A DNA stretch of 64,000 nt. Origin: Parasphingorhabdus flavimaris (GTDB lineage Bacteria > Pseudomonadota > Alphaproteobacteria > Sphingomonadales > Sphingomonadaceae). Numbering within the stretch: position 1 is the first letter of the stretch; the number at the start of each line of letters is the position of its first letter. Below, one piece after another: positions 1-64,000 of the stretch. The position numbers were made by a program, and so were the translations under genes. The notes below the pieces were generated by a model. The model was not told the origin of the DNA. It did no database searches and saw only the letters and a list, made by a program, of their open reading frames with translations. The stretch is taken from assembly GCF_013371215.1 (NCBI RefSeq), contig NZ_JABWMH010000005.1:62001-126000 (forward strand), written 5' to 3'.

Positions 1-650
1 TGTTTCAGGTTGCGCATGGCCACCGCCACATCGTCGCGGCCCCATTGCTGCTCCTGCCAGAGCTCTTCCAGATTGACCAATGGCCAGAGCTTCGTGGCAT
101 CATAGGCCTTCTCGACCAGCGCCAGCGTCGCGATCAGCGAACCGGACAGGCCGACCAGAGACAACATCGCGGCGACGGCAAAGCCATCCTGCGCCTCGAC
201 GGCCTCGGCAAGTCGCTCGATCGTCTGCTCCGGCTGGGCTTCATAGCGGATGCCGTAGATCAGATTGAAATCGACATCATAACGTTGCCGCGCCCAGTCG
301 AGCAAAGGGTCCCAGCGGTCTGCCTGATGATCGACCAGCGCCTGTTGCCCGGCATCGGCGCGATAATAGAGCATGTCGCTATCGGCAAAGGCCGCGATAC
401 GATCGACAATCCTGCCGCGCTCGTTGGCGACCTGGTCCAGCGCCCCCTGCGCCAGACCGGTCAGTGGCATTGTCGCGGGATTGATATCCTCGCCTTGCGC
501 CGCCCATTCGGCGGCAATCGCTTCGGCGAGACGGGCCGTGGGAAGGGCAAGCGGGTTGCGCTGCGGCGTCTTTACCGGGCGGTCGTCGAGCAGAATGGCA
601 AAGGCGTCGCCGACCGGTGAAACCGATGCCTCTTTATAAAAGCGTTTCAC
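1..650 (-). CDS. ATP12-family F1-ATPase assembly chaperone (3' end outside window)
   Basis: ATP12-type chaperone. In mitochondria and alphaproteobacteria this family binds the F1 alpha subunit before assembly of ATP synthase. The reading frame begins GTG at 650 (M-K-R-F-Y-K-E-A) and runs off the left edge after about 216 residues, so only the far C-terminus is missing. Family-typical stretches are DRPVKTP near residue 23, a Glu-rich 'AEAIAAEWAAQGEDI' block near 45 and the 'LWPLVNLEELWQEQQWG' end. The GTG start overlaps the TGA of the upstream gene (GTGA, 4 bp), implying translational coupling. Confidence is high for the family; the symbol is left blank because bacterial usage varies. Confidence 0.88.
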   Translation of the reverse strand, partial: MKRFYKEASVSPVGDAFAILLDDRPVKTPQRNPLALPTARLAEAIAAEWAAQGEDINPATMPLTGLAQGALDQVANERGRIVDRIAAFADSDMLYYRADAGQQALVDHQADRWDPLLDWARQRYDVDFNLIYGIRYEAQPEQTIERLAEAVEAQDGFAVAAMLSLVGLSGSLIATLALVEKAYDATKLWPLVNLEELWQEQQWGRDDVAVAMRNLK

Positions 651-949
651 TGTTCGTCCGTGCCTTCCGCCGCCCTGGCCATTTCTTCCTCGGCCACCCG
701 GGCGCGAATATATTTGCGGATGATCCAGACCGGCGCGGCCCACATCTGGGCCAGACCCAAAAAGATCAGCGGATAGCCCGAAAGCGGAGGAACCGGCGGC
801 AGGCGATCCAGCACGATAGCCAGTCCGAGCATCACCAGAATCACCCCGAGCAAACGCACAAAACTGACCAGAAAATGCACAGCTCTGGCCTGTTTTTCCT
901 TTATCGGGTCAGGAATATATTCCGGTTCGTCGTCAATAGGGTCGCTCAT
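647..949 (-). CDS. small two-helix membrane protein, unknown function
   Basis: A 100-residue protein with an acidic N-terminus, two hydrophobic segments (about residues 27-47 and 52-75) and a charged C-terminal tail rich in Glu and Ala. I recognise no domain. It sits between the HAD phosphatase and the ATP12 chaperone and overlaps both by 4 bp (946-949 and 647-650), so it is certainly translated as part of this operon. Its topology suggests a small inner-membrane protein with both ends cytoplasmic. A role in ATP synthase assembly would be a guess from position only. Confidence 0.8.
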   Translation of the reverse strand: MSDPIDDEPEYIPDPIKEKQARAVHFLVSFVRLLGVILVMLGLAIVLDRLPPVPPLSGYPLIFLGLAQMWAAPVWIIRKYIRARVAEEEMARAAEGTDEQ

Positions 950-1602
950 CGGTTCAATATTCCGTTCAAGTCGCTCATGGTTGCGGCAACCACTTCCGCG
1001 CCCGCGCTGATCAATTCATGCTCGTCATGATAGCCCCAGTCGACCCCCACCGCGCGCACCCTGGCGTTGACCGCCATTTCCATATCAAAGCTGGTATCGC
1101 CGATCATCGCGGTGGTCTCGGGCGCTGCGCCAGCCTCAAGAATCGCTAGCTCCACCATCGCCGGATGCGGCTTTGACGGATGGCGGTCGGCGGTCTGCAG
1201 CGTGACAAAACGGTCCGACAGACCGTGGGTTTCCAGCACATGGCGAAGACCCCGATCGGACTTGCCCGTGGCCACGCCCAGAACCCAGCCGGATGCTTCC
1301 AACGTTTCCAGTATTTCGAGCAAACCGTCATAAAGCGGCTCGTGAAGCCCGCCCGCCTGGCGCAGTTCCACGAACCCGTCCTTGTAGGACTGGGTGACCG
1401 CAGCGACAATCTCGTGATCGCCTTCGGGGTGGAGCTGGGCCACCGCTTCCGTCAGGCTGAGGCCGACGATCCGGCGCACCAGATGATGGTCGGGCGGGAC
1501 GAGACCGTGTTTCGTGAACGCCTGGTCCATCGAAGCGCAGATATTGGCCTGACTGTCGACCATCGTGCCGTCGCAATCGAACAGGGCGAGCTTGTTGGTC
1601 AT
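946..1602 (-). CDS. HAD-superfamily hydrolase, phosphoglycolate phosphatase-like
   Basis: A 218-residue HAD hydrolase of the Gph/CbbY-like branch. The nucleophile motif is FDCDGTMVDSQ with Asp9 and Asp11, followed by an alpha-helical cap. Motif II is the Thr in 'GVATGKSDRG', motif III the Lys in 'HPSKPHPAM', and motif IV the acidic pair in 'MIGDTSFDMEMA'. Such enzymes dephosphorylate small phospho-metabolites such as 2-phosphoglycolate; the exact substrate cannot be told. The start overlaps the stop of the PaiB-type gene by 4 bp (1599-1602) and the end overlaps the next gene by 4 bp. In sphingomonads a HAD protein is commonly found between the RluC-type synthase and the ATP12 chaperone. Confidence 0.9.
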   Translation of the reverse strand: MTNKLALFDCDGTMVDSQANICASMDQAFTKHGLVPPDHHLVRRIVGLSLTEAVAQLHPEGDHEIVAAVTQSYKDGFVELRQAGGLHEPLYDGLLEILETLEASGWVLGVATGKSDRGLRHVLETHGLSDRFVTLQTADRHPSKPHPAMVELAILEAGAAPETTAMIGDTSFDMEMAVNARVRAVGVDWGYHDEHELISAGAEVVAATMSDLNGILNR

Positions 1603-2234
1603 CTTGTCCCGAATTCCTTCATCAAATGCGCCATCGCCCGGCGACCGGTAGCATCCAGCGCAGCAGCGGCTTTTTCCCGCACCGCATCCGGTTTGTTCTG
1701 GCCCAGCTTGGCGGTCGGACGCCAGGCCAGTATTTCCATTTCAAAACCGACAATCGCGTTGACCATCTTGTCGAATTTTTCCGCATCCATCTTGTCCCGA
1801 TGCCACGGTTTCTTCGGTGCCAGCTTCGCTTCATTCTGCGCGGACAGATCGTCGAGCAGGCTGATCAACCCTTCGCGCTCCATCTTGCGAACCGGGCCTT
1901 CCAGCTCCAGTGCCAGATAATTCCAGGTCGGCACCTGATCTTCGATTCCGTACCAGTCGGGACTGATATAGGCATCGGGGCCGTTGATCACGCAGAGCGC
2001 CTTGCCATTGGCAATATGGTTGGCCAGGGCATTGCCGCGCGACAGATGGAATTGCAGCGCGCCGTCGCCGGTGGAAAACACCGGTACATGAGCGACCCGC
2101 GGGCCATCCGGCGTTTCGGCAAAGACCATCCCGAACCCGATGTCGACAATCATCGCCTCGAGCGCGGCCCGCTCGTCGGCGTCCTGATGATCATTGGCAG
2201 ATTTGGGCCATCGGAAGGCGGGATCGGGATGCAT
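1599..2234 (-). CDS. PaiB-family FMN-binding protein
   Basis: A 211-residue protein of the PaiB/FMN-binding negative transcriptional regulator family (flavin-reductase-like split barrel). It begins MHPDPAFRW, a hallmark start for the family. Characteristic blocks are 'VAHVPVF', 'HLSRGNAL' and 'YISPDWYG...VPTWNY' in the first 110 residues, followed by a C-terminal helical region. Bacillus PaiB represses sporulation and protease genes; in proteobacteria the role is usually unknown and flavin binding is inferred from the fold. ATG at 2234 shares its base with the TAA of the rluC-type gene (TAATG junction), and the 3' end overlaps the HAD gene by 4 bp. Confidence 0.87.
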   Translation of the reverse strand: MHPDPAFRWPKSANDHQDADERAALEAMIVDIGFGMVFAETPDGPRVAHVPVFSTGDGALQFHLSRGNALANHIANGKALCVINGPDAYISPDWYGIEDQVPTWNYLALELEGPVRKMEREGLISLLDDLSAQNEAKLAPKKPWHRDKMDAEKFDKMVNAIVGFEMEILAWRPTAKLGQNKPDAVREKAAAALDATGRRAMAHLMKEFGTR

Positions 2235-3523
2235 TATTTGGGTTTCTTGTGGAGAGCCTGTTTGACCTTTGCCTTGTGCGGCATGTTCTTCTTGTGGGTT
2301 GCCTTGCCGGCATTCGGCCGTTCGCGCTTGGTCGGCTTGCCCGCCTTGGTCGGCTTGCCGTCGCTCTCGCCGCGGCCACGACGTTCGCCGCGCTTGTCCT
2401 TGCGGATCATCTTGGCGTGCGCCTTGGCCTGTTGTTTGCGGACCATTTTTCCGCCGGGCTTCTTCTCGTCGAGCGGCAGATCGCCGAGGATCAGGTCGAG
2501 GCCCAGATTGTCGATCGTTTCGGCGAAATGGGTTGGCAGATCGGCGGTCACATCGAGATTGTGGCCGTCGGGATGCTCGATCCGCAGACGTCGCGCGTGC
2601 AAGTGCATCTTGCGGCTGATCGTGCCGGTCAGAAAGGCGTCCTTGCCGCCATATTTGCCGTCGCCGACGATCGGGTGGCCAATCGCTGCCATATGCACGC
2701 GCAGCTGGTGGGTGCGACCGCTATAGGGCTGTAATTCGACCCAGCAGGCGCGGTTGCCGGCGCGTTCGATAATCCGGTAGCGCGACTTGGCCGACTGGCC
2801 GTTTTCTTCGTCGACATGCATTTTCTCGCCGCCGGAACCCGGCTGTTTCGAAAGCGGCAGGTCGATCACGCCATCGGCGATTTCCGGCACGCCCATGACA
2901 ATCGCCCAATAGACCTTGCGGACATCGCGACCGGCAAAACGTTTGGAGAAAAAGGATGCCGCGCCCGGCGAGCGCGCCAGCAGGATCACGCCACTGGTAT
3001 CCTTGTCGAGCCGGTGGACCAGCTTGGGCCGCGATTTCGCATCATAGGTCAGCCCGTCAAGCAGACCATCGAGATGGGTCGTGGTCTTGCTGCCACCCTG
3101 GGTAGCCAGGCCCGGAGGTTTGTTGACCACGATTGCGGACTTGTCCTTGTGGATCACCAGTTCGCGGACAAAATCGATCTGATCCTGCGACAGGTCGGTC
3201 TTGGCCTTGGCAACCCGGCCCGGCCGTTCGATTTCCTGTGGCGGTACGCGCAACACCTGCCCGGCCTGGACCCGATCGCCCGGCGCCACTCTCTTGCCAT
3301 CAAGCCGCAACTGACCGGTCCGCGCCCAGCGCGACACCACGTTGAACGGCACATCTTCCATATGGCGTTTGAACCAGCGGTCGACCCGGATATCGTCATC
3401 ATCGGGAGAAACCGTGAATTGCCGGACATCAAGCGTCTTCAGCGCCTGCATCTGCTCCTTGGGCGAGCCCTGGGGCGATTCTTCCTCGGAGCCGCTTTCG
3501 GCTGTGGGATCAAAACCGCTCAT
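2234..3523 (-). CDS. RluC/RluD-family 23S rRNA pseudouridine synthase
   Basis: A 429-residue pseudouridine synthase. An acidic N-terminal extension precedes an S4-like RNA-binding segment (about residues 50-110), then the catalytic domain with 'HRLDKDTSGVILLARS' containing the catalytic Asp and 'SGRTHQLRVHMAAIGHPIVG'. A Lys/Arg-rich tail of about 70 residues follows and probably aids rRNA binding. I place the start at ATG 3523, not at the more upstream in-frame codon at 3613, because ATG 3523 overlaps the crcB stop in an ATGA junction and the upstream part lies inside crcB. RluC and RluD modify helices of 23S rRNA; which positions are made here is not determinable. Confidence 0.9.
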   Translation of the reverse strand: MSGFDPTAESGSEEESPQGSPKEQMQALKTLDVRQFTVSPDDDDIRVDRWFKRHMEDVPFNVVSRWARTGQLRLDGKRVAPGDRVQAGQVLRVPPQEIERPGRVAKAKTDLSQDQIDFVRELVIHKDKSAIVVNKPPGLATQGGSKTTTHLDGLLDGLTYDAKSRPKLVHRLDKDTSGVILLARSPGAASFFSKRFAGRDVRKVYWAIVMGVPEIADGVIDLPLSKQPGSGGEKMHVDEENGQSAKSRYRIIERAGNRACWVELQPYSGRTHQLRVHMAAIGHPIVGDGKYGGKDAFLTGTISRKMHLHARRLRIEHPDGHNLDVTADLPTHFAETIDNLGLDLILGDLPLDEKKPGGKMVRKQQAKAHAKMIRKDKRGERRGRGESDGKPTKAGKPTKRERPNAGKATHKKNMPHKAKVKQALHKKPK

Positions 3524-3897
3524 GCCACTGCTCGCACGGCCATCAGGCCCGCAAATAATGCGAGCACCGAGCCGATAACCGAGAGCAGGGCGTAACCGAC
3601 AGCCATGCCCCATTCATTTCGCTCAATCATATTGAGAACTTCCAAACTAAAGGCCGAAAAAGTTGTGAAACCGCCCAGCAGGCCAACGCCAAGCAATAGC
3701 CGCCACGGCTCGTCGATAAAATTACTGCGGGCCAAAACCCCCGCCAACACACCCATCAACAGACCGCCGGTCAAATTGGCCACCAGGGTACCGATGGGAT
3801 AACCCAAGGGAGCAAGATGGAAGACAAGTCGGCCGAGATGATAGCGTCCCGCCGCACCCATCGCACCGCCTGCCATGACAAGAAGGGTAGCGTTCAT
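3520..3897 (-). CDS. crcB: CrcB/Fluc fluoride ion channel
   Basis: A 125-residue four-helix membrane protein of the CrcB/Fluc family, which exports fluoride as a dual-topology dimer. Family signatures visible are 'GAMGAAGRYHLGR' in helix 1, 'YPIGTLVANLTGG' in helix 2 and 'GLLGGFTTFSAFS' before helix 3, whose Phe/Thr/Ser residues line the fluoride path. No fluoride riboswitch can fit before it, because only 9 bp separate it from the preceding RHH gene. The stop overlaps the start of the pseudouridine synthase. The single full-length copy is consistent with a homodimeric Fluc. Confidence 0.93.
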   Translation of the reverse strand: MNATLLVMAGGAMGAAGRYHLGRLVFHLAPLGYPIGTLVANLTGGLLMGVLAGVLARSNFIDEPWRLLLGVGLLGGFTTFSAFSLEVLNMIERNEWGMAVGYALLSVIGSVLALFAGLMAVRAVA

Positions 3898-3906
3898 GGG
3901 CGTCCC

Positions 3907-4170
3907 TTAGTCGGCTTGGGTGATTTTTCCAAGCAGATCATTGGTCAGCCACAAGCGGATGGCGGTGGCGAGCCCCGGCGGCTGCGCTGCGGCAATCCGT
4001 TCGACGTCGATCCGCGCGACCAATGCGTTGAGCGGCAGACCGCGCTGTTCGGCAGCATCTTTGAGCAGATCCCAGAACAGCGGCTCCAGGGAAATCGACG
4101 TCTGATGCGCTGCGATGGTGATGCTGCGCTTGACCGGCGGGTGGAAAATTTCGGGCTTTTCTAGATCCAC
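3907..4170 (-). CDS. ribbon-helix-helix domain protein (RHH_4 type)
   Basis: An 87-residue protein matching the alphaproteobacterial RHH_4 family. The core is 'VKRSITIAAHQTSISLEPLFWDLL' (the beta strand and first helix, cited in part), followed by 'LPLNALVARID' and 'LATAIRLWL'. Such proteins have the MetJ/Arc DNA-binding fold and often sit beside housekeeping genes, but targets are unknown. It overlaps the 3' end of hemH by 10 bp and is followed closely by crcB, so it is co-expressed with both. Autoregulation is possible but not shown by the sequence. Confidence 0.82.
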   Translation of the reverse strand: MDLEKPEIFHPPVKRSITIAAHQTSISLEPLFWDLLKDAAEQRGLPLNALVARIDVERIAAAQPPGLATAIRLWLTNDLLGKITQAD

Positions 4171-5168
4171 CCGGACAATTCCCGCCGCACCAGTATATCG
4201 AGCATGTCGATTCCGATGTCGCTGTCATTGAGGCAGGGCAGATAGGCAAATTTCTCGCCGCCCCCGGCTTCGAACTGCTCCTTGCCCCTGATCGCCAGTT
4301 CCTCGCAGGTTTCCAGACAATCGCTCGAAAAACCCGGCGCGAAGATCGCGATATTCTTCTTCCCCTGCCCGGCGAGCGCTTCCAGCGTCGTGTCGGTCGC
4401 CGGTTCGAGCCATTTCGCCCGGCCAAAGCGTGACTGAAACGCCACCACCAGTTCGCGGCCCATCTTTTCGGACAATAATCGCGCGGTTTTTCGGCAGTGG
4501 CAATGATAGGGGTCGCCCAGTTCCAGCGTCCGCTGCGGCATGCCGTGAAAACTTGCGACAATCGCGTCGGGGACAAATTCGAGCGCCGAAATATCGCGCT
4601 CGAGACTGGTCGCCAGCGCATCGATATAGGCGGGGTCGTCGTGATAGGCGGGCAGCAGACGGATCGCCGGTTGCCAGCGCATGGCGGCGATCGCGTCAAA
4701 CACCGCATCATGCACGCTGGCGGTGGTGGCTCCGCTATATTGGGGATAGAGCGGCGCGATCAAAATGCGGTCGCATCCCGCCGCCTTCATCATATCCAGC
4801 CGGCTTTTCACGCTCGGATTGCCGTAACGCATCGCCCAGTCAACCATCACGCCGTCCATTTTACCGGCAAGCTTTTCAGCCTGCTTTCGGGTGTAGGAGG
4901 CCAGCGGCGAACCGTCTTCGGTCCAGACCAGACTATAGGCCTCGGCCGATTTCGCAGGCCTGGTGTTGAGAATGATCCCGCGCAATATCGGCTGCCAGAT
5001 AATCGATGGTATCTCGACCACTCGCTTGTCCGACAGAAATTCCTTGAGATAGCGTTTGACCGCTTTCTTCTCGGGCGCATCGGGCGTGCCGAGATTGACC
5101 AGCAACACACCGATCTTCTTCGCCGCCACCGGCGGATGATCCGCTGGCAATGGTCCAATGGCTCTCAT
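4161..5168 (-). CDS. hemH: ferrochelatase (protoheme ferro-lyase)
   Basis: A 335-residue ferrochelatase that inserts Fe(II) into protoporphyrin IX in the last step of haem synthesis. Recognisable blocks are 'GVLLVNLGTPDAP' near the N-terminus, 'APLYPQYSGATTASV' in the middle, 'ASFHGMPQRTLELGDPY' with the catalytic His, and 'GFSSDCLETCEELAI' with the second active-site region. Two Cys near 'YHCHCRK' could relate to the Fe-S cluster seen in some alphaproteobacterial enzymes, which I cannot confirm. The start overlaps the preceding oxidoreductase gene by 4 bp. The length is normal for the family. Confidence 0.95.
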   Translation of the reverse strand: MRAIGPLPADHPPVAAKKIGVLLVNLGTPDAPEKKAVKRYLKEFLSDKRVVEIPSIIWQPILRGIILNTRPAKSAEAYSLVWTEDGSPLASYTRKQAEKLAGKMDGVMVDWAMRYGNPSVKSRLDMMKAAGCDRILIAPLYPQYSGATTASVHDAVFDAIAAMRWQPAIRLLPAYHDDPAYIDALATSLERDISALEFVPDAIVASFHGMPQRTLELGDPYHCHCRKTARLLSEKMGRELVVAFQSRFGRAKWLEPATDTTLEALAGQGKKNIAIFAPGFSSDCLETCEELAIRGKEQFEAGGGEKFAYLPCLNDSDIGIDMLDILVRRELSGWI

Positions 5169-7453
5169 GATATTTCCCCGAATAATGGCAGCTGCCGGAA
5201 CCGGGTGCCGGTTGCCGAGAATAATGCGTTGGCCACGGCCGGCGCGACCGCCGGTACGCCGAGTTCTTCGTAGCCGGCCGGCTCTTCATCGCTGCGGATG
5301 AATTCAATCTGGATCGGAGGTATTTCCGCCAGTCGGGGCAGCGACAGATCGCGCAACCGCCTCGCCGTCGGCAGTCCATCCTGAAACCGGGTCGCGCTGC
5401 CCAGCGCCATTGCCAGTCCGAACACGATGCCGCCCTCGATCTGCTGCCTCGCGATATCGGGGTGAATGATCCGTCCGATGTCGACCGTTGCCGAAATACG
5501 GCGAACCTCCATGCCGCTACTCGCCCTGCTCGCGCTCGCTATAACGGCAATATGCCCGCCGCGCATGCTGTGGCAGGCCATGCCCTGACCGCTGTTGTCG
5601 AGACCACCGTCCCATCCGGCCATCGCCGCCACGCTGGTCAGACACCGGGTCAGGCGCGGCGCACTGTTCATCATCTGCATGCGGAAAGACAAGGGCTCGA
5701 TACCGGCTTTGGCCGCCAGTTCATCGATGAAGGATTCGAGATAGAATATGTTGCTGCTATGGGCATTGCTGCGCCAGTTGCCGGTCGGCACACCGACGAA
5801 AGCGCTATGGTGATCGACGGTCAGATTGGGAATATCATAGGGCACTTCGAGACCGGCCACCGCCTTGATATCAGCCTCGCCGAGCGTCTCGTGCATCGCT
5901 TCGACCGGACCCATTCCATCAAACAGCCGCTTGACCTGTTCCCGCGACGATGGCGGAGCGGCGATCTTGATCTGCAACGCTTCTACCCGTCCGGCCTTTG
6001 CCATCGCCGCATCGAGCCGCGCCTGGCTCGGGGCCCGATAATGGTCGTGCATTATCTCTTCGGCACGCGACCAAACCAGCTGGACCGGTCGATCCATTTT
6101 TCTGGCGATCAGCGCGACCTGTGCAGCGATGTCATTGTCGAGGTTGCGGTCGAACGACCCGCCGCTCAGCATCGGATAGAGCGTCACCCGGTCCTGGCCG
6201 ATATTCAGCGCCCGCGCAGCAGACTGGACCGCTGCAACCGGCGCCTGGGTGGCCATCCAGAGCTCCAGCCCGCCATCCTTATATTCCGCCGTCGCGGTCC
6301 GCGTCTCGATTGGCGCATGCAGCGCGGCCTCGGCGTGATAACGGGCACGGTGAATATTATCCTCGGCAAACACGCCCCTGGTATCGCCGCGCGAGATAAA
6401 GCGTGTCCCGGGACCTTCTTCCAGCGCCTCGCGCAGGGCCGTGTCGATCTTGTCGCTGTCGGCCATGAAGCCCCTGGTCTCGAATACCGGACTCATCTTG
6501 TCGAGAGCCCGATTGGCGGCCCACCAGTTGGTGGCCACAGCCGCAATCCATTTCCCGCCTTCAACCACGTCGATAAAACCGGTGATCTTGCTAGCGCCAG
6601 CCCGGTTGAACGACTTCAACCGGGTTTCACCAATCGGCCCTTGCCGGATCGCGGCAAAAACCATGTCGGGCAGCCGGATGTCCCCGGCGAAATTGGCAGA
6701 ACCGTCAAGTTTGCTCGGCAGATCGAGACGCGGCACATCCTGTCCGGTCAGATTGCCTTCGCCGGCCGGGCGGAGCGGCACGGGATCGGGCAGGGATTCC
6801 TGAGCCGCCTCGCGGACCAATTCCCCGAACCGCAATTTTTTGTCGCCACTGGAGATCACGCCATTTTCAACCGTGCAGGTTTCCCAGGCCACATCCCACC
6901 GGGCCGCTGCCGCTTTGGTCAGCAATACTCTTGCCGCGGCTCCTGCTTCGCGAAAGCTTGCCGCAAAACCGGGAATCGAGGTTGAATCCGCCGTCACCAT
7001 GAATTGGTCGCGGAGGGTAACATTCTGGGTGATCCATTGCAGCGCGGCGTTGTTGGCGAGCTTCCCGACACCGGACGGCATCAGGGATTCCGCCCATTGC
7101 CCGGCCAGCAGACTGTTGCTGTACAGCGGATTGATCGGCGCAGGTTCCACGGCAACCGTGCGCCAGTCCGCGCCGAGTTCGTCGGCCAATATTTGCGGCA
7201 GCACGGTATAGACGCCCTGGCCCATTTCGCTTTGCGGAACGACGACGATGACCTGGCCATCTTCGGATATTTTCAGAAAAGCACCGAAAACCTGTTCATT
7301 CTCAGTGGCCGCGACATTGGGCTCGTAGCTGCGCGGCCAGACCGCCCATGCTACCACCAGCCCCGCCCCGGCAGCGCCGCCGATCAGGAATTTGCGGCGA
7401 GTCAATCCGGATGGGGATTTTTCGACCGGTTCGCTCTCTGGATCAGCCGCCAT
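5165..7453 (-). CDS. Tat-exported molybdopterin-binding subunit, xanthine dehydrogenase / IorB-like
   Basis: A 762-residue large subunit of the molybdenum hydroxylase family (isoquinoline 1-oxidoreductase beta / aldehyde oxidoreductase type). An N-terminal twin-arginine signal '[15 protein letters not shown]' at about residues 18-32 indicates folded export to the periplasm. Mo-cofactor features include '[19 protein letters not shown]', '[14 protein letters not shown]', '[17 protein letters not shown]' and the C-terminal '[17 protein letters not shown]' carrying the family's catalytic Glu. No gene for the matching [2Fe-2S] small subunit is adjacent, which is unusual. It overlaps the CoA-binding gene upstream (11 bp) and hemH downstream (4 bp). 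Substrate is unknown; aldehydes or N-heterocycles are typical. Confidence 0.88.
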
Positions 7454-7880
7454 GGGGTTCCTTCAACAGGCCCAGACGCGGTAATTCGATTTTCGGACAT
7501 CGGTCCATGACCACCTTGAGACCGGCAGCGGTCGCCCGCGCCGCTGCTGCTTCGTTGATCACGGCAAGCTGCATCCACACCGATTTGGCATCCGCTGCAA
7601 TCGCCTCGTCGACGACATCACCGGCAGCCTCGGAATTGCGGAAGATATCGACCATGTCGATCGCGCCCTCGATATGCGACAGGGATTCAACCACGATCAC
7701 GCCATGGAGAGACTGTCCGGCAAGAAGCGGGTTGACCGGAACCACATCATAGCCCTGTCCAAGCAGAAATTTGAGAACCTCGTTGCTCGCGCGTTCCGGT
7801 TTATCGGAGGCGCCGACCAGTGCGATGCGCCTTGTCGAGGCCAGCAGTTCGGTTATTTCCTGATCGCTTTGCAGCAGCAT
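7443..7880 (-). CDS. CoA-binding domain protein (YccU-like)
   Basis: A 145-residue single-domain Rossmann protein of the CoA-binding family (YccU/YneT type). It shows '[19 protein letters not shown]' as the nucleotide-binding start and later '[18 protein letters not shown]' and '[14 protein letters not shown]', typical for the family. The C-terminal '[15 protein letters not shown]' segment is the conserved end. The biochemical role is not established; the fold resembles the CoA-binding domain of succinyl-CoA synthetase alpha. It lies 17 bp downstream of mrp and its end overlaps the start of the molybdenum hydroxylase gene by 11 bp. Confidence 0.88.
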
Positions 7881-7897
7881 GATGCCATTCCTGTCGT

Positions 7898-8860
7898 TTA
7901 CTGATTATCCAACCATGTCGCGAGCTTTTTGGCAACATCGCGGAACGCTTGTCCGTGGACGTCGTCGGTACAAGCCGGCGGCGTGCCGCCATCGCTCGAC
8001 TTGCGAATTTCGATGTCGAGCGGGATTCTGCCGAGAAACGGCATGCCCATCGTTTTGGCCGCGGCTTCCGCCCCGCCTGCCCCGAATGGATCGCTCACTT
8101 CTCCGCAATGCGGACATTGATAGCCGGCCATATTCTCGACCATGCCGATGATCGGGATCTTGGCCTGGTTGAACAGGTCAACCGCGCGGGTTGCGTCCAT
8201 CAAAGCCAGATCCTGCGGCGTCGAGACAATCACCGCCCCCACCGGTTTGTGATTCTGCATCATCGACAATTGCACATCGCCGGTACCGGGCGGCATGTCG
8301 ACGATCAGCTCCTCGACATCGCCCCAGTGGGCGTCGATCAACTGTTCCAGCGCCTTGCCCGCCATCGGCCCGCGCCAGGCAATCGCCTGCCCCGGTTTTG
8401 CGAGATGCCCCATCGACAGGACCGGTACGTCATAGTCATTCGGCACCGGGATCAGCTGCTTGCCCTCCGCTTCGGGCCGCTTTCCCTCACAATGGAGCAG
8501 CCGCGGTTGCGAGGGACCATATATATCGGCGTCGACCATCCCGACCTTGCGGCCCAGCCGCTGCATCGCGATCGCCAGATTGGTGGACAGGGTAGATTTG
8601 CCGACACCGCCCTTGCCACTGGCGACGGCGATCAGACGCCGCTCGACTTTTTCGGCGGTCATTGCGACATCGACCTTTGCGACGCCGTCCAAATCCAGCA
8701 ACTTGCCTTTCACCGCAATCTCGATCTGGCCGCGCTCCCGCACATCCAGTCCGCCGACATTAAGCACGAGGGTAACACGCCCTTCGGAAAATTTTACCGC
8801 GCTGAAACGGCCCTTGGCGACAGCGTCCAGCGCTGCCTCGATTGTGGAAATATCGGTCAT
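7898..8860 (-). CDS. mrp: Mrp/ApbC-family iron-sulfur cluster carrier ATPase
   Basis: A 320-residue P-loop NTPase of the Mrp/ApbC/Ind1 family. A short MIP18-like N-terminal domain (about residues 1-70) precedes the deviant Walker A '[16 protein letters not shown]' at about 81-96, '[14 protein letters not shown]', the switch '[14 protein letters not shown]' and the CxxC pair 'QCPHCGE' that binds a bridging [4Fe-4S] cluster. These proteins hand Fe-S clusters to apo-enzymes. The start at 8860 ([11 protein letters not shown]) is chosen because a longer version would add 12 residues unlike the family. It heads the long minus-strand run and diverges from hflK across a 71-bp gap. Confidence 0.92.
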
Positions 8861-8889
8861 CCGATCGACATAGTTACACTTTTCTCGGA

Positions 8890-8921
8890 TTGACACTGTT
8901 TTTCTGGCGGCGTGCTACCTA
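8890..8921 (+). promoter_or_regulatory. candidate promoter for hflKC
   Basis: A perfect -35 hexamer TTGACA lies at 8890-8895 in the 71-bp gap between mrp and hflK. The -10 is less clear: TGCTAC at 17-bp spacing or the overlapping TACCTA are the only candidates before the coding start at 8932. Seen by eye only, so the -10 assignment is weak. Confidence 0.35.
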
Positions 8922-8931
8922 TAAAGAAGCT

Positions 8932-10032
8932 ATGAATGATAATATTAACGGTGAAGCGCGCCGCAGATCGATTTTGGGCTCAATTTTGAACATGGCCGGC
9001 CCCTGGGGCAACGACGGTGGCGGCAATGATGGCGGCAACGGCAATGGCGGCGGCCCCCGCAATCCGTGGGGCAATCCTCCCGGCGGTTCTTCCGGCGGCG
9101 GGCGCAAGGGCGCCGGCTCGCTAGAGGAATTGTTCAAGAAAGGAACCGGCGGCGGTTTCAAGGGCGGCATGCCATCACGTCCGGGCGGACGCCCCTGGTG
9201 GCCTGTCCTGCTGATCGGCTTTATCATCCTCTGGGTCCTGCTGAGCAGCATCCACCGGATCAGCCCGCAGGAACGCGGCGTCGTGACATTCCTGGGTTCC
9301 TATTCCCGGACCATGCAGCCCGGCCTGCACTTCTCGCTCCCCAGTCCGGTCGAACAGGTTACCAAGCTTGATGTCGAAGACATCCGGACCATCGACATAC
9401 CGGAAGGTGAAACCGAAAAGCTGATCCTGACCGGCGACCAGAATATCGTCGATCTAGCATATTCGGTGCGCTGGAACATCAAGGCACCCGAACTGTTCCT
9501 TTTCCAGATCGCCGAACCGGAAGAAACCATTCGGGAAGTGGCCGAAGCAGCGATGCGCGCGTCGGTTGCCAATTTCACTCTTGATGACACGATCGGATCC
9601 GAACGGACCGAAATCGAACAGCAGGTCGAACGCAATATGCAGCAATTGCTCGACGGCTATGGTGCCGGTGTCGTCATTCGCGGTATCGCTATCAAGAAGG
9701 CCGATCCTCCCGCCAAGGTCAATGATGCCTTCAAGGAAGTGTCCGCTGCCCAGCAGACCGCGCAAACCTATCTCAACGAAGCCCGCGCCTATGCGCAGCA
9801 GCTGACCGCTCAGGCGCAAGGCGAATCTGCGGCCTTTGACAAGGTTTACGAGGAATATCGGCTGGCCCCGACGGTGACGAGACAGCGCATGTATTATGAA
9901 ACGATGGAGCGCGTTCTGTCCAAGGTCGACAAGACGGTGGTCGAAGCACGAGGCGTTACCCCTTATCTGGCGTTGCCGGAATTGAAGAAACGGTCGCAGC
10001 AACAGCCCATTACAACCGTGGAGGGCAAATGA
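8932..10032 (+). CDS. hflK: HflK, membrane protease-modulator subunit (SPFH/prohibitin)
   Basis: A 366-residue HflK homologue, partner of HflC in the cage complex that surrounds the FtsH protease. The N-terminus is a Gly/Asn-rich cytoplasmic segment with repeated GGN-type motifs (about residues 24-60). One transmembrane helix follows ('WWPVLLIGFIILWVLL'), then the SPFH domain from 'RISPQERGVVTFLGSYSRT' and an Ala/Gln-rich coiled coil near residues 265-310. The start at 8932 has a modest AAGAAG ribosome-binding sequence; ATG 8992 is an alternative with no visible Shine-Dalgarno. The last bases overlap hflC (ATGA). Confidence 0.94.
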   Translation: MNDNINGEARRRSILGSILNMAGPWGNDGGGNDGGNGNGGGPRNPWGNPPGGSSGGGRKGAGSLEELFKKGTGGGFKGGMPSRPGGRPWWPVLLIGFIILWVLLSSIHRISPQERGVVTFLGSYSRTMQPGLHFSLPSPVEQVTKLDVEDIRTIDIPEGETEKLILTGDQNIVDLAYSVRWNIKAPELFLFQIAEPEETIREVAEAAMRASVANFTLDDTIGSERTEIEQQVERNMQQLLDGYGAGVVIRGIAIKKADPPAKVNDAFKEVSAAQQTAQTYLNEARAYAQQLTAQAQGESAAFDKVYEEYRLAPTVTRQRMYYETMERVLSKVDKTVVEARGVTPYLALPELKKRSQQQPITTVEGK

Positions 10033-10883
10033 TGAACCGGATTTTCCAGAACCCAGTCGCGCTCGGCGTGATCGTTATCGCAGCCCTGTTCACCTTGCTG
10101 AATACGCTTATCATCGTGCCGGAAACCCGCCAGGGCGTGGTCGTCCGTTTCGGTGAACCGGTGCGCATCATCAACCGTTACCAGAATGGCGTCCCTTTCG
10201 GACAGACCGGTGCCGGCCTGTTGCCCAAAATACCGTTCATCGAACAGGTCGTCTGGATCGACAAGCGTATCCGCGACGTCGAGATGGAACAGCAGCAAGT
10301 GCTGTCGACCGACCAGCTTCGTCTGCAGGTCGACGCCTTTGCCCGCTTCCGGATCACCGATCCGCTGCGCATGTATATCGCGGCTGGTAGCGAAGAGCGG
10401 GTTTCGGACGAACTGAGACCTATTCTCGGTTCTGCCCTCAGAAACGAACTCGGCAAACGTCCGTTCGCCGCCTTGCTTAGCCCGGAACGCGGTCAGGTGA
10501 TGGACAATATCCAGGCCGGTCTCAACCGGGTTGCGCGGCAATATGGTGCGGAGATTGTCGACGTGCGGATCAAGCGCGCCGATCTGCCCGACGGCACGCC
10601 GCTGGACAGCGCTTACGAAAGAATGCGGACCGCGCGTGACCAGGAAGCCCGGACCATCCGTGCCCAGGGCGCAAAGCAGGCGCAGATCATCCGCGCGGAA
10701 GCCGATGCGAGCGCCGCCCGGACCTATGCGGAAAGCTTTGGCAAGGACCCGCAATTCTATGATTTCTACCGCGCCATGAAAAGCTATGAAACGACCTTCC
10801 TGCCGAGCAATTCGGACGGTCCGCAAAGCTCGTTCGTCCTGTCGCCGGACAATGAATATCTGCGTCAGTTCCGGGGACAATAG
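10029..10883 (+). CDS. hflC: HflC, membrane protease-modulator subunit (SPFH/prohibitin)
   Basis: A 284-residue HflC homologue. It has an N-terminal signal-anchor helix (about residues 8-28), then 'VPETRQGVVVRFGEPVRII' opening the SPFH domain, 'DQLRLQVDAFARFRITDPL', and the coiled-coil region 'QGAKQAQIIRAEADASAAR'. HflK and HflC together restrain FtsH proteolysis of membrane proteins. The start ATG at 10029 overlaps the hflK TGA by 4 bp; a second ATG follows immediately at 10032 and could be used instead. No obvious terminator lies directly behind the gene; a 275-bp gap separates it from the HtrA gene. Confidence 0.94.
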   Translation: MMNRIFQNPVALGVIVIAALFTLLNTLIIVPETRQGVVVRFGEPVRIINRYQNGVPFGQTGAGLLPKIPFIEQVVWIDKRIRDVEMEQQQVLSTDQLRLQVDAFARFRITDPLRMYIAAGSEERVSDELRPILGSALRNELGKRPFAALLSPERGQVMDNIQAGLNRVARQYGAEIVDVRIKRADLPDGTPLDSAYERMRTARDQEARTIRAQGAKQAQIIRAEADASAARTYAESFGKDPQFYDFYRAMKSYETTFLPSNSDGPQSSFVLSPDNEYLRQFRGQ

Positions 10884-11158
10884 TCGCCGCCGGAAGGCGA
10901 TCGACTACATTTGTCGTCTTTTCTGCACAGAGTCGGATTTTTTCGACCAGGGACGATTCGCGGGTTGCGAAAAGGCTTTGACGCACCCAAATAGGTTGTC
11001 ATCGGAAGTGCCTCGCCGCTCTGCGCTTAAGATCGGCGAACAAATATGCTAATATTCAATTTCCGTTCATGAAAATCGCGCCATTGTTTTTGTGATTTTG
11101 AACGGATTTGGCGGCAGACATCTATTTCTCCCGCCAGAATTTTGAGAGGAAAATATCA

Positions 11159-12700
11159 GTGCGTTACGCTTACGGAATTTCAACAGCTTTGCTTTTGGCC
11201 GGCAGTGCAGCAACCTTGACCGGCGTCGTTCCGGCGGGTGCCCAGACCGCCGCCAACGACAGCTCGGTGATGCGCAATGTGGCACCGCGTGCCAATGCAC
11301 CGATGAGCTTTGCAGATCTGACCGAACAGTTGCAGCCCGCTGTGGTCAATATCTCGACCACCCAGCGCGTCCGGGTGAACAACAGCAATCCTTTCGCCGG
11401 CACTCCTTTCGGCAGCCTGTTCGGCAACCCCCAGGGCGGCAACGGCGGTGCACAGACCCGCGAAGCCCAGTCGCTGGGTTCCGGCTTCATCATTTCAGCC
11501 GATGGCTATGTCGTCACCAACAACCATGTCGTTGCGCCGGGCAACCGAAATGCAACGATTGAATCGATCAAGGTGATCATGCCGGACCGCACCGAATATG
11601 AAGCCGAGCTGGTCGGACGCGATGCCGCTTCGGATATTGCTGTCCTGAAGATCAAGTCATCCAGGCCGCTGCCGTTCGTCAAGTTCGGTGACAGCAACGC
11701 AACCCGCGTCGGTGACTGGGTGATTGCGATCGGCAATCCTTTCGGGCTGGGCGGGACCGTTACCACCGGTATCATATCTGCCATCCACCGGAACACCGGC
11801 CAGGGCGGCGCCTATGACCGTTTCCTGCAGACCGACGCCTCGATCAACCGCGGCAATAGCGGCGGACCGATGTTCGATCTCAACGGTAATGTCATCGGCA
11901 TCAACAACGCGATCATTTCGCCGACCGGCGGCAATGTCGGTATCGGCTTTGCCATCCCCGCCGAAGTCGCGGTGCCGATTGTCGAAACCTTGAAAAAGGG
12001 CCAGTCAATCGAACGCGGCTATCTCGGCGTCCAGATCAGCGCCCTTTCGGAAGACCTGGCCGACTCGCTTGGCCTCGAAAAGAATCGCGGAGAATTTGTC
12101 CAGCGCGTCGAACCGGGCGAAGCAGCGCAGAAAGCCGGTATTCAGGCAGGTGACGTGATCACCAAGGTGAACGGCAAGACCGTTACCCCGGATCAGACCC
12201 TGTCCTATCTGGTGGCGAATCTTCCGGTCGGTACCGACGTTCCGATCGAACTGATGCGCGGCGGCAAGACAATCAAGGTCAATGCCAAGCTTGGCAAACG
12301 TCCGTCCGAAGAAGAACTGGCCGGCAGCACGTTCGATCCCGATGCGGAAGACAATGCGATGGGCCAGAATGACGATGGCGCCAGCGCGCAGGCGACCGCC
12401 GACGCACTCGGACTGTCGGTTGTCGACCTGACACCGACAATCGCGCGCCAGATCGGTGTCCCATCGACCCAAAAGGGTGTCGTCGTATCGACGGTCAACC
12501 CGAACAGCGATGCCGCTCAAAAGGGCATCAGGCGCGGTTTTCTGATCACCAGCGTCAACCGTCAGCCGGTTGAAACCGCGGCCGACCTGGACAAGGCGAT
12601 CAACACGGCGAAAAGCTCGAATCGCGAAGCTGTGCTGCTGCAAATCCGGCGCGGCGCCCGCGATCCGCAATTTGTCGCGGTCCGTCTGCAGGATGACTAG
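11159..12700 (+). CDS. htrA: HtrA/DegP-family periplasmic serine protease with two PDZ domains
   Basis: A 513-residue Do-type protease and chaperone of the cell envelope. After a signal peptide (about residues 1-29, ending AGA) comes a trypsin-like domain with the catalytic triad His123 ('VVTNNHVV'), Asp159 ('ASDIAVLKI') and Ser234 ('NRGNSGGPMFD'). PDZ domain 1 follows from about 280 and PDZ domain 2 near 410-505. I chose GTG 11159 because it is preceded by GAGAGGA with 8-bp spacing and yields an intact signal peptide; the upstream TTG at 11108 would put charged residues before it. The 275-bp region in front is the likely promoter region and contains no gene. Confidence 0.93.
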   Translation: MRYAYGISTALLLAGSAATLTGVVPAGAQTAANDSSVMRNVAPRANAPMSFADLTEQLQPAVVNISTTQRVRVNNSNPFAGTPFGSLFGNPQGGNGGAQTREAQSLGSGFIISADGYVVTNNHVVAPGNRNATIESIKVIMPDRTEYEAELVGRDAASDIAVLKIKSSRPLPFVKFGDSNATRVGDWVIAIGNPFGLGGTVTTGIISAIHRNTGQGGAYDRFLQTDASINRGNSGGPMFDLNGNVIGINNAIISPTGGNVGIGFAIPAEVAVPIVETLKKGQSIERGYLGVQISALSEDLADSLGLEKNRGEFVQRVEPGEAAQKAGIQAGDVITKVNGKTVTPDQTLSYLVANLPVGTDVPIELMRGGKTIKVNAKLGKRPSEEELAGSTFDPDAEDNAMGQNDDGASAQATADALGLSVVDLTPTIARQIGVPSTQKGVVVSTVNPNSDAAQKGIRRGFLITSVNRQPVETAADLDKAINTAKSSNREAVLLQIRRGARDPQFVAVRLQDD

Positions 12701-12723
12701 GCACTTCTAAACAAATGTAACTG

Positions 12724-12757
12724 AAAAAGGCCGGTGCTTGACGCCGGCCTTTTTTTT
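12724..12757 (+). terminator. rho-independent terminator after htrA
   Basis: AGGCCGG pairs with CCGGCCT across a 9-base loop and is followed by eight T residues. The 5' side carries AAAAA, so the hairpin could also work on the other strand. It lies 24 bp after the htrA stop. Confidence 0.9.
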
Positions 12758-12804
12758 GCGTCAAGCTGGCCGCAAGTTTACAAACCGATTGAGGGAATCC
12801 GCCA

Positions 12805-14385
12805 ATGACCGCTGCAACAGATATTTTTCTCGGACTGGGTGGCGGTGAGCGGCAAAGCCTCGCCCTCTCCCGCGCCAACCGGCACGGCCTGATCGCCGGC
12901 GCCACCGGTACCGGCAAAACCGTCACGCTGCAGGGGCTCGCGGAAAGTTTTTCCGCCAACGGCGTCCCGGTCTTTGTCGCCGATGTCAAAGGCGATCTGT
13001 CCGGCGTCTCGATGTCGGGTTCCCCGCAATTCAAACATGCCGACAAGCTTGAGGAACGCGCGACGGAGCTCGGCATGAGCGATTATGCCTATTCCGACAA
13101 TCCTGCCGTTTTCTGGGACCTTTATGGCAAACAGGGCCATCCGATCCGCACCACCATCACGGAGATGGGGCCACTCCTGCTCGCTCGTCTGATGGATTTG
13201 AACGACACCCAGGAAGGCGTGCTCAATATCGTGTTCCGTTTTGCCGATGAGCAAGGCCTGCTGCTGCTCAACCTCGACGATCTGCAGTCGATGCTGGCTT
13301 ATACCGCAGAGAACGCAAAGCAGCTATCGGCCAAATATGGCAATGTCAGCAAGGCCAGTGTCGGCGCGATCCAGCGCCAGTTGCTGCAACTCGACAGCCA
13401 GGGTGCCGGCCAGTTTTTTGGCGAACCCGCTCTGGAAATCGATGATTTCATCAGATGCGACGACCAGGGGCGCGGCTATATCAACGTGCTCGCTGCCGAT
13501 CAGCTGATGCGCAGCCCGAAACTCTACGCGACATTCCTGCTCTGGTTGCTGGCCGAATTGTTCGAGACCCTGCCGGAGGTCGGCGATCCAACCAAGCCGA
13601 AGCTGGTTTTCTTCTTCGACGAAGCCCACCTGCTTTTCGACGATGCGCCCAAGGCGCTGGAAGACAAGATCGAGCAGGTCGTCCGTCTGATCCGGTCCAA
13701 GGGCGTCGGTGTCTTCTTCGTCACCCAGAACCCGATCGACATTCCACAGAAAATAGCCGGCCAGCTGGGCAACCGCGTGCAGCATGCTTTGCGTGCCTTC
13801 ACCCCCCGCGACAAGAAGGCGATCAAGGCCGCTGCCGACACGTTCCGGATCAACCCCGATCTCGACGTCGAGGAGGCGATCACCGAATTGCGGGTCGGCG
13901 AGGCGCTGGTCTCGACCCTGCTGGAGGACGGTGCTCCCTCGATAGTCCAGCGCACCCTGATCAAGCCGCCGCGCTCCCGCCTCGGACCGGTCACCGCCAA
14001 GGAACGCGCGATCATCGGTTCCATTTCACCTTATGACGGCAAATATGACGTAGAGGTCGACAGGAATAGCGCCGAGGAAATCCTGGCGCAAAAGGTCATC
14101 GACGCCACGGAGACGGCGAAGGAGGTCGAGGAAAAGGGCGAAGCCGAGGTCGGCAAGCGGTCGCGCAAGACCAAGAGTATCTGGGAAAAGGCCTTCAGCC
14201 GCGGCGCAAAGGTCGCGATGGGTTCAGCGGCGGGCATGGCCGCGTCGACAATGCTCGGCAAGAAATCCCGGGCCAATCCGATGCGGACCGGCGTTACGTC
14301 TGCGGTGGGTTCGGTGGTTACGGACCTTGCCGGGCCGGTTGCCGGACGCTTCGTTCGCAACCTGATCGGCGGGTTGATGCGTTAG
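12805..14385 (+). CDS. HerA-like ATPase, DUF853 family (YjgR-type)
   Basis: A 526-residue P-loop ATPase of the HerA/FtsK superfamily, DUF853 branch. Walker A is '[17 protein letters not shown]' near residue 33, then '[12 protein letters not shown]'; Walker B is '[12 protein letters not shown]' near 270; '[12 protein letters not shown]' carries the sensor region and '[16 protein letters not shown]' an arginine-finger-like segment. The C-terminal 80 residues are Lys/Ala-rich and variable. DNA-pumping or helicase activity is inferred from HerA; no nurA partner is nearby, and the family's role is uncertain. It starts 45 bp after the htrA terminator and is probably transcribed alone. Confidence 0.9.
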
Positions 14386-14433
14386 CCGCCGCCGCGCTGC
14401 GCTACAAATGCGCGGCGCAAGGGCTGGCATTTT

Positions 14434-14826
14434 CTAGCCGAAGAATTTCGCGACAATATCTTTCGCGAGACGGGTCGGGCGCAGGGTGTCGGCATCGATA
14501 CAGCACCAGCTCGACTGCACTTCCGCGAGCACTTCTTCGCCGCGACGGATGACAGTGCTGTAGAAGGCGCGGGCACCGTGGACTTTCTCCAGCAGCACTT
14601 CGGCAATTACATCATCCTCGAGAAAAGCCGGCTTGCGGTAGGTAATCTCGTGTTTGAGGGCGACCCACAAATGGGCAGTCACCGCTTCTGACGGCGCGAT
14701 TTTCTGCCAGTGCGCGATCACGGCATCCTGCACCCAGGTCAGATAATTGGCATTGTTCACATGGCCCATGAAATCGATATCGCCGGGCTGAATCGCAATG
14801 CTGTGATGGTGCGGAATGCTGCTCAT
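14434..14826 (-). CDS. 4HBT-type acyl-CoA thioesterase
   Basis: A 130-residue single hot-dog-fold protein. The motif 'GDIDFMGHVNNANYLTWVQDA' (residues about 15-35, cited to 20 and beyond by position only) contains the Asp and the 'GHVNN' helix start characteristic of 4-hydroxybenzoyl-CoA/YbgC-type thioesterases. 'EITYRKPAFLEDDVIAE' and 'FYSTVIRRGEEVLAEVQSSW' are the matching beta strands. It presumably hydrolyses acyl-CoA or acyl-ACP esters in the cytoplasm; the chain length is unknown. It is separated by 81 bp from the GST-like gene and reads toward the HerA-like gene. Confidence 0.87.
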   Translation of the reverse strand: MSSIPHHHSIAIQPGDIDFMGHVNNANYLTWVQDAVIAHWQKIAPSEAVTAHLWVALKHEITYRKPAFLEDDVIAEVLLEKVHGARAFYSTVIRRGEEVLAEVQSSWCCIDADTLRPTRLAKDIVAKFFG

Positions 14827-14907
14827 GAACCTGACAATAAGAATTGCGGAGGCCGATTGATAGGGTAAACTGGATTATTGTTGCAAATTCCCGGACGGTT
14901 CCCAGTT

Positions 14908-15996
14908 TCAACCCAGCGAAAGCCGGAAATTCTCGAACCGCAATGGCCGTTCCATTGTGAAATTCCGGAAGGTCGATGCGCCATTGACCGTTGATAGAAA
15001 TTCATCTGCCGCAGATTTGTCGCCGCCTTCCAGGCCCCGATAATAGTCGAGAGCGCGCTGCAACATCCACAGGCTGAACGGTGCCGCGATCCGCTGGCCG
15101 CTGACGCCTTCGATCGTAAATTCAGCCATGCCGACGGCACGCGGCAATTCGGTTTCCGGATTGGCTTCGGACCAGCTCGCCAGCATGTCCGCGGTGGTCT
15201 GGAGAAACGGCATCTGCTCGTCCATCATCCGCTCGAGCACGGGGATCAATGTCTCCGGCACTTCGTCATTCGGCAGAAATTCTCCCGATAGCGGCGCCTG
15301 GACATCGACCATCCGTTCGACCCAGGCGGCAACCCGCGGGGCCAGGCGCTTCATGATCGCGCCCGACGCAGGATCCCGGTAGAGATGGGCGTATAGCGGT
15401 CCGATCAGGCCATAGTCGCCGATCGACGGACGCGAGCCGAACAGATAATCATGGACCGAAAAATGCGCGTCGAGATCGGCGAGCAATGCTTCATAACCGG
15501 CTTCAATGGCCGGAATGGTTTGCGGATTAATGCCCAGAACCGGGCAAAATCCCTTGAAATTGGCGCCCCGCTCGCGACCGATTGCCAGCTGCTCTTCCTT
15601 GCTGGCATCCGGCGCCGCGGTCGCGCCAAATTCGCCATAGACCCATTCTTCGTTATAATTCCACCGGTAGTGCATCGCCGGTATCACCAGCCATTCATCA
15701 CCGAACAGCTCCAGCAGCAATGCCGCCAGCCGCTGTTTCGGCGTCTCGGGATAGACCGAAGGGCCGCCGATCGTCGCCTCGTAATGGTCGATGATCAACG
15801 TCGTGTCCTGAAGCGTTTCACCCTCTTCGGTTTCCATCACCGGGATCACCGGCCGCCCGACCTTGGGAACGATGATCCTCTTGTAGACATCGGTGGAACT
15901 CAGGATTTCTTCGTAATCCACGCCCTTCCAGTCGAGATAGGCCCGGGCCTTGCCGGAATAGAGGGACAGCGGCGCCGCGTATAATTTATGGGCCAT
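14908..15996 (-). CDS. glutathione S-transferase-like protein with extended C-terminus
   Basis: A 362-residue protein. The first 80 residues are a thioredoxin-like GST N-domain ('LYAAPLSLYSGKARAYLDWK', then 'VPKVGRPVIPVME' with the cis-Pro, and 'LQDTTLIIDHYEA'). An all-helical C-domain follows, with 'HDYLFGSRPSIGDYGLIGPLY' as its conserved N-cap motif region. About 120 additional residues extend beyond a usual 210-240-residue GST; their function is unknown. The start at 15996 (MAHKLYAAP) shares one base with the queF stop (TGATG), so it is coupled to queF. Whether it really uses glutathione cannot be told. Confidence 0.83.
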   Translation of the reverse strand: MAHKLYAAPLSLYSGKARAYLDWKGVDYEEILSSTDVYKRIIVPKVGRPVIPVMETEEGETLQDTTLIIDHYEATIGGPSVYPETPKQRLAALLLELFGDEWLVIPAMHYRWNYNEEWVYGEFGATAAPDASKEEQLAIGRERGANFKGFCPVLGINPQTIPAIEAGYEALLADLDAHFSVHDYLFGSRPSIGDYGLIGPLYAHLYRDPASGAIMKRLAPRVAAWVERMVDVQAPLSGEFLPNDEVPETLIPVLERMMDEQMPFLQTTADMLASWSEANPETELPRAVGMAEFTIEGVSGQRIAAPFSLWMLQRALDYYRGLEGGDKSAADEFLSTVNGASTFRNFTMERPLRFENFRLSLG

Positions 15997-16475
15997 CAGC
16001 CGCGTCCGCGATAGGATGCAACGCCCTGATCGGGTATCCACAATCCTTTGGGCGGCTCGTCCGATTGCCAGAACACATCAATCGGTATGCCACCACGCGG
16101 ATACCAGTAACCGCCGATCCGCAGCCATTTCGGTTTCATCTCGTCGAACAGCCGTTTGCCTATCCCCACCGTGCAGTCTTCATGAAAGGCGGCATGATTG
16201 CGGAACGAGCCGAGAAACAGCTTGAGCGACTTGGATTCGACGATGGTTTCCGCCGGGGCATAGTCGATCACCAGATGGGCAAAGTCCGGCTGGCCGGTCA
16301 CCGGGCAAAGCGAGGTAAATTCCGGCACGGCGAAGCGTGTCAGATAGAGTTCGCCTGCGCGGGGATTGGGCACATAATCGAGAATCGCCTCTTCCGGAGA
16401 AGAGGGCATAGCGCTGACCTGGCCCAGAAATTTCGGGGCAGATGGTGAGGAGGGGTCATTTGTCATTCCGATCAT
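15996..16475 (-). CDS. queF: NADPH-dependent 7-cyano-7-deazaguanine reductase (preQ0 reductase)
   Basis: A 159-residue short-form QueF, which reduces preQ0 to preQ1 in queuosine synthesis using NADPH. Visible are the catalytic Cys in '[18 protein letters not shown]', the QueF motif '[20 protein letters not shown]' that binds NADPH, and the downstream 'HEDC' with the conserved acid. It is a tunnelling-fold enzyme related to GTP cyclohydrolase I. Starts at ATG 16475 or ATG 16466 (MTNDPSSP) are both possible. The final TGA overlaps the start of the GST-like gene. Later queuosine steps are encoded elsewhere in the window (tgt, queA). Confidence 0.94.
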
Positions 16476-16556
16476 CTAATGCACGGGGCGCTTCATGTCA
16501 TCACCCCTGGTGCATTCATCGACGGTTCAGCGCATCGGGCCGCAAATCGCCGAGAG

Positions 16557-17777
16557 ATGAACAGGGATATGGTTGTTTTTCAGACGGTCGCACATATTGG
16601 CTTGAGGATGATTTTGGCGGGCGCGGCAGCGGCACTGTTCCCGAGCGCGACCGCTATCGCGCAGGTGTCCAGCGAAGACCCGCTGCCCAATCCCCGACCC
16701 CGGTCTTCGCTGGAGAATTATTCGCTACCGCCCGGCCCGGATCAGACATCGGACCAGAATGTCCTGCAGGGACCAGTTGACGAGGAAATTCCGCTGGCCC
16801 GCCCACCTGTTGTTGCGCCAGGCCCAGCCCCAGCCCCAGCCAGAGCGCCAGCCAGAGCGCCAGCGCGATCCGATAGTGAAAATTCCGGCCCTGCAGACAG
16901 CGAAAGCAGTCCAGCGCGGACACCGGTCAGACAGGCCCCGCCCCGCCCCGGGACCACCGAAGCGGTGACGCCGATGGAACCGCAACCGGCGCGCGAGGAA
17001 CCCGCAGCGGCAACAGCAGAGCGGCCCTCAGCGCCCGACCGGACAATCACGGAGACCGAAGCAAATCCGGCGCCGCCCGAAGCTCTGGCAAAGCCTGAAG
17101 CGCCCGATCCGCCTGACCGGGCGAATGACTGGCTGCTGTTGCTGGTCGCAGCACTGTTTTTTGCGATGCTGAGCGGGATATATCTGTGGCGCACATATCG
17201 CGCGCGCTCCAGGGTTACGAAGGCTGTCCGGATTGATGCCCTCAAAGCCGGCCCGGCTGTTCCAGCTGAAATTCAGCCGGCACCTGCCCCAATGGCGCCG
17301 GTCATCGCGATAGGCTTTGAGCCCCGAAAGGCCAATGCGACCCTGTTCAATGCAGTGGTGGGATTCGAGCTGACACTCTCCAATCAGGGCGATGACGCTC
17401 TGACGGACATCAGGGTTGACGGCGCCATGGTTCAGGCGGCAAAAAATGGCAGCGGCGCTCCCTTGTCGGGCGATCTCGCGCCATTGCAGGTCATTCCCAG
17501 CCTGCGGGCCGGCGAGACCGAAACGGTCATCTCCGAATTGCGGATCCCCCTGACCAGCATCGATCCGATCAAATTCCGTTCGCAAGCCCTGTTCGTTCCA
17601 TTGGTGCAAATTTCGATTAAATATACCGATGGCGCAGGCTTCGAACATTTTCAGACGGCCGCCTATCTGGTCGGCCAGGAGCATCAGCCACAGCGCCCGA
17701 AAATGGCACCGTTCCGGCTGGACTTGGGCCCCCGCAGCTTTGCCCCGCTTGGTCACCGCCGGCTCGCCGAGGGATGA
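16557..17777 (+). CDS. secreted/anchored Pro-Ala-rich membrane protein, unknown function
   Basis: About 406 residues. There is an N-terminal hydrophobic export signal ending near 'ATAIAQ'. A long low-complexity Pro/Ala/Arg/Glu region follows (about residues 45-205), including tandem PARA-type units, and then one transmembrane helix ('NDWLLLLVAALFFAMLSGIY' near 210-230). A folded C-terminal domain of about 160 residues carries 'GFELTLSNQGDDALTDIRVDG', which reads like an immunoglobulin-like beta sandwich. I do not recognise the family. Start choice is uncertain: ATG 16557 or ATG 16569 both precede the signal segment. It diverges from queF and is followed by a possible weak terminator. Confidence 0.75.
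   Translation: MNRDMVVFQTVAHIGLRMILAGAAAALFPSATAIAQVSSEDPLPNPRPRSSLENYSLPPGPDQTSDQNVLQGPVDEEIPLARPPVVAPGPAPAPARAPARAPARSDSENSGPADSESSPARTPVRQAPPRPGTTEAVTPMEPQPAREEPAAATAERPSAPDRTITETEANPAPPEALAKPEAPDPPDRANDWLLLLVAALFFAMLSGIYLWRTYRARSRVTKAVRIDALKAGPAVPAEIQPAPAPMAPVIAIGFEPRKANATLFNAVVGFELTLSNQGDDALTDIRVDGAMVQAAKNGSGAPLSGDLAPLQVIPSLRAGETETVISELRIPLTSIDPIKFRSQALFVPLVQISIKYTDGAGFEHFQTAAYLVGQEHQPQRPKMAPFRLDLGPRSFAPLGHRRLAEG
16821..16865 (+). repeat. short imperfect tandem repeat inside coding sequence
   Basis: The Pro/Ala-rich part of the preceding protein is encoded by back-to-back hexamers and 12-mers of the types CCAGCC and CCAGCCAGAGCG. The 12-mer occurs twice in full. Unit length is a multiple of three, so copy-number change would keep the frame. 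Confidence 0.6.
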
Positions 17778-17815
17778 GATATTCAGGCCCCGCCAGCAGC
17801 CAGAAATGATTGTGG

Positions 17816-17844
17816 CCGAGGTCACAGATCACGGCCTCGGTTTT
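17816..17844 (+). terminator. possible weak terminator
   Basis: CCGAGG at 17816-17821 pairs with CCTCGG at 17835-17840 across a 13-base loop, followed by TTTT. It lies 39 bp after the Pro-Ala-rich membrane protein gene. The stem is short and the T-run minimal. Confidence 0.4.
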
Positions 17845-17970
17845 CCATGTAAAAAGTCCACATAAGCGGTGGATTCGCGGAGCAATGCGATATAGCCTCG
17901 ACGTCAGGAAATCGAATCGCTAGACGGCGGGTCGAAACGCGCAAATATTTGCGGGCATGAGGAGTTTAAT

Positions 17971-18807
17971 ATGGAATTGCTGGTAACGACCGAGTGGCTG
18001 GCCAATGAATTGGGTGCGTCCGATCTGCGAATCGTCGACGCGACGAAATTCATGGCCGATGCCGGACGCAATCCTGCAGCGGAATATGAGGCGGGCCACA
18101 TCCCCGGTGCAGTATTCATGGACCTGAGCGAATTGACGGATTCAGGCAACCCGATCGATAATATGCTGCCGCCGGCCGAGAAATTTGCCAGCCGCATGCA
18201 GTCGCTCGGCCTCGGCGACGGCAGCCGCGTGGTTCTCTATGACGACAGCCCGCTCAAGAGCGCAGCCCGCGCCTGGTGGATGCTGACGATTTTCGGCGCC
18301 CATGAAGTCGCCATTCTCGATGGCGGCATCGCCAAATGGAAAGCCGAAGGCCGGCCATTGGAAACCGGCAAGGAAGCTCTGCGCCACCGCCATTTCACCG
18401 TCTGGAAAGACGAAAAGGACGTCCGCACCAAGGCCGATCTACTCGCCAATCTGCACAGCAAGGACGAACAGGTTGTCGACGCACGCCCTGCCGACCGGTT
18501 CAGCGGCGAAACCCCCGATCCTCGCGGCGACACAGCTTCCGGCCATATCCCGGGCTCGACCAATATCCCTCACAGCAGCTTCTTCAACGCTGATGGAACA
18601 TGGAAAAGCGCCGACGAAATCAAGACTATCTTCAGCGACGCTGGTATCGATCTTGCCAAACCGCTGGTCACGACCTGTGGTTCGGGAATGACCGCTGCGG
18701 TGGTTTCCTTTGCAGCGGCGCTCGCCGGCGCGGAAAAAACCGCCCTTTATGATGGCAGCTGGGCCGAATGGGGTGCCGACGCAGACACTCCGAAAGAAAC
18801 CGCTTGA
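17971..18807 (+). CDS. sseA: 3-mercaptopyruvate sulfurtransferase (tandem rhodanese)
   Basis: A 278-residue protein of two rhodanese domains. The N-terminal, inactive domain covers about residues 1-135 and the C-terminal, catalytic domain 155-278. Cys236 lies in 'TTCGSGMTA', the CGSG(x)TA loop that marks mercaptopyruvate sulfurtransferases rather than thiosulfate sulfurtransferases (CRxG loop). The enzyme moves sulfur from 3-mercaptopyruvate to thiols or cyanide. The start has GAGGAG-like sequence ('tgaggagttta' before ATG). It is followed after 26 bp by metC, forming a sulfur-amino-acid pair. Confidence 0.93.
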   Translation: MELLVTTEWLANELGASDLRIVDATKFMADAGRNPAAEYEAGHIPGAVFMDLSELTDSGNPIDNMLPPAEKFASRMQSLGLGDGSRVVLYDDSPLKSAARAWWMLTIFGAHEVAILDGGIAKWKAEGRPLETGKEALRHRHFTVWKDEKDVRTKADLLANLHSKDEQVVDARPADRFSGETPDPRGDTASGHIPGSTNIPHSSFFNADGTWKSADEIKTIFSDAGIDLAKPLVTTCGSGMTAAVVSFAAALAGAEKTALYDGSWAEWGADADTPKETA

Positions 18808-18833
18808 AGATGACGACGCTGCTGGAACTATAG

Positions 18834-20033
18834 TTGGCCGATCACGACCCTGGTTCAAAAAAGCCTGCGACGCAGGTGGTTACCGGCGGTCGACGGAAAA
18901 TCTGGACCGGGGCCGTGGTCAATCCGCCGGTCTGGCGCGGCAGCACGCATCTTTATGACGATGTAGCCCATCTCAGGGAAGGCCTGAAATCGAACGACGA
19001 CGGCCGTTTTTTCTATGGCCGCCGTGGCTCGCCGACCCAGTGGTCGCTGGCCGAGGCACTGACGGAAATGGAGCCCGGTGCAGCCGGGACAATGCTCTAC
19101 CCTTCTGGTGTCGCCGCCATTTCCTGTGCGCTGCTGGCGGTGTTACAGCCGGGTGACGAGGTCCTTCTTACCGACAGCAGCTATGACCCCAGCCGCAGCT
19201 TTGCCGATGTTTTCCTCAAACGAATGGGGATCAGCGCGCGCTATTATGATCCATTGATTGGTGCGGACGTCGCCACTCTTTTCGGTCCGAATACCAAGGC
19301 AATCCTGATGGAAAGCCCGGGAAGCCTGACCTTCGAGGTTCAGGACGTCCCGGCGATCTGCCGGGCGGCGCAGGCCGCCGGCATTGTCACCCTGCTCGAC
19401 AACACATGGGCGACCTCGCGATTCTTTCCGGCGCTGGAACATGGCGTTGATATCACCATAGTTGCGGCGACCAAATATATCGTCGGTCATAGCGACGTCA
19501 TGATGGGCGCGGTCACCACCCATGACAAATATTGGACCCGGCTCCGCCGCATCGCCCAGCAACTGGGCCAGGTGGTATCACCCGACGACGCCTATCTTGC
19601 CGCACGCGGCCTCAGAACGCTCGACGTCCGGCTGCGCCAGCATGAAGCGAGCGCGCTGCAAATCGCCCGCTGGCTGAAGCAACGACCAGAAGTCGGCCTG
19701 GTCCTCCACCCTGCCCTGCCCGATTGCCCGGGGCATGAAATCTGGAAGCGGGATTTCAAGGGTGCTTCGGGTCTTTTTTCTTTCGAACTGTCAGACGGCG
19801 ACGACCAGAGCCGCGCCGCCTTCATCGATGCGCTGACGCTGTTCGGCATCGGTTATAGCTGGGGCGGTTTTGAAAGCCTCGCCCTGCCGGTTGATCCGGC
19901 GAAGCATCGCACGGCAACGCAATGGGCCGGAACAGGCCCGCTGGTGCGGCTGAACATCGGACTGGAGGATCCCGACGATTTGATGGCGGACATTGCCAAA
20001 GGCTTTGAACATTACCAAAGTGCGCAATCATGA
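18834..20033 (+). CDS. metC: cystathionine beta-lyase (PLP enzyme)
   Basis: A 399-residue Cys/Met-metabolism PLP enzyme of the MetC type. Visible are 'YGRRGSPTQWSLAEAL' (residues 61-76), the aspartate loop 'VTLLDNTWATSRFFPALEHG', and the Schiff-base lysine Lys214 in 'AATKYIVGHSD'. The length and the 'GYSWGGFESL' C-terminal motif fit cystathionine beta-lyase, which cleaves cystathionine to homocysteine, pyruvate and ammonia. Start is TTG 18834 with GGAA about 8 bp upstream; no in-frame ATG exists further up before a stop. Its TGA overlaps the mscS-type gene by 4 bp. Confidence 0.9.
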   Translation: MADHDPGSKKPATQVVTGGRRKIWTGAVVNPPVWRGSTHLYDDVAHLREGLKSNDDGRFFYGRRGSPTQWSLAEALTEMEPGAAGTMLYPSGVAAISCALLAVLQPGDEVLLTDSSYDPSRSFADVFLKRMGISARYYDPLIGADVATLFGPNTKAILMESPGSLTFEVQDVPAICRAAQAAGIVTLLDNTWATSRFFPALEHGVDITIVAATKYIVGHSDVMMGAVTTHDKYWTRLRRIAQQLGQVVSPDDAYLAARGLRTLDVRLRQHEASALQIARWLKQRPEVGLVLHPALPDCPGHEIWKRDFKGASGLFSFELSDGDDQSRAAFIDALTLFGIGYSWGGFESLALPVDPAKHRTATQWAGTGPLVRLNIGLEDPDDLMADIAKGFEHYQSAQS

Positions 20034-21367
20034 TCGAAAACGCCCTCAAATATCTGGAAGCCCTGGCTCCCGATACGCCGCGCAACATCCAGTATATTGA
20101 AGGTATCGTTGCCGCCGGACTGGCTGCCATCGCCTTGACGGCGGGCTGGTATCTCAGCAAATATATCGGGCCCAAATTGCGCCACCTCTGGGAAGCGCGC
20201 GCCGGCTATGAAAGCGAACTTGCCGGCCGTCGCATTCGCGACATGACCCGCCGGGCGACCACGTTCATCCTGTGCGGCATATTTCTGGCCGCCTATCCCT
20301 GGCATCTGATCGCGCAGGTCGTCTTTTCCCTAACCATCGCGATCACCGTCGGCCTGTTTGCCAATGACCTGATCCGCGGGGTACGGATGCCGGACTGGCT
20401 GGGCACCGCGATCGGCCTGGCTCTTTTCGTCACCATCGGCTCCGGTCTGGTTGGCGGCATCGCGCCGATCGCCGAGGCAATGGAACGGGTCGGCTTTGAC
20501 CTCGGCTCCCGCCGGATATCCCTGTGGTGGATCGTAACCGGGGCGATGACCGCCGTCATGCTGTTCGCAGTGGCCCGCGCCCTGATGAAAATAGTCACGC
20601 ATGTCATTGGCAACAGCCAGCTGGATGGTGCGCAGAAAGTCCTGGGCCAGAAGCTTGCTATTGTCGCGATTTTCACCGGTGCTTTCGTACTCGGCCTCGA
20701 CATCCTCGGTATTGACCTGACCGCGCTGGCGGTCTTCTCCGGCGCATTCGGCCTCGCCATCGGCTTCGGCATGCAGAAAACCATCGGCAACCTGATCGCC
20801 GGCATCATCCTGCTGATGGACCGTTCGATCAAGCCAGGCGACGTGATCGCGGTCGGCGATACCTATGGCTGGGTCAACAAGATCGGCGTGCGCGCGGTCT
20901 CGGTCCTGACCCGCGAAGGCAAGGAGCATCTGATTCCGAACGAGGATCTGATGACCCGCGAAGTCGAAAACTGGTCCTACTCCAGCCCCAATGTCCGGAT
21001 CAGCATACCGGTGGGGGTTTCCTATAATACCGACATGGATCAGGCGATCGAGTTGATGAAACAGGCCTGTGTCGATGTACCGCGCGTATTGAACCATCCC
21101 AAGCCGGTCGTGTGGATGCTCGAATTCGGAGACAATAGCGTCAATTTCGAAATCCGCTGCTGGATCAAGGATCCGCAGTCGGGCGTCGGCAATTTCAAGG
21201 CCGCGATCCTGAAGCGGGTCTGGGACCTGTTCAAGGAACATGACGTCGAAATTCCGTTCCCGCAGCGCGACGTCCATATCAAATCCTTGCCGGAGGGCGG
21301 GATTATCAAACTTGAAGCCGGCTCGAAACCGACGGTGAGCAACCCAGAATCGACCGCAACCAAATAA
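20030..21367 (+). CDS. MscS-family mechanosensitive channel
   Basis: A 445-residue MscS-family protein. There are several N-terminal transmembrane helices (about residues 22-40, 78-98, 100-118, 126-145, 163-185 and 205-225). The pore helix is 'LAVFSGAFGLAIGFGMQKTI', with alternating Gly/Ala packing, and the beta-domain starts at 'LMDRSIKPGDVIAVGDTYGWV'. Family features 'IPNEDLMTREVENWSYS' and 'DVEIPFPQRDVHI' near the C-terminus are intact. It releases solutes on hypo-osmotic shock. It is larger than E. coli MscS (286 residues) owing to extra N-terminal helices. It overlaps metC by 4 bp, so expression is coupled although the functions seem unrelated. Confidence 0.92.
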   Translation: MIENALKYLEALAPDTPRNIQYIEGIVAAGLAAIALTAGWYLSKYIGPKLRHLWEARAGYESELAGRRIRDMTRRATTFILCGIFLAAYPWHLIAQVVFSLTIAITVGLFANDLIRGVRMPDWLGTAIGLALFVTIGSGLVGGIAPIAEAMERVGFDLGSRRISLWWIVTGAMTAVMLFAVARALMKIVTHVIGNSQLDGAQKVLGQKLAIVAIFTGAFVLGLDILGIDLTALAVFSGAFGLAIGFGMQKTIGNLIAGIILLMDRSIKPGDVIAVGDTYGWVNKIGVRAVSVLTREGKEHLIPNEDLMTREVENWSYSSPNVRISIPVGVSYNTDMDQAIELMKQACVDVPRVLNHPKPVVWMLEFGDNSVNFEIRCWIKDPQSGVGNFKAAILKRVWDLFKEHDVEIPFPQRDVHIKSLPEGGIIKLEAGSKPTVSNPESTATK

Positions 21368-21670
21368 ACGTTTCGATCAAACCGGGAGCTGGCAATGACC
21401 GCCCGGGACATGAAGTGACGCATTATTAGCCACTCTGAATCATATCCGCCTAAATTTTAAGCGACCGCAAAACATTTTGTGGCGCATCGGCAACATTTTC
21501 AATTTATGTCACCAATTCTGTCGTTTTCTTTCTTGTGCGGCGCAATAATTTGGACCAGTTTTACCTTACATGTTTGGAGACTGTTCGCGTTCGGGGCATC
21601 TGGCGCAATAAAAAGACAGCCGAAGCAGAATACAGGAGGGGCGATTCGCATCAACGAGAAAGGGATTTCC
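21368..21670. other. 303-bp intergenic region before the porin gene
   Basis: I see no convincing gene here. The tail (21653-21668) holds the purine-rich ribosome-binding stretch GAGAAAGGGAT for the porin start. The region is AT-richer than its flanks and is the likely promoter and leader region of the porin gene. I found no clear -35/-10 pair and no sigma-54 site. Confidence 0.5.
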
Positions 21671-22450
21671 ATGCGCACGTCCAATATGAATAGCCTTGGC
21701 AAAAAAGCCAAACTGAACCTCGCCGGCCTTTCGGCCATCCTGCTGGCCAGCACAGCGGCGCCGGCCTTCGCTCAGGACGCCGACGCGCCCAGCGCGATCA
21801 CAATTTCAGGAAATGCAGCGGTCACCTCAGATTACCGTTTCCGCGGCCTGTCCTTTTCCGACGGCGATATCGCCATCCAGGGCGGCATCGATGTCGCCCA
21901 TGAAAGCGGCTTCTATATAGGGACCTGGGGTTCTTCCATCGAAGACAGCGCCACATATGGCCACACCGAGCTGGACGTTTACGGCGGCTGGTCGGGTGAA
22001 GTGACATCCGGCCTGACCCTCGATGTCGGACTGCTTTACTTCATCTACCCCAATGGTGAAGGCGGCATCGCTGGCCCGAGCGACTATTTCGAGCCCTATG
22101 CTTCGGTTGCCGGCTCCATCGGTCCGGTCGAGCTCACAAGCGGAATCGCATATGCCTGGAGCCAGGACAGCCTCGGAAATTCCGACAATGTCTACATCTA
22201 TACCGGCGCATCGGCAGGAATTCCGAATACGCCGATTACCTTGAATGCCAATATCGGGATCAATGACGGTTCGTTGGGCAATCCAACCGGCGTTCTTGGC
22301 GACAGTGATTATGTCGACTGGATGCTCGGTGTGGATTGGGCGGTTACCGACAATCTGACCGCAACCCTGGCCTATACCGATACCGATGCGCCAGCGGTCA
22401 ACAATTTCACTGACAGCGCGATCGTATTCACCCTCGGCGTCTCGTTCTAA
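21671..22450 (+). CDS. TorF-family putative porin (Gcw_chp)
   Basis: A 259-residue outer-membrane beta-barrel protein of the TorF/Gcw_chp family, common in sphingomonads. A signal peptide ends 'AAPAFAQ' (about residues 20-35). The mature start 'ITISGNAAVTSDYRFRGLSF' is the diagnostic family motif. Alternating strands follow, ending in Phe ('VFTLGVSF'), the outer-membrane insertion signature. ATG 21671 is chosen for its Shine-Dalgarno and signal peptide; an in-frame codon at 21479 would add unrelated sequence. Homologues often lie beside ammonium-transport genes (glnK/amtB), but none is here. Substrate unknown. Confidence 0.9.
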   Translation: MRTSNMNSLGKKAKLNLAGLSAILLASTAAPAFAQDADAPSAITISGNAAVTSDYRFRGLSFSDGDIAIQGGIDVAHESGFYIGTWGSSIEDSATYGHTELDVYGGWSGEVTSGLTLDVGLLYFIYPNGEGGIAGPSDYFEPYASVAGSIGPVELTSGIAYAWSQDSLGNSDNVYIYTGASAGIPNTPITLNANIGINDGSLGNPTGVLGDSDYVDWMLGVDWAVTDNLTATLAYTDTDAPAVNNFTDSAIVFTLGVSF

Positions 22451-22472
22451 ATTCACAAAAATAGCGCTGGAA

Positions 22473-22511
22473 AAGGGGGCTGCCCGGACAACCGGGCAGC
22501 CTCTTTTTTTT
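22473..22511 (+). terminator. strong rho-independent terminator after the porin gene
   Basis: GGCTGCCCGG (22478-22487) pairs perfectly with CCGGGCAGCC (22492-22501) around a 4-base loop and is followed by TCTTTTTTTT. The stop codon of the convergent ABC gene overlaps the T-run. AAAA on the 5' side makes it potentially bidirectional. Confidence 0.95.
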
Positions 22512-24057
22512 AACTGGCGGCGACCAGCCTTTGCGTCGCCGGATGGCGGGGATGATCGATCACCGCCTGTATATCACCGGTCTCGACAATGCAGCCGTCA
22601 TCCATCACCGCAATCCGGTGGCACAACCGGCGGGCAGCGGCGATATCGTGGGTGATGAACAGCAGGCTCAGGCCATTCTCCCGCTGCAACCTGGCAAGCA
22701 GCGCCAGAATTTCTGCGCCCACCAGCGGATCGAGCGCGGACGTCGCCTCGTCGAGCACCAATAATTGTGGCGAAGCGATCATCGCCCGCGCAATCGCCAC
22801 CCGCTGCGCCTGACCACCGGACAGACTCGCCGGCATGCGGGTCAGAAACTCTTCAGGCAGATCGACATCGGACAAGGCCTGTCGCGCGCTATCGTTGCAC
22901 TCGGCCCTGTCCAGATCGGGCCGCAGATTGCGAAGCGGTTCGGTGACGATGTCGATCACCGTCCACTGGGGATCGAGACTCGCCACCGGGTCCTGAAACA
23001 CCGGCTGGATCGACCGGCGCATTTCGAGAGTGCGATTGCGGCGCTGCGGAAGCGCGCTGGCTTGCCACAGGATTTTGCCCTGGGTCACCGGACCGATACC
23101 GGCAATAGCGCGCCCGAGCGTCGACTTGCCCGAACCCGAGCCGCCGACCAGGGCAAGGGACTCGCCCTGCCGCACCGTAATGCTGGCATCAACCACGGCG
23201 GAGATTCTTCCGCGACGCCAGCCGGGCCGCTGGAATTCGACAGCGACATCCCGAGTCCCGAGCAGGATATCGCCGGGCTGGCTCAGCTCCGGCGCTGGCT
23301 CGTCGAGGCGCGGCGTGGCAGCGATAAGGCGTCGCGTATATTCTTCCGCCGGATTTGCAATGATATCCGCGGCCGGCCCGCTCTCGACCACCCTTCCCTT
23401 GTCCATCACCACCAGCTGATCGGCATGGCCCTCGACCGAAGCAAGATCATGGCTGACCAGAAGCATTGCCAGCCCCTGCTCTGCGCGCAGCTGGTCGAGA
23501 AGCGTCATGATCTCTGCCCGCAACGAGGCATCCAGCGCGCTGGTCGGTTCGTCGGCGATCAGCAATCTGGGCCCATGGGCAATCGCGGCGGCGATCATCA
23601 CCCGCTGGCGTTCCCCGCCGGACAACCGGTGCGGGAACTGATCGAGCCGCTCGTCGGGCCGGGAAAGACCGACCCGCTCGAGCTGTCGCACCAGTTCAGC
23701 CCGCGTCGGCCGGGCCGATCCGGCCTGCATGGTGGCTTCCTGCAATTGCGCCCCGACCGTCAGATGCGGGGTCAGCGCCGTCAGTGGCTGCTGGAAAACA
23801 AAGCCGGCGAGCTTGCGACGGGCGTCGCTCAACTGACCGACATCGGCGCTGGCAAGATCGATACCATCCAGCCGTATCAATCCGCTGGCTACGCCCGGCG
23901 TCAATCCGAACGGCGTCAGGCAGGTCAGGCTTTTTCCCGAACCGGACGCACCGATGATCGCGGTGCACTGGCCCGCGTCAACGGCGAGGCTGACCTTATC
24001 GACGAGCCGGTTGCCCGCTATATCCACCGCCAGATCGCGAATTTCGTACAGGCTCAC
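22510..24057 (-). CDS. fused dipeptide/oligopeptide-type ABC ATPase (DppD-DppF in one chain)
   Basis: A 515-residue protein with two complete ABC domains. The first has Walker A 'GASGSGKSLTC' and signature 'LSGGERQRVMIAAA' with Walker B 'LLIADEPTSALD'. The second has 'GGSGSGKSTLGRA', 'LSGGQAQRVAIARA' and 'LLVLDEATSALD'. The pair matches DppD/OppD and DppF/OppF fused. The start is GTG 24057, in a GTGA overlap with the upstream permease gene; a longer frame upstream lies inside that permease gene and is not coding. Together with the two permeases it forms a peptide- or microcin-type transporter (YejABEF/Opp class). No substrate-binding protein is encoded nearby. Confidence 0.9.
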   Translation of the reverse strand: MSLYEIRDLAVDIAGNRLVDKVSLAVDAGQCTAIIGASGSGKSLTCLTPFGLTPGVASGLIRLDGIDLASADVGQLSDARRKLAGFVFQQPLTALTPHLTVGAQLQEATMQAGSARPTRAELVRQLERVGLSRPDERLDQFPHRLSGGERQRVMIAAAIAHGPRLLIADEPTSALDASLRAEIMTLLDQLRAEQGLAMLLVSHDLASVEGHADQLVVMDKGRVVESGPAADIIANPAEEYTRRLIAATPRLDEPAPELSQPGDILLGTRDVAVEFQRPGWRRGRISAVVDASITVRQGESLALVGGSGSGKSTLGRAIAGIGPVTQGKILWQASALPQRRNRTLEMRRSIQPVFQDPVASLDPQWTVIDIVTEPLRNLRPDLDRAECNDSARQALSDVDLPEEFLTRMPASLSGGQAQRVAIARAMIASPQLLVLDEATSALDPLVGAEILALLARLQRENGLSLLFITHDIAAARRLCHRIAVMDDGCIVETGDIQAVIDHPRHPATQRLVAAS

Positions 24058-24842
24058 GAGAAGCGGTCCCGCAAGCGTTCGCCCTCGACCGTCAGGCAGA
24101 CCAGTAGCACCACCAGCACAGCGCCGGGCAGCAACAGACCAAGCGGCGTCATGTCCATGTCGTCGGCGCCCTCCTTGACCAATATTCCGAGCGAGGTCAG
24201 CGGCTCCTGAACGCCCAGCCCGAGAAAGGAGAGAAAGCTCTCCACCATCACCACCTGCGGCACGGTGAGCATCAGATAGGCAAGCGCGACACCGGCGATA
24301 TTGGGCAGGATATGCTTCCAGAGAATGGTGATCGGCGGCGTCCCCGCCGCCTCCGCCGCCAGGATGAACGGTCGCTGCTTCAGCGCCATCACCTGCCCGC
24401 GGACAACCCGCGCCATGGTCAGCCATTCGACCAGCCCGATGCCGACGAAGACCAGCAAAATCGATCGCCCGAAGACCACCATCAGCAGAATCACGATGAA
24501 CATGAACGGCAGCGCGTACAGGCCATCGACAATCCGCATCATCACCTCGTCGACCCGGCCGCCAACCCAGCCCGCAGTCGCGCCCCAGGCGATGCCGACG
24601 ATCAGCGAAACCAGCGCCGCAGCGATAGCGACCATCAGCGTGATCCGGGTTCCCGCCGCCAGTCTGGCCAGCCGGTCGCGGCCGATTTCATCGGTGCCGA
24701 ATATATGTGATCCACTGAACGCCGGCGCGCGGACCGCATCCCAGTCGATCTGGTCATAGGTCCACGGCATTAGCCACGGCAGCAACAAAGCCAGCGCGAC
24801 TATCACCAGAACAATGACCAGCGGGAAATGGCGTGTCAGCAT
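24054..24842 (-). CDS. ABC transporter permease, OppC/DppC type
   Basis: A 262-residue inner-membrane permease. It has an N-terminal transmembrane helix, a periplasmic segment with 'GSHIFGTDEIGRDRLARLAAG' (the OppC family's conserved 'FGTDxxGRD' box), then five more helices. The EAA loop is 'EAAGTPPITILWKHILPN', which contacts the ATPase. It overlaps the ATPase gene by 4 bp and lies 4 bp from the OppB-type permease, so all three subunits are co-translated. Specificity cannot be deduced from the permease alone. Confidence 0.92.
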   Translation of the reverse strand: MLTRHFPLVIVLVIVALALLLPWLMPWTYDQIDWDAVRAPAFSGSHIFGTDEIGRDRLARLAAGTRITLMVAIAAALVSLIVGIAWGATAGWVGGRVDEVMMRIVDGLYALPFMFIVILLMVVFGRSILLVFVGIGLVEWLTMARVVRGQVMALKQRPFILAAEAAGTPPITILWKHILPNIAGVALAYLMLTVPQVVMVESFLSFLGLGVQEPLTSLGILVKEGADDMDMTPLGLLLPGAVLVVLLVCLTVEGERLRDRFS

Positions 24843-24846
24843 CGCC

Positions 24847-25767
24847 TCATCCTTCCCGCATTCTGGGATCGAGCCAGCCGTAGATCAGGTCGGCAAAAAG
24901 GTTGAACAGGATGATCAGCGCGGCGTAGAGCGTGACCACTCCGAGCACGAGCGGATAGTCGCGGTTGAGCGCGCCCTGGACAAAATAGCGTCCGAGACCC
25001 GGCAGTCCGAAGACCGTCTCGACCACCACCGCCCCGGTCAGAAGCCCTGCCGCAGCAGGTCCCAGATAGCTGGCAACCGGCACCAGAGCCGGCCGCAGCC
25101 CGTGCTTGAACAGGATTTTCGTTTCGGAAAGACCCCGCGCTCTCGCCGTGCGAATGTGATCCTGCTTGAGCACGCTCGCCAGTCCGGCACGGGTCAGCTT
25201 GGCAATCGCTCCCGATACTGGCAGCGCCAGCGCGACCACGGGCATGATGAGCCATGCGACACCATCGCCGGTTCCGGACACTGGCAGCAAACCCAGCCAC
25301 AATCCAAACAGCAGCGCCAGCGCCGGTCCGGTAACAAAGGTCGGCAGCGCGGTGGCGACGGTCGCCAGCATCATGATCACCTTGTCGGCGGCCTTTCCGG
25401 CTCGCACAGCAGCAAACAGGCCAGCGGTCACACCGATGGCCAGGGCCATCACGATCGCCAGTCCCCCGAGCATCAGGGAAATCGGCAGACCCTGCGCGAT
25501 CAGTTCAGATACGGTAAAATCGCGGTAGACCAGAGACGGCCCGAAATCACCCTGCACCAGCCGCGAGACATAAAGCCACGCCTGGTCCCACAAGGGCCGG
25601 TCCAGACCATAAGCCTGTTGCAACGCCGCCTGCGTCGCCGGATCGAGCGGGCGCTCGCCGTCAAACGGACCGCCGGGTGCCAGCCGCATCAGAAAGAAAG
25701 AGGCCAATATGATCACCAGCAGCGTCGGGATTGCCGTCAACAGCCGCCGGGTGATCAGGCCAAACAC
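24847..25767 (-). CDS. ABC transporter permease, OppB/DppB type
   Basis: A 306-residue inner-membrane permease of the OppB family. It starts 'MFGLITRRLLTAIPTLLVIIL', followed by a periplasmic loop with 'YGLDRPLWDQAWLYVSRLVQG' and 'DFGPSLVYRDFTVSEL', family hallmarks, and five further helices. The EAA loop is 'ARGLSETKILFKHGLRPALV' and the segment 'GAVVVETVFGLPGLGRYFV' is the conserved end. It is the first gene of the transporter operon and sits only 6 bp downstream of the epoxide hydrolase stop, so the hydrolase may be co-transcribed and linked to the transported substrate. That link is inference. Confidence 0.92.
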   Translation of the reverse strand: MFGLITRRLLTAIPTLLVIILASFFLMRLAPGGPFDGERPLDPATQAALQQAYGLDRPLWDQAWLYVSRLVQGDFGPSLVYRDFTVSELIAQGLPISLMLGGLAIVMALAIGVTAGLFAAVRAGKAADKVIMMLATVATALPTFVTGPALALLFGLWLGLLPVSGTGDGVAWLIMPVVALALPVSGAIAKLTRAGLASVLKQDHIRTARARGLSETKILFKHGLRPALVPVASYLGPAAAGLLTGAVVVETVFGLPGLGRYFVQGALNRDYPLVLGVVTLYAALIILFNLFADLIYGWLDPRMREG

Positions 25768-25773
25768 CTGCTG

Positions 25774-26919
25774 CTAGAGTTCCATCGCGCCGAAACAGCT
25801 CCGGACTTCCTGCACGAACAGTTCAGGCACTTCCATGGCGGCAAAATGCCCGCCTTGTTCCGCCTCGCCCCAATAGCGCAAGTCCTTGAACCGCTGCTCC
25901 GCCCAGCGGCGCGAGGGCGTGACGATTTCATTCGGGAAAATACTGCACCCCGATGGAATGTCGACGGGATCGATATTGATTGAGCCAAAGCTTTCCCGGT
26001 ACAGGCGGGCCGAGGAGGCTCCAGCATTGTTGAGCCAATAGATCATGACATTGTCGAGCAGCCGGTCACAGTCGAAATTATCATCCGGCGCTTTCGCGTC
26101 ATCGGACCAGCCCTGGAATTTTTCCATGATCCACGCCATCTGGCCAACCGGCGAATCGGCCAGGCCATAGCCGAGCGTCTGTGGCCTGGTCCGCTGGATC
26201 TCGGCATAGCCCGAACCCTGCGACTGATAGTCCATATAGCGCGCGAGCGCCGCCTGCTCTTGCGGAGTCGGATTGGCCATCATTTCGTCAGACGGCGGTC
26301 CGGTGACCACGAAATTGACATGGATCCCCGCACAATGGCCGAGATTCTGCGCGCCGATAACCGATGTCACCATGCCGCCCCAATCGCCGCCCTGGGCAAA
26401 ATAGCGGTCATAGCCGAGCCGGGCCATCAGCACGTCCCACGCCCGGGCAATTTTCTCCATGCCCCAGCCGGTCGCGACCGGTTTTCCCGAAAAGCCGAAA
26501 CCCGGCAGGGTCGGAATCACCAGATGATAGGCATCCTTTGCCTCGCCACCAAAGGCCACCGGATCGGTCAGTGGCCCGATGACATCCATGAATTCGATAA
26601 TCGAACCGGGCCAGCCGTGGGTCATGATCACCGGCCGCGCGTTCGCTTCGGGCGAACGGATATGCATGAAGTGGATATCGACCCCGTCGATCTCGGTCAG
26701 ATGATGGTCATATTGGTTGAGCTCGTCCTGACAACGCCGCCAGTCGTAGCTGGTCCGCCAATGTTCGACGACGGTTTTGACATAATCAAGCGGGATACCC
26801 TGCGACCAGTCATCCACCGGTTCCGGATCGGGCCAGCGGACATGGCGCAACCTTATCTCCAGATCATCCAGTGCGGTCTTCGGGATATCAACGCTAAAGT
26901 CTCTGATTTCGTCGCTCAT
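25774..26919 (-). CDS. epoxide hydrolase (EHN-type, alpha/beta hydrolase)
   Basis: A 381-residue alpha/beta hydrolase with the N-terminal EHN domain of microsomal-type epoxide hydrolases ('LRHVRWPDPEPVDDWSQGIP' near residue 25). The oxyanion-hole motif is 'HGWPGSIIEF', the nucleophile Asp lies in 'AQGGDWGGMVTS' near residue 178, and the catalytic His in 'GGHFAAMEVPELF' near 360. Enzymes of this type open epoxides to diols in the cytoplasm. It lies 6 bp before the ABC permease genes. The same fold also houses juvenile-hormone-type and haloalkane-like activities, so the exact substrate is open. Confidence 0.9.
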   Translation of the reverse strand: MSDEIRDFSVDIPKTALDDLEIRLRHVRWPDPEPVDDWSQGIPLDYVKTVVEHWRTSYDWRRCQDELNQYDHHLTEIDGVDIHFMHIRSPEANARPVIMTHGWPGSIIEFMDVIGPLTDPVAFGGEAKDAYHLVIPTLPGFGFSGKPVATGWGMEKIARAWDVLMARLGYDRYFAQGGDWGGMVTSVIGAQNLGHCAGIHVNFVVTGPPSDEMMANPTPQEQAALARYMDYQSQGSGYAEIQRTRPQTLGYGLADSPVGQMAWIMEKFQGWSDDAKAPDDNFDCDRLLDNVMIYWLNNAGASSARLYRESFGSINIDPVDIPSGCSIFPNEIVTPSRRWAEQRFKDLRYWGEAEQGGHFAAMEVPELFVQEVRSCFGAMEL

Positions 26920-27016
26920 CGGCTTATCATCCTAAATCGGCACCCATACCTGTTGACGGAGGGTTGCTCTGTTAACTTCCTCATTCCGCGAGAAACTCGG
27001 GGTGAACGAATATATG

Positions 27017-27886
27017 CTACATCGTCGGGACCGGAACCTCGCCCGAATAATCATAAAAGCCCTTGCCGGTCTTGCGGCCCAGCCAGCCGGCCTCGACATA
27101 TTTGGTCAGGATTGGCGCGGGACGATATTTGGGGTCGCCGAAATCATTCTGCAGCACCCGCAGGATTTCAAGCAGCGTGTCGAGTCCGATCAGGTCGGCC
27201 AAAGTGATCGGCCCCATCGGATGGCCGAGGCCCAGTTGCACGCCGCGGTCGATATCTTCCATCGAAGCGGTGCCTTCACCGAGCGCGAAGAATGCTTCGT
27301 TAAGCATCGGCAGCAGGATGCGGTTGACGACGAAGCAGGGCGAATCCTTCGCCATGACCGGCGACTTGCCCACCGCTTTGGCAAAATCACTCGCCATTGC
27401 GGCGGTCTGATCGCTGGTCGCGAGACCGCGGATGACTTCGACCAGCCCCATCAACGGAACCGGATTGAAAAAGTGCACGCCGACGAACCGCGAAGGATCT
27501 TTCACCGACTGCGCCAGCCTGGTGATCGAAATCGAGGACGTATTGCTCGCCAGTATCGCCTGATGGCCAAGCACTTCGGAAGCGGCGGCAAAAATCTGTC
27601 GCTTGATCTCCTCGCGCTCGGTGGCGGCCTCGATAATGATATCGGCACTGGCCATCGGGTCCAGCTGCACGATCGGCTCGATACGGGACAAGGCCGTGTC
27701 GGCTGTCTGCCGGTCGATCTTTTCCTTGTCGACCAGTCGCGTCAGCTGCTTGGCGATGCCGGCCTTGCCGCGTTCGGCAATCTCGAGGCTGACGTCCGAC
27801 AGATAGACATGATAGCCTGCCTGTGCCGAAACCTGTGCGATACCGGCACCCATTTGTCCCGATCCGATTATGCCAATTGCTTTCAT
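27017..27886 (-). CDS. 3-hydroxybutyryl-CoA dehydrogenase family protein
   Basis: A 289-residue 3-hydroxyacyl-CoA dehydrogenase. The NAD-binding start is '[20 protein letters not shown]', followed by '[14 protein letters not shown]' and the catalytic segment '[17 protein letters not shown]' with its active-site His; the Glu is in 'VEVIRG'. The C-terminal dimerisation domain has '[20 protein letters not shown]', the short-chain-type signature. It oxidises (S)-3-hydroxybutyryl-CoA or reduces acetoacetyl-CoA. ATG 27886 has AAAGG 6 bp upstream. It stands alone between the epoxide hydrolase gene and a divergent DUF1176 gene. Confidence 0.92.
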
Positions 27887-27962
27887 TCCATGCCTTTCGC
27901 GCTGTTCCTCGTGATATCACAAGCCACTAGCGATTGTCGGGCAAACTGGCTAGATTGCAAAT

Positions 27963-29054
27963 ATGCCCCCGATCATATTCATAGCTGGCCTGTTTGCCGC
28001 CGTCGCCACAACCGCCGCCTTGCCGGTGCCACAGCCGGGTGAAATCCCGACCTTCAGGGACTGGGCCGTCGGCTGCGACAATATCGGCAATTGCGAGGCG
28101 GTATCGCTGCTGGCCGAAGAGGAAGGCGGCGGTTTCGACGACTGGGGTGGTCCGATCTCGATCATCCGTACTGCGGGCGATGACGATATTTTCAAAATCC
28201 GTGTCCTGTTCGATGGCAAGGGATTCGACCGCTATAAAATGATGGTCGACGACAAGCTGGTCGACACCGGTCCGATCGTCGAAAGCGACTATCCGATCGA
28301 GATTGTTGGCGAGGACGCCAAGAAAGTCGCTGACGCGATCATCAAGGGCAAGCGGCTGGTCGTGCAGGGACCCACGGGAGAAAATATCACCCGGATTTCG
28401 CTGGCCGGCTCGTCCGCGGCACTGCGCTACATCGACCAGAAACAGGGTCGCGCCGGTACGGCCACCGCTCTGGTCGCCAGGGGCAAGCGGGCATTCCAGC
28501 CCGCGAAGGCCGAACTGCCAATGATCGCCGTCGACCAGTGGGAGACCTCGAAGCTGGTTCCCGAGGCCGGCGCTCTGGTTGCCCTTGCCGAGGATTCGAA
28601 ATGCAAGGAAGACCGCTACGGGCTGGTCGAGGATCAGGCCTTTCCACTCGGCAAGCGTGGAGATGTATATCGCGCACTGGTGCTGATTTCCTGCGGCTCC
28701 GGCGCCTATAATTTTACCAGCGCGCCTTATGTCGGCGAATATCAAAAAGACGATAGCGCTGGCTGGACCTTCACCCCTGCCAGATTTGACCGCCAGCCAT
28801 CATGGGGCGGAGAAGGCAACCAGCCGCTGCTGGTCAACGTGGGCTGGGACGAGCAGGACCAGACGCTCAGCAGCTTTGGCAAGGGCCGCGGTCTTGGTGA
28901 CTGCGGCAGCGCCGAAAATTACGTCTGGGATGGAGAAATATTCCGCCTGATCGATGCCAGCGCGATGCATGAATGCCGTGGAGCCTATCAGTGGATCACC
29001 GTCTGGCGCGCCCAGTATCGCAAAGCGGACCAGGCTGCGACGACCGGGAAATAG
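27963..29054 (+). CDS. DUF1176 periplasmic protein
   Basis: A 363-residue protein of the DUF1176 family. A short signal peptide (about residues 1-20) is followed by 'FRDWAVGCDNIGNCEAVSL', the family's conserved N-terminal motif with two Cys, and later pairs of Cys ('EDSKCKEDRYG', 'LISCGSGAYN', 'LGDCGSAENY', 'AMHECRGAYQWITVWRAQY'). The Cys pattern suggests disulfide-stabilised periplasmic domains. Function is unknown. It ends 3 bp before the convergent egtD stop. Confidence 0.88.
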   Translation: MPPIIFIAGLFAAVATTAALPVPQPGEIPTFRDWAVGCDNIGNCEAVSLLAEEEGGGFDDWGGPISIIRTAGDDDIFKIRVLFDGKGFDRYKMMVDDKLVDTGPIVESDYPIEIVGEDAKKVADAIIKGKRLVVQGPTGENITRISLAGSSAALRYIDQKQGRAGTATALVARGKRAFQPAKAELPMIAVDQWETSKLVPEAGALVALAEDSKCKEDRYGLVEDQAFPLGKRGDVYRALVLISCGSGAYNFTSAPYVGEYQKDDSAGWTFTPARFDRQPSWGGEGNQPLLVNVGWDEQDQTLSSFGKGRGLGDCGSAENYVWDGEIFRLIDASAMHECRGAYQWITVWRAQYRKADQAATTGK

Positions 29055-29057
29055 TCC

Positions 29058-30017
29058 TCAGGGCGCGTGCTTGTATGGGTGGGCTTCCACCAGCATCAGG
29101 GTGAAATAATCGCGCTCGTCGCTCCATTCGTGCAACGGCGTCCAGCCGCCGGCCCGCAGCATCAGACGGGCATCGCGCAAGCCATATTTGTGACTATTCT
29201 CGATATGCAGTCGCTGGCCCTCGACCAGCGCGTGGGCCGCCCCGTCGATTGAAAATTCCACATCCTCCTGCGCTTCAAGATAAATCTCGATCCGGGCATA
29301 AATGTCGCTCCAGACAGCAACATGCCGGAATTTGTCCACGGGAATATTGCCGTCCAGTTCGCGGTTGATCCGGTCGAGCAGATTGAGCGAAAATTGCGCG
29401 GTCACGCCAGCGCTATCGTCATAGGCGTTGACCAGTATCTGCTCGTCCTTGATCCGGTCAAAGCCGATCAGCAGTTGCGCGCCTTCGCCCAGGGTTTCGC
29501 GCATGAAACGGAGCAGGTCGACCGAGGTGCGGGCGATCATATTGCCAATCGTCGAGCCGGGGAAAAAGCCGAGCTTGGGCATGTCCGCCACCGCTTCTGG
29601 CAGTTCAACCCGCTTCATGAAATCTGCCTCGACCGGGAGTATCGGCAGATCCGGAAATTCGTCTTGCAGCTGTGATGCGCTATGCTCGAGAAACTCGCCG
29701 CTGATGTCGATCGGGACATAGGCCGCCGGATCGATCGCCTTCAGCAGATGGGGGGTCTTGGTGGAACTGCCGGAGCCAAATTCAATCACCGCCCGCTTCG
29801 GTCCCACGGCTGCTGCAAAAGCGTCACCGTTGGCCTCCAGCAGCTTTGTCTCGGTCCGGGTCGGATAATATTCGGGAAGTTCGGTAATCTCCTCGAACAG
29901 CTCCGATCCGCGCCGGTCGTATAGCCAGCGCGCCGGAATCGCAAAGGTCTGCCTTTCAAAACACCGTCTCACGTCCTTGCGAAAGGTATGATCGACAAGC
30001 GTAGTGGTCATATCCAT
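29058..30017 (-). CDS. egtD: L-histidine N-alpha-methyltransferase (ergothioneine biosynthesis)
   Basis: A 319-residue SAM-dependent methyltransferase of the EgtD family, which trimethylates histidine to hercynine. Visible are 'YDRRGSELFEEITELPEYYP' near residue 32, the SAM motif 'VIEFGSGSSTKTPHLL', 'YVPIDISGEFL', 'LGFFPGSTIGN' and the histidine-binding 'INRELDGNI' region. Start ATG 30017 has AGGA 7 bp upstream; the longer open frame upstream runs antisense-like through egtB in another frame and is not used. It lies 16 bp behind egtB, forming the two-gene ergothioneine operon. Confidence 0.93.
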   Translation of the reverse strand: MDMTTTLVDHTFRKDVRRCFERQTFAIPARWLYDRRGSELFEEITELPEYYPTRTETKLLEANGDAFAAAVGPKRAVIEFGSGSSTKTPHLLKAIDPAAYVPIDISGEFLEHSASQLQDEFPDLPILPVEADFMKRVELPEAVADMPKLGFFPGSTIGNMIARTSVDLLRFMRETLGEGAQLLIGFDRIKDEQILVNAYDDSAGVTAQFSLNLLDRINRELDGNIPVDKFRHVAVWSDIYARIEIYLEAQEDVEFSIDGAAHALVEGQRLHIENSHKYGLRDARLMLRAGGWTPLHEWSDERDYFTLMLVEAHPYKHAP

Positions 30018-30033
30018 GGGGGTGTCCTTTGCG

Positions 30034-31104
30034 TCAGATATTTTTGGCAAGCCGCAGTCCGCAGAACTGCCAGCGCTGGTGGGGGTAGAAGAAATTGCGG
30101 TAACTGGTCCGGACATGGCCGGGCGGCGTGGCGATGCTGCCACCCTTGAGCACCGCCTGTCCCGACATGAACTTGCCATTATATTCACCCACCGCCCCAT
30201 CGGCGGGTGCGAAGCCCGGATAGGGTAGATAGGCGCTGCCGGTCCATTCCCAGACCGCTCCGCTGTTGGGCAAGCCATCACTGGCAGCAACTTCCCACTC
30301 CGCTTCGGTCGGCAGGCGCGCGCCGGCCCATGTTGCAAAGGCGTCGGCTTCATAATGGCTGACATGTTTGACCGGTGCCGACGGATCAACATCGAGCGTC
30401 CCGGACAGACCAAATTCGGACCATCGCTGATCAGACGTGCGGCTCCAGTATAGCGGCGCCTCGATAGCCTCTGCCTGCACCCAGGCCCAGCCGTCGGACA
30501 GCCAGAGACGGGCGTCGCGATAGCCGCCGTCTTCGAGGAACCCGAGCCATTCGCCATTGGTCACCGGACGATTGGCGATCGCATGCGGGTTTAGCAGCAC
30601 ATCGTGGCGCGGCCCTTCGCAATCAAAAGCAAAAGCCGGACCGTCATGACCGATCTGCTGGATTCCGGTCCTGCCCTCGATCCATTGCACTGGCCCGGGA
30701 TCGGCAGCGCGTGCGGTCGGCTTGGCCGAATAAGCGGGCTTGAGAGGATTGCGGGAGAAGAGATGCAATATGTCGGTGAGCAGCAATTCCTGATGCTGCT
30801 GTTCGTGATTGAGGCCCAGTTCGACGAGATCGAGCAATTCCTCCGGAAATCCTGCCATCGCCTCGGCCATCGCGCCATCGACATGGCTGCGATAGGCCAA
30901 CACTTGATCGATCGACGGGCGGGTCAGCAGGCCACGTTCCGGCCGCGCGTGCCTTGCGCCTTCGGCTTCATAATAGCTGTTGAACAGATAGGGAAAGGCT
31001 TCGTCGAAAAGCCGATAGCCAGGCACATGGTCGCGCAGCAGAAAGGTTTCGAAAAACCAGCTGATGTGCGCGAGATGCCATTTGGTCGGTGAAGCATCGT
31101 CCAT
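30034..31104 (-). CDS. egtB: ergothioneine biosynthesis protein EgtB (N-terminus probably longer)
   Basis: Non-haem iron sulfoxide synthase joining hercynine to a thiol. From ATG 31104 it is 356 residues: a DinB-like domain with iron ligands at His13 or His10 ('KWHLAHISWFFE') and His100/His104 ('LNHEQQHQEL'), then a formylglycine-generating-enzyme-like domain with 'NRPVTNGEWLGFLEDGGY' and 'LPTEAEWEVAAS', ending 'RTSYRNFF...FCGLRLAK'. The family starts about 35-50 residues earlier, and conserved sequence (LLERFRQVRTHSLRLAEG) continues upstream in frame. No ATG, GTG or TTG exists there. The best candidate is ATC 31257, preceded by GGAG. egtD follows 16 bp later. Confidence 0.88.
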   Translation of the reverse strand: MDDASPTKWHLAHISWFFETFLLRDHVPGYRLFDEAFPYLFNSYYEAEGARHARPERGLLTRPSIDQVLAYRSHVDGAMAEAMAGFPEELLDLVELGLNHEQQHQELLLTDILHLFSRNPLKPAYSAKPTARAADPGPVQWIEGRTGIQQIGHDGPAFAFDCEGPRHDVLLNPHAIANRPVTNGEWLGFLEDGGYRDARLWLSDGWAWVQAEAIEAPLYWSRTSDQRWSEFGLSGTLDVDPSAPVKHVSHYEADAFATWAGARLPTEAEWEVAASDGLPNSGAVWEWTGSAYLPYPGFAPADGAVGEYNGKFMSGQAVLKGGSIATPPGHVRTSYRNFFYPHQRWQFCGLRLAKNI

Positions 31105-31379
31105 CGATTGCGCGGTCGCGTCGGCGTCGCTCAGTCCTTCAGCGAGCCGCAGCGAATGGGTTCTGACCTGTCTGAACCGCTCCAGCAGTTCACCCGATCG
31201 GGGAATATTTTTTGCGTCGGATGAAGGCGGACAGGGAGAGTGCGGTTGGCTGGCGATCGGTCCTACTCCGGTGGATGCTCGGGCTCGTTCTGGAACATAG
31301 CGCGAACGATGATTAGGTCAACAACGCATATTTGCGCGGGATGGTTGCAAGAATTCATCGCGCGTTCCGGGAATGCGGG

Positions 31380-31961
31380 CTAGCGCGATGCCCCCGGCAC
31401 CCAGAGAATATCATCTTTGCCGCCATTATTCAGCGCCCGGCCGAGCACGAACAGATAATCCGAAAGGCGGTTTACATAAGCCAGAGCCTGCGGATTGATC
31501 GCCATTTCCCGGGCAGCGGCGACGCAGGTCCGTTCGGCCCTGCGGGCAATCGCCCGCGTGCAATGGATGGCTGCAGCGGCCTTCGAACCGCCTGGAAGAA
31601 TGAAGCTGGTCAGCGGATCCAGATCGGCATTGACCGTATCGATTTCCGTTTCCAGACGCTCGACTTGAGACGGCACGACCCGAAGCACCATTTGCGAAGG
31701 GGCAAAATCGTCGCCCTCGACCGCCGGTGTCGCCAGATCAGCGCCAAGATCGAACAGATCGTTCTGGATGACCCGCAATGTCCGGACCAGCGCATCGTCG
31801 TCGGCAATTTCGCAAATCGCCAGACCGAGCGAACTGTTCAGTTCATCGACGTCGCCAATGGCCGCCATGCGCGGATCATTTTTCGCCAGCCGGGATCCGT
31901 CAACCAGTCCCGTCGTGCCGTCGTCGCCGGTCTTTGTGTAAATCTTGTTGAGTTTTACCAC
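31380..31961 (-). CDS. PduO-type cob(I)alamin adenosyltransferase
   Basis: A 193-residue ATP:corrinoid adenosyltransferase of the PduO family, which makes adenosylcobalamin. The N-terminal 'KIYTKTGDDGTTGLVDGSRL' is the ATP-binding signature, 'DVDELNSSLGLAI' the subunit-interface motif, and 'RAIARRAERTCVAAAREM' plus 'YVNRLSDYLFVLGRALN' the conserved C-terminal helices with Arg and Glu catalytic residues. The protein forms trimers in homologues. It precedes the HIG1-like gene's stop in the same direction, 12 bp apart. No cobalamin riboswitch was seen, as gene spacing is too short. Confidence 0.93.
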   Translation of the reverse strand: MVKLNKIYTKTGDDGTTGLVDGSRLAKNDPRMAAIGDVDELNSSLGLAICEIADDDALVRTLRVIQNDLFDLGADLATPAVEGDDFAPSQMVLRVVPSQVERLETEIDTVNADLDPLTSFILPGGSKAAAAIHCTRAIARRAERTCVAAAREMAINPQALAYVNRLSDYLFVLGRALNNGGKDDILWVPGASR

Positions 31962-31973
31962 CGGGCGAGCCGA

Positions 31974-32204
31974 CTAGCTCTGGCCACCGGCCAGAACCAG
32001 CAACACGACCACCAATACGATGGCAATCGCCTGATATTTGACCCGCGCAAACATCATCTCGTTCTGCTTTTTATGCGATGCGGTGATGCCGTCAGCGTCG
32101 ACATCGTCCGGCTTCATATTGGCAAAGGCAATCAGCCCGCGCGCGAGTGCAAAAACAGCGGCGCCAGCGGCTGCGAGGATCATCAATATCAAAATATAGC
32201 TCAT
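31974..32204 (-). CDS. HIG1-domain small membrane protein
   Basis: A 76-residue protein with two transmembrane helices (about residues 3-27 and 55-73). The intervening loop 'KQNEMMFARVKYQAIAIV' matches the HIG1 consensus (Met-Met-x-Ala/Arg-Arg-Val-x-x-Gln). In mitochondria HIG1 proteins (Rcf1/Higd) stabilise cytochrome oxidase supercomplexes; alphaproteobacterial members are thought to be related. It lies between gluQRS (15 bp upstream) and the adenosyltransferase (12 bp downstream), so it is co-transcribed. The functional assignment is by motif only. Confidence 0.78.
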   Translation of the reverse strand: MSYILILMILAAAGAAVFALARGLIAFANMKPDDVDADGITASHKKQNEMMFARVKYQAIAIVLVVVLLVLAGGQS

Positions 32205-32219
32205 GTGTTCACCTTAAAC

Positions 32220-33104
32220 CTATGAAAGCGAGATTCCAACCGGGAAGATGTTCCGGCGGAGTTGCTGGACCAGTTCATAACCGTCGTGGCCCGCCATCCG
32301 CAATACGGACAAAGAGGCAGAATCGCGACTTTTCGAGAGCTTTGCACCGCTTTCGTCAAGCAACAGGGGATGGTGGAAATAAACCGGCGTCGGCAGGTCC
32401 AGCAGCGCCTGCAGCACGCGATGGACATCGGTCGACGCAAAGAGATCATCACCGCGCACGACATGGCTGATGCCATCGCGGGCATCGTCCAGCGTCACCG
32501 CCAGATGATAGGCGACCGGCATATCCTTCGGGACAATGACGACATCACCAAGCTTTCCGGCATCAACGATCTGCTTGCCGTGCCGTTCGTCCACCCAGTC
32601 AAGCGGCCCGGTCCTGGCCATTGCCTTTGCGATATCGAGGCGCCAGCTATGCGGCTCGGTCCGTGCCCGTTGTTCGGCGAGGGCGCGGTCGAGATGACGG
32701 CAGGTGCCGGCATAAATCGGGCCATCCGGCCCTTCGGCCGGCGAGCCGCCCTCCTGAATCTGGCGCATGCTGGCACGGGTACAGAAACAGCGGTAAAGCA
32801 TATCCATGGACTTCAGTCGCTCCACCGCGGCAGCATAGCTGTCCCAGCGATCGGACTGGAAAATCACCGCCCCGTCCCAGAGCAGCCCGAGCCAGCGCAA
32901 ATCGGCGAGGATCGCGTCGACAAATTCGGGGCGGCTGCGCCCTTGGTCGATATCTTCGATTCGAAGCAGGAAACGGCCACCGCGCTCGCGAGCGAAATCA
33001 TGCGCCACCATCGCGGCATAGGCGTGACCCAAATGCAACAATCCGTTGGGGCTGGGAGCGAAACGCACCACAATATCTCGATTTAATTGACCACTTGACG
33101 TCAT
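32220..33104 (-). CDS. gluQRS: glutamyl-queuosine tRNA(Asp) synthetase
   Basis: A 294-residue truncated glutamyl-tRNA synthetase paralogue. It has the class I motifs 'FAPSPNGLLHLGHAYAA' (HIGH-like HLGH) and 'KLSKSRDSASL', and lacks the anticodon-binding domain, which distinguishes it from GltX. A putative zinc site is suggested by 'RCFCTRASM' and 'YAGTCRHLD' (Cys pairs near residues 105-140). GluQRS attaches glutamate to the queuosine base at position 34 of tRNA(Asp). It is the first gene of a three-gene minus-strand group and diverges from the HNH gene. Confidence 0.93.
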   Translation of the reverse strand: MTSSGQLNRDIVVRFAPSPNGLLHLGHAYAAMVAHDFARERGGRFLLRIEDIDQGRSRPEFVDAILADLRWLGLLWDGAVIFQSDRWDSYAAAVERLKSMDMLYRCFCTRASMRQIQEGGSPAEGPDGPIYAGTCRHLDRALAEQRARTEPHSWRLDIAKAMARTGPLDWVDERHGKQIVDAGKLGDVVIVPKDMPVAYHLAVTLDDARDGISHVVRGDDLFASTDVHRVLQALLDLPTPVYFHHPLLLDESGAKLSKSRDSASLSVLRMAGHDGYELVQQLRRNIFPVGISLS

Positions 33105-33190
33105 GATGAGGATATTGTTCTTTGTGTCATCGTCATGTCATGTTCTTAGGGATAAAGAACGGGCAGTAAAGGACAAGGGAGACAGCGCTT

Positions 33191-33757
33191 ATGTATCACC
33201 CCGACTTGCTGAGGCATCCGGAAAGCTGCCCTTCGCTCGTCCTCAACGCCGACTATACGCCTCTTTCTTATTATCCGCTCAGTCTGTGGCCTTGGCAAAC
33301 TGCGATAAAAGCGGTGTTTCTCGACCGGGTCGATATCGTCTCCAGCTATGAGCGCGAGGTACACAGCCCCAATCTCGACATGAAAATCCCGTCGGTGATT
33401 GCGCTGAAGAAATATATCAAGCCGTCCGAATATCCGGCCTTTACCCGGTTCAACCTGTTCCTGCGCGACAAGTTCGAATGCCAATATTGCGGATCACCCA
33501 ATAATCTGACCTTCGATCACGTCATCCCGCGCCGCCAGAATGGCCGCACGACCTGGGAAAATGTCGCCACCGCCTGCCTGCCCTGCAACCTCAAGAAAGG
33601 CGGCCGGACACCGAAAGAGGCGCACATGCAGCTCGCCAACCGGCCGATCAAACCGACCAGCTGGCATCTGCAGGAACATGGCCGGGCTTTCCCGCCCAAT
33701 TTCCTCCACGATACTTGGCACGACTGGCTCTACTGGGATATCGAGCTGGAGAGCTGA
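33191..33757 (+). CDS. HNH endonuclease-family protein
   Basis: A 188-residue protein with an N-terminal 'SLVLNADYTPLSYYPLSLWP' segment shared by a widespread alphaproteobacterial HNH family. The nuclease core has two CxxC zinc pairs, 'FECQYCGSPNNLTFDHVIPR' and 'ACLPCNLKKGGRT', around the HNH residues (Asp-His and Asn). A 'GRTTWENVATACLPCN' stretch carries the Asn. It is not next to a restriction or phage module; chromosomal members of this family are conserved and may act in DNA repair. An 86-bp gap separates it from divergent gluQRS. Confidence 0.88.
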   Translation: MYHPDLLRHPESCPSLVLNADYTPLSYYPLSLWPWQTAIKAVFLDRVDIVSSYEREVHSPNLDMKIPSVIALKKYIKPSEYPAFTRFNLFLRDKFECQYCGSPNNLTFDHVIPRRQNGRTTWENVATACLPCNLKKGGRTPKEAHMQLANRPIKPTSWHLQEHGRAFPPNFLHDTWHDWLYWDIELES

Positions 33758-33772
33758 CTCGCCCAGGCTTTC

Positions 33773-34489
33773 TCAATCCTCGATGGCAAGAAACCGGAAT
33801 GTCTGGCCGAGACTGTTGAAAATCCCGTGCGCGAATATCAGCGGCATGATGTTTTTTCTTCCGAACCAGAGATACATCAACGCAAAGGCGAAACCACCCG
33901 CGCCGGTGATCAGGGCGCCGTGCATGCCTTGATAATAATAATGGCGATATCCAAAAAATATCGAGGAGAAAAGCGCGGCGGCAAGGTCCGCCTTGATGCC
34001 GCCGCCGAAGGCAACGCTCGTCCGATCGATAACAAAAGCGCGGAACAATAGTTCCTCGAAAAAGGAACCGTGAGTCCAGACCAGCAGCATGATCCCAATA
34101 TAGGCCGCCAGATTGCCTTCGATATGATCAAATCGCCCGCTCGCGCCGACATCTTCGAAAAACGCATCGGCAAACAGCTGCATTATCTGCGTTGCGGCAA
34201 TGAAGGCGATCATCGAAACCAACGTCAGACCGACCGTCCTCCACCAGTTTTCCGGCCAGCGGAACCCGAGATCTTTCCATCCCAATCCCCTGCGTCGCAG
34301 CAGGATGGTACCGATAATCATCGCCGAAACCGTCGAAGCAGGCCCTGCGTAAAGATAGCTATAGGGCAGCACTGATTGCTTGACGATGACCAGCACCGCC
34401 AGAATTATCAGCAGGTCGAGCAAAGCGCCCGGGTCGAAGCGGCCCGCCTGCTTTGTTGGCGTCCCATCCGATTCAGAAATGCCTGACAT
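33773..34489 (-). CDS. CPBP-family intramembrane glutamic protease
   Basis: A 238-residue multi-pass membrane protein of the CPBP/Abi (Rce1-like) family. The catalytic Glu pair is in 'HGSFFEELLFRAFVIDR' (about residues 138-154), followed by 'FFGYRHYYYQGMHG' with the second-motif His and 'PLIFAHGIFNSLGQ' with the last His/Asn. Six or so transmembrane helices are visible. Eukaryotic Rce1 cuts prenylated proteins; bacterial members are linked to bacteriocin immunity or unknown maturation events. It is convergent with the HNH gene (15 bp apart) and divergent from ppc. Confidence 0.87.
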   Translation of the reverse strand: MSGISESDGTPTKQAGRFDPGALLDLLIILAVLVIVKQSVLPYSYLYAGPASTVSAMIIGTILLRRRGLGWKDLGFRWPENWWRTVGLTLVSMIAFIAATQIMQLFADAFFEDVGASGRFDHIEGNLAAYIGIMLLVWTHGSFFEELLFRAFVIDRTSVAFGGGIKADLAAALFSSIFFGYRHYYYQGMHGALITGAGGFAFALMYLWFGRKNIMPLIFAHGIFNSLGQTFRFLAIED

Positions 34490-34599
34490 ATGCCCCCGCC
34501 CTCATCTTAGGTGTATTATCCACATATAACACCAGACATTATTCTTGCAAGCGCGCAGAATTTCTTGACCAAAACCCTGTCGCGGTGCAGCACAGGCCC

Positions 34600-37287
34600 A
34601 TGACAGAATCCCTCATCGTCCGCCAAAATCCTGACATCAAATATCTCGGCAAATTGCTCGGCGATGTCATTCGTTCTTATGGCGGCGAGGAGCTGTACCG
34701 ACGCACCGAATATATCCGGTCGACCAGCGTCGATCGCCACCGCGGTCTCGCCGATGCGGATGCGATAGATCCCGGTCTGGATGCCCTGTCGCTCGACGAA
34801 ACGCTGGCCTTTGTGCGCGGATTCATGCTGTTTTCGCTGCTCGCCAATCTGGCCGAAGATCGTCAGGGCGTCGCAGCCGAAGAAGGCGCGACCGTGGTCG
34901 AGGCGATAGAATTGCTCGCCAGCGAGGGTGTAGACAAGCAAGCGGTGCTGAAATTGCTCGACGAGGCGCTGATCGCGCCGGTACTGACCGCGCACCCGAC
35001 CGAGGTGCGGCGCAAGAGCATCATCGATCATAAATCCCGCATCGCCGAACTGTTGCTGATGAAAGACGACGGCGAAACCGAAACCCCGCAAGGCGACATG
35101 CTGGACGCTGCGATCATGCGCCAGATCGCCCTGCTCTGGCAGACCCGCCCGCTGCGCCGCGAGCGCTTGTTCGTCACCGACGAAGTCCAGATTTCGCAAA
35201 GCTACATGAAGGATGTATTCCTTCCGGTGCTTCCCCGGCTCTATGCAAAATGGGAATCGATTCTGGGCGCGCGCCTGCCCAGTTTCCTCAAGCTCAACAG
35301 CTGGATTGGCGGCGACCGGGACGGCAATCCCTTTGTCGACGCCGGTGCCATGGAAGAAGCGCTTTCGCGGGCGGCCGAAACCGTCATCGGCTATTATCTG
35401 ATGCGCGTTCACGCATTGGGCGCAGAGCTTTCGATTTCCACCGAACTTGCGGACGTCCCCGAAGCCGTCCTTGCACTCGCCGACGCAAGCGGTGATGATT
35501 CGCTGAGCCGCAAGGACGAGCCCTACCGCCGCGCGCTGTCGGGCATTTACGCCCGGCTGTCGGCGACCCATCTCAAACTGTGCGATCACGTCCCGGGCCG
35601 CATGTCTCCGATTGCCGCCAAGGCTTATGACAACCCGCAACAGTTGCGAGCGGACCTTGTCATACTGGCGCGCGGGCTCAAGTCCGCCGGCAAAGGCGTT
35701 TTCGCCACTTCCGGAGCGCTGGGCCGGCTGATCCGGACGGTCGAACTGTTCGGATTTCACCTCGCCACTCTCGACATGCGGCAGAACAGCAAGATCCACG
35801 AACGAGTGGTTGCGGAACTGCTGAAACGCGCCGGGGTGGAGGACGATTATCTGGCTCTGGACGAACCGGCCAGGGTCGAAAGGCTGCGCGCGGAACTGGC
35901 GAACAACCGGCCGCTGTTCAGCCCGTGGACCGAATATTCCGAAGAAACCACGAAGGAATTGCAAATCATCCGCGCCGCTGCCGAGGCGCATCGCAAATAT
36001 GGCCCCGAGGTCATTACCAATTATAACATCAGCAACGGCGAGAGCGTTTCCGACATATTGGAAGTCTATGTCCTGTTGATGGAGACCGGCCTCTATCGCG
36101 CACCGACAGAAAACGGCAAGCCGCCGACCTGCCCGGTGATGGCGGTGCCGTTGTTCGAGACGGTTGCCGATCTGGAAAACGCACCCGCCGTGATGACCGA
36201 TTTCTTCGCCATTCCGGAAATGTATGCGCTGACCAAGGGACGCGGTCATCAGGAAGTGATGATCGGCTATTCGGACAGCAACAAGGACGGCGGCTATCTT
36301 ACTTCGACCTGGAGTCTGTTCAAGGCGAGCGACGCCTTGATTCCGATATTCGAGAAAGCCGGAATCAGGATGCAGCTCTTCCACGGACGTGGCGGTGCCG
36401 TGGGGCGCGGCGGTGGTTCGGCGTTCGGAGCCATCAAGGCCCAGCCCAAGGGAACAGTCGCCGGTCGCATCCGGATCACCGAACAGGGCGAAGTGATCGC
36501 CGCCAAATATGGCACGGAGGATGTCGCAGAAGCCAATCTGGAAGCGATGACATCGGCGGTGCTGATCAATTCGTTGGAGCCCGATCACAGGGACGCCAGG
36601 GTCCAGGCAGAGTTTGGCGTGGCGATGGACCAGATTTCGCAAATCGCGTTCACCGAATATCGCGATCTGGTGTACGGCGACGATGCGTTTCGTACATTTT
36701 TCCGCCAGATGACTCCACTGACCGAAATCGCCAAGCTCAAGATCGGCTCGCGCCCCGCCAGCCGGACGAAAAGCGACAAGATCGAGGATCTGCGCGCGAT
36801 CCCGTGGGTCTTCAGCTGGGCCCAGGCCCGGGTCATGCTGCCCGGCTGGTATGGCGTCGGACAGGCGCTGACCGCGTTTGATGACAAGGAAAAGTTGAAA
36901 GACATGGCGCAAAGCTGGCCGTTCTTTCAGGCCTCGCTCTCCAACATGGAAATGGTGCTGGCCAAATCCGACATGGGCATCGCCGCCCGTTATGCCGGGC
37001 TGGTCGAGGATCAGGACATGGGACAGGCGTTTTTCGGCCGCATTCGCTCCAGCTGGTACCAGACGCGCGACATATTGCTCGAGATTACCGACCAGCCGCA
37101 TTTGCTGGCGAAAAATCCGTCTTTGTTCAACAGCATCGAGTTGCGGTTGCCCTATATCGAGCCGCTCAATCATCTCCAGATCGAGCTGATGAAACGCCTG
37201 CGCGCCGGCGAAGACGACCCGCGCATCGGAGAAGGAATCCAGTTGTCGCTCAACGCGATCGCCACCGCACTGCGCAATAGCGGCTGA
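34600..37287 (+). CDS. ppc: phosphoenolpyruvate carboxylase
   Basis: An 895-residue PEP carboxylase, the anaplerotic enzyme forming oxaloacetate. Active-site stretches are all present: 'TAHPTEVRRKSIIDHK' with the catalytic His (about residue 131), 'GGDRDGNPFVDAGAM', 'GYSDSNKDGGYLTS', 'LFHGRGGAVGRGGGS' with the mobile Gly loop, and the C-terminal 'ALRNSG' (usual RNTG). Start ATG 34600 (MTESLIVRQNP) is chosen because the in-frame codon at 34453 would overlap the divergent CPBP gene and lacks similarity to the family. The length is typical. Confidence 0.95.
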   Translation: MTESLIVRQNPDIKYLGKLLGDVIRSYGGEELYRRTEYIRSTSVDRHRGLADADAIDPGLDALSLDETLAFVRGFMLFSLLANLAEDRQGVAAEEGATVVEAIELLASEGVDKQAVLKLLDEALIAPVLTAHPTEVRRKSIIDHKSRIAELLLMKDDGETETPQGDMLDAAIMRQIALLWQTRPLRRERLFVTDEVQISQSYMKDVFLPVLPRLYAKWESILGARLPSFLKLNSWIGGDRDGNPFVDAGAMEEALSRAAETVIGYYLMRVHALGAELSISTELADVPEAVLALADASGDDSLSRKDEPYRRALSGIYARLSATHLKLCDHVPGRMSPIAAKAYDNPQQLRADLVILARGLKSAGKGVFATSGALGRLIRTVELFGFHLATLDMRQNSKIHERVVAELLKRAGVEDDYLALDEPARVERLRAELANNRPLFSPWTEYSEETTKELQIIRAAAEAHRKYGPEVITNYNISNGESVSDILEVYVLLMETGLYRAPTENGKPPTCPVMAVPLFETVADLENAPAVMTDFFAIPEMYALTKGRGHQEVMIGYSDSNKDGGYLTSTWSLFKASDALIPIFEKAGIRMQLFHGRGGAVGRGGGSAFGAIKAQPKGTVAGRIRITEQGEVIAAKYGTEDVAEANLEAMTSAVLINSLEPDHRDARVQAEFGVAMDQISQIAFTEYRDLVYGDDAFRTFFRQMTPLTEIAKLKIGSRPASRTKSDKIEDLRAIPWVFSWAQARVMLPGWYGVGQALTAFDDKEKLKDMAQSWPFFQASLSNMEMVLAKSDMGIAARYAGLVEDQDMGQAFFGRIRSSWYQTRDILLEITDQPHLLAKNPSLFNSIELRLPYIEPLNHLQIELMKRLRAGEDDPRIGEGIQLSLNAIATALRNSG

Positions 37288-37358
37288 TTCACGGCTCTGG
37301 TGACGGCAATGTCTTTATATTGCAGCAAAGCCTAGCCTTTCCCGCACCAAATCCCTAA

Positions 37359-39538
<2,180 letters not shown>

Positions 39539-39543
39539 TCACC

Positions 39544-40476
39544 GTGGCCGGCACTGACCAGAAAACAATCGCTATTACCGGCGCGACCGGTTTTGTCGGC
39601 GGCCGGATGCTCGATCTGGTGGTCCGCGAAGGATATGTAGTCCGCGCATTGACCCGCCGCAAACAGGATGATCGGCCCAATGTCACCTGGGTACGCGGGG
39701 CGCTCGATGATCGAGCTAGCCTCGCCAGCCTGTGCGACAGCGCCGATATAATCCTGCATATCGCCGGAGTCGTCAACGCCCCGGACCGGGCCGGATTCGA
39801 GGCCGGAAATGTCGCCGGCACATTGGCGGTGATTGAAGCCGCCAAACAGGCCGGAACCAAGCGTTTCATCCATGTCTCATCGCTGGCGGCGACCCAGCCG
39901 AAGCTTTCGGTCTACGGCGAGACCAAAGCAACGGCGGAAAAGCTTGTCGCCACCAGCGGGCTCGACTGGACGATCATCCGCCCGCCCGCCGTCTATGGCC
40001 CCGGCGACGGCGAGATGCTGGAACTGTTCAAAATGGCGCGCTTGGGCTTTGTCACCCTGCCGCCCGATGCCGATGGCAGGTTGTCGGTCATCCATGTCGA
40101 AGACCTGTGCCGTGCGCTGCTCGCGCTGTTGCCGGAACAGGAAGAATTGACCGCCCAGACCTATGAAGTCGATGACGGCAAGACCGGTGGCTGGACCCAG
40201 GCCAGCTTTGCCAAGGCGATCGGCTGGGCAATCGGCAAGCGCATCACCACCATCGGTTTGCCAAAAATGCTGTTGCGCCTTGGTGCCAGAGCCGATTGTC
40301 TGATCCGCCGCGACAAGGCCAAGCTGACCGATGATCGGGTCAACTATTTTTGCCATGACGACTGGACGGTCGATCCGCAAAAAAGCCTGCCTAAAAAACT
40401 CTGGCGTCCACAGATAGAAACCCGTGAAGGGCTCAAGAATACCGCAAAATGGTATCGCCAGAACGACTGGCTGTAA
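39544..40476 (+). CDS. NAD-dependent epimerase/reductase, candidate ceramide reductase (CerR-like)
   Basis: A 310-residue extended-SDR protein. The NAD(P) motif is 'TGATGFVGGRMLDLV' near residue 12; 'HIAGVVNAPDRAGFEAGNV' follows and the active site is 'YGETKATAEKL' (YxxxK). The body resembles the atypical NDUFA9-like SDRs. In Caulobacter, CerR, an SDR of this general class, is encoded beside spt and acpR and reduces 3-ketoceramide; the equivalent position here supports the same role by inference. GTG 39544 is the only start between the proB stop and the NAD motif. It lies 5 bp after proB. Confidence 0.75.
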   Translation: MAGTDQKTIAITGATGFVGGRMLDLVVREGYVVRALTRRKQDDRPNVTWVRGALDDRASLASLCDSADIILHIAGVVNAPDRAGFEAGNVAGTLAVIEAAKQAGTKRFIHVSSLAATQPKLSVYGETKATAEKLVATSGLDWTIIRPPAVYGPGDGEMLELFKMARLGFVTLPPDADGRLSVIHVEDLCRALLALLPEQEELTAQTYEVDDGKTGGWTQASFAKAIGWAIGKRITTIGLPKMLLRLGARADCLIRRDKAKLTDDRVNYFCHDDWTVDPQKSLPKKLWRPQIETREGLKNTAKWYRQNDWL

Positions 40477-40482
40477 GTTTGT

Positions 40483-41001
40483 TCACATGACCGGCCCGGC
40501 CAATTGTTCGAATATATAGGCTATGAAGGTGAGCGTTAATCCGGAAAGAAAAACCCGATAGGCCCAGCCCAGAAACCGGTATTTCTTGCGTTCGAGAACC
40601 AGACCCATTTGATAGATATCACGAAGCATCGCGCGATAGGTTGATTCCTGACTGAGCAATTCCTTCTCCAGCAGATGATCGATGAATTCGTCTTCGCTGA
40701 GCTTCGAAAATCCCCCGAAAAACAGCATATTTGGCGAATTGTCCTTCCACGGCGTGACCGACGGCATCACCGCCAGAGCAGCAAGTCCGGCAGATCCGAA
40801 CGCGGAGATGGCGAGGATGAGGAGCGGCAAGGACATATTGCCGGCCTGACTTTGACCAACGGCAAGGGTGAACACCACAAATGTCGCACCAATCAGCATA
40901 TTCGCCTTGTTATCGGCCATTACACTCAACTGCACATGGTGGCGCTGAGTGGTGCCGAGCGCATAAACGACTTCGTCCGGCCATTTGTTGCCGTCATCCA
41001 T
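40483..41001 (-). CDS. Pycsar-effector-family membrane protein (PycTM / DUF5706), no cyclase nearby
   Basis: A 172-residue membrane protein of the Pycsar effector (PycTM) family. The conserved N-terminal 'VMADNKANMLIGATFVVFTL' leads into helix 1; helix 2 is 'LLILAISAFGSAGLAALAVM', followed by 'NMLFFGGFSKLSEDEFIDHL', the helical 'YRAMLRDIYQMGLVLERKKY', and helix 3/4 'FLSGLTLTFIAYIFEQLAG'. In true Pycsar systems this protein sits beside a pyrimidine cyclase and depolarises the membrane on infection. No cyclase or cyclic-nucleotide gene exists in the window; instead it lies between a CerR-like gene and acp-spt. Its role here is open. Confidence 0.82.
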   Translation of the reverse strand: MDDGNKWPDEVVYALGTTQRHHVQLSVMADNKANMLIGATFVVFTLAVGQSQAGNMSLPLLILAISAFGSAGLAALAVMPSVTPWKDNSPNMLFFGGFSKLSEDEFIDHLLEKELLSQESTYRAMLRDIYQMGLVLERKKYRFLGWAYRVFLSGLTLTFIAYIFEQLAGPVM

Positions 41002-41164
41002 AAACTACTCTCCGAAAAGAAAAACACGATATGGCGGAAGAGTGGCAGAAAGCTTGCAATCGGGCAAGACAAGGCACGCATTGTGCCGCTTTTGCGCCTT
41101 ATTCGCTTGCCAATGGTGCTCATGTCTTGGCAAAGGTCGGGAACAGCAAATTTGAAAGCATATT

Positions 41165-41410
41165 ATGGCAAATCGCGAAGACATCATGGCAAAGATCAGC
41201 GAACTGATTGGCCCGTTCAACAACAAGGGCGTCGCCTTGACGCCGGAAACGACCTTTCAGGGCGATCTCGAATGGGACAGCCTGACGGTCATGGATTTTG
41301 TCGCCGCTGTCGAAGATGAATTCGACATCATCATTACGATGAACATGCAGGCCGATATTGAATCCGTCGGCCAGCTCTCCGACGCTGTCGCAAAGTTGAT
41401 GGAAAACTAG
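41165..41410 (+). CDS. acyl carrier protein, sphingolipid-type (AcpR-like)
   Basis: An 81-residue carrier protein with the phosphopantetheine serine Ser39 in 'LEWDSLTVMDFV'. It differs from housekeeping AcpP ('DSLD'-type), and 'FDIIITMNMQADIESVGQL' replaces the usual helix III sequence. Its place 91 bp before serine palmitoyltransferase matches the dedicated carrier of alphaproteobacterial sphingolipid loci, which supplies the acyl chain. A second in-frame ATG at 41186 (MAKISELI) is possible. No acyl-ACP synthetase gene is present in this window. Confidence 0.88.
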   Translation: MANREDIMAKISELIGPFNNKGVALTPETTFQGDLEWDSLTVMDFVAAVEDEFDIIITMNMQADIESVGQLSDAVAKLMEN

Positions 41411-41420
41411 AGCCCGACAC

Positions 41421-41492
41421 CCGTTCGCCCTGAGCTTGTCTAAGGGTCGCACGAGCGGGTGGTTCGCATTTCGACAGGCTCAGGACTAACGG
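41421..41492. repeat. palindromic intergenic repeat (REP-like), copy 1
   Basis: An imperfect inverted repeat of two 26-bp arms separated by 20 bp, lying in the 91-bp gap between acp and spt. The outermost bases are CCGTT...AACGG; the inner arm reads CCTGAGC and GCTCAGG. It can form a long hairpin and could modulate the acp/spt ratio. A degenerate relative lies at 52541-52609. Confidence 0.75.
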
Positions 41493-41501
41493 AAACAAAG
41501 A

Positions 41502-42701
41502 ATGACCGATCTACTCAGTAAATTCGACCCGCTGATTCACGAGCGCGAGACGCTTCTGGCCACCGGCGTCAAGGACCCCTTCTCGCTGGTCATGGAAGAG
41601 GTGATCTCGCCGACCGTCGCGATCTGCGAAGGCAGGGAAACCATTTTGCTCGGCACCTATAATTATATGGGCATGACCTTTGACGATGACGTTCGCCAGG
41701 CCGGCCTGAAAGCGCTCGAAGAATTCGGGTCGGGCACCACCGGCAGCCGCGTGCTCAACGGAACCTACAGCCTGCACCGCGATTGCGAGGAAGCGCTCAA
41801 GGAATTTTACGACATGGACCACGCGATGGTCTTCTCCACCGGCTATCAGGCCAATCTGGGGATCATCTCGACGCTCGCCGGCAAGGGGGATTATGTGATC
41901 CTCGACATCGACAGCCATGCCTCGATCTACGACGGCTGCGCGATGGGCAATGCCGAAATTGTCGCCTTTCGTCACAATGATGTCGAAGCGCTGGAAAAAC
42001 GCCTGAAGCGCCTGCCGCCCGAAGCCGGGAAACTGGTTGTCCTGGAAGGCGTCTATTCGATGCTGGGCGATGTTGCGCCGCTCAAGGAAATGGTCCGCAT
42101 CTGCAAGGAAAACGGCGCGATGGTGCTGGTCGACGAAGCCCACTCGATGGGCTTTATCGGTGAAAACGGCCGCGGCGTCTGCGAAGCGCAGGGCGTGATC
42201 GACGATGTCGATTTCATCATCGGCACGTTCAGCAAGAGCGTCGGCACGGTCGGCGGCTTCTGCGTCTCCAACCATCCGAAAACCGAAATATTGCGGCTGG
42301 TCTGCCGCCCCTATGTGTTCACCGCCAGCCTGCCGCCCAGCGTGATGGCAACGGCAAGCACCTCGATCCGCAAGCTGATGCACAGCGGCAACAAGCGCGC
42401 CCATCTCTGGGAAAATAGCAAGAAGCTCCACCAGGGCCTGCGCGATCTCGGCTTCACCCTCGGCACACCCGAAGCGCAAAGCGCGATCATCGCGGTGATC
42501 ATGCCCGATCTCGAAAAAGGCGCGATGATGTGGCAGGCACTGCTGGCAGAAGGGCTTTATGTCAATCTCGCCAGACCGCCAGCGACACCGGCCAACATGA
42601 CCCTGCTCCGCTGTTCGCTTTGCGCGGAACATACGAGCGAGCAGGTCGACCAGATATTGGGCATGTTCGAAGCGGCCGGGAAAGCGGTCGGGGCTATTTA
42701 G
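41502..42701 (+). CDS. spt: serine palmitoyltransferase
   Basis: A 399-residue soluble alpha-oxoamine synthase that condenses serine with an acyl thioester to 3-ketosphinganine, the first sphingolipid step. Visible are 'GSGTTGSRVLNGTYSLH' (about 77-92), 'DIDSHASIYDG' with His139, 'VDEAHSMGFIG' with Asp211 and His214, and Lys245 in 'GTFSKSVGTVGGF', which binds PLP. The sequence is close to Sphingomonas SPT. It follows the dedicated acyl carrier protein across a palindromic repeat and is followed 2 bp later by a tiny membrane protein gene. Confidence 0.95.
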   Translation: MTDLLSKFDPLIHERETLLATGVKDPFSLVMEEVISPTVAICEGRETILLGTYNYMGMTFDDDVRQAGLKALEEFGSGTTGSRVLNGTYSLHRDCEEALKEFYDMDHAMVFSTGYQANLGIISTLAGKGDYVILDIDSHASIYDGCAMGNAEIVAFRHNDVEALEKRLKRLPPEAGKLVVLEGVYSMLGDVAPLKEMVRICKENGAMVLVDEAHSMGFIGENGRGVCEAQGVIDDVDFIIGTFSKSVGTVGGFCVSNHPKTEILRLVCRPYVFTASLPPSVMATASTSIRKLMHSGNKRAHLWENSKKLHQGLRDLGFTLGTPEAQSAIIAVIMPDLEKGAMMWQALLAEGLYVNLARPPATPANMTLLRCSLCAEHTSEQVDQILGMFEAAGKAVGAI

Positions 42702-42703
42702 GG

Positions 42704-42967
42704 ATGCCGCCGCTTAATCCTTTGCGATGGCACTGGATTATAGCGGTCATATTCTTGCCAGCACTTGCATTGCTCGCGGGATTGGTTCTCGGACAACGTA
42801 GCGCAGCGATAATAATGCTCCCCTGGCCCTTGTGGCTGGCGTGGCGTTTTGACAATCAGTCCGGTACATTCCTGATGCTGGCGATATTGGTTTATATCGT
42901 ATTTGCGGTCATCGCTTTTCTACTGGCAGGACTGGTTGCGATTTCTACTTATGCTTCCGTTAGCTAA
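42704..42967 (+). CDS. small membrane protein coupled to serine palmitoyltransferase
   Basis: An 87-residue hydrophobic protein with two or three transmembrane helices (about residues 10-29, 34-47 and 55-81). ATG 42704 lies 2 bp after the spt TAG, with AGGG immediately before it, so it is almost surely translated by coupling with spt. I recognise no family. The layout recalls the small membrane subunits that regulate eukaryotic SPT, but that is only an analogy and no sequence similarity is claimed. Codon positions look coding; confidence that it is real is moderate. Confidence 0.62.
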   Translation: MPPLNPLRWHWIIAVIFLPALALLAGLVLGQRSAAIIMLPWPLWLAWRFDNQSGTFLMLAILVYIVFAVIAFLLAGLVAISTYASVS

Positions 42968-42980
42968 GGCGGCTGACAAT

Positions 42981-43268
42981 TTATCGCGCATTGCGATCAT
43001 CAGCTTCCACAAATCGCCGCAGCGCAGCGTTGATCCGGGTTTGGTACCCTTTGCCCGACTGCTTGAACCAGTGCAGCACGTCGGCATCGAGCCGCAAGGT
43101 CACCTGTTCCTTGACAGGTCGGTAAAATTTGCCCCTCTCGGCAGCAGACCAGTCGGTCTCTTCGGGGGCATCGGAAAGATCGATATCCTCATCCCGCATC
43201 GCTTCCAGTGCGACCAGTTCCTTCTCCAGCTTGGAGGCGGGTTTTTCAGATATCTTCTTCATAAACAT
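42981..43268 (-). CDS. brnA: BrnA-family antitoxin (ribbon-helix-helix)
   Basis: A 95-residue antitoxin. The C-terminal 'VKEQVTLRLDADVLHWFKQS' and 'GYQTRINAALRRFVE' form the RHH DNA-binding domain typical of BrnA, following a charged N-terminal toxin-binding region. The start ATG 43268 lies inside the end of brnT (overlap 23 bp); ATG 43262 is an equally good alternative. BrnA neutralises BrnT and represses the operon. The pair interrupts the spacing between the spt region and the enoyl-CoA hydratase gene, suggesting insertion. Confidence 0.9.
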   Translation of the reverse strand: MFMKKISEKPASKLEKELVALEAMRDEDIDLSDAPEETDWSAAERGKFYRPVKEQVTLRLDADVLHWFKQSGKGYQTRINAALRRFVEADDRNAR

Positions 43269-43518
43269 GTCTCTCAAATGCGGTCGCTTTTCTGGCACTG
43301 ATAATCCTGCCACCGCTTTCATCGTCGAAATAAGTATGGGCCACCAGCAGCGTTGCGGTGCTCACCCGGCCGATTGTTAGCCAGCGGTTGCCATCAGGAT
43401 GGGAGTCCGGTTGACTCAGGTGCAGCGGATCAGCAAAAACCAGAACCGCCAGTTCAAACGAAACACCATGTTTCGCCTTGTTGGCAACCGCCTTGCGTTG
43501 ATCCCAGCGCCACTCCAT
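43246..43518 (-). CDS. brnT: BrnT-family ribonuclease toxin
   Basis: A 90-residue toxin with the BrnT consensus: 'WRWDQRKAVANKAKHGVSFE' at the N-terminus (FEWDxxKxxxNxxKHGVSF in the family), 'ADPLHLS', and the C-terminal 'GGRIISARKATAFERHVYEE' with the basic/acidic RelE-like active residues. BrnT cuts mRNA and is inhibited by BrnA. ATG 43518 sits only about 10 bp from the -10 element of a strong promoter, so the transcript is probably leaderless. It is co-translated with brnA. Confidence 0.9.
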   Translation of the reverse strand: MEWRWDQRKAVANKAKHGVSFELAVLVFADPLHLSQPDSHPDGNRWLTIGRVSTATLLVAHTYFDDESGGRIISARKATAFERHVYEEDI

Positions 43519-43520
43519 TT

Positions 43521-43556
43521 GTAACTACAAATATGTAACTACGAGCAATTTGTCAA
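43521..43556 (-). promoter_or_regulatory. brnTA promoter with direct-repeat operator
   Basis: Read on the minus strand: TTGACA (43551-43556), a 17-bp spacer, then TATTTG (43528-43533), a near-consensus sigma-70 promoter. The 8-bp word GTAGTTAC occurs twice, at 43535-43542 between -35 and -10 and at 43521-43528 at the start of transcription. BrnA is an RHH repressor, so these repeats are a plausible autorepression site. Confidence 0.7.
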
Positions 43557-43571
43557 TAGCGGAACATATCT

Positions 43572-44366
43572 ATGACCAACTCTATTCTCATCGAACAGCG
43601 CGGCGCGATTGAAATATTGACGCTCAACCGCCCCGACAAGCTCAACACGATGAACGAGGAGATGATCTTCGCGCTGCAGGACTATTTCCGCGGCCTGCAG
43701 AAACGCCACGATATCCGCGTGGTCCTGTTCCGCGCCGAAGGCCGCGCCTTTTGCGCGGGCCTCGATATCGGCGGCTGGAAAAATGATGGTTCTCGGGGGC
43801 AGGTCCAGCATGTCTGGAACACCCAGCGTTCGATCGCCACGGTGATGCAGCTGATGCGGCAATGCCCGCAGCCGATTATTGCGCTGGCGCAAGGGGCTGC
43901 TTGCGGCGGCGGTTTCTCGCTGTTGCTCGCCAGTGACGTGCGCTTTGGCGCGCCGTCGCTGAAGATGAATGCGGCCTATATCAAGATCGGTCTCGGTGGC
44001 TGCGATATGGGATCGAGCTATTTCCTCCCGCGCATGGTCGGCGCATCGATTGCGTCGGAACTCATTCTGACCGGCCGTTTCATCCATGCCGAGCGGGCAG
44101 AAAAACACGGCCTGATCAGCGAAGTCGTCGAAGAGAGCAAACTGCTCTCTACCGGCCTGTCACTGGCGGAAGAAATGCTCGACACGGCGCCGATGGGCCT
44201 GCGCCTGTCGAAGGATGCGTTGAACCGCAATATCGATGCGCAGAGCTTCGAGGCGGCGCTCGCCATCGAGGACCGGCAGCAGGTGATGCTGTCGATGACC
44301 GAAGACAGTCGCGAGGCGGCCAAGGCGTTTTTTGCCAAGAGGAAACCCGACTACAAGGATCGGTAG
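43572..44366 (+). CDS. enoyl-CoA hydratase/isomerase family protein
   Basis: A 264-residue crotonase-fold protein. Motifs are 'LNRPDKLNTMNEEM', the oxyanion loop 'EGRAFCAGLDIGGW' and 'GAACGGGFSLLLASDVRFG', then 'GGCDMGSSYFLPRMVG'. The usual second catalytic Glu/Asp positions are replaced by Gly/Asp in the last motif, so hydratase activity is not certain; isomerase or hydrolase activity is possible. It starts 53 bp from the brnT gene on the opposite strand. It could feed acyl chains for sphingolipid synthesis, but no direct evidence exists. Confidence 0.88.
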   Translation: MTNSILIEQRGAIEILTLNRPDKLNTMNEEMIFALQDYFRGLQKRHDIRVVLFRAEGRAFCAGLDIGGWKNDGSRGQVQHVWNTQRSIATVMQLMRQCPQPIIALAQGAACGGGFSLLLASDVRFGAPSLKMNAAYIKIGLGGCDMGSSYFLPRMVGASIASELILTGRFIHAERAEKHGLISEVVEESKLLSTGLSLAEEMLDTAPMGLRLSKDALNRNIDAQSFEAALAIEDRQQVMLSMTEDSREAAKAFFAKRKPDYKDR

Positions 44367-44368
44367 CA

Positions 44369-44423
44369 GTTCGTCATCCTGAAACAAGTTAGCTGCGCTT
44401 GTCTTCGGCTCAGAATGACGGAC
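44369..44423. repeat. palindromic intergenic repeat, second type
   Basis: An imperfect inverted repeat with arms built on GTTCGTCATCCTGA and TCAGAATGACGGAC around a 25-bp centre. It directly follows the enoyl-CoA hydratase stop and precedes a convergent gene, so it may act as a terminator-like hairpin. Its arm sequence differs from the other repeat type in this window. Confidence 0.65.
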
Positions 44424-44440
44424 TCATTTGGACGACTGGC

Positions 44441-45358
44441 TCACTTGATCGCCCCACCGGCAATCAACCGCGGCAACATCGTCAAAGCCCCCAGGATCGG
44501 CCATTTGCGTTGCCACGGCCTGATCTCGTAATCGGTCCCGGCGTGCCGGTTGATTTTCCACGCCAGATAATCGATGCCGCCGGCATAGGTGGCCGAAGCC
44601 TTGGCCAGTCTGGCAAGGGTGAGCAATTTGCCATTGCGCCGCAATTGCCGCCATCTTTTCTCGACCGCGTCGCGCGAGGCGATTATCTTGAGTGGCTTGC
44701 CCTGCGTCCTGTTGCGCTCGGCGATTGCCGCCACCACAACGGGTCCAAATCGCGCATATCGTTCGGGATCGGCATCGACGACGGAATCGGAGCGGTCCTT
44801 GCGCTCGGCGCGCAATTCGGCGCCATAGGTCAGTTCAAAGCCCCGTTTCCAGAGATCCTCGATACTATGTTCCGCGCCGATATCCATCATCGGGAAGCTC
44901 ATGTCGAACAGGGTGATCGCGGCGCCTTCGATCGCCTCGACCGCTTGATTCTGCGCGGTCTCGTCCGCCTGCCAGACCAGACGCGAGGGCTGCGCAAAGC
45001 GCGCCCATACGCTGACCGCGCTGGCGGTAATCCGGTTCAGCCTGTAAAAGTCGTCCTCGCTCAGCACCGCCACCTTGGCGATCAGCCCGTCATGCTCCGC
45101 CGGGAACACATTCGGCGGCAACCGCCTGTTCGCACCCACCAGCCAGCTCTTGCCATAAGCGGCCTCGTAACCGGAAACGATCAGATAGAAATCGAGCATC
45201 TGTCCGTCGAGTTCGGTGGTCCGCAGGCAGGAGCCGTAAAATAATACCGACCGTGACGCCTCACCATATTGCGCTGCAATGGATGCGGCAAAAGCCGCAA
45301 CCCGTTTATCGACGGGCTGGGCCAGCTCTTGTGCAATTAATGACTTGAGTTCGCTCAC
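44441..45358 (-). CDS. nucleotidyltransferase-like protein, possible TAM41-type cytidylyltransferase
   Basis: A 305-residue protein. 'VLFYGSCLRTTELDGQMLDF' near residue 39 has the Gly-Ser...Asp spacing of the nucleotidyltransferase fold, and 'ANRRLPPNVFPAEHDGLIAK' resembles the TAM41 CDP-diacylglycerol synthase class. A helical C-terminal half follows, with several Arg/Lys residues and an amphipathic tail 'WPILGALTMLPRLIAGG' that may bind membrane. The family call is weak (no tool check). It lies 15 bp after the lipid kinase gene in the same direction, so the two form an operon. Confidence 0.6.
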   Translation of the reverse strand: MSELKSLIAQELAQPVDKRVAAFAASIAAQYGEASRSVLFYGSCLRTTELDGQMLDFYLIVSGYEAAYGKSWLVGANRRLPPNVFPAEHDGLIAKVAVLSEDDFYRLNRITASAVSVWARFAQPSRLVWQADETAQNQAVEAIEGAAITLFDMSFPMMDIGAEHSIEDLWKRGFELTYGAELRAERKDRSDSVVDADPERYARFGPVVVAAIAERNRTQGKPLKIIASRDAVEKRWRQLRRNGKLLTLARLAKASATYAGGIDYLAWKINRHAGTDYEIRPWQRKWPILGALTMLPRLIAGGAIK

Positions 45359-45373
45359 GCGACACGTCCTAGC

Positions 45374-46348
45374 TCAAGCGGCGAGCCGAAGGAAGGACAC
45401 TGGTTTGGTCGATTTCAGCACGATCGGATGGCCGGGCTGGGCGGAGAATAGCTCCCCGTCCATCAGCACGTTGCTGCCCTCGCCCTCGATCCGGATCATG
45501 TCACCGCGTTCCAGATGGATGCCCTTCTGGACATTCTTGCCCAGCCGGCCGAAAATGACCGACAGCAGAAACCGCACGATGGCGCCGGCTTGCTGATCAA
45601 TCGCGAGAAACTGCATTCGCCCGATCGCATTCTTGTTCCGCATCGACCGTTTCATCAGCAAAAGCCGTTCGAGCGTCGTCACGATAAGCACGGCAAAATT
45701 GCCTTGGAACTGGCCATCGCGGATCAGCGATATCTTGATCGGTGTCGACCGCTTGGGCAAAAATTTCGCCTTGATGCCAAATAGCACCGACGCGAGCGCC
45801 GCGAAGACCGTCAGCACATGGGCCGCCGCATTGGGCAATCCGAGCGGATAGATCTTGTGCCGGCAATAGAGAATGAACTCCGACAAGCCCGCGCCGCCGA
45901 GAAACATGCCGAGCACGACCTTGCTGTCCTTGCCGCCATCGGACAGGGCGATCAGCTCGCGGTCGACCAGATGTTCGTGCAAATCATGTTTGGCCAGCTC
46001 GACGATCCGCTCGAGCGCCTTGAGCGGATTGCCTTCCGATCCGAGGTCGAGCGCGATCAAATTGGTCTTGCCGTTGGGCAGAACGGCAACCGGCGGGGGA
46101 TTGTCCCCGAAATGGCCGCCCTGGTATAATTCGGTCAGCGCTGCCTGCACCGTGCCGTCACCGCCATTGATGACCAGCACCTTCGGCTTCACCCGGGCAA
46201 TGGTTTCCAGAGCCTTGGCAATTTCGTCGACATGGTCGACTTCATAATGGAAAACATCGCTGTTTTTGACGCAGTAAGACCGAACGTCCGGCAATATCGC
46301 CCGGTTCCCGGTTGAGTTGGGATTTGAAAGAAGTGCGACATTTGCCAT
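45374..46348 (-). CDS. diacylglycerol-kinase-like lipid kinase, candidate ceramide kinase
   Basis: A 324-residue lipid kinase of the DagK/LCB5 class. The nucleotide-binding motif is 'INGGDGTVQAALTEL' (about residues 60-74), 'AVLPNGKTNLIALDLG' replaces the usual PxGTxND loop, and 'MDGELFSAQPGHPIVLKS' is the C-terminal D-G-E motif. Caulobacter ceramide kinase (CpgB) belongs to this class and lies beside spt. With serine palmitoyltransferase nearby, phosphorylation of ceramide or sphingoid bases is the likely role, though diacylglycerol remains possible. It precedes the nucleotidyltransferase-like gene by 15 bp. Confidence 0.78.
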   Translation of the reverse strand: MANVALLSNPNSTGNRAILPDVRSYCVKNSDVFHYEVDHVDEIAKALETIARVKPKVLVINGGDGTVQAALTELYQGGHFGDNPPPVAVLPNGKTNLIALDLGSEGNPLKALERIVELAKHDLHEHLVDRELIALSDGGKDSKVVLGMFLGGAGLSEFILYCRHKIYPLGLPNAAAHVLTVFAALASVLFGIKAKFLPKRSTPIKISLIRDGQFQGNFAVLIVTTLERLLLMKRSMRNKNAIGRMQFLAIDQQAGAIVRFLLSVIFGRLGKNVQKGIHLERGDMIRIEGEGSNVLMDGELFSAQPGHPIVLKSTKPVSFLRLAA

Positions 46349-46380
46349 TATTGGGCCCTATCCCCGCGAACAGATTTGCA

Positions 46381-46863
46381 TCATCTGTATTTCATGCTGA
46401 TGTTGATTGACTTGACTTCATTGCCGACGTTGAACGCGGTTTTCTTGTAGCTCGGTTTGCCGAGATTGAAGATATTGATGCTCGGGTTGTTCGACATGCC
46501 GCCGCCATCGCCAAATATGTCGGTCTTGCCATTGCCGTTAATGTCGTGGCGGATCGCAACCGCATAAGTTCCGGAAGAAGGTACCGGCAGACAGAATTGC
46601 ATGTTCCCGGCCTTGGCGGGAGCCTCGACCCGGTGGAGCCATGCGCCGGTCTTCAGCCACTCTGACGACGTACCGGGATAGGTCTGCACCCGCATCTTGC
46701 CGCTCGATTCCTTGACGCCGCTGACATTGACCAGAACGGCCGGGCCAGCGCCCGCCTTGCATCTGCCAAGATCATTGGAAATCACCTGCCCGCCCGCCAA
46801 TGCCGGGGCAGAAGATAGCAAAATTGTGGTCGACAATGCGATGGATGCTGCAAATTTCAACAT
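46381..46863 (-). CDS. DUF2141 secreted protein
   Basis: A 160-residue protein with a signal peptide (about 1-24, ending 'PALAGG') and a DUF2141 domain: 'LVNVSGVKESSGKMRVQTYP', 'CLPVPSSGTYAVAIRHDING', 'GNGKTDIFGDGGGMSNNPSI' and 'YKKTAFNVGNEVKSINISMKY'. The NGNGKTD stretch looks like a calcium-binding turn. Function is unknown. The start ATG 46863 follows AGGAG at 10-bp spacing; a longer open frame upstream is not coding. It lies 32 bp before the lipid kinase start and may be transcribed with it. Confidence 0.85.
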   Translation of the reverse strand: MLKFAASIALSTTILLSSAPALAGGQVISNDLGRCKAGAGPAVLVNVSGVKESSGKMRVQTYPGTSSEWLKTGAWLHRVEAPAKAGNMQFCLPVPSSGTYAVAIRHDINGNGKTDIFGDGGGMSNNPSINIFNLGKPSYKKTAFNVGNEVKSINISMKYR

Positions 46864-46988
46864 GACGTAGTAACTCCTAGTCGTTATACCCGCGCCATTA
46901 CTCCGGCTCGGACAAGAATCAGCCCCCGATCTGCCTATGGCTATGGATTTGATTTGCGGCGAAAACATGGTGAGAGGGCGACAACAAG

Positions 46989-48200
46989 TTGAAACTGCTG
47001 ACTTCCACCGATCGCTACTTGGCGAAATTGATAGCATTGCCGTTATTCAGCACGCTGGTGATCGCCGCGATGCTTCTGGTGCTCGAAAAAATGCTCCGTC
47101 TGTTCGACTTTGTCGCGGCCGAAGGCGGCCCGGTCAGCGTGGTCTGGCGGATGCTGGCCAATTTGATTCCGGAATATCTGTCGCTCGGGATACCGATCGG
47201 CCTGCTGCTCGGCATCCTGCTCGCTTTCCGCCGGCTTGCCCTGAGTTCCGAACTCGATGTTTTCAGAGCGGTCGGCCAGGGTTACGGGCGACTGCTCCGA
47301 GTGCCCTATTTATTCGCAATTGGCCTGATGCTCGTCAATCTGACGCTGGTCGGGTTCATCCAGCCGCTTTCGCGCTATTATTATGAAGAACTGCGTTTCG
47401 AATTGCGTTCGGGCGCGCTTGGCGCCTCGATCAAGGTCGGGGAGTTCACCAATCTCGGCAACCGCATGACCCTGCGGATCGAGGAAAGCCGCGACAATGG
47501 CACCAAGTTGAGTGGCATATTCGTTCGCGCCGAAAACAAGAAGGAACAGACCGTATCGGTCACCGCGAAAAGCGGTCAGTTTCTGGCGACCGACGATCCC
47601 GACACGATCATCCTGCGTCTGACCGACGGGGTGCTGGTCCACGATGCGCCCAATTACAAGAAACCGAGAATTCTCAGCTTCTCCAACCACGACCTGCCGA
47701 TCGATCTGCCCGACATCGAGACTTTCCGCTCTCGCGGCGGCAAGGATCTGGAATATACTATTCCCGAACTTGTCCGGGTCGGGATGGACGAAAAACGGCC
47801 GCTGGCCGAACGCAACGAGAGCCGTTCCAATTTCCATTTCCGCATGGTCGAAGTGGTGATGATGCTGCTGATGCCGCTGCTGGCGGTGGCCCTCGCGGTG
47901 CCGCCGAAACGATCGACATCGGCGCTGGGCGTGTTTCTGTCGATCGTGATGATCGTGACCTATCACAAGGTCAACGAATATGGCGAGGATGTCGGCGCCC
48001 TGGGCCTTGTCGATCCCATCATCGCCCTGTGGTTGCCCTTTGCCCTGTTCGCCGCCTTGATCATCTGGATGTATCATGTCGCCGCCCACGTACCGGGCGG
48101 TCAGCCGATTGGCGCGCTGGAAAAGGCTTTCTCCAAATTCGGCGGCGTGTTCAAGGGCCTGCTCAATTTTAATCGCAAACGCGCTTTGATCAAGGAATAG
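46989..48200 (+). CDS. lptF: LptF, LPS-type export permease
   Basis: A 403-residue YjgP/YjgQ-family permease. It has three N-terminal helices, a periplasmic beta-jellyroll ('GAKVGEF'-type strands around residues 140-255) and three C-terminal helices. LptB2FG extracts lipid A from the inner membrane in Gram-negatives. Start is TTG 46989 with AGAGGG about 8 bp upstream; no better ATG exists at the conserved start. Sphingomonads usually lack LPS and use glycosphingolipids, so here LptFG probably move a sphingolipid; this is supported by location within sphingolipid genes. It lies 6 bp before lptG. Confidence 0.9.
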   Translation: MKLLTSTDRYLAKLIALPLFSTLVIAAMLLVLEKMLRLFDFVAAEGGPVSVVWRMLANLIPEYLSLGIPIGLLLGILLAFRRLALSSELDVFRAVGQGYGRLLRVPYLFAIGLMLVNLTLVGFIQPLSRYYYEELRFELRSGALGASIKVGEFTNLGNRMTLRIEESRDNGTKLSGIFVRAENKKEQTVSVTAKSGQFLATDDPDTIILRLTDGVLVHDAPNYKKPRILSFSNHDLPIDLPDIETFRSRGGKDLEYTIPELVRVGMDEKRPLAERNESRSNFHFRMVEVVMMLLMPLLAVALAVPPKRSTSALGVFLSIVMIVTYHKVNEYGEDVGALGLVDPIIALWLPFALFAALIIWMYHVAAHVPGGQPIGALEKAFSKFGGVFKGLLNFNRKRALIKE

Positions 48201-48206
48201 CCGGAC

Positions 48207-49295
48207 ATGGATTTCTTCCCTTCCCGGACCCTCGCCATCTATATGGCAAAAATGTTCATTGTCCGCACGCTCGCGGTGCTGGCCTTGCTGGTGCTGGTGC
48301 TGCAGGCGCTCGATCTGCTGGGCGAAAGCGGCAAGATTCTCGCCTATGAAGGCAATGGCGAAGCCGAACTCTGGACCTATGTCTCATTGCGCGCGCCGCA
48401 ACTTGTCGCGCGCTTTCTGCCCTTTTCCGTACTGCTCGGGACCATCATCACGCTGGCGACGCTGAACCAGAATAGTGAAGTCGTCTCGATGAAGGCCGGC
48501 GGCCTGTCCGCGCACCAGATACTGGCGCCACTGATCGTGGCCAGCATGGGCGTCGCTTTATTCGCGTTCATATTCAACGAAACCATCGTCGCGCCGTCGA
48601 CCGCCCGCTTGTCGCAATGGGAGAAGGTCGAATTTGGCCCGATCCCGGCGGAGAGCAACATCCGCACCAATGTCTGGGTGAGGGACGGCAATAATCTGAT
48701 CAACGCACAATCGGTGACCGGCCGGGGTGCGGAAGTCGTGCTGCGGGATATAACGATTTACAACCGGACCGAAAACGGCCTCAAAAACCTGCTCCAGGGC
48801 GAAGAGGCCCGGTTCACAGGCTCCGCCTGGCTGCTGACCGATGTTACCCAGTTCGACGTCAGTACCGGAACCGAGGTAAAAAAAGCGGAACTGGTGGTCG
48901 GCGATTCGATCCGGCCGGACCAGTTCACCCTGACCAACGTCAGCGCCGACAGCCTGTCTATTTTCGCTTTGCATACCGCCATTGGTGAGCTGGAACAGGC
49001 CGGTCGCCCGACGATGAGCCTGAAGTCCGGCTGGTGGCACAAGATTTCCGGTCCGATGTCTTCCATCCTGATGCCCTTGCTGGGCGCGATTGCCGCTTTT
49101 GGTCTGGCCCGGTCGGGGCAGCTGTTCCTGAGAGCCGTGATCGGCATGGCGCTGGGCTTTGCCTATTTTGTCGCCGACAATTTCGCTCTCGCGATGGGCA
49201 CTATCGGCGCCTATCCACCGATACTGGCAGCCTGGGCACCGTTTCTGCTCTTCTTCCTGATCGGCGAAACCGTGCTGATCCGGACCGAGGAATAA
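48207..49295 (+). CDS. lptG: LptG, LPS-type export permease
   Basis: A 362-residue partner of LptF in the YjgP/YjgQ family. Six helices are arranged 3+3 around a periplasmic domain (about residues 125-245). Conserved 'FLPFSVLLGTIITLATLNQN' and 'VVSMKAGGLSAHQILAPLIV' around helix 2 carry the coupling-helix region that contacts LptB. With lptF it forms the heterodimeric core; lptB, lptC and lptA are not in this window. It converges with the desaturase gene (stops 4 bp apart). Confidence 0.9.
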   Translation: MDFFPSRTLAIYMAKMFIVRTLAVLALLVLVLQALDLLGESGKILAYEGNGEAELWTYVSLRAPQLVARFLPFSVLLGTIITLATLNQNSEVVSMKAGGLSAHQILAPLIVASMGVALFAFIFNETIVAPSTARLSQWEKVEFGPIPAESNIRTNVWVRDGNNLINAQSVTGRGAEVVLRDITIYNRTENGLKNLLQGEEARFTGSAWLLTDVTQFDVSTGTEVKKAELVVGDSIRPDQFTLTNVSADSLSIFALHTAIGELEQAGRPTMSLKSGWWHKISGPMSSILMPLLGAIAAFGLARSGQLFLRAVIGMALGFAYFVADNFALAMGTIGAYPPILAAWAPFLLFFLIGETVLIRTEE

Positions 49296-49299
49296 CGGC

Positions 49300-50400
49300 T
49301 CAGTTTCTTCCGGCGCTGCCGCGCACGAGACCGGTGATCAAGGTCCACAGACTGTCATGGTCCGCACGATAGAAATTGGACGTTTTCGGCAATTCGGCCG
49401 CCAGACGCCGGTGGGCCTCGCCCAGACTATGATAGGGAATACCCGGCAACAGATGATGCAACGCATGATAGCGCAGGCCTACCGGCGCCCATAACGCGGG
49501 CAAGGTCGCTGGCGGTGGCACGTTGACACTGTCGAGATATTGCGCGGTTACGCTCATCTCGTGGCCGTCATTTTCCCACAGATGCGCGACCAGTGTCCGG
49601 ATCTGGTTGAGAACAACGCTACCCGACATGACAGCCAGAAAGATCAGAAAGGCGCCCATCGGAATGATGTTGGTCGCGACCATGGTCAGCAAGGCAATCG
49701 CCCAGATGCTGGCCCCGATTTCACAGGCCAGCCAGCGGCGTTTGAGATCGCCCTCCGGTGCCTTGCGGCGAAAATCCGGGTTGATGATCAGGCCGGAATA
49801 GCGTTCGACCACAATCCGGCGCAGCGGCGGGATGACCGCCGAAAGCGGTGACAATATGGCATAGCGGAACAGCAGCGCGACCGGTGCCAGCGCCGCGACG
49901 ATCACGAACAGGGGGACCGACCAGGGTTTCATCAACGCGAGCGGCAAATATTCCGGGTCTTCCGCCGTGCCATATTTCTTGGTCCGGTGATGGATGCTGT
50001 GAATGCCTTCGTACATGAAGGAGGGAATCAGCATCGGCACGCCGAACAGGGCGTTCCAGGCGAAATGGAAACCGGGCAGTGCATTGCGCCGGATATGGGT
50101 CAGTTCATGGATGAAGCTGCCGGCCCGGTATAATGCCAATATCGCAACCAGACCGAAAAAGACGGCAAGTCCTGTGGACTGGCTGATGATCGCGCCGAGC
50201 AACGACCCATAGCCGATTGCGACCGACGCCAGAAAATCCGTCCAGTAAATCGCCGGCCTGGCCGCATTGAGATCGCGAGTCACCTTGGCAGCCGTGCGGA
50301 TCAGTTCATTATCCTCGGGAATGCGGACGCCCGCAGCAGCCGGGTTTGGATCCAGCGCGGCCTTCGGCACATTTTGGGGAGAGATGGTTGTCGAACTCAT
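49300..50400 (-). CDS. membrane fatty-acid/ceramide desaturase or hydroxylase
   Basis: A 366-residue membrane di-iron desaturase. Three His boxes are visible: 'HELTH' (residues 98-102), 'HSIHH' (134-138) and 'HALHH' (about 330-334), plus four to six transmembrane helices. The spacing is that of acyl-lipid or sphingolipid C4 desaturase/hydroxylases rather than acyl-ACP enzymes. The family also includes fatty-acid and alkane hydroxylases. Its location between lptFG and the GNAT acyltransferase suggests modification of a sphingolipid chain. Start ATG 50400 has AGG 6 bp upstream; a longer in-frame extension looks noncoding. Confidence 0.85.
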   Translation of the reverse strand: MSSTTISPQNVPKAALDPNPAAAGVRIPEDNELIRTAAKVTRDLNAARPAIYWTDFLASVAIGYGSLLGAIISQSTGLAVFFGLVAILALYRAGSFIHELTHIRRNALPGFHFAWNALFGVPMLIPSFMYEGIHSIHHRTKKYGTAEDPEYLPLALMKPWSVPLFVIVAALAPVALLFRYAILSPLSAVIPPLRRIVVERYSGLIINPDFRRKAPEGDLKRRWLACEIGASIWAIALLTMVATNIIPMGAFLIFLAVMSGSVVLNQIRTLVAHLWENDGHEMSVTAQYLDSVNVPPPATLPALWAPVGLRYHALHHLLPGIPYHSLGEAHRRLAAELPKTSNFYRADHDSLWTLITGLVRGSAGRN

Positions 50401-50543
50401 AAATACCTGCATGATTGTTGGACGGCCTAGAGCAACATATCGTGGCGACATCATGGCAAGGGCAAGACGGTTATGGCCCCGGTGCCCTTGACATTGCGCC
50501 ACAATTAACGCCACAGCCAGCCGCAAATACAGAAGGATAAACT

Positions 50544-51707
50544 ATGGTGGTCGGTCAAGATATAGTCATTCAGCCGGTCCGTACCAAGGCCCAGACCAAA
50601 GAGTTTATCGACATCGCCTATAAGCTCAACGCCTCGGACCCGCATTGGGTTCCGCCGCTGCGGACCGAAATGGCCAATCTGATTACGCCCGGAAAAAACC
50701 CCTTTTTCGACCATGCGAGGGTGCAGTTTTTTCTCGCTCGCCGGCAAGGCAAGGTGGTCGGACGAATCAGCGCCCATATCGACGAACTGGCCCTGCAACA
50801 GCCTCCGGAACAGGGCATGGGGCCGGGAACCGGCAACTGGGGCTGGATGGAAGCCGGCGACGAAGCGGTGATGCACGCCCTGATCCGCGCCGCCGAGAAC
50901 TGGTTGAAAGATGAAGGCATGACCCGGGTTCTTGCGCCAATCAGCATGTCGGTCTGGGAAGAACCGGGGCTGCTGACCCGGGGGCACGATCATAGCCCGA
51001 TGATCCTGATGGGCCACCACAACGCCGCCTACCAGGGCTGGATCGAGAATCTCGGCTATAAGGTAGCCAAGCGGCTGGTGACCTATCATTTACCGGTCGA
51101 AGACGGCTTTCCCGAACTGGTCAAGCGGATCGTTGCCTCGGGCGAGCGCAACAAGAGACTGACCATCCGCCGGGTGGACAAGAAACATTTTGACCGCGAT
51201 GCCGCGATCATCATGAATCTGCTGAACGATGCCTGGTCGAAAAACTGGGGATTTGTCCCGATGACCGACCGCGAGATTGCCCATGCCGGCAAGAGCCTGA
51301 AGCCGATTGTCCACGAACATCTGATCCGGATTGCCGAACTCGAAGGAGAGCCTGTCGCGTTCATGATGACACTGCCTAATATGAACGAAGTGCTCAAGAA
51401 CATGAACGGATCGCTATGGCCGTTCGGCTGGGCCAAGCTGCTCTGGTGGCTGAAATTCCCGAAATCCAATTCGATGCGTGTCCCGCTGATGGGCGTCAAA
51501 AAGGAACTGCAGAACAGCCGGCTGGCCAGCCAGATGGTGTTCATGCTGATCGAATTTATCCGCCGCGACGCAAAGCTCCATTTCGGAACCAAACACGCCG
51601 AAATCGGCTGGATATTGGAAGACAACCAGGGGATGGTGGCGATTGCCGAAGCGATCGAAGCGACGATCAACCGGGAATATCTGATCTACGAGAAGCCGAT
51701 CACCTGA
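50544..51707 (+). CDS. GNAT-type N-acyltransferase, candidate bacterial ceramide synthase
   Basis: A 387-residue protein of a GNAT-like family often (mis)annotated as dATP pyrophosphohydrolase. Conserved features are 'DPHWVPPLRTEM', 'NPFFDHARVQFFLARRQGKV', 'VGRISAHIDELAL', and 'HAEIGWILEDNQGMVAIAEA', the C-terminal acyl-CoA-binding region. Bacterial ceramide synthase (bCerS) of Caulobacter is an acyltransferase of this general type encoded in its sphingolipid locus. Given serine palmitoyltransferase nearby, N-acylation of a sphingoid base is the most likely role; family assignment is from memory of motifs. AAGGAT precedes ATG 50544. It diverges from the desaturase gene. Confidence 0.72.
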   Translation: MVVGQDIVIQPVRTKAQTKEFIDIAYKLNASDPHWVPPLRTEMANLITPGKNPFFDHARVQFFLARRQGKVVGRISAHIDELALQQPPEQGMGPGTGNWGWMEAGDEAVMHALIRAAENWLKDEGMTRVLAPISMSVWEEPGLLTRGHDHSPMILMGHHNAAYQGWIENLGYKVAKRLVTYHLPVEDGFPELVKRIVASGERNKRLTIRRVDKKHFDRDAAIIMNLLNDAWSKNWGFVPMTDREIAHAGKSLKPIVHEHLIRIAELEGEPVAFMMTLPNMNEVLKNMNGSLWPFGWAKLLWWLKFPKSNSMRVPLMGVKKELQNSRLASQMVFMLIEFIRRDAKLHFGTKHAEIGWILEDNQGMVAIAEAIEATINREYLIYEKPIT

Positions 51708-51738
51708 ACAGAGCCGCGATCAGACGCGAATGGGCAGA

Positions 51739-52527
51739 TCAAAGATCGAGATCAACCCAGGCCGGCGTATGATCACTGGCCTTTTCGCGGCCGCGATGTT
51801 CCTTGTCGACGCCACAGCTTTTCAAGCGGTCGGCCGCAAGCGGGCTGAGCAAGAGATGATCGATGCGAAAACCCTGGTCGCGTTGCCAGCCGCCGCTGCG
51901 ATAGTCCCAATAGGTCCATATCTGGCCTTCGGGATAAGTGACACCCAAAGCATCGGTCCAGCCGTCATTGAGCATCCGCCGGTAACCCTGACGGCTTTCC
52001 GGCTGCATCAAAGCGTCACTTTCCATCGCTTTGACCGAATAGACATCATTGTCGCGCGGAATCACATTATAATCGCCAGCCAGTACCGCCGGGACTTCTT
52101 CGGCCCAGATTTCCGCCGCACGCTCGCGCAATCTCTTCATCCAGCGCAGTTTGAAATCGAACTTGGGACCCGGATGGGGATTTCCATTGGGCAGGTAAAT
52201 GCTGGAAACTCTTACCTTCTTGCCGTCCTTGCCGGTGATATTGGCTTCGAGATAGCGACTATGCTCATCTTCCGGCTCGCCATCCAGACCGCGTTTGATC
52301 TCTTCGGGCGCCTGGTCGCGGGCCAATATGGCGACGCCGTTGAAACTCTTCTGGCCGTGCCAGATCGCGCCATAGCCGATTTTCTCAAATTCGTCGGCGG
52401 GAAAGCCGGCATCCTGCGTTTTTATTTCCTGCAGGCAGGCAACATCCGGTCTGGTCTCTTCGAGCCATTCCAGCAAACGCGGCAAGCGTGCCTTGATACC
52501 GTTGATATTATAGCTTGCGATGCGCAT
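51739..52527 (-). CDS. xth: exodeoxyribonuclease III
   Basis: A 262-residue AP endonuclease/exonuclease of the EEP superfamily, which repairs abasic sites. It begins 'MRIASYNINGIKARLPRLLE', then 'CLQEIKTQDAGFP' with the metal-binding Glu, 'VRVSSIYLPNGNPHPGPKFD', 'LAGDYNVIP' and 'WTYWDYRSGGWQRDQGFRID', and ends with the His of 'SDHTPAWVDLDL'. The length is standard. It lies convergent to the GNAT gene (31 bp) and precedes, on the same strand, a repeat-bearing spacer before erpA. Confidence 0.95.
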   Translation of the reverse strand: MRIASYNINGIKARLPRLLEWLEETRPDVACLQEIKTQDAGFPADEFEKIGYGAIWHGQKSFNGVAILARDQAPEEIKRGLDGEPEDEHSRYLEANITGKDGKKVRVSSIYLPNGNPHPGPKFDFKLRWMKRLRERAAEIWAEEVPAVLAGDYNVIPRDNDVYSVKAMESDALMQPESRQGYRRMLNDGWTDALGVTYPEGQIWTYWDYRSGGWQRDQGFRIDHLLLSPLAADRLKSCGVDKEHRGREKASDHTPAWVDLDL

Positions 52528-52540
52528 GATCAGCGTCTTT

Positions 52541-52609
52541 CCGTTAGTTCCCAGCCTGCCGACAATCGCCTCAAGAATAGGCGAACCTCGACAAGCCCTG
52601 TGCTAACGG
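52541..52609. repeat. palindromic intergenic repeat (REP-like), copy 2, degenerate
   Basis: Arms CCGTTAG...CTAACGG at the outer ends, with inner similarity to the 41421-41492 repeat (CTGCCGAC and CTCGACAAG stretches). More decayed than copy 1. It fills most of the gap between xth and erpA. Confidence 0.6.
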
Positions 52610-52624
52610 ACCACTACAAAGCGA

Positions 52625-52975
52625 TCAAATGGAAAAGCTTGAACCGCAGCCGCAACCGGAGGCCGCATTGGGATTGGTGACCTGAAAAGCACTGCCGCCG
52701 AGCGACTCGACAAAGTCGACCGCACTGCCGCGCACCAGATCGAGGCTGATTTCGTCGACGACCAGGGTCACACCGGATTCTTCAACCGCGATATCATCGG
52801 CTTCGATACTGTCGGAAAGACCGAAACGATATTGGAAGCCGGAACATCCCCCGCCTTCGACCGCGAGCCGCAAAATCGCCGCTTTGCCTTGCTTTTCGGC
52901 AATAGCAGCCACGCGCTTTGCGGCATTGGGGGTCAGGATGATATCCTGTTCGGTGGTTGCTGCTGTCTGGTTCAT
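52625..52975 (-). CDS. erpA: ErpA/IscA-type iron-sulfur cluster insertion protein
   Basis: A 116-residue A-type carrier that donates [4Fe-4S] clusters to apo-proteins. Three conserved Cys are present, in 'EGGGCSGFQYRF' and the C-terminal 'ASGCGCGSSFS'. The core 'LTPNAAKRVAAIAEKQ' and 'GVTLVVDEISLDLVRGSAVDF' are typical, and the Glu in 'EESGVTLVVD' is conserved. The length suits ErpA/IscA; the distinction is not absolute. It is transcribed alone between the repeat spacer and the M23 peptidase gene. Confidence 0.92.
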   Translation of the reverse strand: MNQTAATTEQDIILTPNAAKRVAAIAEKQGKAAILRLAVEGGGCSGFQYRFGLSDSIEADDIAVEESGVTLVVDEISLDLVRGSAVDFVESLGGSAFQVTNPNAASGCGCGSSFSI

Positions 52976-53066
52976 GATATCAAGATAGGGAGAATCAAAA
53001 GGAGCGGCAAGCCTTAAGGCTCAAACCGCTCCCTGATGCACCCTCTCCCAAAGGTGTGAAACTGTC

Positions 53067-53762
53067 TTATTCGGCTGGACCGCCCAATGCAACGCCGGAA
53101 TTCAGCTTTTGCGCGACCAGAAAATCATTGGATTGCATGAACGGGATCGGATTGACCGCTTCGCCGGCAATCCGCACTTCATAATGGAGATGGCTGCCGG
53201 TGGAGCGACCGGTGGAGCCCATGAAACCGATCAGATCACCGCTCTTCACGCGCGCATTCGCGTCGACGTTGAGCCGTGACATGTGACCATAGCGGGTCTG
53301 GATGCCGTTGCCGTGGTTGATTTCGATATATTTGCCATAGCCGCCCAGCCATTGAGCGCGGCCGACGATGCCGTCTGCGGTCGCATAGATCGGCGTGCCG
53401 ATCGGCCCTGCCATATCAAGACCCTTGTGGCTGGCGCGACGGCCTTTGAATGGGTCGGAACGCAGACCATAAGCGCTGGTCAAGGTGAAGTCTTTGACAG
53501 GTTTGCGCGAAGGAATGGTCAGCTTGACCTGTTCCTGCTTGCCCTGACCGGCCCAATTGTTGAAAATCATCTTGAAAGCAGGATCTGCTTCGCCGAGAGC
53601 GCTTTCGGCTGCCTGGCTTTTCAAAACGTCCACCGGAATGCTGGCATCTGCGCCGGCGTCCGCCGTTGCTGCGGTGGAAAAAATCATCGCTGATCCGAGA
53701 AAAGCAACTGCTGTGATCTTTCTCACAGATTTTTTAAACAAAACTAATATGTTGTCGGTCAT
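53067..53762 (-). CDS. M23-family (LytM) peptidoglycan endopeptidase
   Basis: A 231-residue periplasmic zinc peptidase or peptidoglycan-binding regulator. An N-terminal export segment is followed by a linker, then the LytM domain with 'SHKGLDMAGPIGTPIYATAD' (zinc His/Asp), 'YGHMSRLNVDANARVKSGD' and 'TGSHLHYEVRIAGEAVNP' (HxH). All catalytic residues are intact, so it is likely an active endopeptidase involved in cell-wall remodelling. It stands alone, 91 bp downstream of erpA (in the reverse sense) and close to the DUF455 gene. Confidence 0.9.
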   Translation of the reverse strand: MTDNILVLFKKSVRKITAVAFLGSAMIFSTAATADAGADASIPVDVLKSQAAESALGEADPAFKMIFNNWAGQGKQEQVKLTIPSRKPVKDFTLTSAYGLRSDPFKGRRASHKGLDMAGPIGTPIYATADGIVGRAQWLGGYGKYIEINHGNGIQTRYGHMSRLNVDANARVKSGDLIGFMGSTGRSTGSHLHYEVRIAGEAVNPIPFMQSNDFLVAQKLNSGVALGGPAE

Positions 53763-53800
53763 AGAATGATCGAACCTTTACTGGCGACCCGTGAAAAAAA

Positions 53801-54673
53801 TCACGGCGTTGAACTTTTTGGTGGAACCTTTTCCCCCGTTCTTCGTTGTGACAGGTGTAAATTCATATTGGTTAACAATTCAATACCCGAATAATATTCA
53901 TGGGTTAGACCGGCTGCTCGGCGCGCTGAGTCGTTAAATGGAGGCTTCAACCCGCCTTTAAAGTGGGTTTTTACAAGCTGTCGCCAATGGGCGTGTGGCG
54001 GCAAGTTGATTCTCTCGCAGGCAAATTCGAACCATTTTGTTCCGAATGACACGTGATTGATTTCATCATGGAAAATCCGGTTCAGGACCTTGGCGGTCAT
54101 CAGATCGCCCTGTCGCCGGAACCGTTCGACCGTCTGCAAAGTGATATCAAGACCGCGCGCCTCGAGCACCATCGGAACAATCGCCAGCCGCGCCGACGCG
54201 TCATAAGCGGTCTGCTTTGCTGCATCCCACAGGCCGTCATGGGCGGGAAGAGCGCCATAAGAACTGTCCAGTGCACGCAGGCGGCGGTCGAGCAGGACAA
54301 AATGCATCGCTTCGTCTGCGCCGACACGCATCCAGTCGTCGGTAAATTCCCGCGGGAACTGGGAACCGAAACGACCGATCATGTCAAAGGCGAGATCAAT
54401 CGCGACAAATTCGATATGGGCGAGCGCGTGGATTAGGGCGATCCGCCTGGGGATCGACGTGCCGGTACCACGGCGCGGCATCTCCCGCGGATCGAGCAAT
54501 AGCGGACGATCGGGTCGCGCCGGCATGTCCGGCATGGTTTCGTCAAATTCGTGGGCCAGCCGCCCCAGTCGCCATTCGCGCGCAGCGCGGCGCGCGGCCA
54601 TCACCTTGGTGGCGGGGTCCGCGCTTTGCAGCACCCGCAAAACCGCAGCGCCGACCTTGGGCTGTTCGCTCAT
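53801..54673 (-). CDS. DUF455 ferritin-like protein
   Basis: A 290-residue protein of the DUF455 family. 'RRIALIHALAHIEFVAIDLA' and 'DEAMHFVLLDRRLRALDSSY' contain the ferritin-like E/H metal-binding helices, and 'HDEINHVSFGTKWFEFAC' the second set. Related proteins (MiaE-like) hydroxylate modified tRNA, but DUF455 members are uncharacterised. ATG 54673 (MSEQPKVGAAVL) is chosen; an upstream in-frame codon falls in bcp's 3' region. It is 10 bp from bcp and likely co-transcribed with bcp and glnE. Confidence 0.88.
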   Translation of the reverse strand: MSEQPKVGAAVLRVLQSADPATKVMAARRAAREWRLGRLAHEFDETMPDMPARPDRPLLLDPREMPRRGTGTSIPRRIALIHALAHIEFVAIDLAFDMIGRFGSQFPREFTDDWMRVGADEAMHFVLLDRRLRALDSSYGALPAHDGLWDAAKQTAYDASARLAIVPMVLEARGLDITLQTVERFRRQGDLMTAKVLNRIFHDEINHVSFGTKWFEFACERINLPPHAHWRQLVKTHFKGGLKPPFNDSARRAAGLTHEYYSGIELLTNMNLHLSQRRTGEKVPPKSSTP

Positions 54674-54683
54674 GCCGGCTATT

Positions 54684-55145
54684 CTACGCCGCCTGCACCG
54701 CGGCCAATACTTCCTCGGCATGCCCCTTGACCCTGACCTTCGGCCAGGCCTTGAGAACCGTGCCGTCGGGCCCGATCAGAAAGGTCGAGCGGATGATACC
54801 CATGAAGGTCTTGCCGTACATTTTCTTTTCTGCCCAGACGCCGATTTTCTCCAGAAATTCCGTGCTTTCGTCGGAAGCAATATCGACGGTCAACTCCTGT
54901 TTGGTGATAAAATTCTGCTGCCTTTTCGGTGAATCGGCCGACATGCCCAGCACCGCAGCGCCGGCTTTTTCAAACTCCGGCAACAATGCCGAAAATTCTT
55001 TCGATTCCGTCGTACAGCCGGGCGTGCTGGATTTCGGGTAGAAAAACAGCACCAGCTTCTTGCCCGCATAGTCGGATATCTTCACCGGACTGCCATCGGG
55101 TGCCACCAGTTCCATATCCGGTATTTTATCGCCCACATCGATCAT
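54684..55145 (-). CDS. bcp: thioredoxin-dependent thiol peroxidase (Bcp/PrxQ)
   Basis: A 153-residue peroxiredoxin of the Bcp/PrxQ class. The peroxidatic Cys is in 'YPKSSTPGCTTESKEFSALL' (about residues 36-55), and 'VLGMSADSPKRQQNFI' and 'GIIRSTFLIGPDGTVLKAW' are family motifs. It reduces hydrogen peroxide and alkyl hydroperoxides with thioredoxin. No clear resolving Cys at the usual +5 position is seen, so it may work as a 1-Cys enzyme. It overlaps the end of glnE by 4 bp. Confidence 0.93.
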   Translation of the reverse strand: MIDVGDKIPDMELVAPDGSPVKISDYAGKKLVLFFYPKSSTPGCTTESKEFSALLPEFEKAGAAVLGMSADSPKRQQNFITKQELTVDIASDESTEFLEKIGVWAEKKMYGKTFMGIIRSTFLIGPDGTVLKAWPKVRVKGHAEEVLAAVQAA

Positions 55146-57871
55146 ATGATATCTCCTAATATTTCATCGGGGTCCGGCCGCAGGTGCCGGTTCCACTCGT
55201 CAATAACGCATTGCCGCGCCCGGTCATAGCCGTCGAGCAACGCATCCCAATTCTCCTGCCCTGCCGCCTTGGCGATCAGGGCGCGGCTGGTTTCCGGCGG
55301 AAAGTCGCAATCCGGCGACATCAGCCGCAAAGCCACCAGCAGACGCGCCATCAGCTCGTAGGCGGCGACCATGTCCTCGCCGAGATGGCCTTGCGCCACC
55401 AGAGCGCGGACCGCCTTGCCCAGTTGCGGATAGAGCGCATCGCCGGTTTTCAGTTGCAGAAAGTGGATGATGAACTCCCAGTCGACCAGCCCGCCTTCCA
55501 TCATCTTGGTATCCAGCGGCCCCTTGGGCGGCTTGTGCTCGACAATATCGAGGCGCATTTTCCGGACCGCCTTGCGCAGCACCTCGGGTTCGCGCTCCGT
55601 CTTCAGGATCGAGCAGATCTCGTCCTTCAACTGCGTACGGTCTTCCGTGCTGCCATAGACCGGACGCGCACGGGACAGAGCCATATGCTCCCAGGTCCAG
55701 GCGCTCTCCCGCTGATATTTGCGAAAGCTCTCGAAGGTCACGGCCAGCGGGCCCTGGGTGCCGGACGGGCGCAATCTTGTATCGACCTCGTAGAGCGGCC
55801 CGGCGGCGGTCGGCACCGACAGCGCGGTGACGATCCGGGCGGTCAGCCGGTTATAATATTGGGTCGCGCCCAGAGGACGCGCGCCGTCGGACTCGGCGCT
55901 ATGGTCACCGGTGAACAGGAAGATCAGATCGAGGTCCGAGGCATGGGTCAGCGCCTCCCCGCCCAGCCGGCCCAGCGCCAGTATCAGCAGCGCGCAGCCC
56001 GGGACCCTGCCATGGGTCGCCTGAAATTCGGCAATCGTCGCGTTGGCCAGCACCTGGATGGCCGCTTCGGCGACCCGGGCATAGCCCGCAGAAATCTCCA
56101 GCGCGTCGTGCCGGCCCTCGATCAGCTGGACGCCGAGCGCAAAGCGTTTTTCACCGACCCGCGCGCGCACGCGGTCGAGCAATATCTGATAATCGTCGCC
56201 CGTTTCGGTACGGGCAAATTGTTCGGCCAGTTCTTCGACCGATGGCGGCAGATCGAGAGCGGTCGCATCGATCAGGCCGTCGAACAGTTCCGCTCGCCGC
56301 GCCAGCGCATTGGCGAGCACCGGCGCGTGGCTGAGAATATTGCCCAGCATTTCGAGCAGGGCGGGCCGCGCCTCCAATATCCGGAAGAAATTGATCGCGG
56401 TCGGCAATTTCTCGATCAGGCTGTCGAGCCGCGCCAGCGCCTGCGCCGGATTGGGTGCGGTCGCGATCGCGTCGACCAGATCGGGCAATATCTCTTCGAA
56501 GGATTCCTGCGCTGCGTTGGACCGCAGGGCGGTCACCTTGCCGCTGCGCCAGCGCCGGATCGCGATCAGAAACGCACCCGATTCCAGCAGGTTTTTGTCG
56601 ACCAGCACGGCAGTCAGCTTCTCTTCGTCGATCGGCAACCGCCTGTCGTCTTCCGGTTCGATCAGGTCATCATAGATTTTGCCGACCGCATCGACCCGGG
56701 GCGCCAGCTGATCGAGCAATATCTGGCCATTGTCCAGCCCGTGCAGCCGCGCGACCCGGTCGAGCCCCTCGGCATCATCGGGCAGGCTGTGGGTCTGCTG
56801 GTCATTGACCATCTGCAGCCGGTGCTCGATCACCCGGTAATATTCGTAGGACTCGCTCAGCAGCCTCGCCTTTTCACCGTCGATCCGCCCTGCCTCGGCC
56901 AGTGCCGCCAGCGCATCACGGGTCGCCGGCGCCCGCAAGACCGGCTGGCGCCCGCCAAATATCAGCTGGTGCATCTGGGCGTAAAATTCGGTTTCCCTTA
57001 TCCCGCCGCGTCCGCGCTTGAGATCATAGCCGGGTCCGAATTTCTGTCCGGCGGCATAATGATCGCGGATCTGGGCAGTGACCGAACCGATATTCTTGAT
57101 AGCCCCGTAATCGAGCGACCGCCGCCAGATGAAGGGGTTTATCGTTTCGAGAAAATATTGACCCAGCTTGGTGTCACCGGCAGCCGCGCGCGACCGGATA
57201 TAGGCCGACTGCTCCCAGGTTAGCGCGCTCGATTCATAATAGCTGATCGCCGCCTCGACCGGCAGTGCCACCGGGCTTACCTCGGGCGATGGCCGCAGCC
57301 GCATATCGACCCGGAAAACATAGCCGTCGGCATCGCGGGCGTTGAGCGCTTCGACCAGTTGTTGTCCGATTCGCCGGGACGCATCGCTCGGCTCTTCCCT
57401 TCCGCGCACCGGGATTTTATCGGGATCATACAGGAAAATCGGATCGATATCCGACGAATAGTTGAGCTCCCGGCTGCCGTGCTTGCCCAGCCCGATGACC
57501 GAGAACCCTTCCACCGGCGCATCGGGATAGCGGGTCGCATAAATATCGGCCAGAGCCTCATCCAGCGCCCGGTCGGCGAAATCCGACAATCGCGTGATGA
57601 CATCGGTCAGCGACAATCGCCCGGCCAGATCACCAATCGCCAGGGTCAGCGCCAGCGCCCGCTTTTCGCGGCGCAGTTTCTGCCGGACATTTTCGGCCTT
57701 TTCGCCCGCACCCGCGCAATATTCCAACGCCGCTTCCAGATTTTCCGATGCCAGCAAATCGGCAAGTTCCGGCTGCACCTCGAGCAACATTTTGAGATAA
57801 GGAGCGTTTTCCTTTGCCCGCGTGAGCGTTTCGGCAAGCGAAGATACGGGAGGCAACGGAACTATATTCAT
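55142..57871 (-). CDS. glnE: bifunctional glutamine synthetase adenylyltransferase/deadenylylase
   Basis: A 909-residue GlnE that adenylylates and deadenylylates glutamine synthetase under PII control. The N-terminal (deadenylylase) nucleotidyltransferase domain has 'GLGKHGSRELNYSSDIDPIF' (near residue 125), and the C-terminal one has 'LALGRLGGEALTHASDLDLI' (near 640). Helical regulatory domains lie between. Both catalytic Asp pairs (D-I-D, D-L-D) are intact, so both activities should be present. The length is slightly below the E. coli protein (946). The stop overlaps the bcp start. Confidence 0.94.
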   Translation of the reverse strand: MNIVPLPPVSSLAETLTRAKENAPYLKMLLEVQPELADLLASENLEAALEYCAGAGEKAENVRQKLRREKRALALTLAIGDLAGRLSLTDVITRLSDFADRALDEALADIYATRYPDAPVEGFSVIGLGKHGSRELNYSSDIDPIFLYDPDKIPVRGREEPSDASRRIGQQLVEALNARDADGYVFRVDMRLRPSPEVSPVALPVEAAISYYESSALTWEQSAYIRSRAAAGDTKLGQYFLETINPFIWRRSLDYGAIKNIGSVTAQIRDHYAAGQKFGPGYDLKRGRGGIRETEFYAQMHQLIFGGRQPVLRAPATRDALAALAEAGRIDGEKARLLSESYEYYRVIEHRLQMVNDQQTHSLPDDAEGLDRVARLHGLDNGQILLDQLAPRVDAVGKIYDDLIEPEDDRRLPIDEEKLTAVLVDKNLLESGAFLIAIRRWRSGKVTALRSNAAQESFEEILPDLVDAIATAPNPAQALARLDSLIEKLPTAINFFRILEARPALLEMLGNILSHAPVLANALARRAELFDGLIDATALDLPPSVEELAEQFARTETGDDYQILLDRVRARVGEKRFALGVQLIEGRHDALEISAGYARVAEAAIQVLANATIAEFQATHGRVPGCALLILALGRLGGEALTHASDLDLIFLFTGDHSAESDGARPLGATQYYNRLTARIVTALSVPTAAGPLYEVDTRLRPSGTQGPLAVTFESFRKYQRESAWTWEHMALSRARPVYGSTEDRTQLKDEICSILKTEREPEVLRKAVRKMRLDIVEHKPPKGPLDTKMMEGGLVDWEFIIHFLQLKTGDALYPQLGKAVRALVAQGHLGEDMVAAYELMARLLVALRLMSPDCDFPPETSRALIAKAAGQENWDALLDGYDRARQCVIDEWNRHLRPDPDEILGDII

Positions 57872-57935
57872 CCGACGAGCTTTAAGCCCTCAATCGCATT
57901 TGTCACGCCCGCCAGCGTCGATTTACAGGAATCGG

Positions 57936-58241
57936 CTATTGTTTCTTTTTGTCGATCAACACAGCCTGCTGCCAGGCGCCGGGTGCCTTGTCCGTTCGAT
58001 GAATACAGCCTGCCCAGCAACACGGCCTGCGCTTGCCCTCGAGCAGTTCCTCGATGGTTCGCGCGATTCGTTTCTCGCGCGTTTTCGCCTGCTTGGCATC
58101 TTCCACCCAGCAGATAAACTCGTTGCGTCCGAGAGGGGTGAGGCTTTGCCACAGACTGAAAGCCTCGCCATCCGCCGCGATGGCAGTTTGCATATCATCC
58201 GCCAGCTGGTGGACGGTCCCCTGGGCTATCGTCTCGGGCAT
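57936..58241 (-). CDS. YdeI/OmpD-associated family protein
   Basis: A 101-residue protein with the C-terminal signature of the YdeI/OmdA family: 'LTPLGRNEFICWVEDAKQAK' followed by TR-x-KRI and 'TIEELLEGKRRPCC'. Such proteins were named for bacteriocin protection, though the biochemical role is unclear. ATG 58241 is chosen; upstream in-frame sequence overlaps tgt and lacks similarity. It is shorter than many members, containing only the C-terminal motif. It sits between glnE (64 bp) and tgt (31 bp), on the same strand. Confidence 0.75.
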   Translation of the reverse strand: MPETIAQGTVHQLADDMQTAIAADGEAFSLWQSLTPLGRNEFICWVEDAKQAKTREKRIARTIEELLEGKRRPCCWAGCIHRTDKAPGAWQQAVLIDKKKQ

Positions 58242-58272
58242 CGCCCGACAATAATAGCAGTGAATACGAGAA

Positions 58273-59412
58273 TCAATCCGCCCCGTTACTACCAAGATAA
58301 TCGGCGCGGAATCGGGCGGCAAAGTCCGCGAACCGGCCCTCGGCAATCGCGCCGCGCATGCCCGCCATCAGCGATTGATAATAGGCGATATTATGCTCGG
58401 TCATCAGCATCGCGCCCAATATCTCCTTCGCCCGGATGAGATGGTGAAGATAGGCGCGGCTGTGGTTCTTGCAGACCGCACAGGCACAATTTTCGTCCAG
58501 CGGTGCCAGATCCTCGGCAAATTTGGCGTTGCGGATGTTGAGCGCGCCCTGCGCGGTAAACGCCTGCCCGTTGCGGCCCGAGCGGCTCGGCAATACGCAG
58601 TCGAACATGTCCACGCCGCGCTCGACCGCCCCGACCAGATCGTCGGGCTTGCCGACACCCATCAGATAGCGCGGCTTGTCGGCGGGCAATTGACCCGGCG
58701 CATAATCGAGCACGTCGAACATCGCCTCCTGCCCCTCGCCGACCGCGAGGCCGCCGATTGCATAGCCGTCAAATCCGATCTCGATCAGCGCCTTTGCCGA
58801 CGCCGCGCGCATGTCCTTGTCCAGCGATCCCTGCTGGATACCGAACAGCGCCGCTCTCGCCGCATGGTCCTTGCCGCTGTCAAAGCCGTCGCGTGAGCGC
58901 CTGGCCCAGCGCATCGAACGCTCCATAGACGCCTGCGCTTCCTCGCGGGTGGCGCCATTCTTGGTACATTCGTCAAAGGCCATGACGATATCACTACCGA
59001 GCAGCCGCTGGATTTCCATCGACCGTTCCGGCGTCAGCATGTGCCGCGAGCCGTCGAGATGGCTCTGGAACTCGACCCCGTCCTCGCTCATCTTGGTCAG
59101 CTCCGACAGGCTCATCACCTGATAGCCGCCGCTGTCGGTCAGGATCGGACGATTCCAGTTCATGAACTTGTGCAGACCGCCGAGCCGCGCCACCCGCTCC
59201 GCTCCGGGCCGCAGCATCAGATGATAGGTATTGCCCAGGATGATATCCGCGCCGGTCGCACGCACTGTCTCCGGCTTCATCGCCTTGACCGTCGCCGCCG
59301 TGCCGACCGGCATGAAAGCCGGCGTGCGGATATCCCCGCGCATCATCCGGATCGTGCCGGTCCGCGCCTTGCCGTCGGTCGCGGCGATGGAAAAGGAAAA
59401 ACGCTCAGCCAT
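58273..59412 (-). CDS. tgt: tRNA-guanine transglycosylase
   Basis: A 379-residue TGT that swaps guanine-34 for preQ1 in tRNAs with GUN anticodons. Present are '[16 protein letters not shown]', the active-site '[15 protein letters not shown]' with its catalytic Asp, '[22 protein letters not shown]' with the second Asp, and the zinc site '[17 protein letters not shown]' (Cys3His). The length fits the bacterial enzyme. The gene stands apart from queA by the 59567-61963 insert, although in relatives the two are commonly closer. Confidence 0.95.
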
Positions 59413-59566
59413 GGACCTGCCCGATTCCCGCTTGGAGACCAGATTTTACGGCTTCAATTTTGTATTTGTCTGTCGATGGTGTAACCAATGGCCCGTCCTG
59501 TTCGAATTGCTCGGCATCTGTGCAGGATGGCAACGGATTTTCAAAGAGCTAAATCGGGAGTATTTT

Positions 59567-59926
59567 ATGACAAAAGCGACAAAACTGGGTTCGGCAGCAA
59601 CCGCATTGATCGCCGCAGCCGCCCTTTCCGCCTGTTCCGGCGGAGCCAGCGAAGCCACCGGCGAAAGCGCTGAAGCAACCGGCAGCGAAGTGACCGAAGT
59701 CGCCGCGGCGGAAAAGGAAAAATGCTACGGCATCGCCGAAGCGGGCAAGAATGACTGCGCCGCGGGTGAAGGCACCAGCTGTGCCGGCACATCGGTTCTC
59801 GATTATCAGGGCAATGCCTGGAAATATACCGAAGCGGGCGAATGCGAAGCCATGGGCGGCTCGCTCACCGAAGTCGCCGACAATGATCCCCCGGTTGCAC
59901 CGATAGCGGCTCCTGCCGAAGGCTAG
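59567..59926 (+). CDS. bufferin-like (DUF2282) lipoprotein, orphan
   Basis: A 119-residue exported protein. A lipobox-like 'ALSACSGG' ends the signal at Cys23. The mature part has an Ala/Glu/Thr spacer and then the DUF2282/BufA-type core '[20 protein letters not shown]' with Cys53, Cys64, Cys72 and Cys93. In bufferin loci this core is post-translationally modified by a DUF692 (MNIO) enzyme to bind copper. No DUF692/DUF2063 partner is in the window, so it is either unmodified or served from elsewhere. GGGAG lies 7 bp before ATG 59567. Confidence 0.85.
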
Positions 59927-60245
59927 ACCTAAAGCACAAGATATTTAGAAAGGGCGGTTCGTTTGGACCGCCCTTTTTTGTTGGGAGAGGGCTGATGCAT
60001 CCCGAAAGCCGACGTTGGTGCTGGTCGATTTTGGCTACAGCATTTGGGTGGGAACCGGACATTGACTCTTCTTCTAGATTATGTCCGCTAAATCCCGAAG
60101 GGGGCCACTAGATGCTCATTTAAGTGCATCAGTATTTGCTGTTTCATTTTTCCAAAACCAGGCCGTCCTCCATGGAAACTGGATGCACTATCGGTCGCGA
60201 CTATCCCAGATCGTGGTACTGATACTCCGAAAATCGTTGCGGTGT
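59927..60245. other. 319-bp gap with terminator and a decayed repeat-like stretch
   Basis: The first 50 bp hold the terminator. From about 59990 to 60110 the sequence has no coding potential and contains CCGAAAG/GGACATT-type elements resembling those found at 61900-62050. I see no gene or promoter that I can support. Confidence 0.5.
59949..59979 (+). terminator. rho-independent terminator after the bufferin-like gene
   Basis: AAGGGCGGT (59950-59958) pairs with ACCGCCCTT (59967-59975) around an 8-base loop, followed by T residues to 59979. It is 23 bp past the stop codon. Confidence 0.9.
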
Positions 60246-60461
60246 TCAATCTTCTTCTACCGGTTCGTAGCGCAACAAATCACCGGGTTGGCATTTCAAC
60301 TCCCGGCAAATCGCCTCAAGCGTAGTAAAACGCATTGCCTTTGCCTTACCCGTTTTCAGGATGGAGAGGTTGGCAAGCGTGATATCCACCCGCTCGGCCA
60401 GTTCGGTCAAGGTCATGCGATTATCGTGCAGCAGGTCATCAAGTTTAACGGTGATAGCCAT
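60246..60461 (-). CDS. Xre-family (YozG-like) transcriptional regulator
   Basis: A 71-residue single HTH protein: 'LDDLLHDNRMTLTELAERVD' and 'ITLANLSILKTGKAKAMRFT' form the helix-turn-helix, then 'LEAICRELKCQPGDLLRYEP' ends the domain. Small YozG-type regulators are typically paired with a DUF2975 membrane protein, as here. Its ATG shares one base with the stop of the DUF2975 gene. It probably controls this pair through the palindrome at 61096-61110. Confidence 0.9.
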   Translation of the reverse strand: MAITVKLDDLLHDNRMTLTELAERVDITLANLSILKTGKAKAMRFTTLEAICRELKCQPGDLLRYEPVEED

Positions 60462-61036
60462 TAAACCGTCCCATCCAGCTCTTCCTGCATCTCCGCCCCA
60501 CGATCAAAAACCCGCGCGAGGATTATGAGGAGCAAGACGAGCAAAATACCGGAAATTGATATACTGGCATCAGGCGACATTTCAAAATCTACCCCCGGTT
60601 TCGGATCACCGAGCATTGTGACAACGCCCGTAGCAAGCAGGCTTGCGCAAAATGTTACAATCTGGATTCCGACGGCTGCAATGCCAATACCGCGCAGCCG
60701 GGTGCCGTTGATATGGGTAAAGGGGTTGCCCTCACCAACCGAGCGCACGATCCGACGCAAACGATCGACCGCAAAAAGCGTCAGCAACAGCAAGACAACC
60801 GCCAGTGCCATTATCAATGCGATCATCCCGAAAATCTCTGGTTCAGGCGGGCTCACAAATGCCTTTGCCATTTCCGCCAGCAGATATTGATAGGTGAATG
60901 GCATTGCCAGCAAGCAGATTGTGACAACGCCTATTCCAACCAACAAAACCCACTTGCTAAAAGCCAATATTCCACGTGCTGATTTGAGCACGATATCATT
61001 TGATTCTGAATCCTTTTTCATATTCGATTCCATCAC
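60461..61036 (-). CDS. DUF2975 membrane protein
   Basis: A 191-residue membrane protein with four hydrophobic segments (about residues 25-47, 68-90, 112-138 and 160-178). 'LRRIVRSVGEGNPFTHINGTRLRGIG' (cited by its start, residues near 92) is the typical DUF2975 cytoplasmic loop 'GNPFTxxNxxRLRxIG'. DUF2975 proteins are paired with small HTH regulators and may transmit an envelope signal, but none is characterised in detail. Start ATG 61036 is used; ATG 61033 and ATG 61021 are alternatives. Confidence 0.88.
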   Translation of the reverse strand: MMESNMKKDSESNDIVLKSARGILAFSKWVLLVGIGVVTICLLAMPFTYQYLLAEMAKAFVSPPEPEIFGMIALIMALAVVLLLLTLFAVDRLRRIVRSVGEGNPFTHINGTRLRGIGIAAVGIQIVTFCASLLATGVVTMLGDPKPGVDFEMSPDASISISGILLVLLLIILARVFDRGAEMQEELDGTV

Positions 61037-61095
61037 CGAGTCTCCGTAATTTATTGTCCTTCAATAATCTGCATATTGATATATGGCAATAAAAT

Positions 61096-61110
61096 TATTG
61101 ATTATCAATA
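61096..61110. promoter_or_regulatory. candidate operator palindrome
   Basis: TATTGATTATCAATA is a perfect 7-1-7 palindrome in the AT-rich gap between the divergent DUF2975 and 61176 genes. A weaker related word, ATATTGATAT, lies about 22 bp to the left. It is a plausible site for the neighbouring Xre-type regulator. Confidence 0.45.
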
Positions 61111-61175
61111 TGGCATGTGCCACATTCTTTTCACTTCGGAGCATCAGTTCGTTGGGAAACAGGGAGAAATGGCCA

Positions 61176-61829
61176 ATGTTGGAAAACTATCAGAAAATGG
61201 GCGGCCTTGCGGCTTTGGCGGAGGCGCTGTGCTATATTATCGGGTTCGCGATATTTGTCTTTTTCCTCGATTTTCCAGGCAATTCCAGCCCTGTCAAGAA
61301 TGTAGAGTTTCTCATCGAGAATAGAATTCTCATCATGTCCACCATGTCGATAATCTATATATTTGCCGCGTTGGTTTTGGTTGTTCTGGTGTTGGCACTG
61401 CATGACCAATTGAAGGAAAAATCGCCCAAAGCGATGCAAGTCGCAACATCGGTGGGCCTCATTTGGGCTGGCGTGGTTGTAGCCAGCGGGATGATTTTCA
61501 ATGTCGGCGCGGAAAGCGTGATCAGTATATATGCAAATGATCCTGAACGAGCTGCTACACTTTGGATGGCGGTTGGCATTGTTCAAGACGGATTGGGCGG
61601 TGGAATCGAGCTCCTGGGAGGCGTGTGGATTCTCATCATTAGCTGGACTGGTTTGAAGAGCGGTATTTATCCGAAATTTCTTAACTGTTTTGGAATTATC
61701 ATAGGATGTGCGGGCGTCCTGTCCGTTGCTCCTTCCTGGGAAATTTTTATCGAGATTTTTGGGCTGAGCCAAATCGTCTGGTTTATCTGGCTTGGAACTA
61801 TCATGTTGCGCGATAAGGCAGCGGCTTGA
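61176..61829 (+). CDS. multi-pass membrane protein, DUF4386-like, unknown function
   Basis: A 217-residue protein with six transmembrane segments (about residues 12-31, 52-75, 90-110, 128-150, 158-176 and 185-205). The start 'MLENYQKMGGLAALAEALCY' and the regular 6-helix layout recall the DUF4386 family, though I cannot confirm it. ATG 61176 follows AGGGAGAA at 8-bp spacing; earlier in-frame codons have no Shine-Dalgarno. Its TGA overlaps a TTG that opens the DUF2306 remnant. Base composition is lower in GC than the flanking housekeeping genes. Confidence 0.72.
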   Translation: MLENYQKMGGLAALAEALCYIIGFAIFVFFLDFPGNSSPVKNVEFLIENRILIMSTMSIIYIFAALVLVVLVLALHDQLKEKSPKAMQVATSVGLIWAGVVVASGMIFNVGAESVISIYANDPERAATLWMAVGIVQDGLGGGIELLGGVWILIISWTGLKSGIYPKFLNCFGIIIGCAGVLSVAPSWEIFIEIFGLSQIVWFIWLGTIMLRDKAAA

Positions 61830-61963
61830 CCGAGCTGCATCCGATTGGACTGATCCATTTCGCGGTCGGCGCGATAGCATTGCTGGTCGGTGCAGCGGCA
61901 CGGACATTTCGTAAGGGGTATCCGCTTCCTGCCGAAAGCGGACTTAGCGTCAGGCTGGAGTGA
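61826..61963 (+). pseudogene. truncated DUF2306-like membrane protein
   Basis: A 45-codon frame opening at TTG 61826 (TTGA overlap with the previous gene) gives 'HPIGLIHFAVGAIALLVGAA', a match to the DUF2306 N-terminal helix, then 'RTFRKGYPLP'. The family continues for more than 100 residues after the KG motif, but here unrelated repeat-like DNA follows and a stop occurs at 61961. It is probably a gene start cut off by insertion or deletion. Confidence 0.6.
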
Positions 61964-62077
61964 ACGTCCACACATGGGGCGTTAGCGGAATGGCAGCTAT
62001 TGCAGATGAAATAGCCGCTTTTGGTTCCACAGCGAACCCCAGGATCCGGACTTTAGCTGCAGCTAGATTGTGATTTC

Positions 62078-63109
62078 TCAGCCTTCCGGCAGCAACAGGC
62101 TGGAATCGCCATAGCTATAAAACCGGTATCCACCCGCAATCGCATGGGTGTAAACCGCCTGCATCGTCTCCATCCCCATCAGCGCGCTGACCAGCATGAA
62201 CAGGGTTGATTTGGGCAGGTGGAAATTGGTCATCAGGCCGTCGATCGCGCGGAATTTATAGCCCGGTGTGATGAAAATATCGGTGTCGCCCTCGAACGGG
62301 CGGATGATTCCGTCTTCGCCGGTCGCGCTTTCCAGCAGGCGCAGGCTGGTGGTGCCGACCGCGATCACCCGGCCTCCCGCTTGCCGTGCGGCGTTGAGAC
62401 GGTCGGCGGTGGCGGCATCGATCCGGCCCCATTCGCTGTGCATCTGGTGCTCGTCGGTTTCGTCGACCTTGACCGGCAGGAAGGTCCCCGCGCCGACGTG
62501 CAGCGTCAATATTTCGCGCCCCACACCCGCCTCGGCCAGCGCGGCCATCAGCTCATCGGTGAAATGCAGCGCCGCCGTCGGCGCGGCGACCGCTCCCTTT
62601 TCGCGCGCAAACATGGTCTGATAGTCATCGGCATCGCGTTCATCGATCGCCCGCTTGCTGGCGATATAGGGCGGCAGCGGCATGGTGCCGGCGCGCTCGA
62701 GCAGCAGTTCGACCGGCTCGTCGCCGAGAAAATGCAGAATGAAGCTGCCATCGTCGAGCCTGGCTTCGGCCTCGGCAAGCACGTCCATGCCGAAATCGAC
62801 GGTCTCGCCGACGCGCAACCGCTTGGCGTTGCGAATGAACGCCTGCCAGCGCCGCAGATCCACACGCTTGTGCAATGTCGCGCCAATCTTGGCCTCGCCG
62901 CGGGTGCCCTGCAACTGGGCAGGAATGACCCTGGTGTCGTTGAACACCAATATGTCCTTCGGTCCCAGCAATTGCGGCAGACCGCTGACGATATGGTCGG
63001 ACAGCCGGTCGCCCGAGACGTTCAGCAGCTTGGCGCTGTCGCGGGGGACCGCCGGCCGCAACGCGATATTGTCCTGCGGCAGCGCAAAATCGAAAAGATC
63101 AACGCGCAC
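62078..63109 (-). CDS. queA: S-adenosylmethionine:tRNA ribosyltransferase-isomerase
   Basis: A 343-residue QueA that adds the epoxycyclopentanediol ring of epoxyqueuosine from SAM. Signature stretches are '[20 protein letters not shown]', '[19 protein letters not shown]', '[20 protein letters not shown]', '[20 protein letters not shown]' and '[20 protein letters not shown]' ending '[11 protein letters not shown]'. The length is normal. It lies 8 bp after the peptidyl-prolyl isomerase gene, in the same operon as coaD and the isomerase. tgt lies 2.7 kb further on. Confidence 0.96.
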
Positions 63110-63117
63110 GACCTGGC

Positions 63118-63768
63118 CTAGGGATTGATCGGCGCGTTCAGGTCATCGAGCGTAATCGGTGCTTCGGAAAAATTGGGCCGGGCACCGGGCAGAACCGGCG
63201 GCTTGTTGTCGGCGGCTATCGATGCCTGCACAATGCGGCTGGGGTTTACCGGGGGCTCGCCGCGTTCGATCGCGTCGACATATTCCATGCCCGATGTCAC
63301 CCGGCCGAACACCGTATATTTGCCATCGAGAGCAAAGCGCGGATAGAAAACGATGAAAAACTGGCTGTTGGCGCTGTCTTCGCTATTCGCCCGCGCCATC
63401 GAGACGACACCGCGCAGATGGGGAAACTTGCCGAACTCCGCCTTGAGGTCGGGCAGTTCCGAACTGCCGGTCCCGGTGCCGGTAGGATCACCGGTCTGCG
63501 CCATGAAACCTTCGATCACCCGGTGAAAGACAATGCCGTCGTAAAAGCCCTGGCGCGCCAGCGTCTTGATCCGTTCGACATGATTGGGCGCCATCGTCGG
63601 GAACAGCTGGATCGTGACCCGGCCGCCGGTGGACAGGTCGAGATGCAGGATATTTTCTTCGACCGGCACGGAGGCAGCAACCGGAGCCTGTTCTTCGGTT
63701 TCCTGTGCATGCGCGGAAGCGGACACCAGAAGCAGAGCGGATAGGGTCAGGAAAAATTTGTGCAGCAT
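63118..63768 (-). CDS. periplasmic cyclophilin-type peptidyl-prolyl isomerase
   Basis: A 216-residue cyclophilin with a signal peptide (about 1-22, ending 'ASAHAQ'). The domain has '[20 protein letters not shown]', '[20 protein letters not shown]' with the catalytic Arg, '[19 protein letters not shown]' and '[19 protein letters not shown]'. It catalyses proline cis-trans isomerisation in the periplasm. ATG 63768 (MLHKFFLTL) gives a clean signal peptide; the upstream TTG at 63804 would add an odd N-terminus. It is between coaD and queA. Confidence 0.93.
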
Positions 63769-63854
63769 GACATACTCATTTGGCAAAGCGGAATGGAAAA
63801 GCAACCTGCCTTTGGACGATTATAGCTTTCGCTGCAATGAATTGCTCGACAAGA

Positions 63855-64000
63855 CTATTGGTCGCCCTTGAGTCCGAGCTTGAGAACCCTGGCAGAAATT
63901 TCTTCGGCAACCAGCGGTGTCACAAATTTGTGAATTTCGCCGCCGAACATCGCGATTTCCTTGACCAGACGCGAGGCAATCGGCTGCAGCGAGACATCGG
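63855..64000 (-). CDS. coaD: pantetheine-phosphate adenylyltransferase, C-terminal part (5' end outside window)
   Basis: The last 48 residues of a CoaD protein: 'QPIASRLVKEIAMFGGEIHK' then 'FVTPLVAEEISARVL'. This matches the C-terminal helix region (xIxSxLVKEIAxxGGDxxxFVPxxV) of the enzyme that makes dephospho-CoA. The stop TAG is at 63855-63857 and the frame leaves the right edge. It is the first visible gene of the coaD-isomerase-queA group, 86 bp before the isomerase start. Confidence 0.9.
   Translation of the reverse strand, partial: DVSLQPIASRLVKEIAMFGGEIHKFVTPLVAEEISARVLKLGLKGDQ

Follow-up and report, generated by a model that had tools for sequence, protein, structure and literature searches.

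The window, a 64,000-nucleotide stretch of a Parasphingorhabdus flavimaris contig, carries between positions 39544 and 51707 the genes cerR, acpR and spt, a cpgC/cpgB pair, lptF followed by lptG, a desaturase gene and a cerS homologue, preceded by obgE and proB (Table 1). The gene set placed within these 12 kb by the initial annotation was recovered in full, each member at or near its assigned position, with SPT, LptF and LptG passing their equivalog cut-offs.

Table 1. Features of the locus in window coordinates, with the evidence for each assignment.
Feature	Position	Strand	Evidence or remark
cerR-like NAD(P)-binding ceramide reductase, predicted	39544..40476	+	PF01370, 7.5e-27
PycTM ORF	40483-41001		Absent from the gene list of the initial annotation
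acpR, dedicated acyl carrier protein	41165..41410	+	PF00550, 7.1e-9
spt, serine palmitoyltransferase	41502..42701	+	NCBIfam equivalog NF047603, 791.8 bits (cut-off 670)
BrnTA pair	42981-43518		Absent from the gene list of the initial annotation
Enoyl-CoA hydratase	43572-44366		Absent from the gene list of the initial annotation
cpgC homologue (CC_1161 position), predicted Tam41-like-fold nucleotidyltransferase	44441..45358	-	Position and sequence; structure model
cpgB homologue, DagK-type (ceramide) kinase, predicted	45374..46348	-	PF00781, 2e-14; flanked by cpgC and lptF, like its Caulobacter counterpart (L150)
DUF2141 protein (CC_1157 position by order)	46381..about 46869, start uncertain	-	PF09912, 3.4e-22; absent from the gene list of the initial annotation
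lptF, sphingolipid type, TTG start	46989..48200	+	TIGR04407, 249.7 (cut-off 230); trees; FRxRG motif
lptG, sphingolipid type	48207..49295	+	TIGR04408, 300.3 (cut-off 240); trees
Membrane fatty acid desaturase/hydroxylase	49300..50448	-	PF00487, 3.5e-26
cerS homologue (GNAT-like bacterial ceramide synthase)	50544..51707	+	PF00583, weak (1.5e-5)

Full-length PF03739 matches, the passed cut-offs and the order lptF then lptG place the two permease genes in the LptF/LptG family. The gene cerR also opens a cerR-acpR-spt row in Caulobacter vibrioides DSM 9893 (L150) and in Sphingomonas parapaucimobilis, and acpR adjoins spt in most of the loci compared. A homologue of the DUF2141 protein precedes lptF in several loci of the order and in many named loci; the protein itself probably stands outside the mechanism proposed below. 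The desaturase, whose homologue adjoins lptG also in loci L001–L003 and in S. parapaucimobilis, is a candidate modifier of the ceramide. A cerS homologue follows lptG in the C. vibrioides locus as well (319 bits), and cerS (CC_1154) occupies the matching place in the published Caulobacter region (PMC11324152).

The reading frame at 44441–45358 had no Pfam or NCBIfam match. Likewise, 20 CpgC homologues gave no supported Pfam match, the three single ones being at chance level (best E 0.017), and a CpgC profile search of the PDB returned one weak nucleotidyltransferase (E 0.031). The window protein shares 31–44% identity with 19 homologues encoded at spt or lptFG loci, the C. vibrioides one included, and a nucleotidyltransferase-like GS...LDFY stretch is kept in the 20 homologues. 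Its structure model (pLDDT 91.2) found as best Foldseek match in the PDB the mitochondrial-type CDP-diacylglycerol synthase Tam41 (7ecd; E 5.2e-7, TM 0.55/0.60; see also 6ig4), a protein of like fold but only 13% identity, and the substrate of CpgC would instead be ceramide-1-phosphate. CpgC likely activates ceramide-1-phosphate, a role already suggested for CC_1161 (PMC11324152). With cpgB recognized by its DagK domain, position and similarity, homologues of cpgB and cpgC of the ceramide (di)phosphoglycerate pathway are present. The "nucleotidyltransferase-like" and DagK-type genes of the initial annotation are the homologues of cpgC (CC_1161) and of the ceramide kinase gene cpgB.

We found no match to LpxC or LpxB in the genome of the window. 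LpxC was absent from all 147 sampled genomes of the order, and LpxB from all 20 examined (the window genome and 19 others). The LpxC search was positive in 20 of 34 genomes of the class outside the order as well as in the E. coli and Caulobacter controls, and the LpxB search in 19 of the 20 LpxC-positive class genomes outside the order (not in G165); an LpxB-like match in G190 reached 105 bits (E 1.4e-30), as against 242–352 bits for the remaining 19. The full lipid A pathway, named by the initial annotation as evidence against a sphingolipid cargo, was thus not found as judged from LpxC and LpxB, and the bacterium appears unable to make LPS.

The same genome carries two PF03739 matches, corresponding to one lptFG pair, together with one LptD and one LptC; among the 147 order genomes, PF03739 matches numbered three to five in 16, one in a single genome and none in three. 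The rpoN-lptB-lptA-lptC locus is present, LptB being assigned by its ABC domain and position, and the genome therefore encodes LptB, LptC, LptA and LptD as expected for an LPS exporter. Lipid A synthesis, judged by LpxC and LpxB, appeared to be lacking, and the window pair lies outside the LptFG clade of LpxC genomes. An LPS-type pair adjoined lptD in seven of ten LpxC-positive lptD loci versus none of 13 LpxC-negative ones, in ten of which pepA directly adjoined lptD. The pepA/lptD junction, a frequent site of the LPS-type pair in relatives, is empty in the window genome.

We analyzed the relationship of both permease subunits in trees, where one branch (SH-aLRT 100) split 20 rows, one per LpxC-positive genome, from all remaining rows, with 20 versus 42 for LptF, 20 versus 41 for LptG and 19 versus 41 for the joined alignment; the labels LPS-type and sphingolipid-type for the two sides were set after inspection of the first tree. 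All order rows, 20 for LptF and 19 for LptG (the LptG of G001 is cut by the end of the sequence), were of the sphingolipid type, the window pair included, and none of the 20 order genomes represented in the trees had an LPS-type pair. A second, aberrant LptFG-like pair of G162 (L069) was part of the first tree and left out of later ones. Nine named LptF from sphingolipid loci, among them Caulobacter and gammaproteobacterial sequences, joined the sphingolipid side to the exclusion of enterobacterial LptF (support 97). Forcing the order rows beside the LPS type was rejected by the AU test for LptF (p 0.007) and for the joined subunits (0.0014), and not rejected for LptG alone (p 0.085). A loose FRxRG motif marks 41 of 42 sphingolipid-type LptF panel rows, its strict form 38 of 42, and neither occurs in the 20 LPS-type rows. 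Upon rooting by the LptF/LptG split, enterobacterial LptG grouped weakly with the sphingolipid type (89), and the LptF side gave no resolution (48). The trees place the window pair in a separate sphingolipid-associated clade, and it is not a re-used LPS exporter. An argument from lost lipid A contacts was dropped: E. coli LptG K34, K40 and K41, which we take to be such contacts, are Q, G and E in the window LptG, yet LPS-type LptG of the class mostly lack these lysines too.

The distance between SPT and LptFG, scored in the 130 of 147 sampled order genomes with a location for both, was at most 15 kb in 85 genomes, larger on the same contig in 25, and the two lay on separate contigs in 20. Random placement would link about 1.3 genomes within 15 kb, the 85 observed being related genomes and not independent events. 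Around spt, seven of 20 order loci were devoid of lptF. Other families of the order show the same gene arrangement, as do named Caulobacter, Azospirillum, gammaproteobacterial and S. parapaucimobilis sequences, and 77 of 80 loci obtained from a search with sphingolipid-type LptF contain spt or cerS in the sequence examined. Synteny of lptFG with spt in relatives, on which the initial annotation had made its reading depend, was accordingly found, though not in every genome, and the recurrence in named loci, together with this excess of linkage, answers its caution that a housekeeping region might have acquired such an order by chance.

Outside the order, the number of lptFG pairs in the 34 class genomes followed the presence of LpxC plus that of SPT, with three exceptions. 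Two pairs were found in nine of ten genomes with both markers, one pair in 13 of 14 with SPT and no LpxC (none in the remaining one), and one lptF plus one lptG in nine of ten with LpxC and no SPT (separated in G166). The difference in pair number between SPT-positive genomes with and without LpxC gave a Fisher p of 7.6e-6, a value that ignores phylogeny. Of the exceptions, G206 has SPT and LpxC, yet only the LPS-type pair, and G162 is the SPT-negative genome with the aberrant second pair. G197 possesses SPT with no match to LptFG or LptD, and making ceramide therefore does not by itself call for the pair.

Among the closest known systems is the Caulobacter crescentus CC_1168–CC_1152 region with LptC2, LptF2 and LptG2 (PMC11324152). 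The C. vibrioides locus shares with the window the order of cerR-acpR-spt, opposite-strand cpgC and cpgB, lptF-lptG and cerS, and its LptF falls in the same clade, at identities to the window proteins of 29.3% for LptF and 28.5% for LptG. The window pair thus resembles LptF2G2 in its linkage, with cerR, acpR, spt and cerS nearby, and in its clade as judged on LptF. In Caulobacter, however, LptF2G2 is a second pair beside the LPS one (PMC11324152) and the C. vibrioides control has LpxC, whereas a single pair and neither an LpxC nor an LpxB match were found in the window genome. S. parapaucimobilis YK209 (NZ_CP155753.1) shows the row obgE-proB-cerR-acpR-spt-(ATP-binding protein)-lptF-lptG-desaturase-cerS on a 385 kb replicon deposited as a plasmid, with identities to the window of 66% for LptF, 58% for LptG, 55% for CerS and 71% for SPT; its lptFG is annotated as LPS export. 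The solved LptF and LptG of the E. coli LPS extractor LptB2FGC (PDB 6mhu, 6s8g) are matched by the window pair over most of their length, the window differing in the absence of an LpxC or LpxB match from its genome and in the FRxRG motif of its LptF.

We consider it very probable that the pair belongs to a sphingolipid-specialized extractor feeding the Lpt bridge, which is the best explanation of these data. The products of spt, acpR, cerR and cerS would make ceramide, and CpgB, as kinase, may then act with the Tam41-like CpgC to give it a phosphate-linked head group. LptF and LptG would serve as the paired permease subunits in an ABC extractor of the LptB2FGC type and work with LptB, LptA and LptC, encoded at the rpoN locus, and with LptD, encoded at the pepA/surA locus, so that a complex sphingolipid would be extracted from the inner membrane and sent along the usual Lpt bridge to an LPS-free outer leaflet. 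We infer which cargo is carried, in which direction it moves and that LptB, LptC, LptA and LptD serve it; most likely, the pump carries sphingolipids to the cell surface. The proposal of the initial annotation that the Lpt machinery moves a sphingolipid is thereby supported by the lack of an LpxC or LpxB match, the separate clade and the synteny.

The idea of a sphingolipid-carrying LptFG is already in print for Caulobacter, where transport of phosphosphingolipids by LptF2G2 was put forward in 2024 as a proposal (PMC11324152). Applied to the window, this proposal would restrict the pair to ceramide phosphoglycerate (CPG/CPG2), with glycosphingolipids travelling otherwise. It fits the position of cpgB and cpgC between spt and lptF and the perfect co-occurrence of CpgC with sphingolipid-type LptFG outside the order (22 of 22 genomes with such a pair, none of the 12 others). 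Such a restriction is nevertheless unlikely, as 46 of 48 order genomes with no CpgC match kept a PF03739 match, 48 being an upper bound because the search was limited to 15 scored candidates per genome and may have missed some CpgC. The five CpgC-less genomes in the trees (G005, G012, G133, G015, G025) all have sphingolipid-type LptFG, and the 29 kb S. parapaucimobilis stretch searched contains lptFG but yielded no homologue of either cpgB or cpgC with E as high as 10 allowed. In the 46 genomes with lptFG and no detected CpgC, the cargo is therefore probably something beyond ceramide phosphoglycerate, and the cargo across the order probably includes more than the CpgC-made lipid. Sphingomonads carry glycosphingolipid instead of LPS, and glycosphingolipid is the likely other cargo and the best candidate. 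LPS is missing from some of the bacteria that form sphingolipids, Sphingomonas koreensis for example (PMC11324152).

Two further readings compete with that of a sphingolipid extractor. The location behind obgE and proB, together with the 45 of 130 order genomes not linked within 15 kb, would suit a left-over or general envelope permease that lies among sphingolipid genes by accident; this we regard as very improbable, given that the same linkage is seen in further Alphaproteobacteria and in Gammaproteobacteria, that pair number follows LpxC plus SPT outside the order, and that the sphingolipid-type pair was retained with the LPS-type pair missing. Equally far-fetched is an unrecognized lipid A route with the pair still transporting LPS. 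Although the genome searches covered LpxC and LpxB and not lpxA, lpxD, lpxK or the Kdo genes, both searches gave matches in LpxC-positive genomes outside the order and found neither enzyme in any order genome searched, and the LPS-type pair is missing from the order rows of the trees.

For the sphingolipid-specialized extractor, we regard as evenly balanced the wider proposal that the whole Lpt bridge including LptD is now a sphingolipid exporter in the order, its LptFG having arisen with the CpgC pathway in LPS-bearing ancestors, become the sole pair upon loss of lipid A and of the LPS-type pair, and switched to glycosphingolipid where cpgC was lost too. If so, the outer-membrane translocon would accept a lipid quite unlike LPS. 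The route of bacterial sphingolipids to the outer membrane was stated as unknown in 2024 (PMC11324152, PMC11087976), and in the literature covered, mostly at title and abstract level with bioRxiv preprints and most subscription papers outside the scope, PMC11324152 was the only work found to connect LptFG and the transport of sphingolipids. An organism that has one lptFG pair, one LptD and neither an LpxC nor an LpxB match takes away the competing LPS cargo and therefore offers a clean system for studying sphingolipid transport. If the proposed cargo is correct, the Lpt machine would not be LPS-specific, and annotators could separate LPS exporters from sphingolipid exporters.

The window, C5:62001-126000 of the Parasphingorhabdus flavimaris genome (3.35 Mb, 8 contigs, rated 100% complete), carries a sphingolipid locus whose left part comprises, in sequence, cerR, a PycTM ORF on the opposite strand, acpR, spt, a BrnTA pair and an enoyl-CoA hydratase gene. 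The middle holds three minus-strand genes, which encode a protein without any match in the Pfam search, a kinase of the DagK type and a DUF2141 protein; lptF and lptG come next, then a minus-strand desaturase gene and a cerS homologue of GNAT-like type. The SPT, LptF and LptG proteins exceeded the NCBIfam equivalog cut-offs. In Caulobacter vibrioides DSM 9893 the order is cerR, acpR, spt, cpgC(-), cpgB(-), lptF, lptG, cerS, and the Pfam-less gene and the kinase of the window occupy the places of Caulobacter cpgC (CC_1161) and cpgB (CC_1160), respectively. This order fits the names assigned to CC_1164 through CC_1154 in the available part of PMC11324152 and is also consistent with the cpg names used in that of PMC12275187. 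PycTM homologues adjoin acpR also in three other loci (L004, L005, L006).

Borders and inserted genes of the sphingolipid locus (window positions)
Feature	Position	Strand	Remark
obgE-proB	37359-39538		left border
PycTM (Pycsar effector-like membrane) ORF	40483-41001	-	adjoins acpR
BrnT toxin / BrnA antitoxin pair	42981-43518	-	between spt and enoyl-CoA hydratase gene
Endonuclease/exonuclease/phosphatase-domain gene	51739-52527	-	right border

A search of the P. flavimaris genome did not find LpxC, nor was it found in any of the 147 sampled Sphingomonadales genomes (8 families, 56 genera), and LpxB was absent from all 20 genomes of the order examined, P. flavimaris included; E. coli and Caulobacter controls were positive in both searches. 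The genome retains one lptD, within pepA / lptD-surA-pdxA-ksgA, together with rpoN-lptB-lptA-lptC; LptC matches were weak and absent in 5 of 54 genomes, so that a missing LptC says little. An LpxB-like match of 105 bits was seen at C16:40168-41214 of G190, an LpxC-negative, SPT-positive genome of 1.6 Mb.

Of 172 alphaproteobacterial genomes, 27 had SPT at a threshold of E up to 1e-130, including 24 that do not belong to the order; LptFG and LpxC were scored in all 24 plus 10 of the 145 SPT-negative genomes. Two LptFG pairs were found in nine of the ten SPT+ LpxC+ genomes (in G165, with five matches, one of the two is fragmented; a single pair in G206), a single pair in 13 of the 14 SPT+ LpxC- genomes (none in G197), and one lptF plus one lptG in nine of the ten SPT- LpxC+ genomes (far apart in G166). 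The remaining genome, G162, has a second, aberrant and very divergent LptFG-like pair (C2:499400-502200, L069; 75–89 bits). The contrast in copy number between SPT+ LpxC+ and SPT+ LpxC- genomes gave a Fisher p of 7.6e-6 with kinship ignored, all genome counts being taken over related genomes. Within the order, matches to the LptFG family domain PF03739 numbered three to five in 16 of 147 genomes, one in a single genome and none in three, and the SPT search gave no match in two. The pairless G197 (L028), a single contig of 5.4 Mb, carries spt, cerS, cerR and acpR, and searches for LptFG, LptD, LptC, LpxC, LpxB and CpgC yielded no match; its envelope is possibly built without Lpt.

Trees of 62 LptF and 61 LptG rows, leaving out the second pair of G162, were divided by one branch (SH-aLRT 100) into 20 LPS-type rows, one per LpxC+ genome, and 42 (LptF) or 41 (LptG) sphingolipid-type rows, labels defined after the first tree was seen. 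The latter side holds every row of the order (20 LptF, 19 LptG) and the other pair of each SPT+ genome, except G197 and G206, the latter having the LPS-type only. Joined F+G rows (n = 60) gave the identical split. Placing the order beside the LPS-type was rejected by the AU test for the joined rows (p 0.0014) and for LptF alone (p 0.007), and not rejected for LptG alone (p 0.085). Nine named LptF (Caulobacter, Solimonas, Hydrocarboniphaga and others) fall on the sphingolipid side, whereas enterobacterial LptF lies outside it (support 97). In its C-terminal half, LptF carries a loose FRxRG motif in 41/42 sphingolipid-type versus 0/20 LPS-type rows (strict motif, 38/42 versus 0/20), and the motif occurs in 68 of 80 named loci. 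When the LptF/LptG split is used as root, the LptG tree places the enterobacterial LptG with the sphingolipid-type (support 89), apart from the alphaproteobacterial LPS-type; it may be the LPS-type of the class that is divergent.

The LPS-type pair stands immediately before lptD in seven of ten fetched LpxC+ lptD loci, with pepA on its far side in five of the seven, and the other three have lptD without an adjoining LPS-type pair. Among 13 LpxC- lptD loci, including that of P. flavimaris, none has lptFG beside lptD, and pepA abuts lptD in ten. Most simply, this would mean that the loss of lipid A went along with loss of the LPS-type pair from the pepA/lptD junction, and that the sphingolipid-type pair was retained.

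As to linkage with spt, lptF was present in 13 of 20 spt loci fetched in the order, covering seven of eight families (in family f3 the contig stops about 0.5 kb beyond spt), and in 16 of 24 from the class outside it, some of the others lying on short contigs. Among six relatives in family f1, only L003 shows the linkage. Of the 144 order genomes with an LptFG match, 131 had its position listed; in the 130 with both positions listed, spt and lptFG lie within 15 kb in 85 (about 1.3 expected by chance), farther apart on the same contig in 25 and on separate contigs in 20. When the collection was searched with a sphingolipid-type LptF alignment, 274 relatives came up and 80 were kept; in the fetched DNA of these loci, spt (>250 bits) was found in 63, cerS in 75 and either in 77. 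As for the three others, a homologue of DagK is seen in L134 and L146, and none of these genes in the 3.8 kb of L084. The S. parapaucimobilis locus matches the gene order of the window but lacks cpgB and cpgC. Its replicon (L183, NZ_CP155753.1; 385 kb, filed as a plasmid) resembles a chromid or part of a chromosome, as it carries obgE, rplU and rpmA beside the sphingolipid/lptFG locus.

Outside the order, CpgC was found in 22/22 genomes with sphingolipid-type LptFG and in 0/12 of the remaining genomes, including two SPT+ genomes without such a pair; in this set the presence of the pair goes with the head-group pathway and not with ceramide synthesis itself. This agrees with the transport of phosphosphingolipids by LptC2, LptF2 and LptG2 proposed for Caulobacter, without a transport assay, in the available part of PMC11324152. 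The predicted CpgC structure (pLDDT 91.2) most resembles the CDP-DAG synthase Tam41, which would fit activation of ceramide-1-phosphate to CDP-ceramide; an NDP-activated ceramide was already suggested from an InterPro match in the same part of PMC11324152.

Within the order, CpgC was found in at least 99 of 147 genomes, scoring the best 15 candidates or fewer per genome, so that some may be missed. PF03739 matches are kept in 46 of the 48 genomes without a CpgC match (an upper bound), and all five such genomes placed in the trees are sphingolipid-type. The cargo there is probably another lipid, with glycosphingolipid, known to take the place of LPS in sphingomonads, as the likely candidate.

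The available part of PMC11087976 states that no flippases or sphingolipid transporters have been identified so far, and that of PMC11324152 lists the Sphingomonas wittichii and Zymomonas mobilis orthologues as scattered across the genomes. To this our analysis adds the LpxC-free, single-type LptFG state across Sphingomonadales, the two-clade LptFG split with the copy-number pattern, the pepA/lptD junction and the uncoupling of lptFG from cpgC inside the order. Taken at the level of sequence, LptFG would function in sphingolipid transport.
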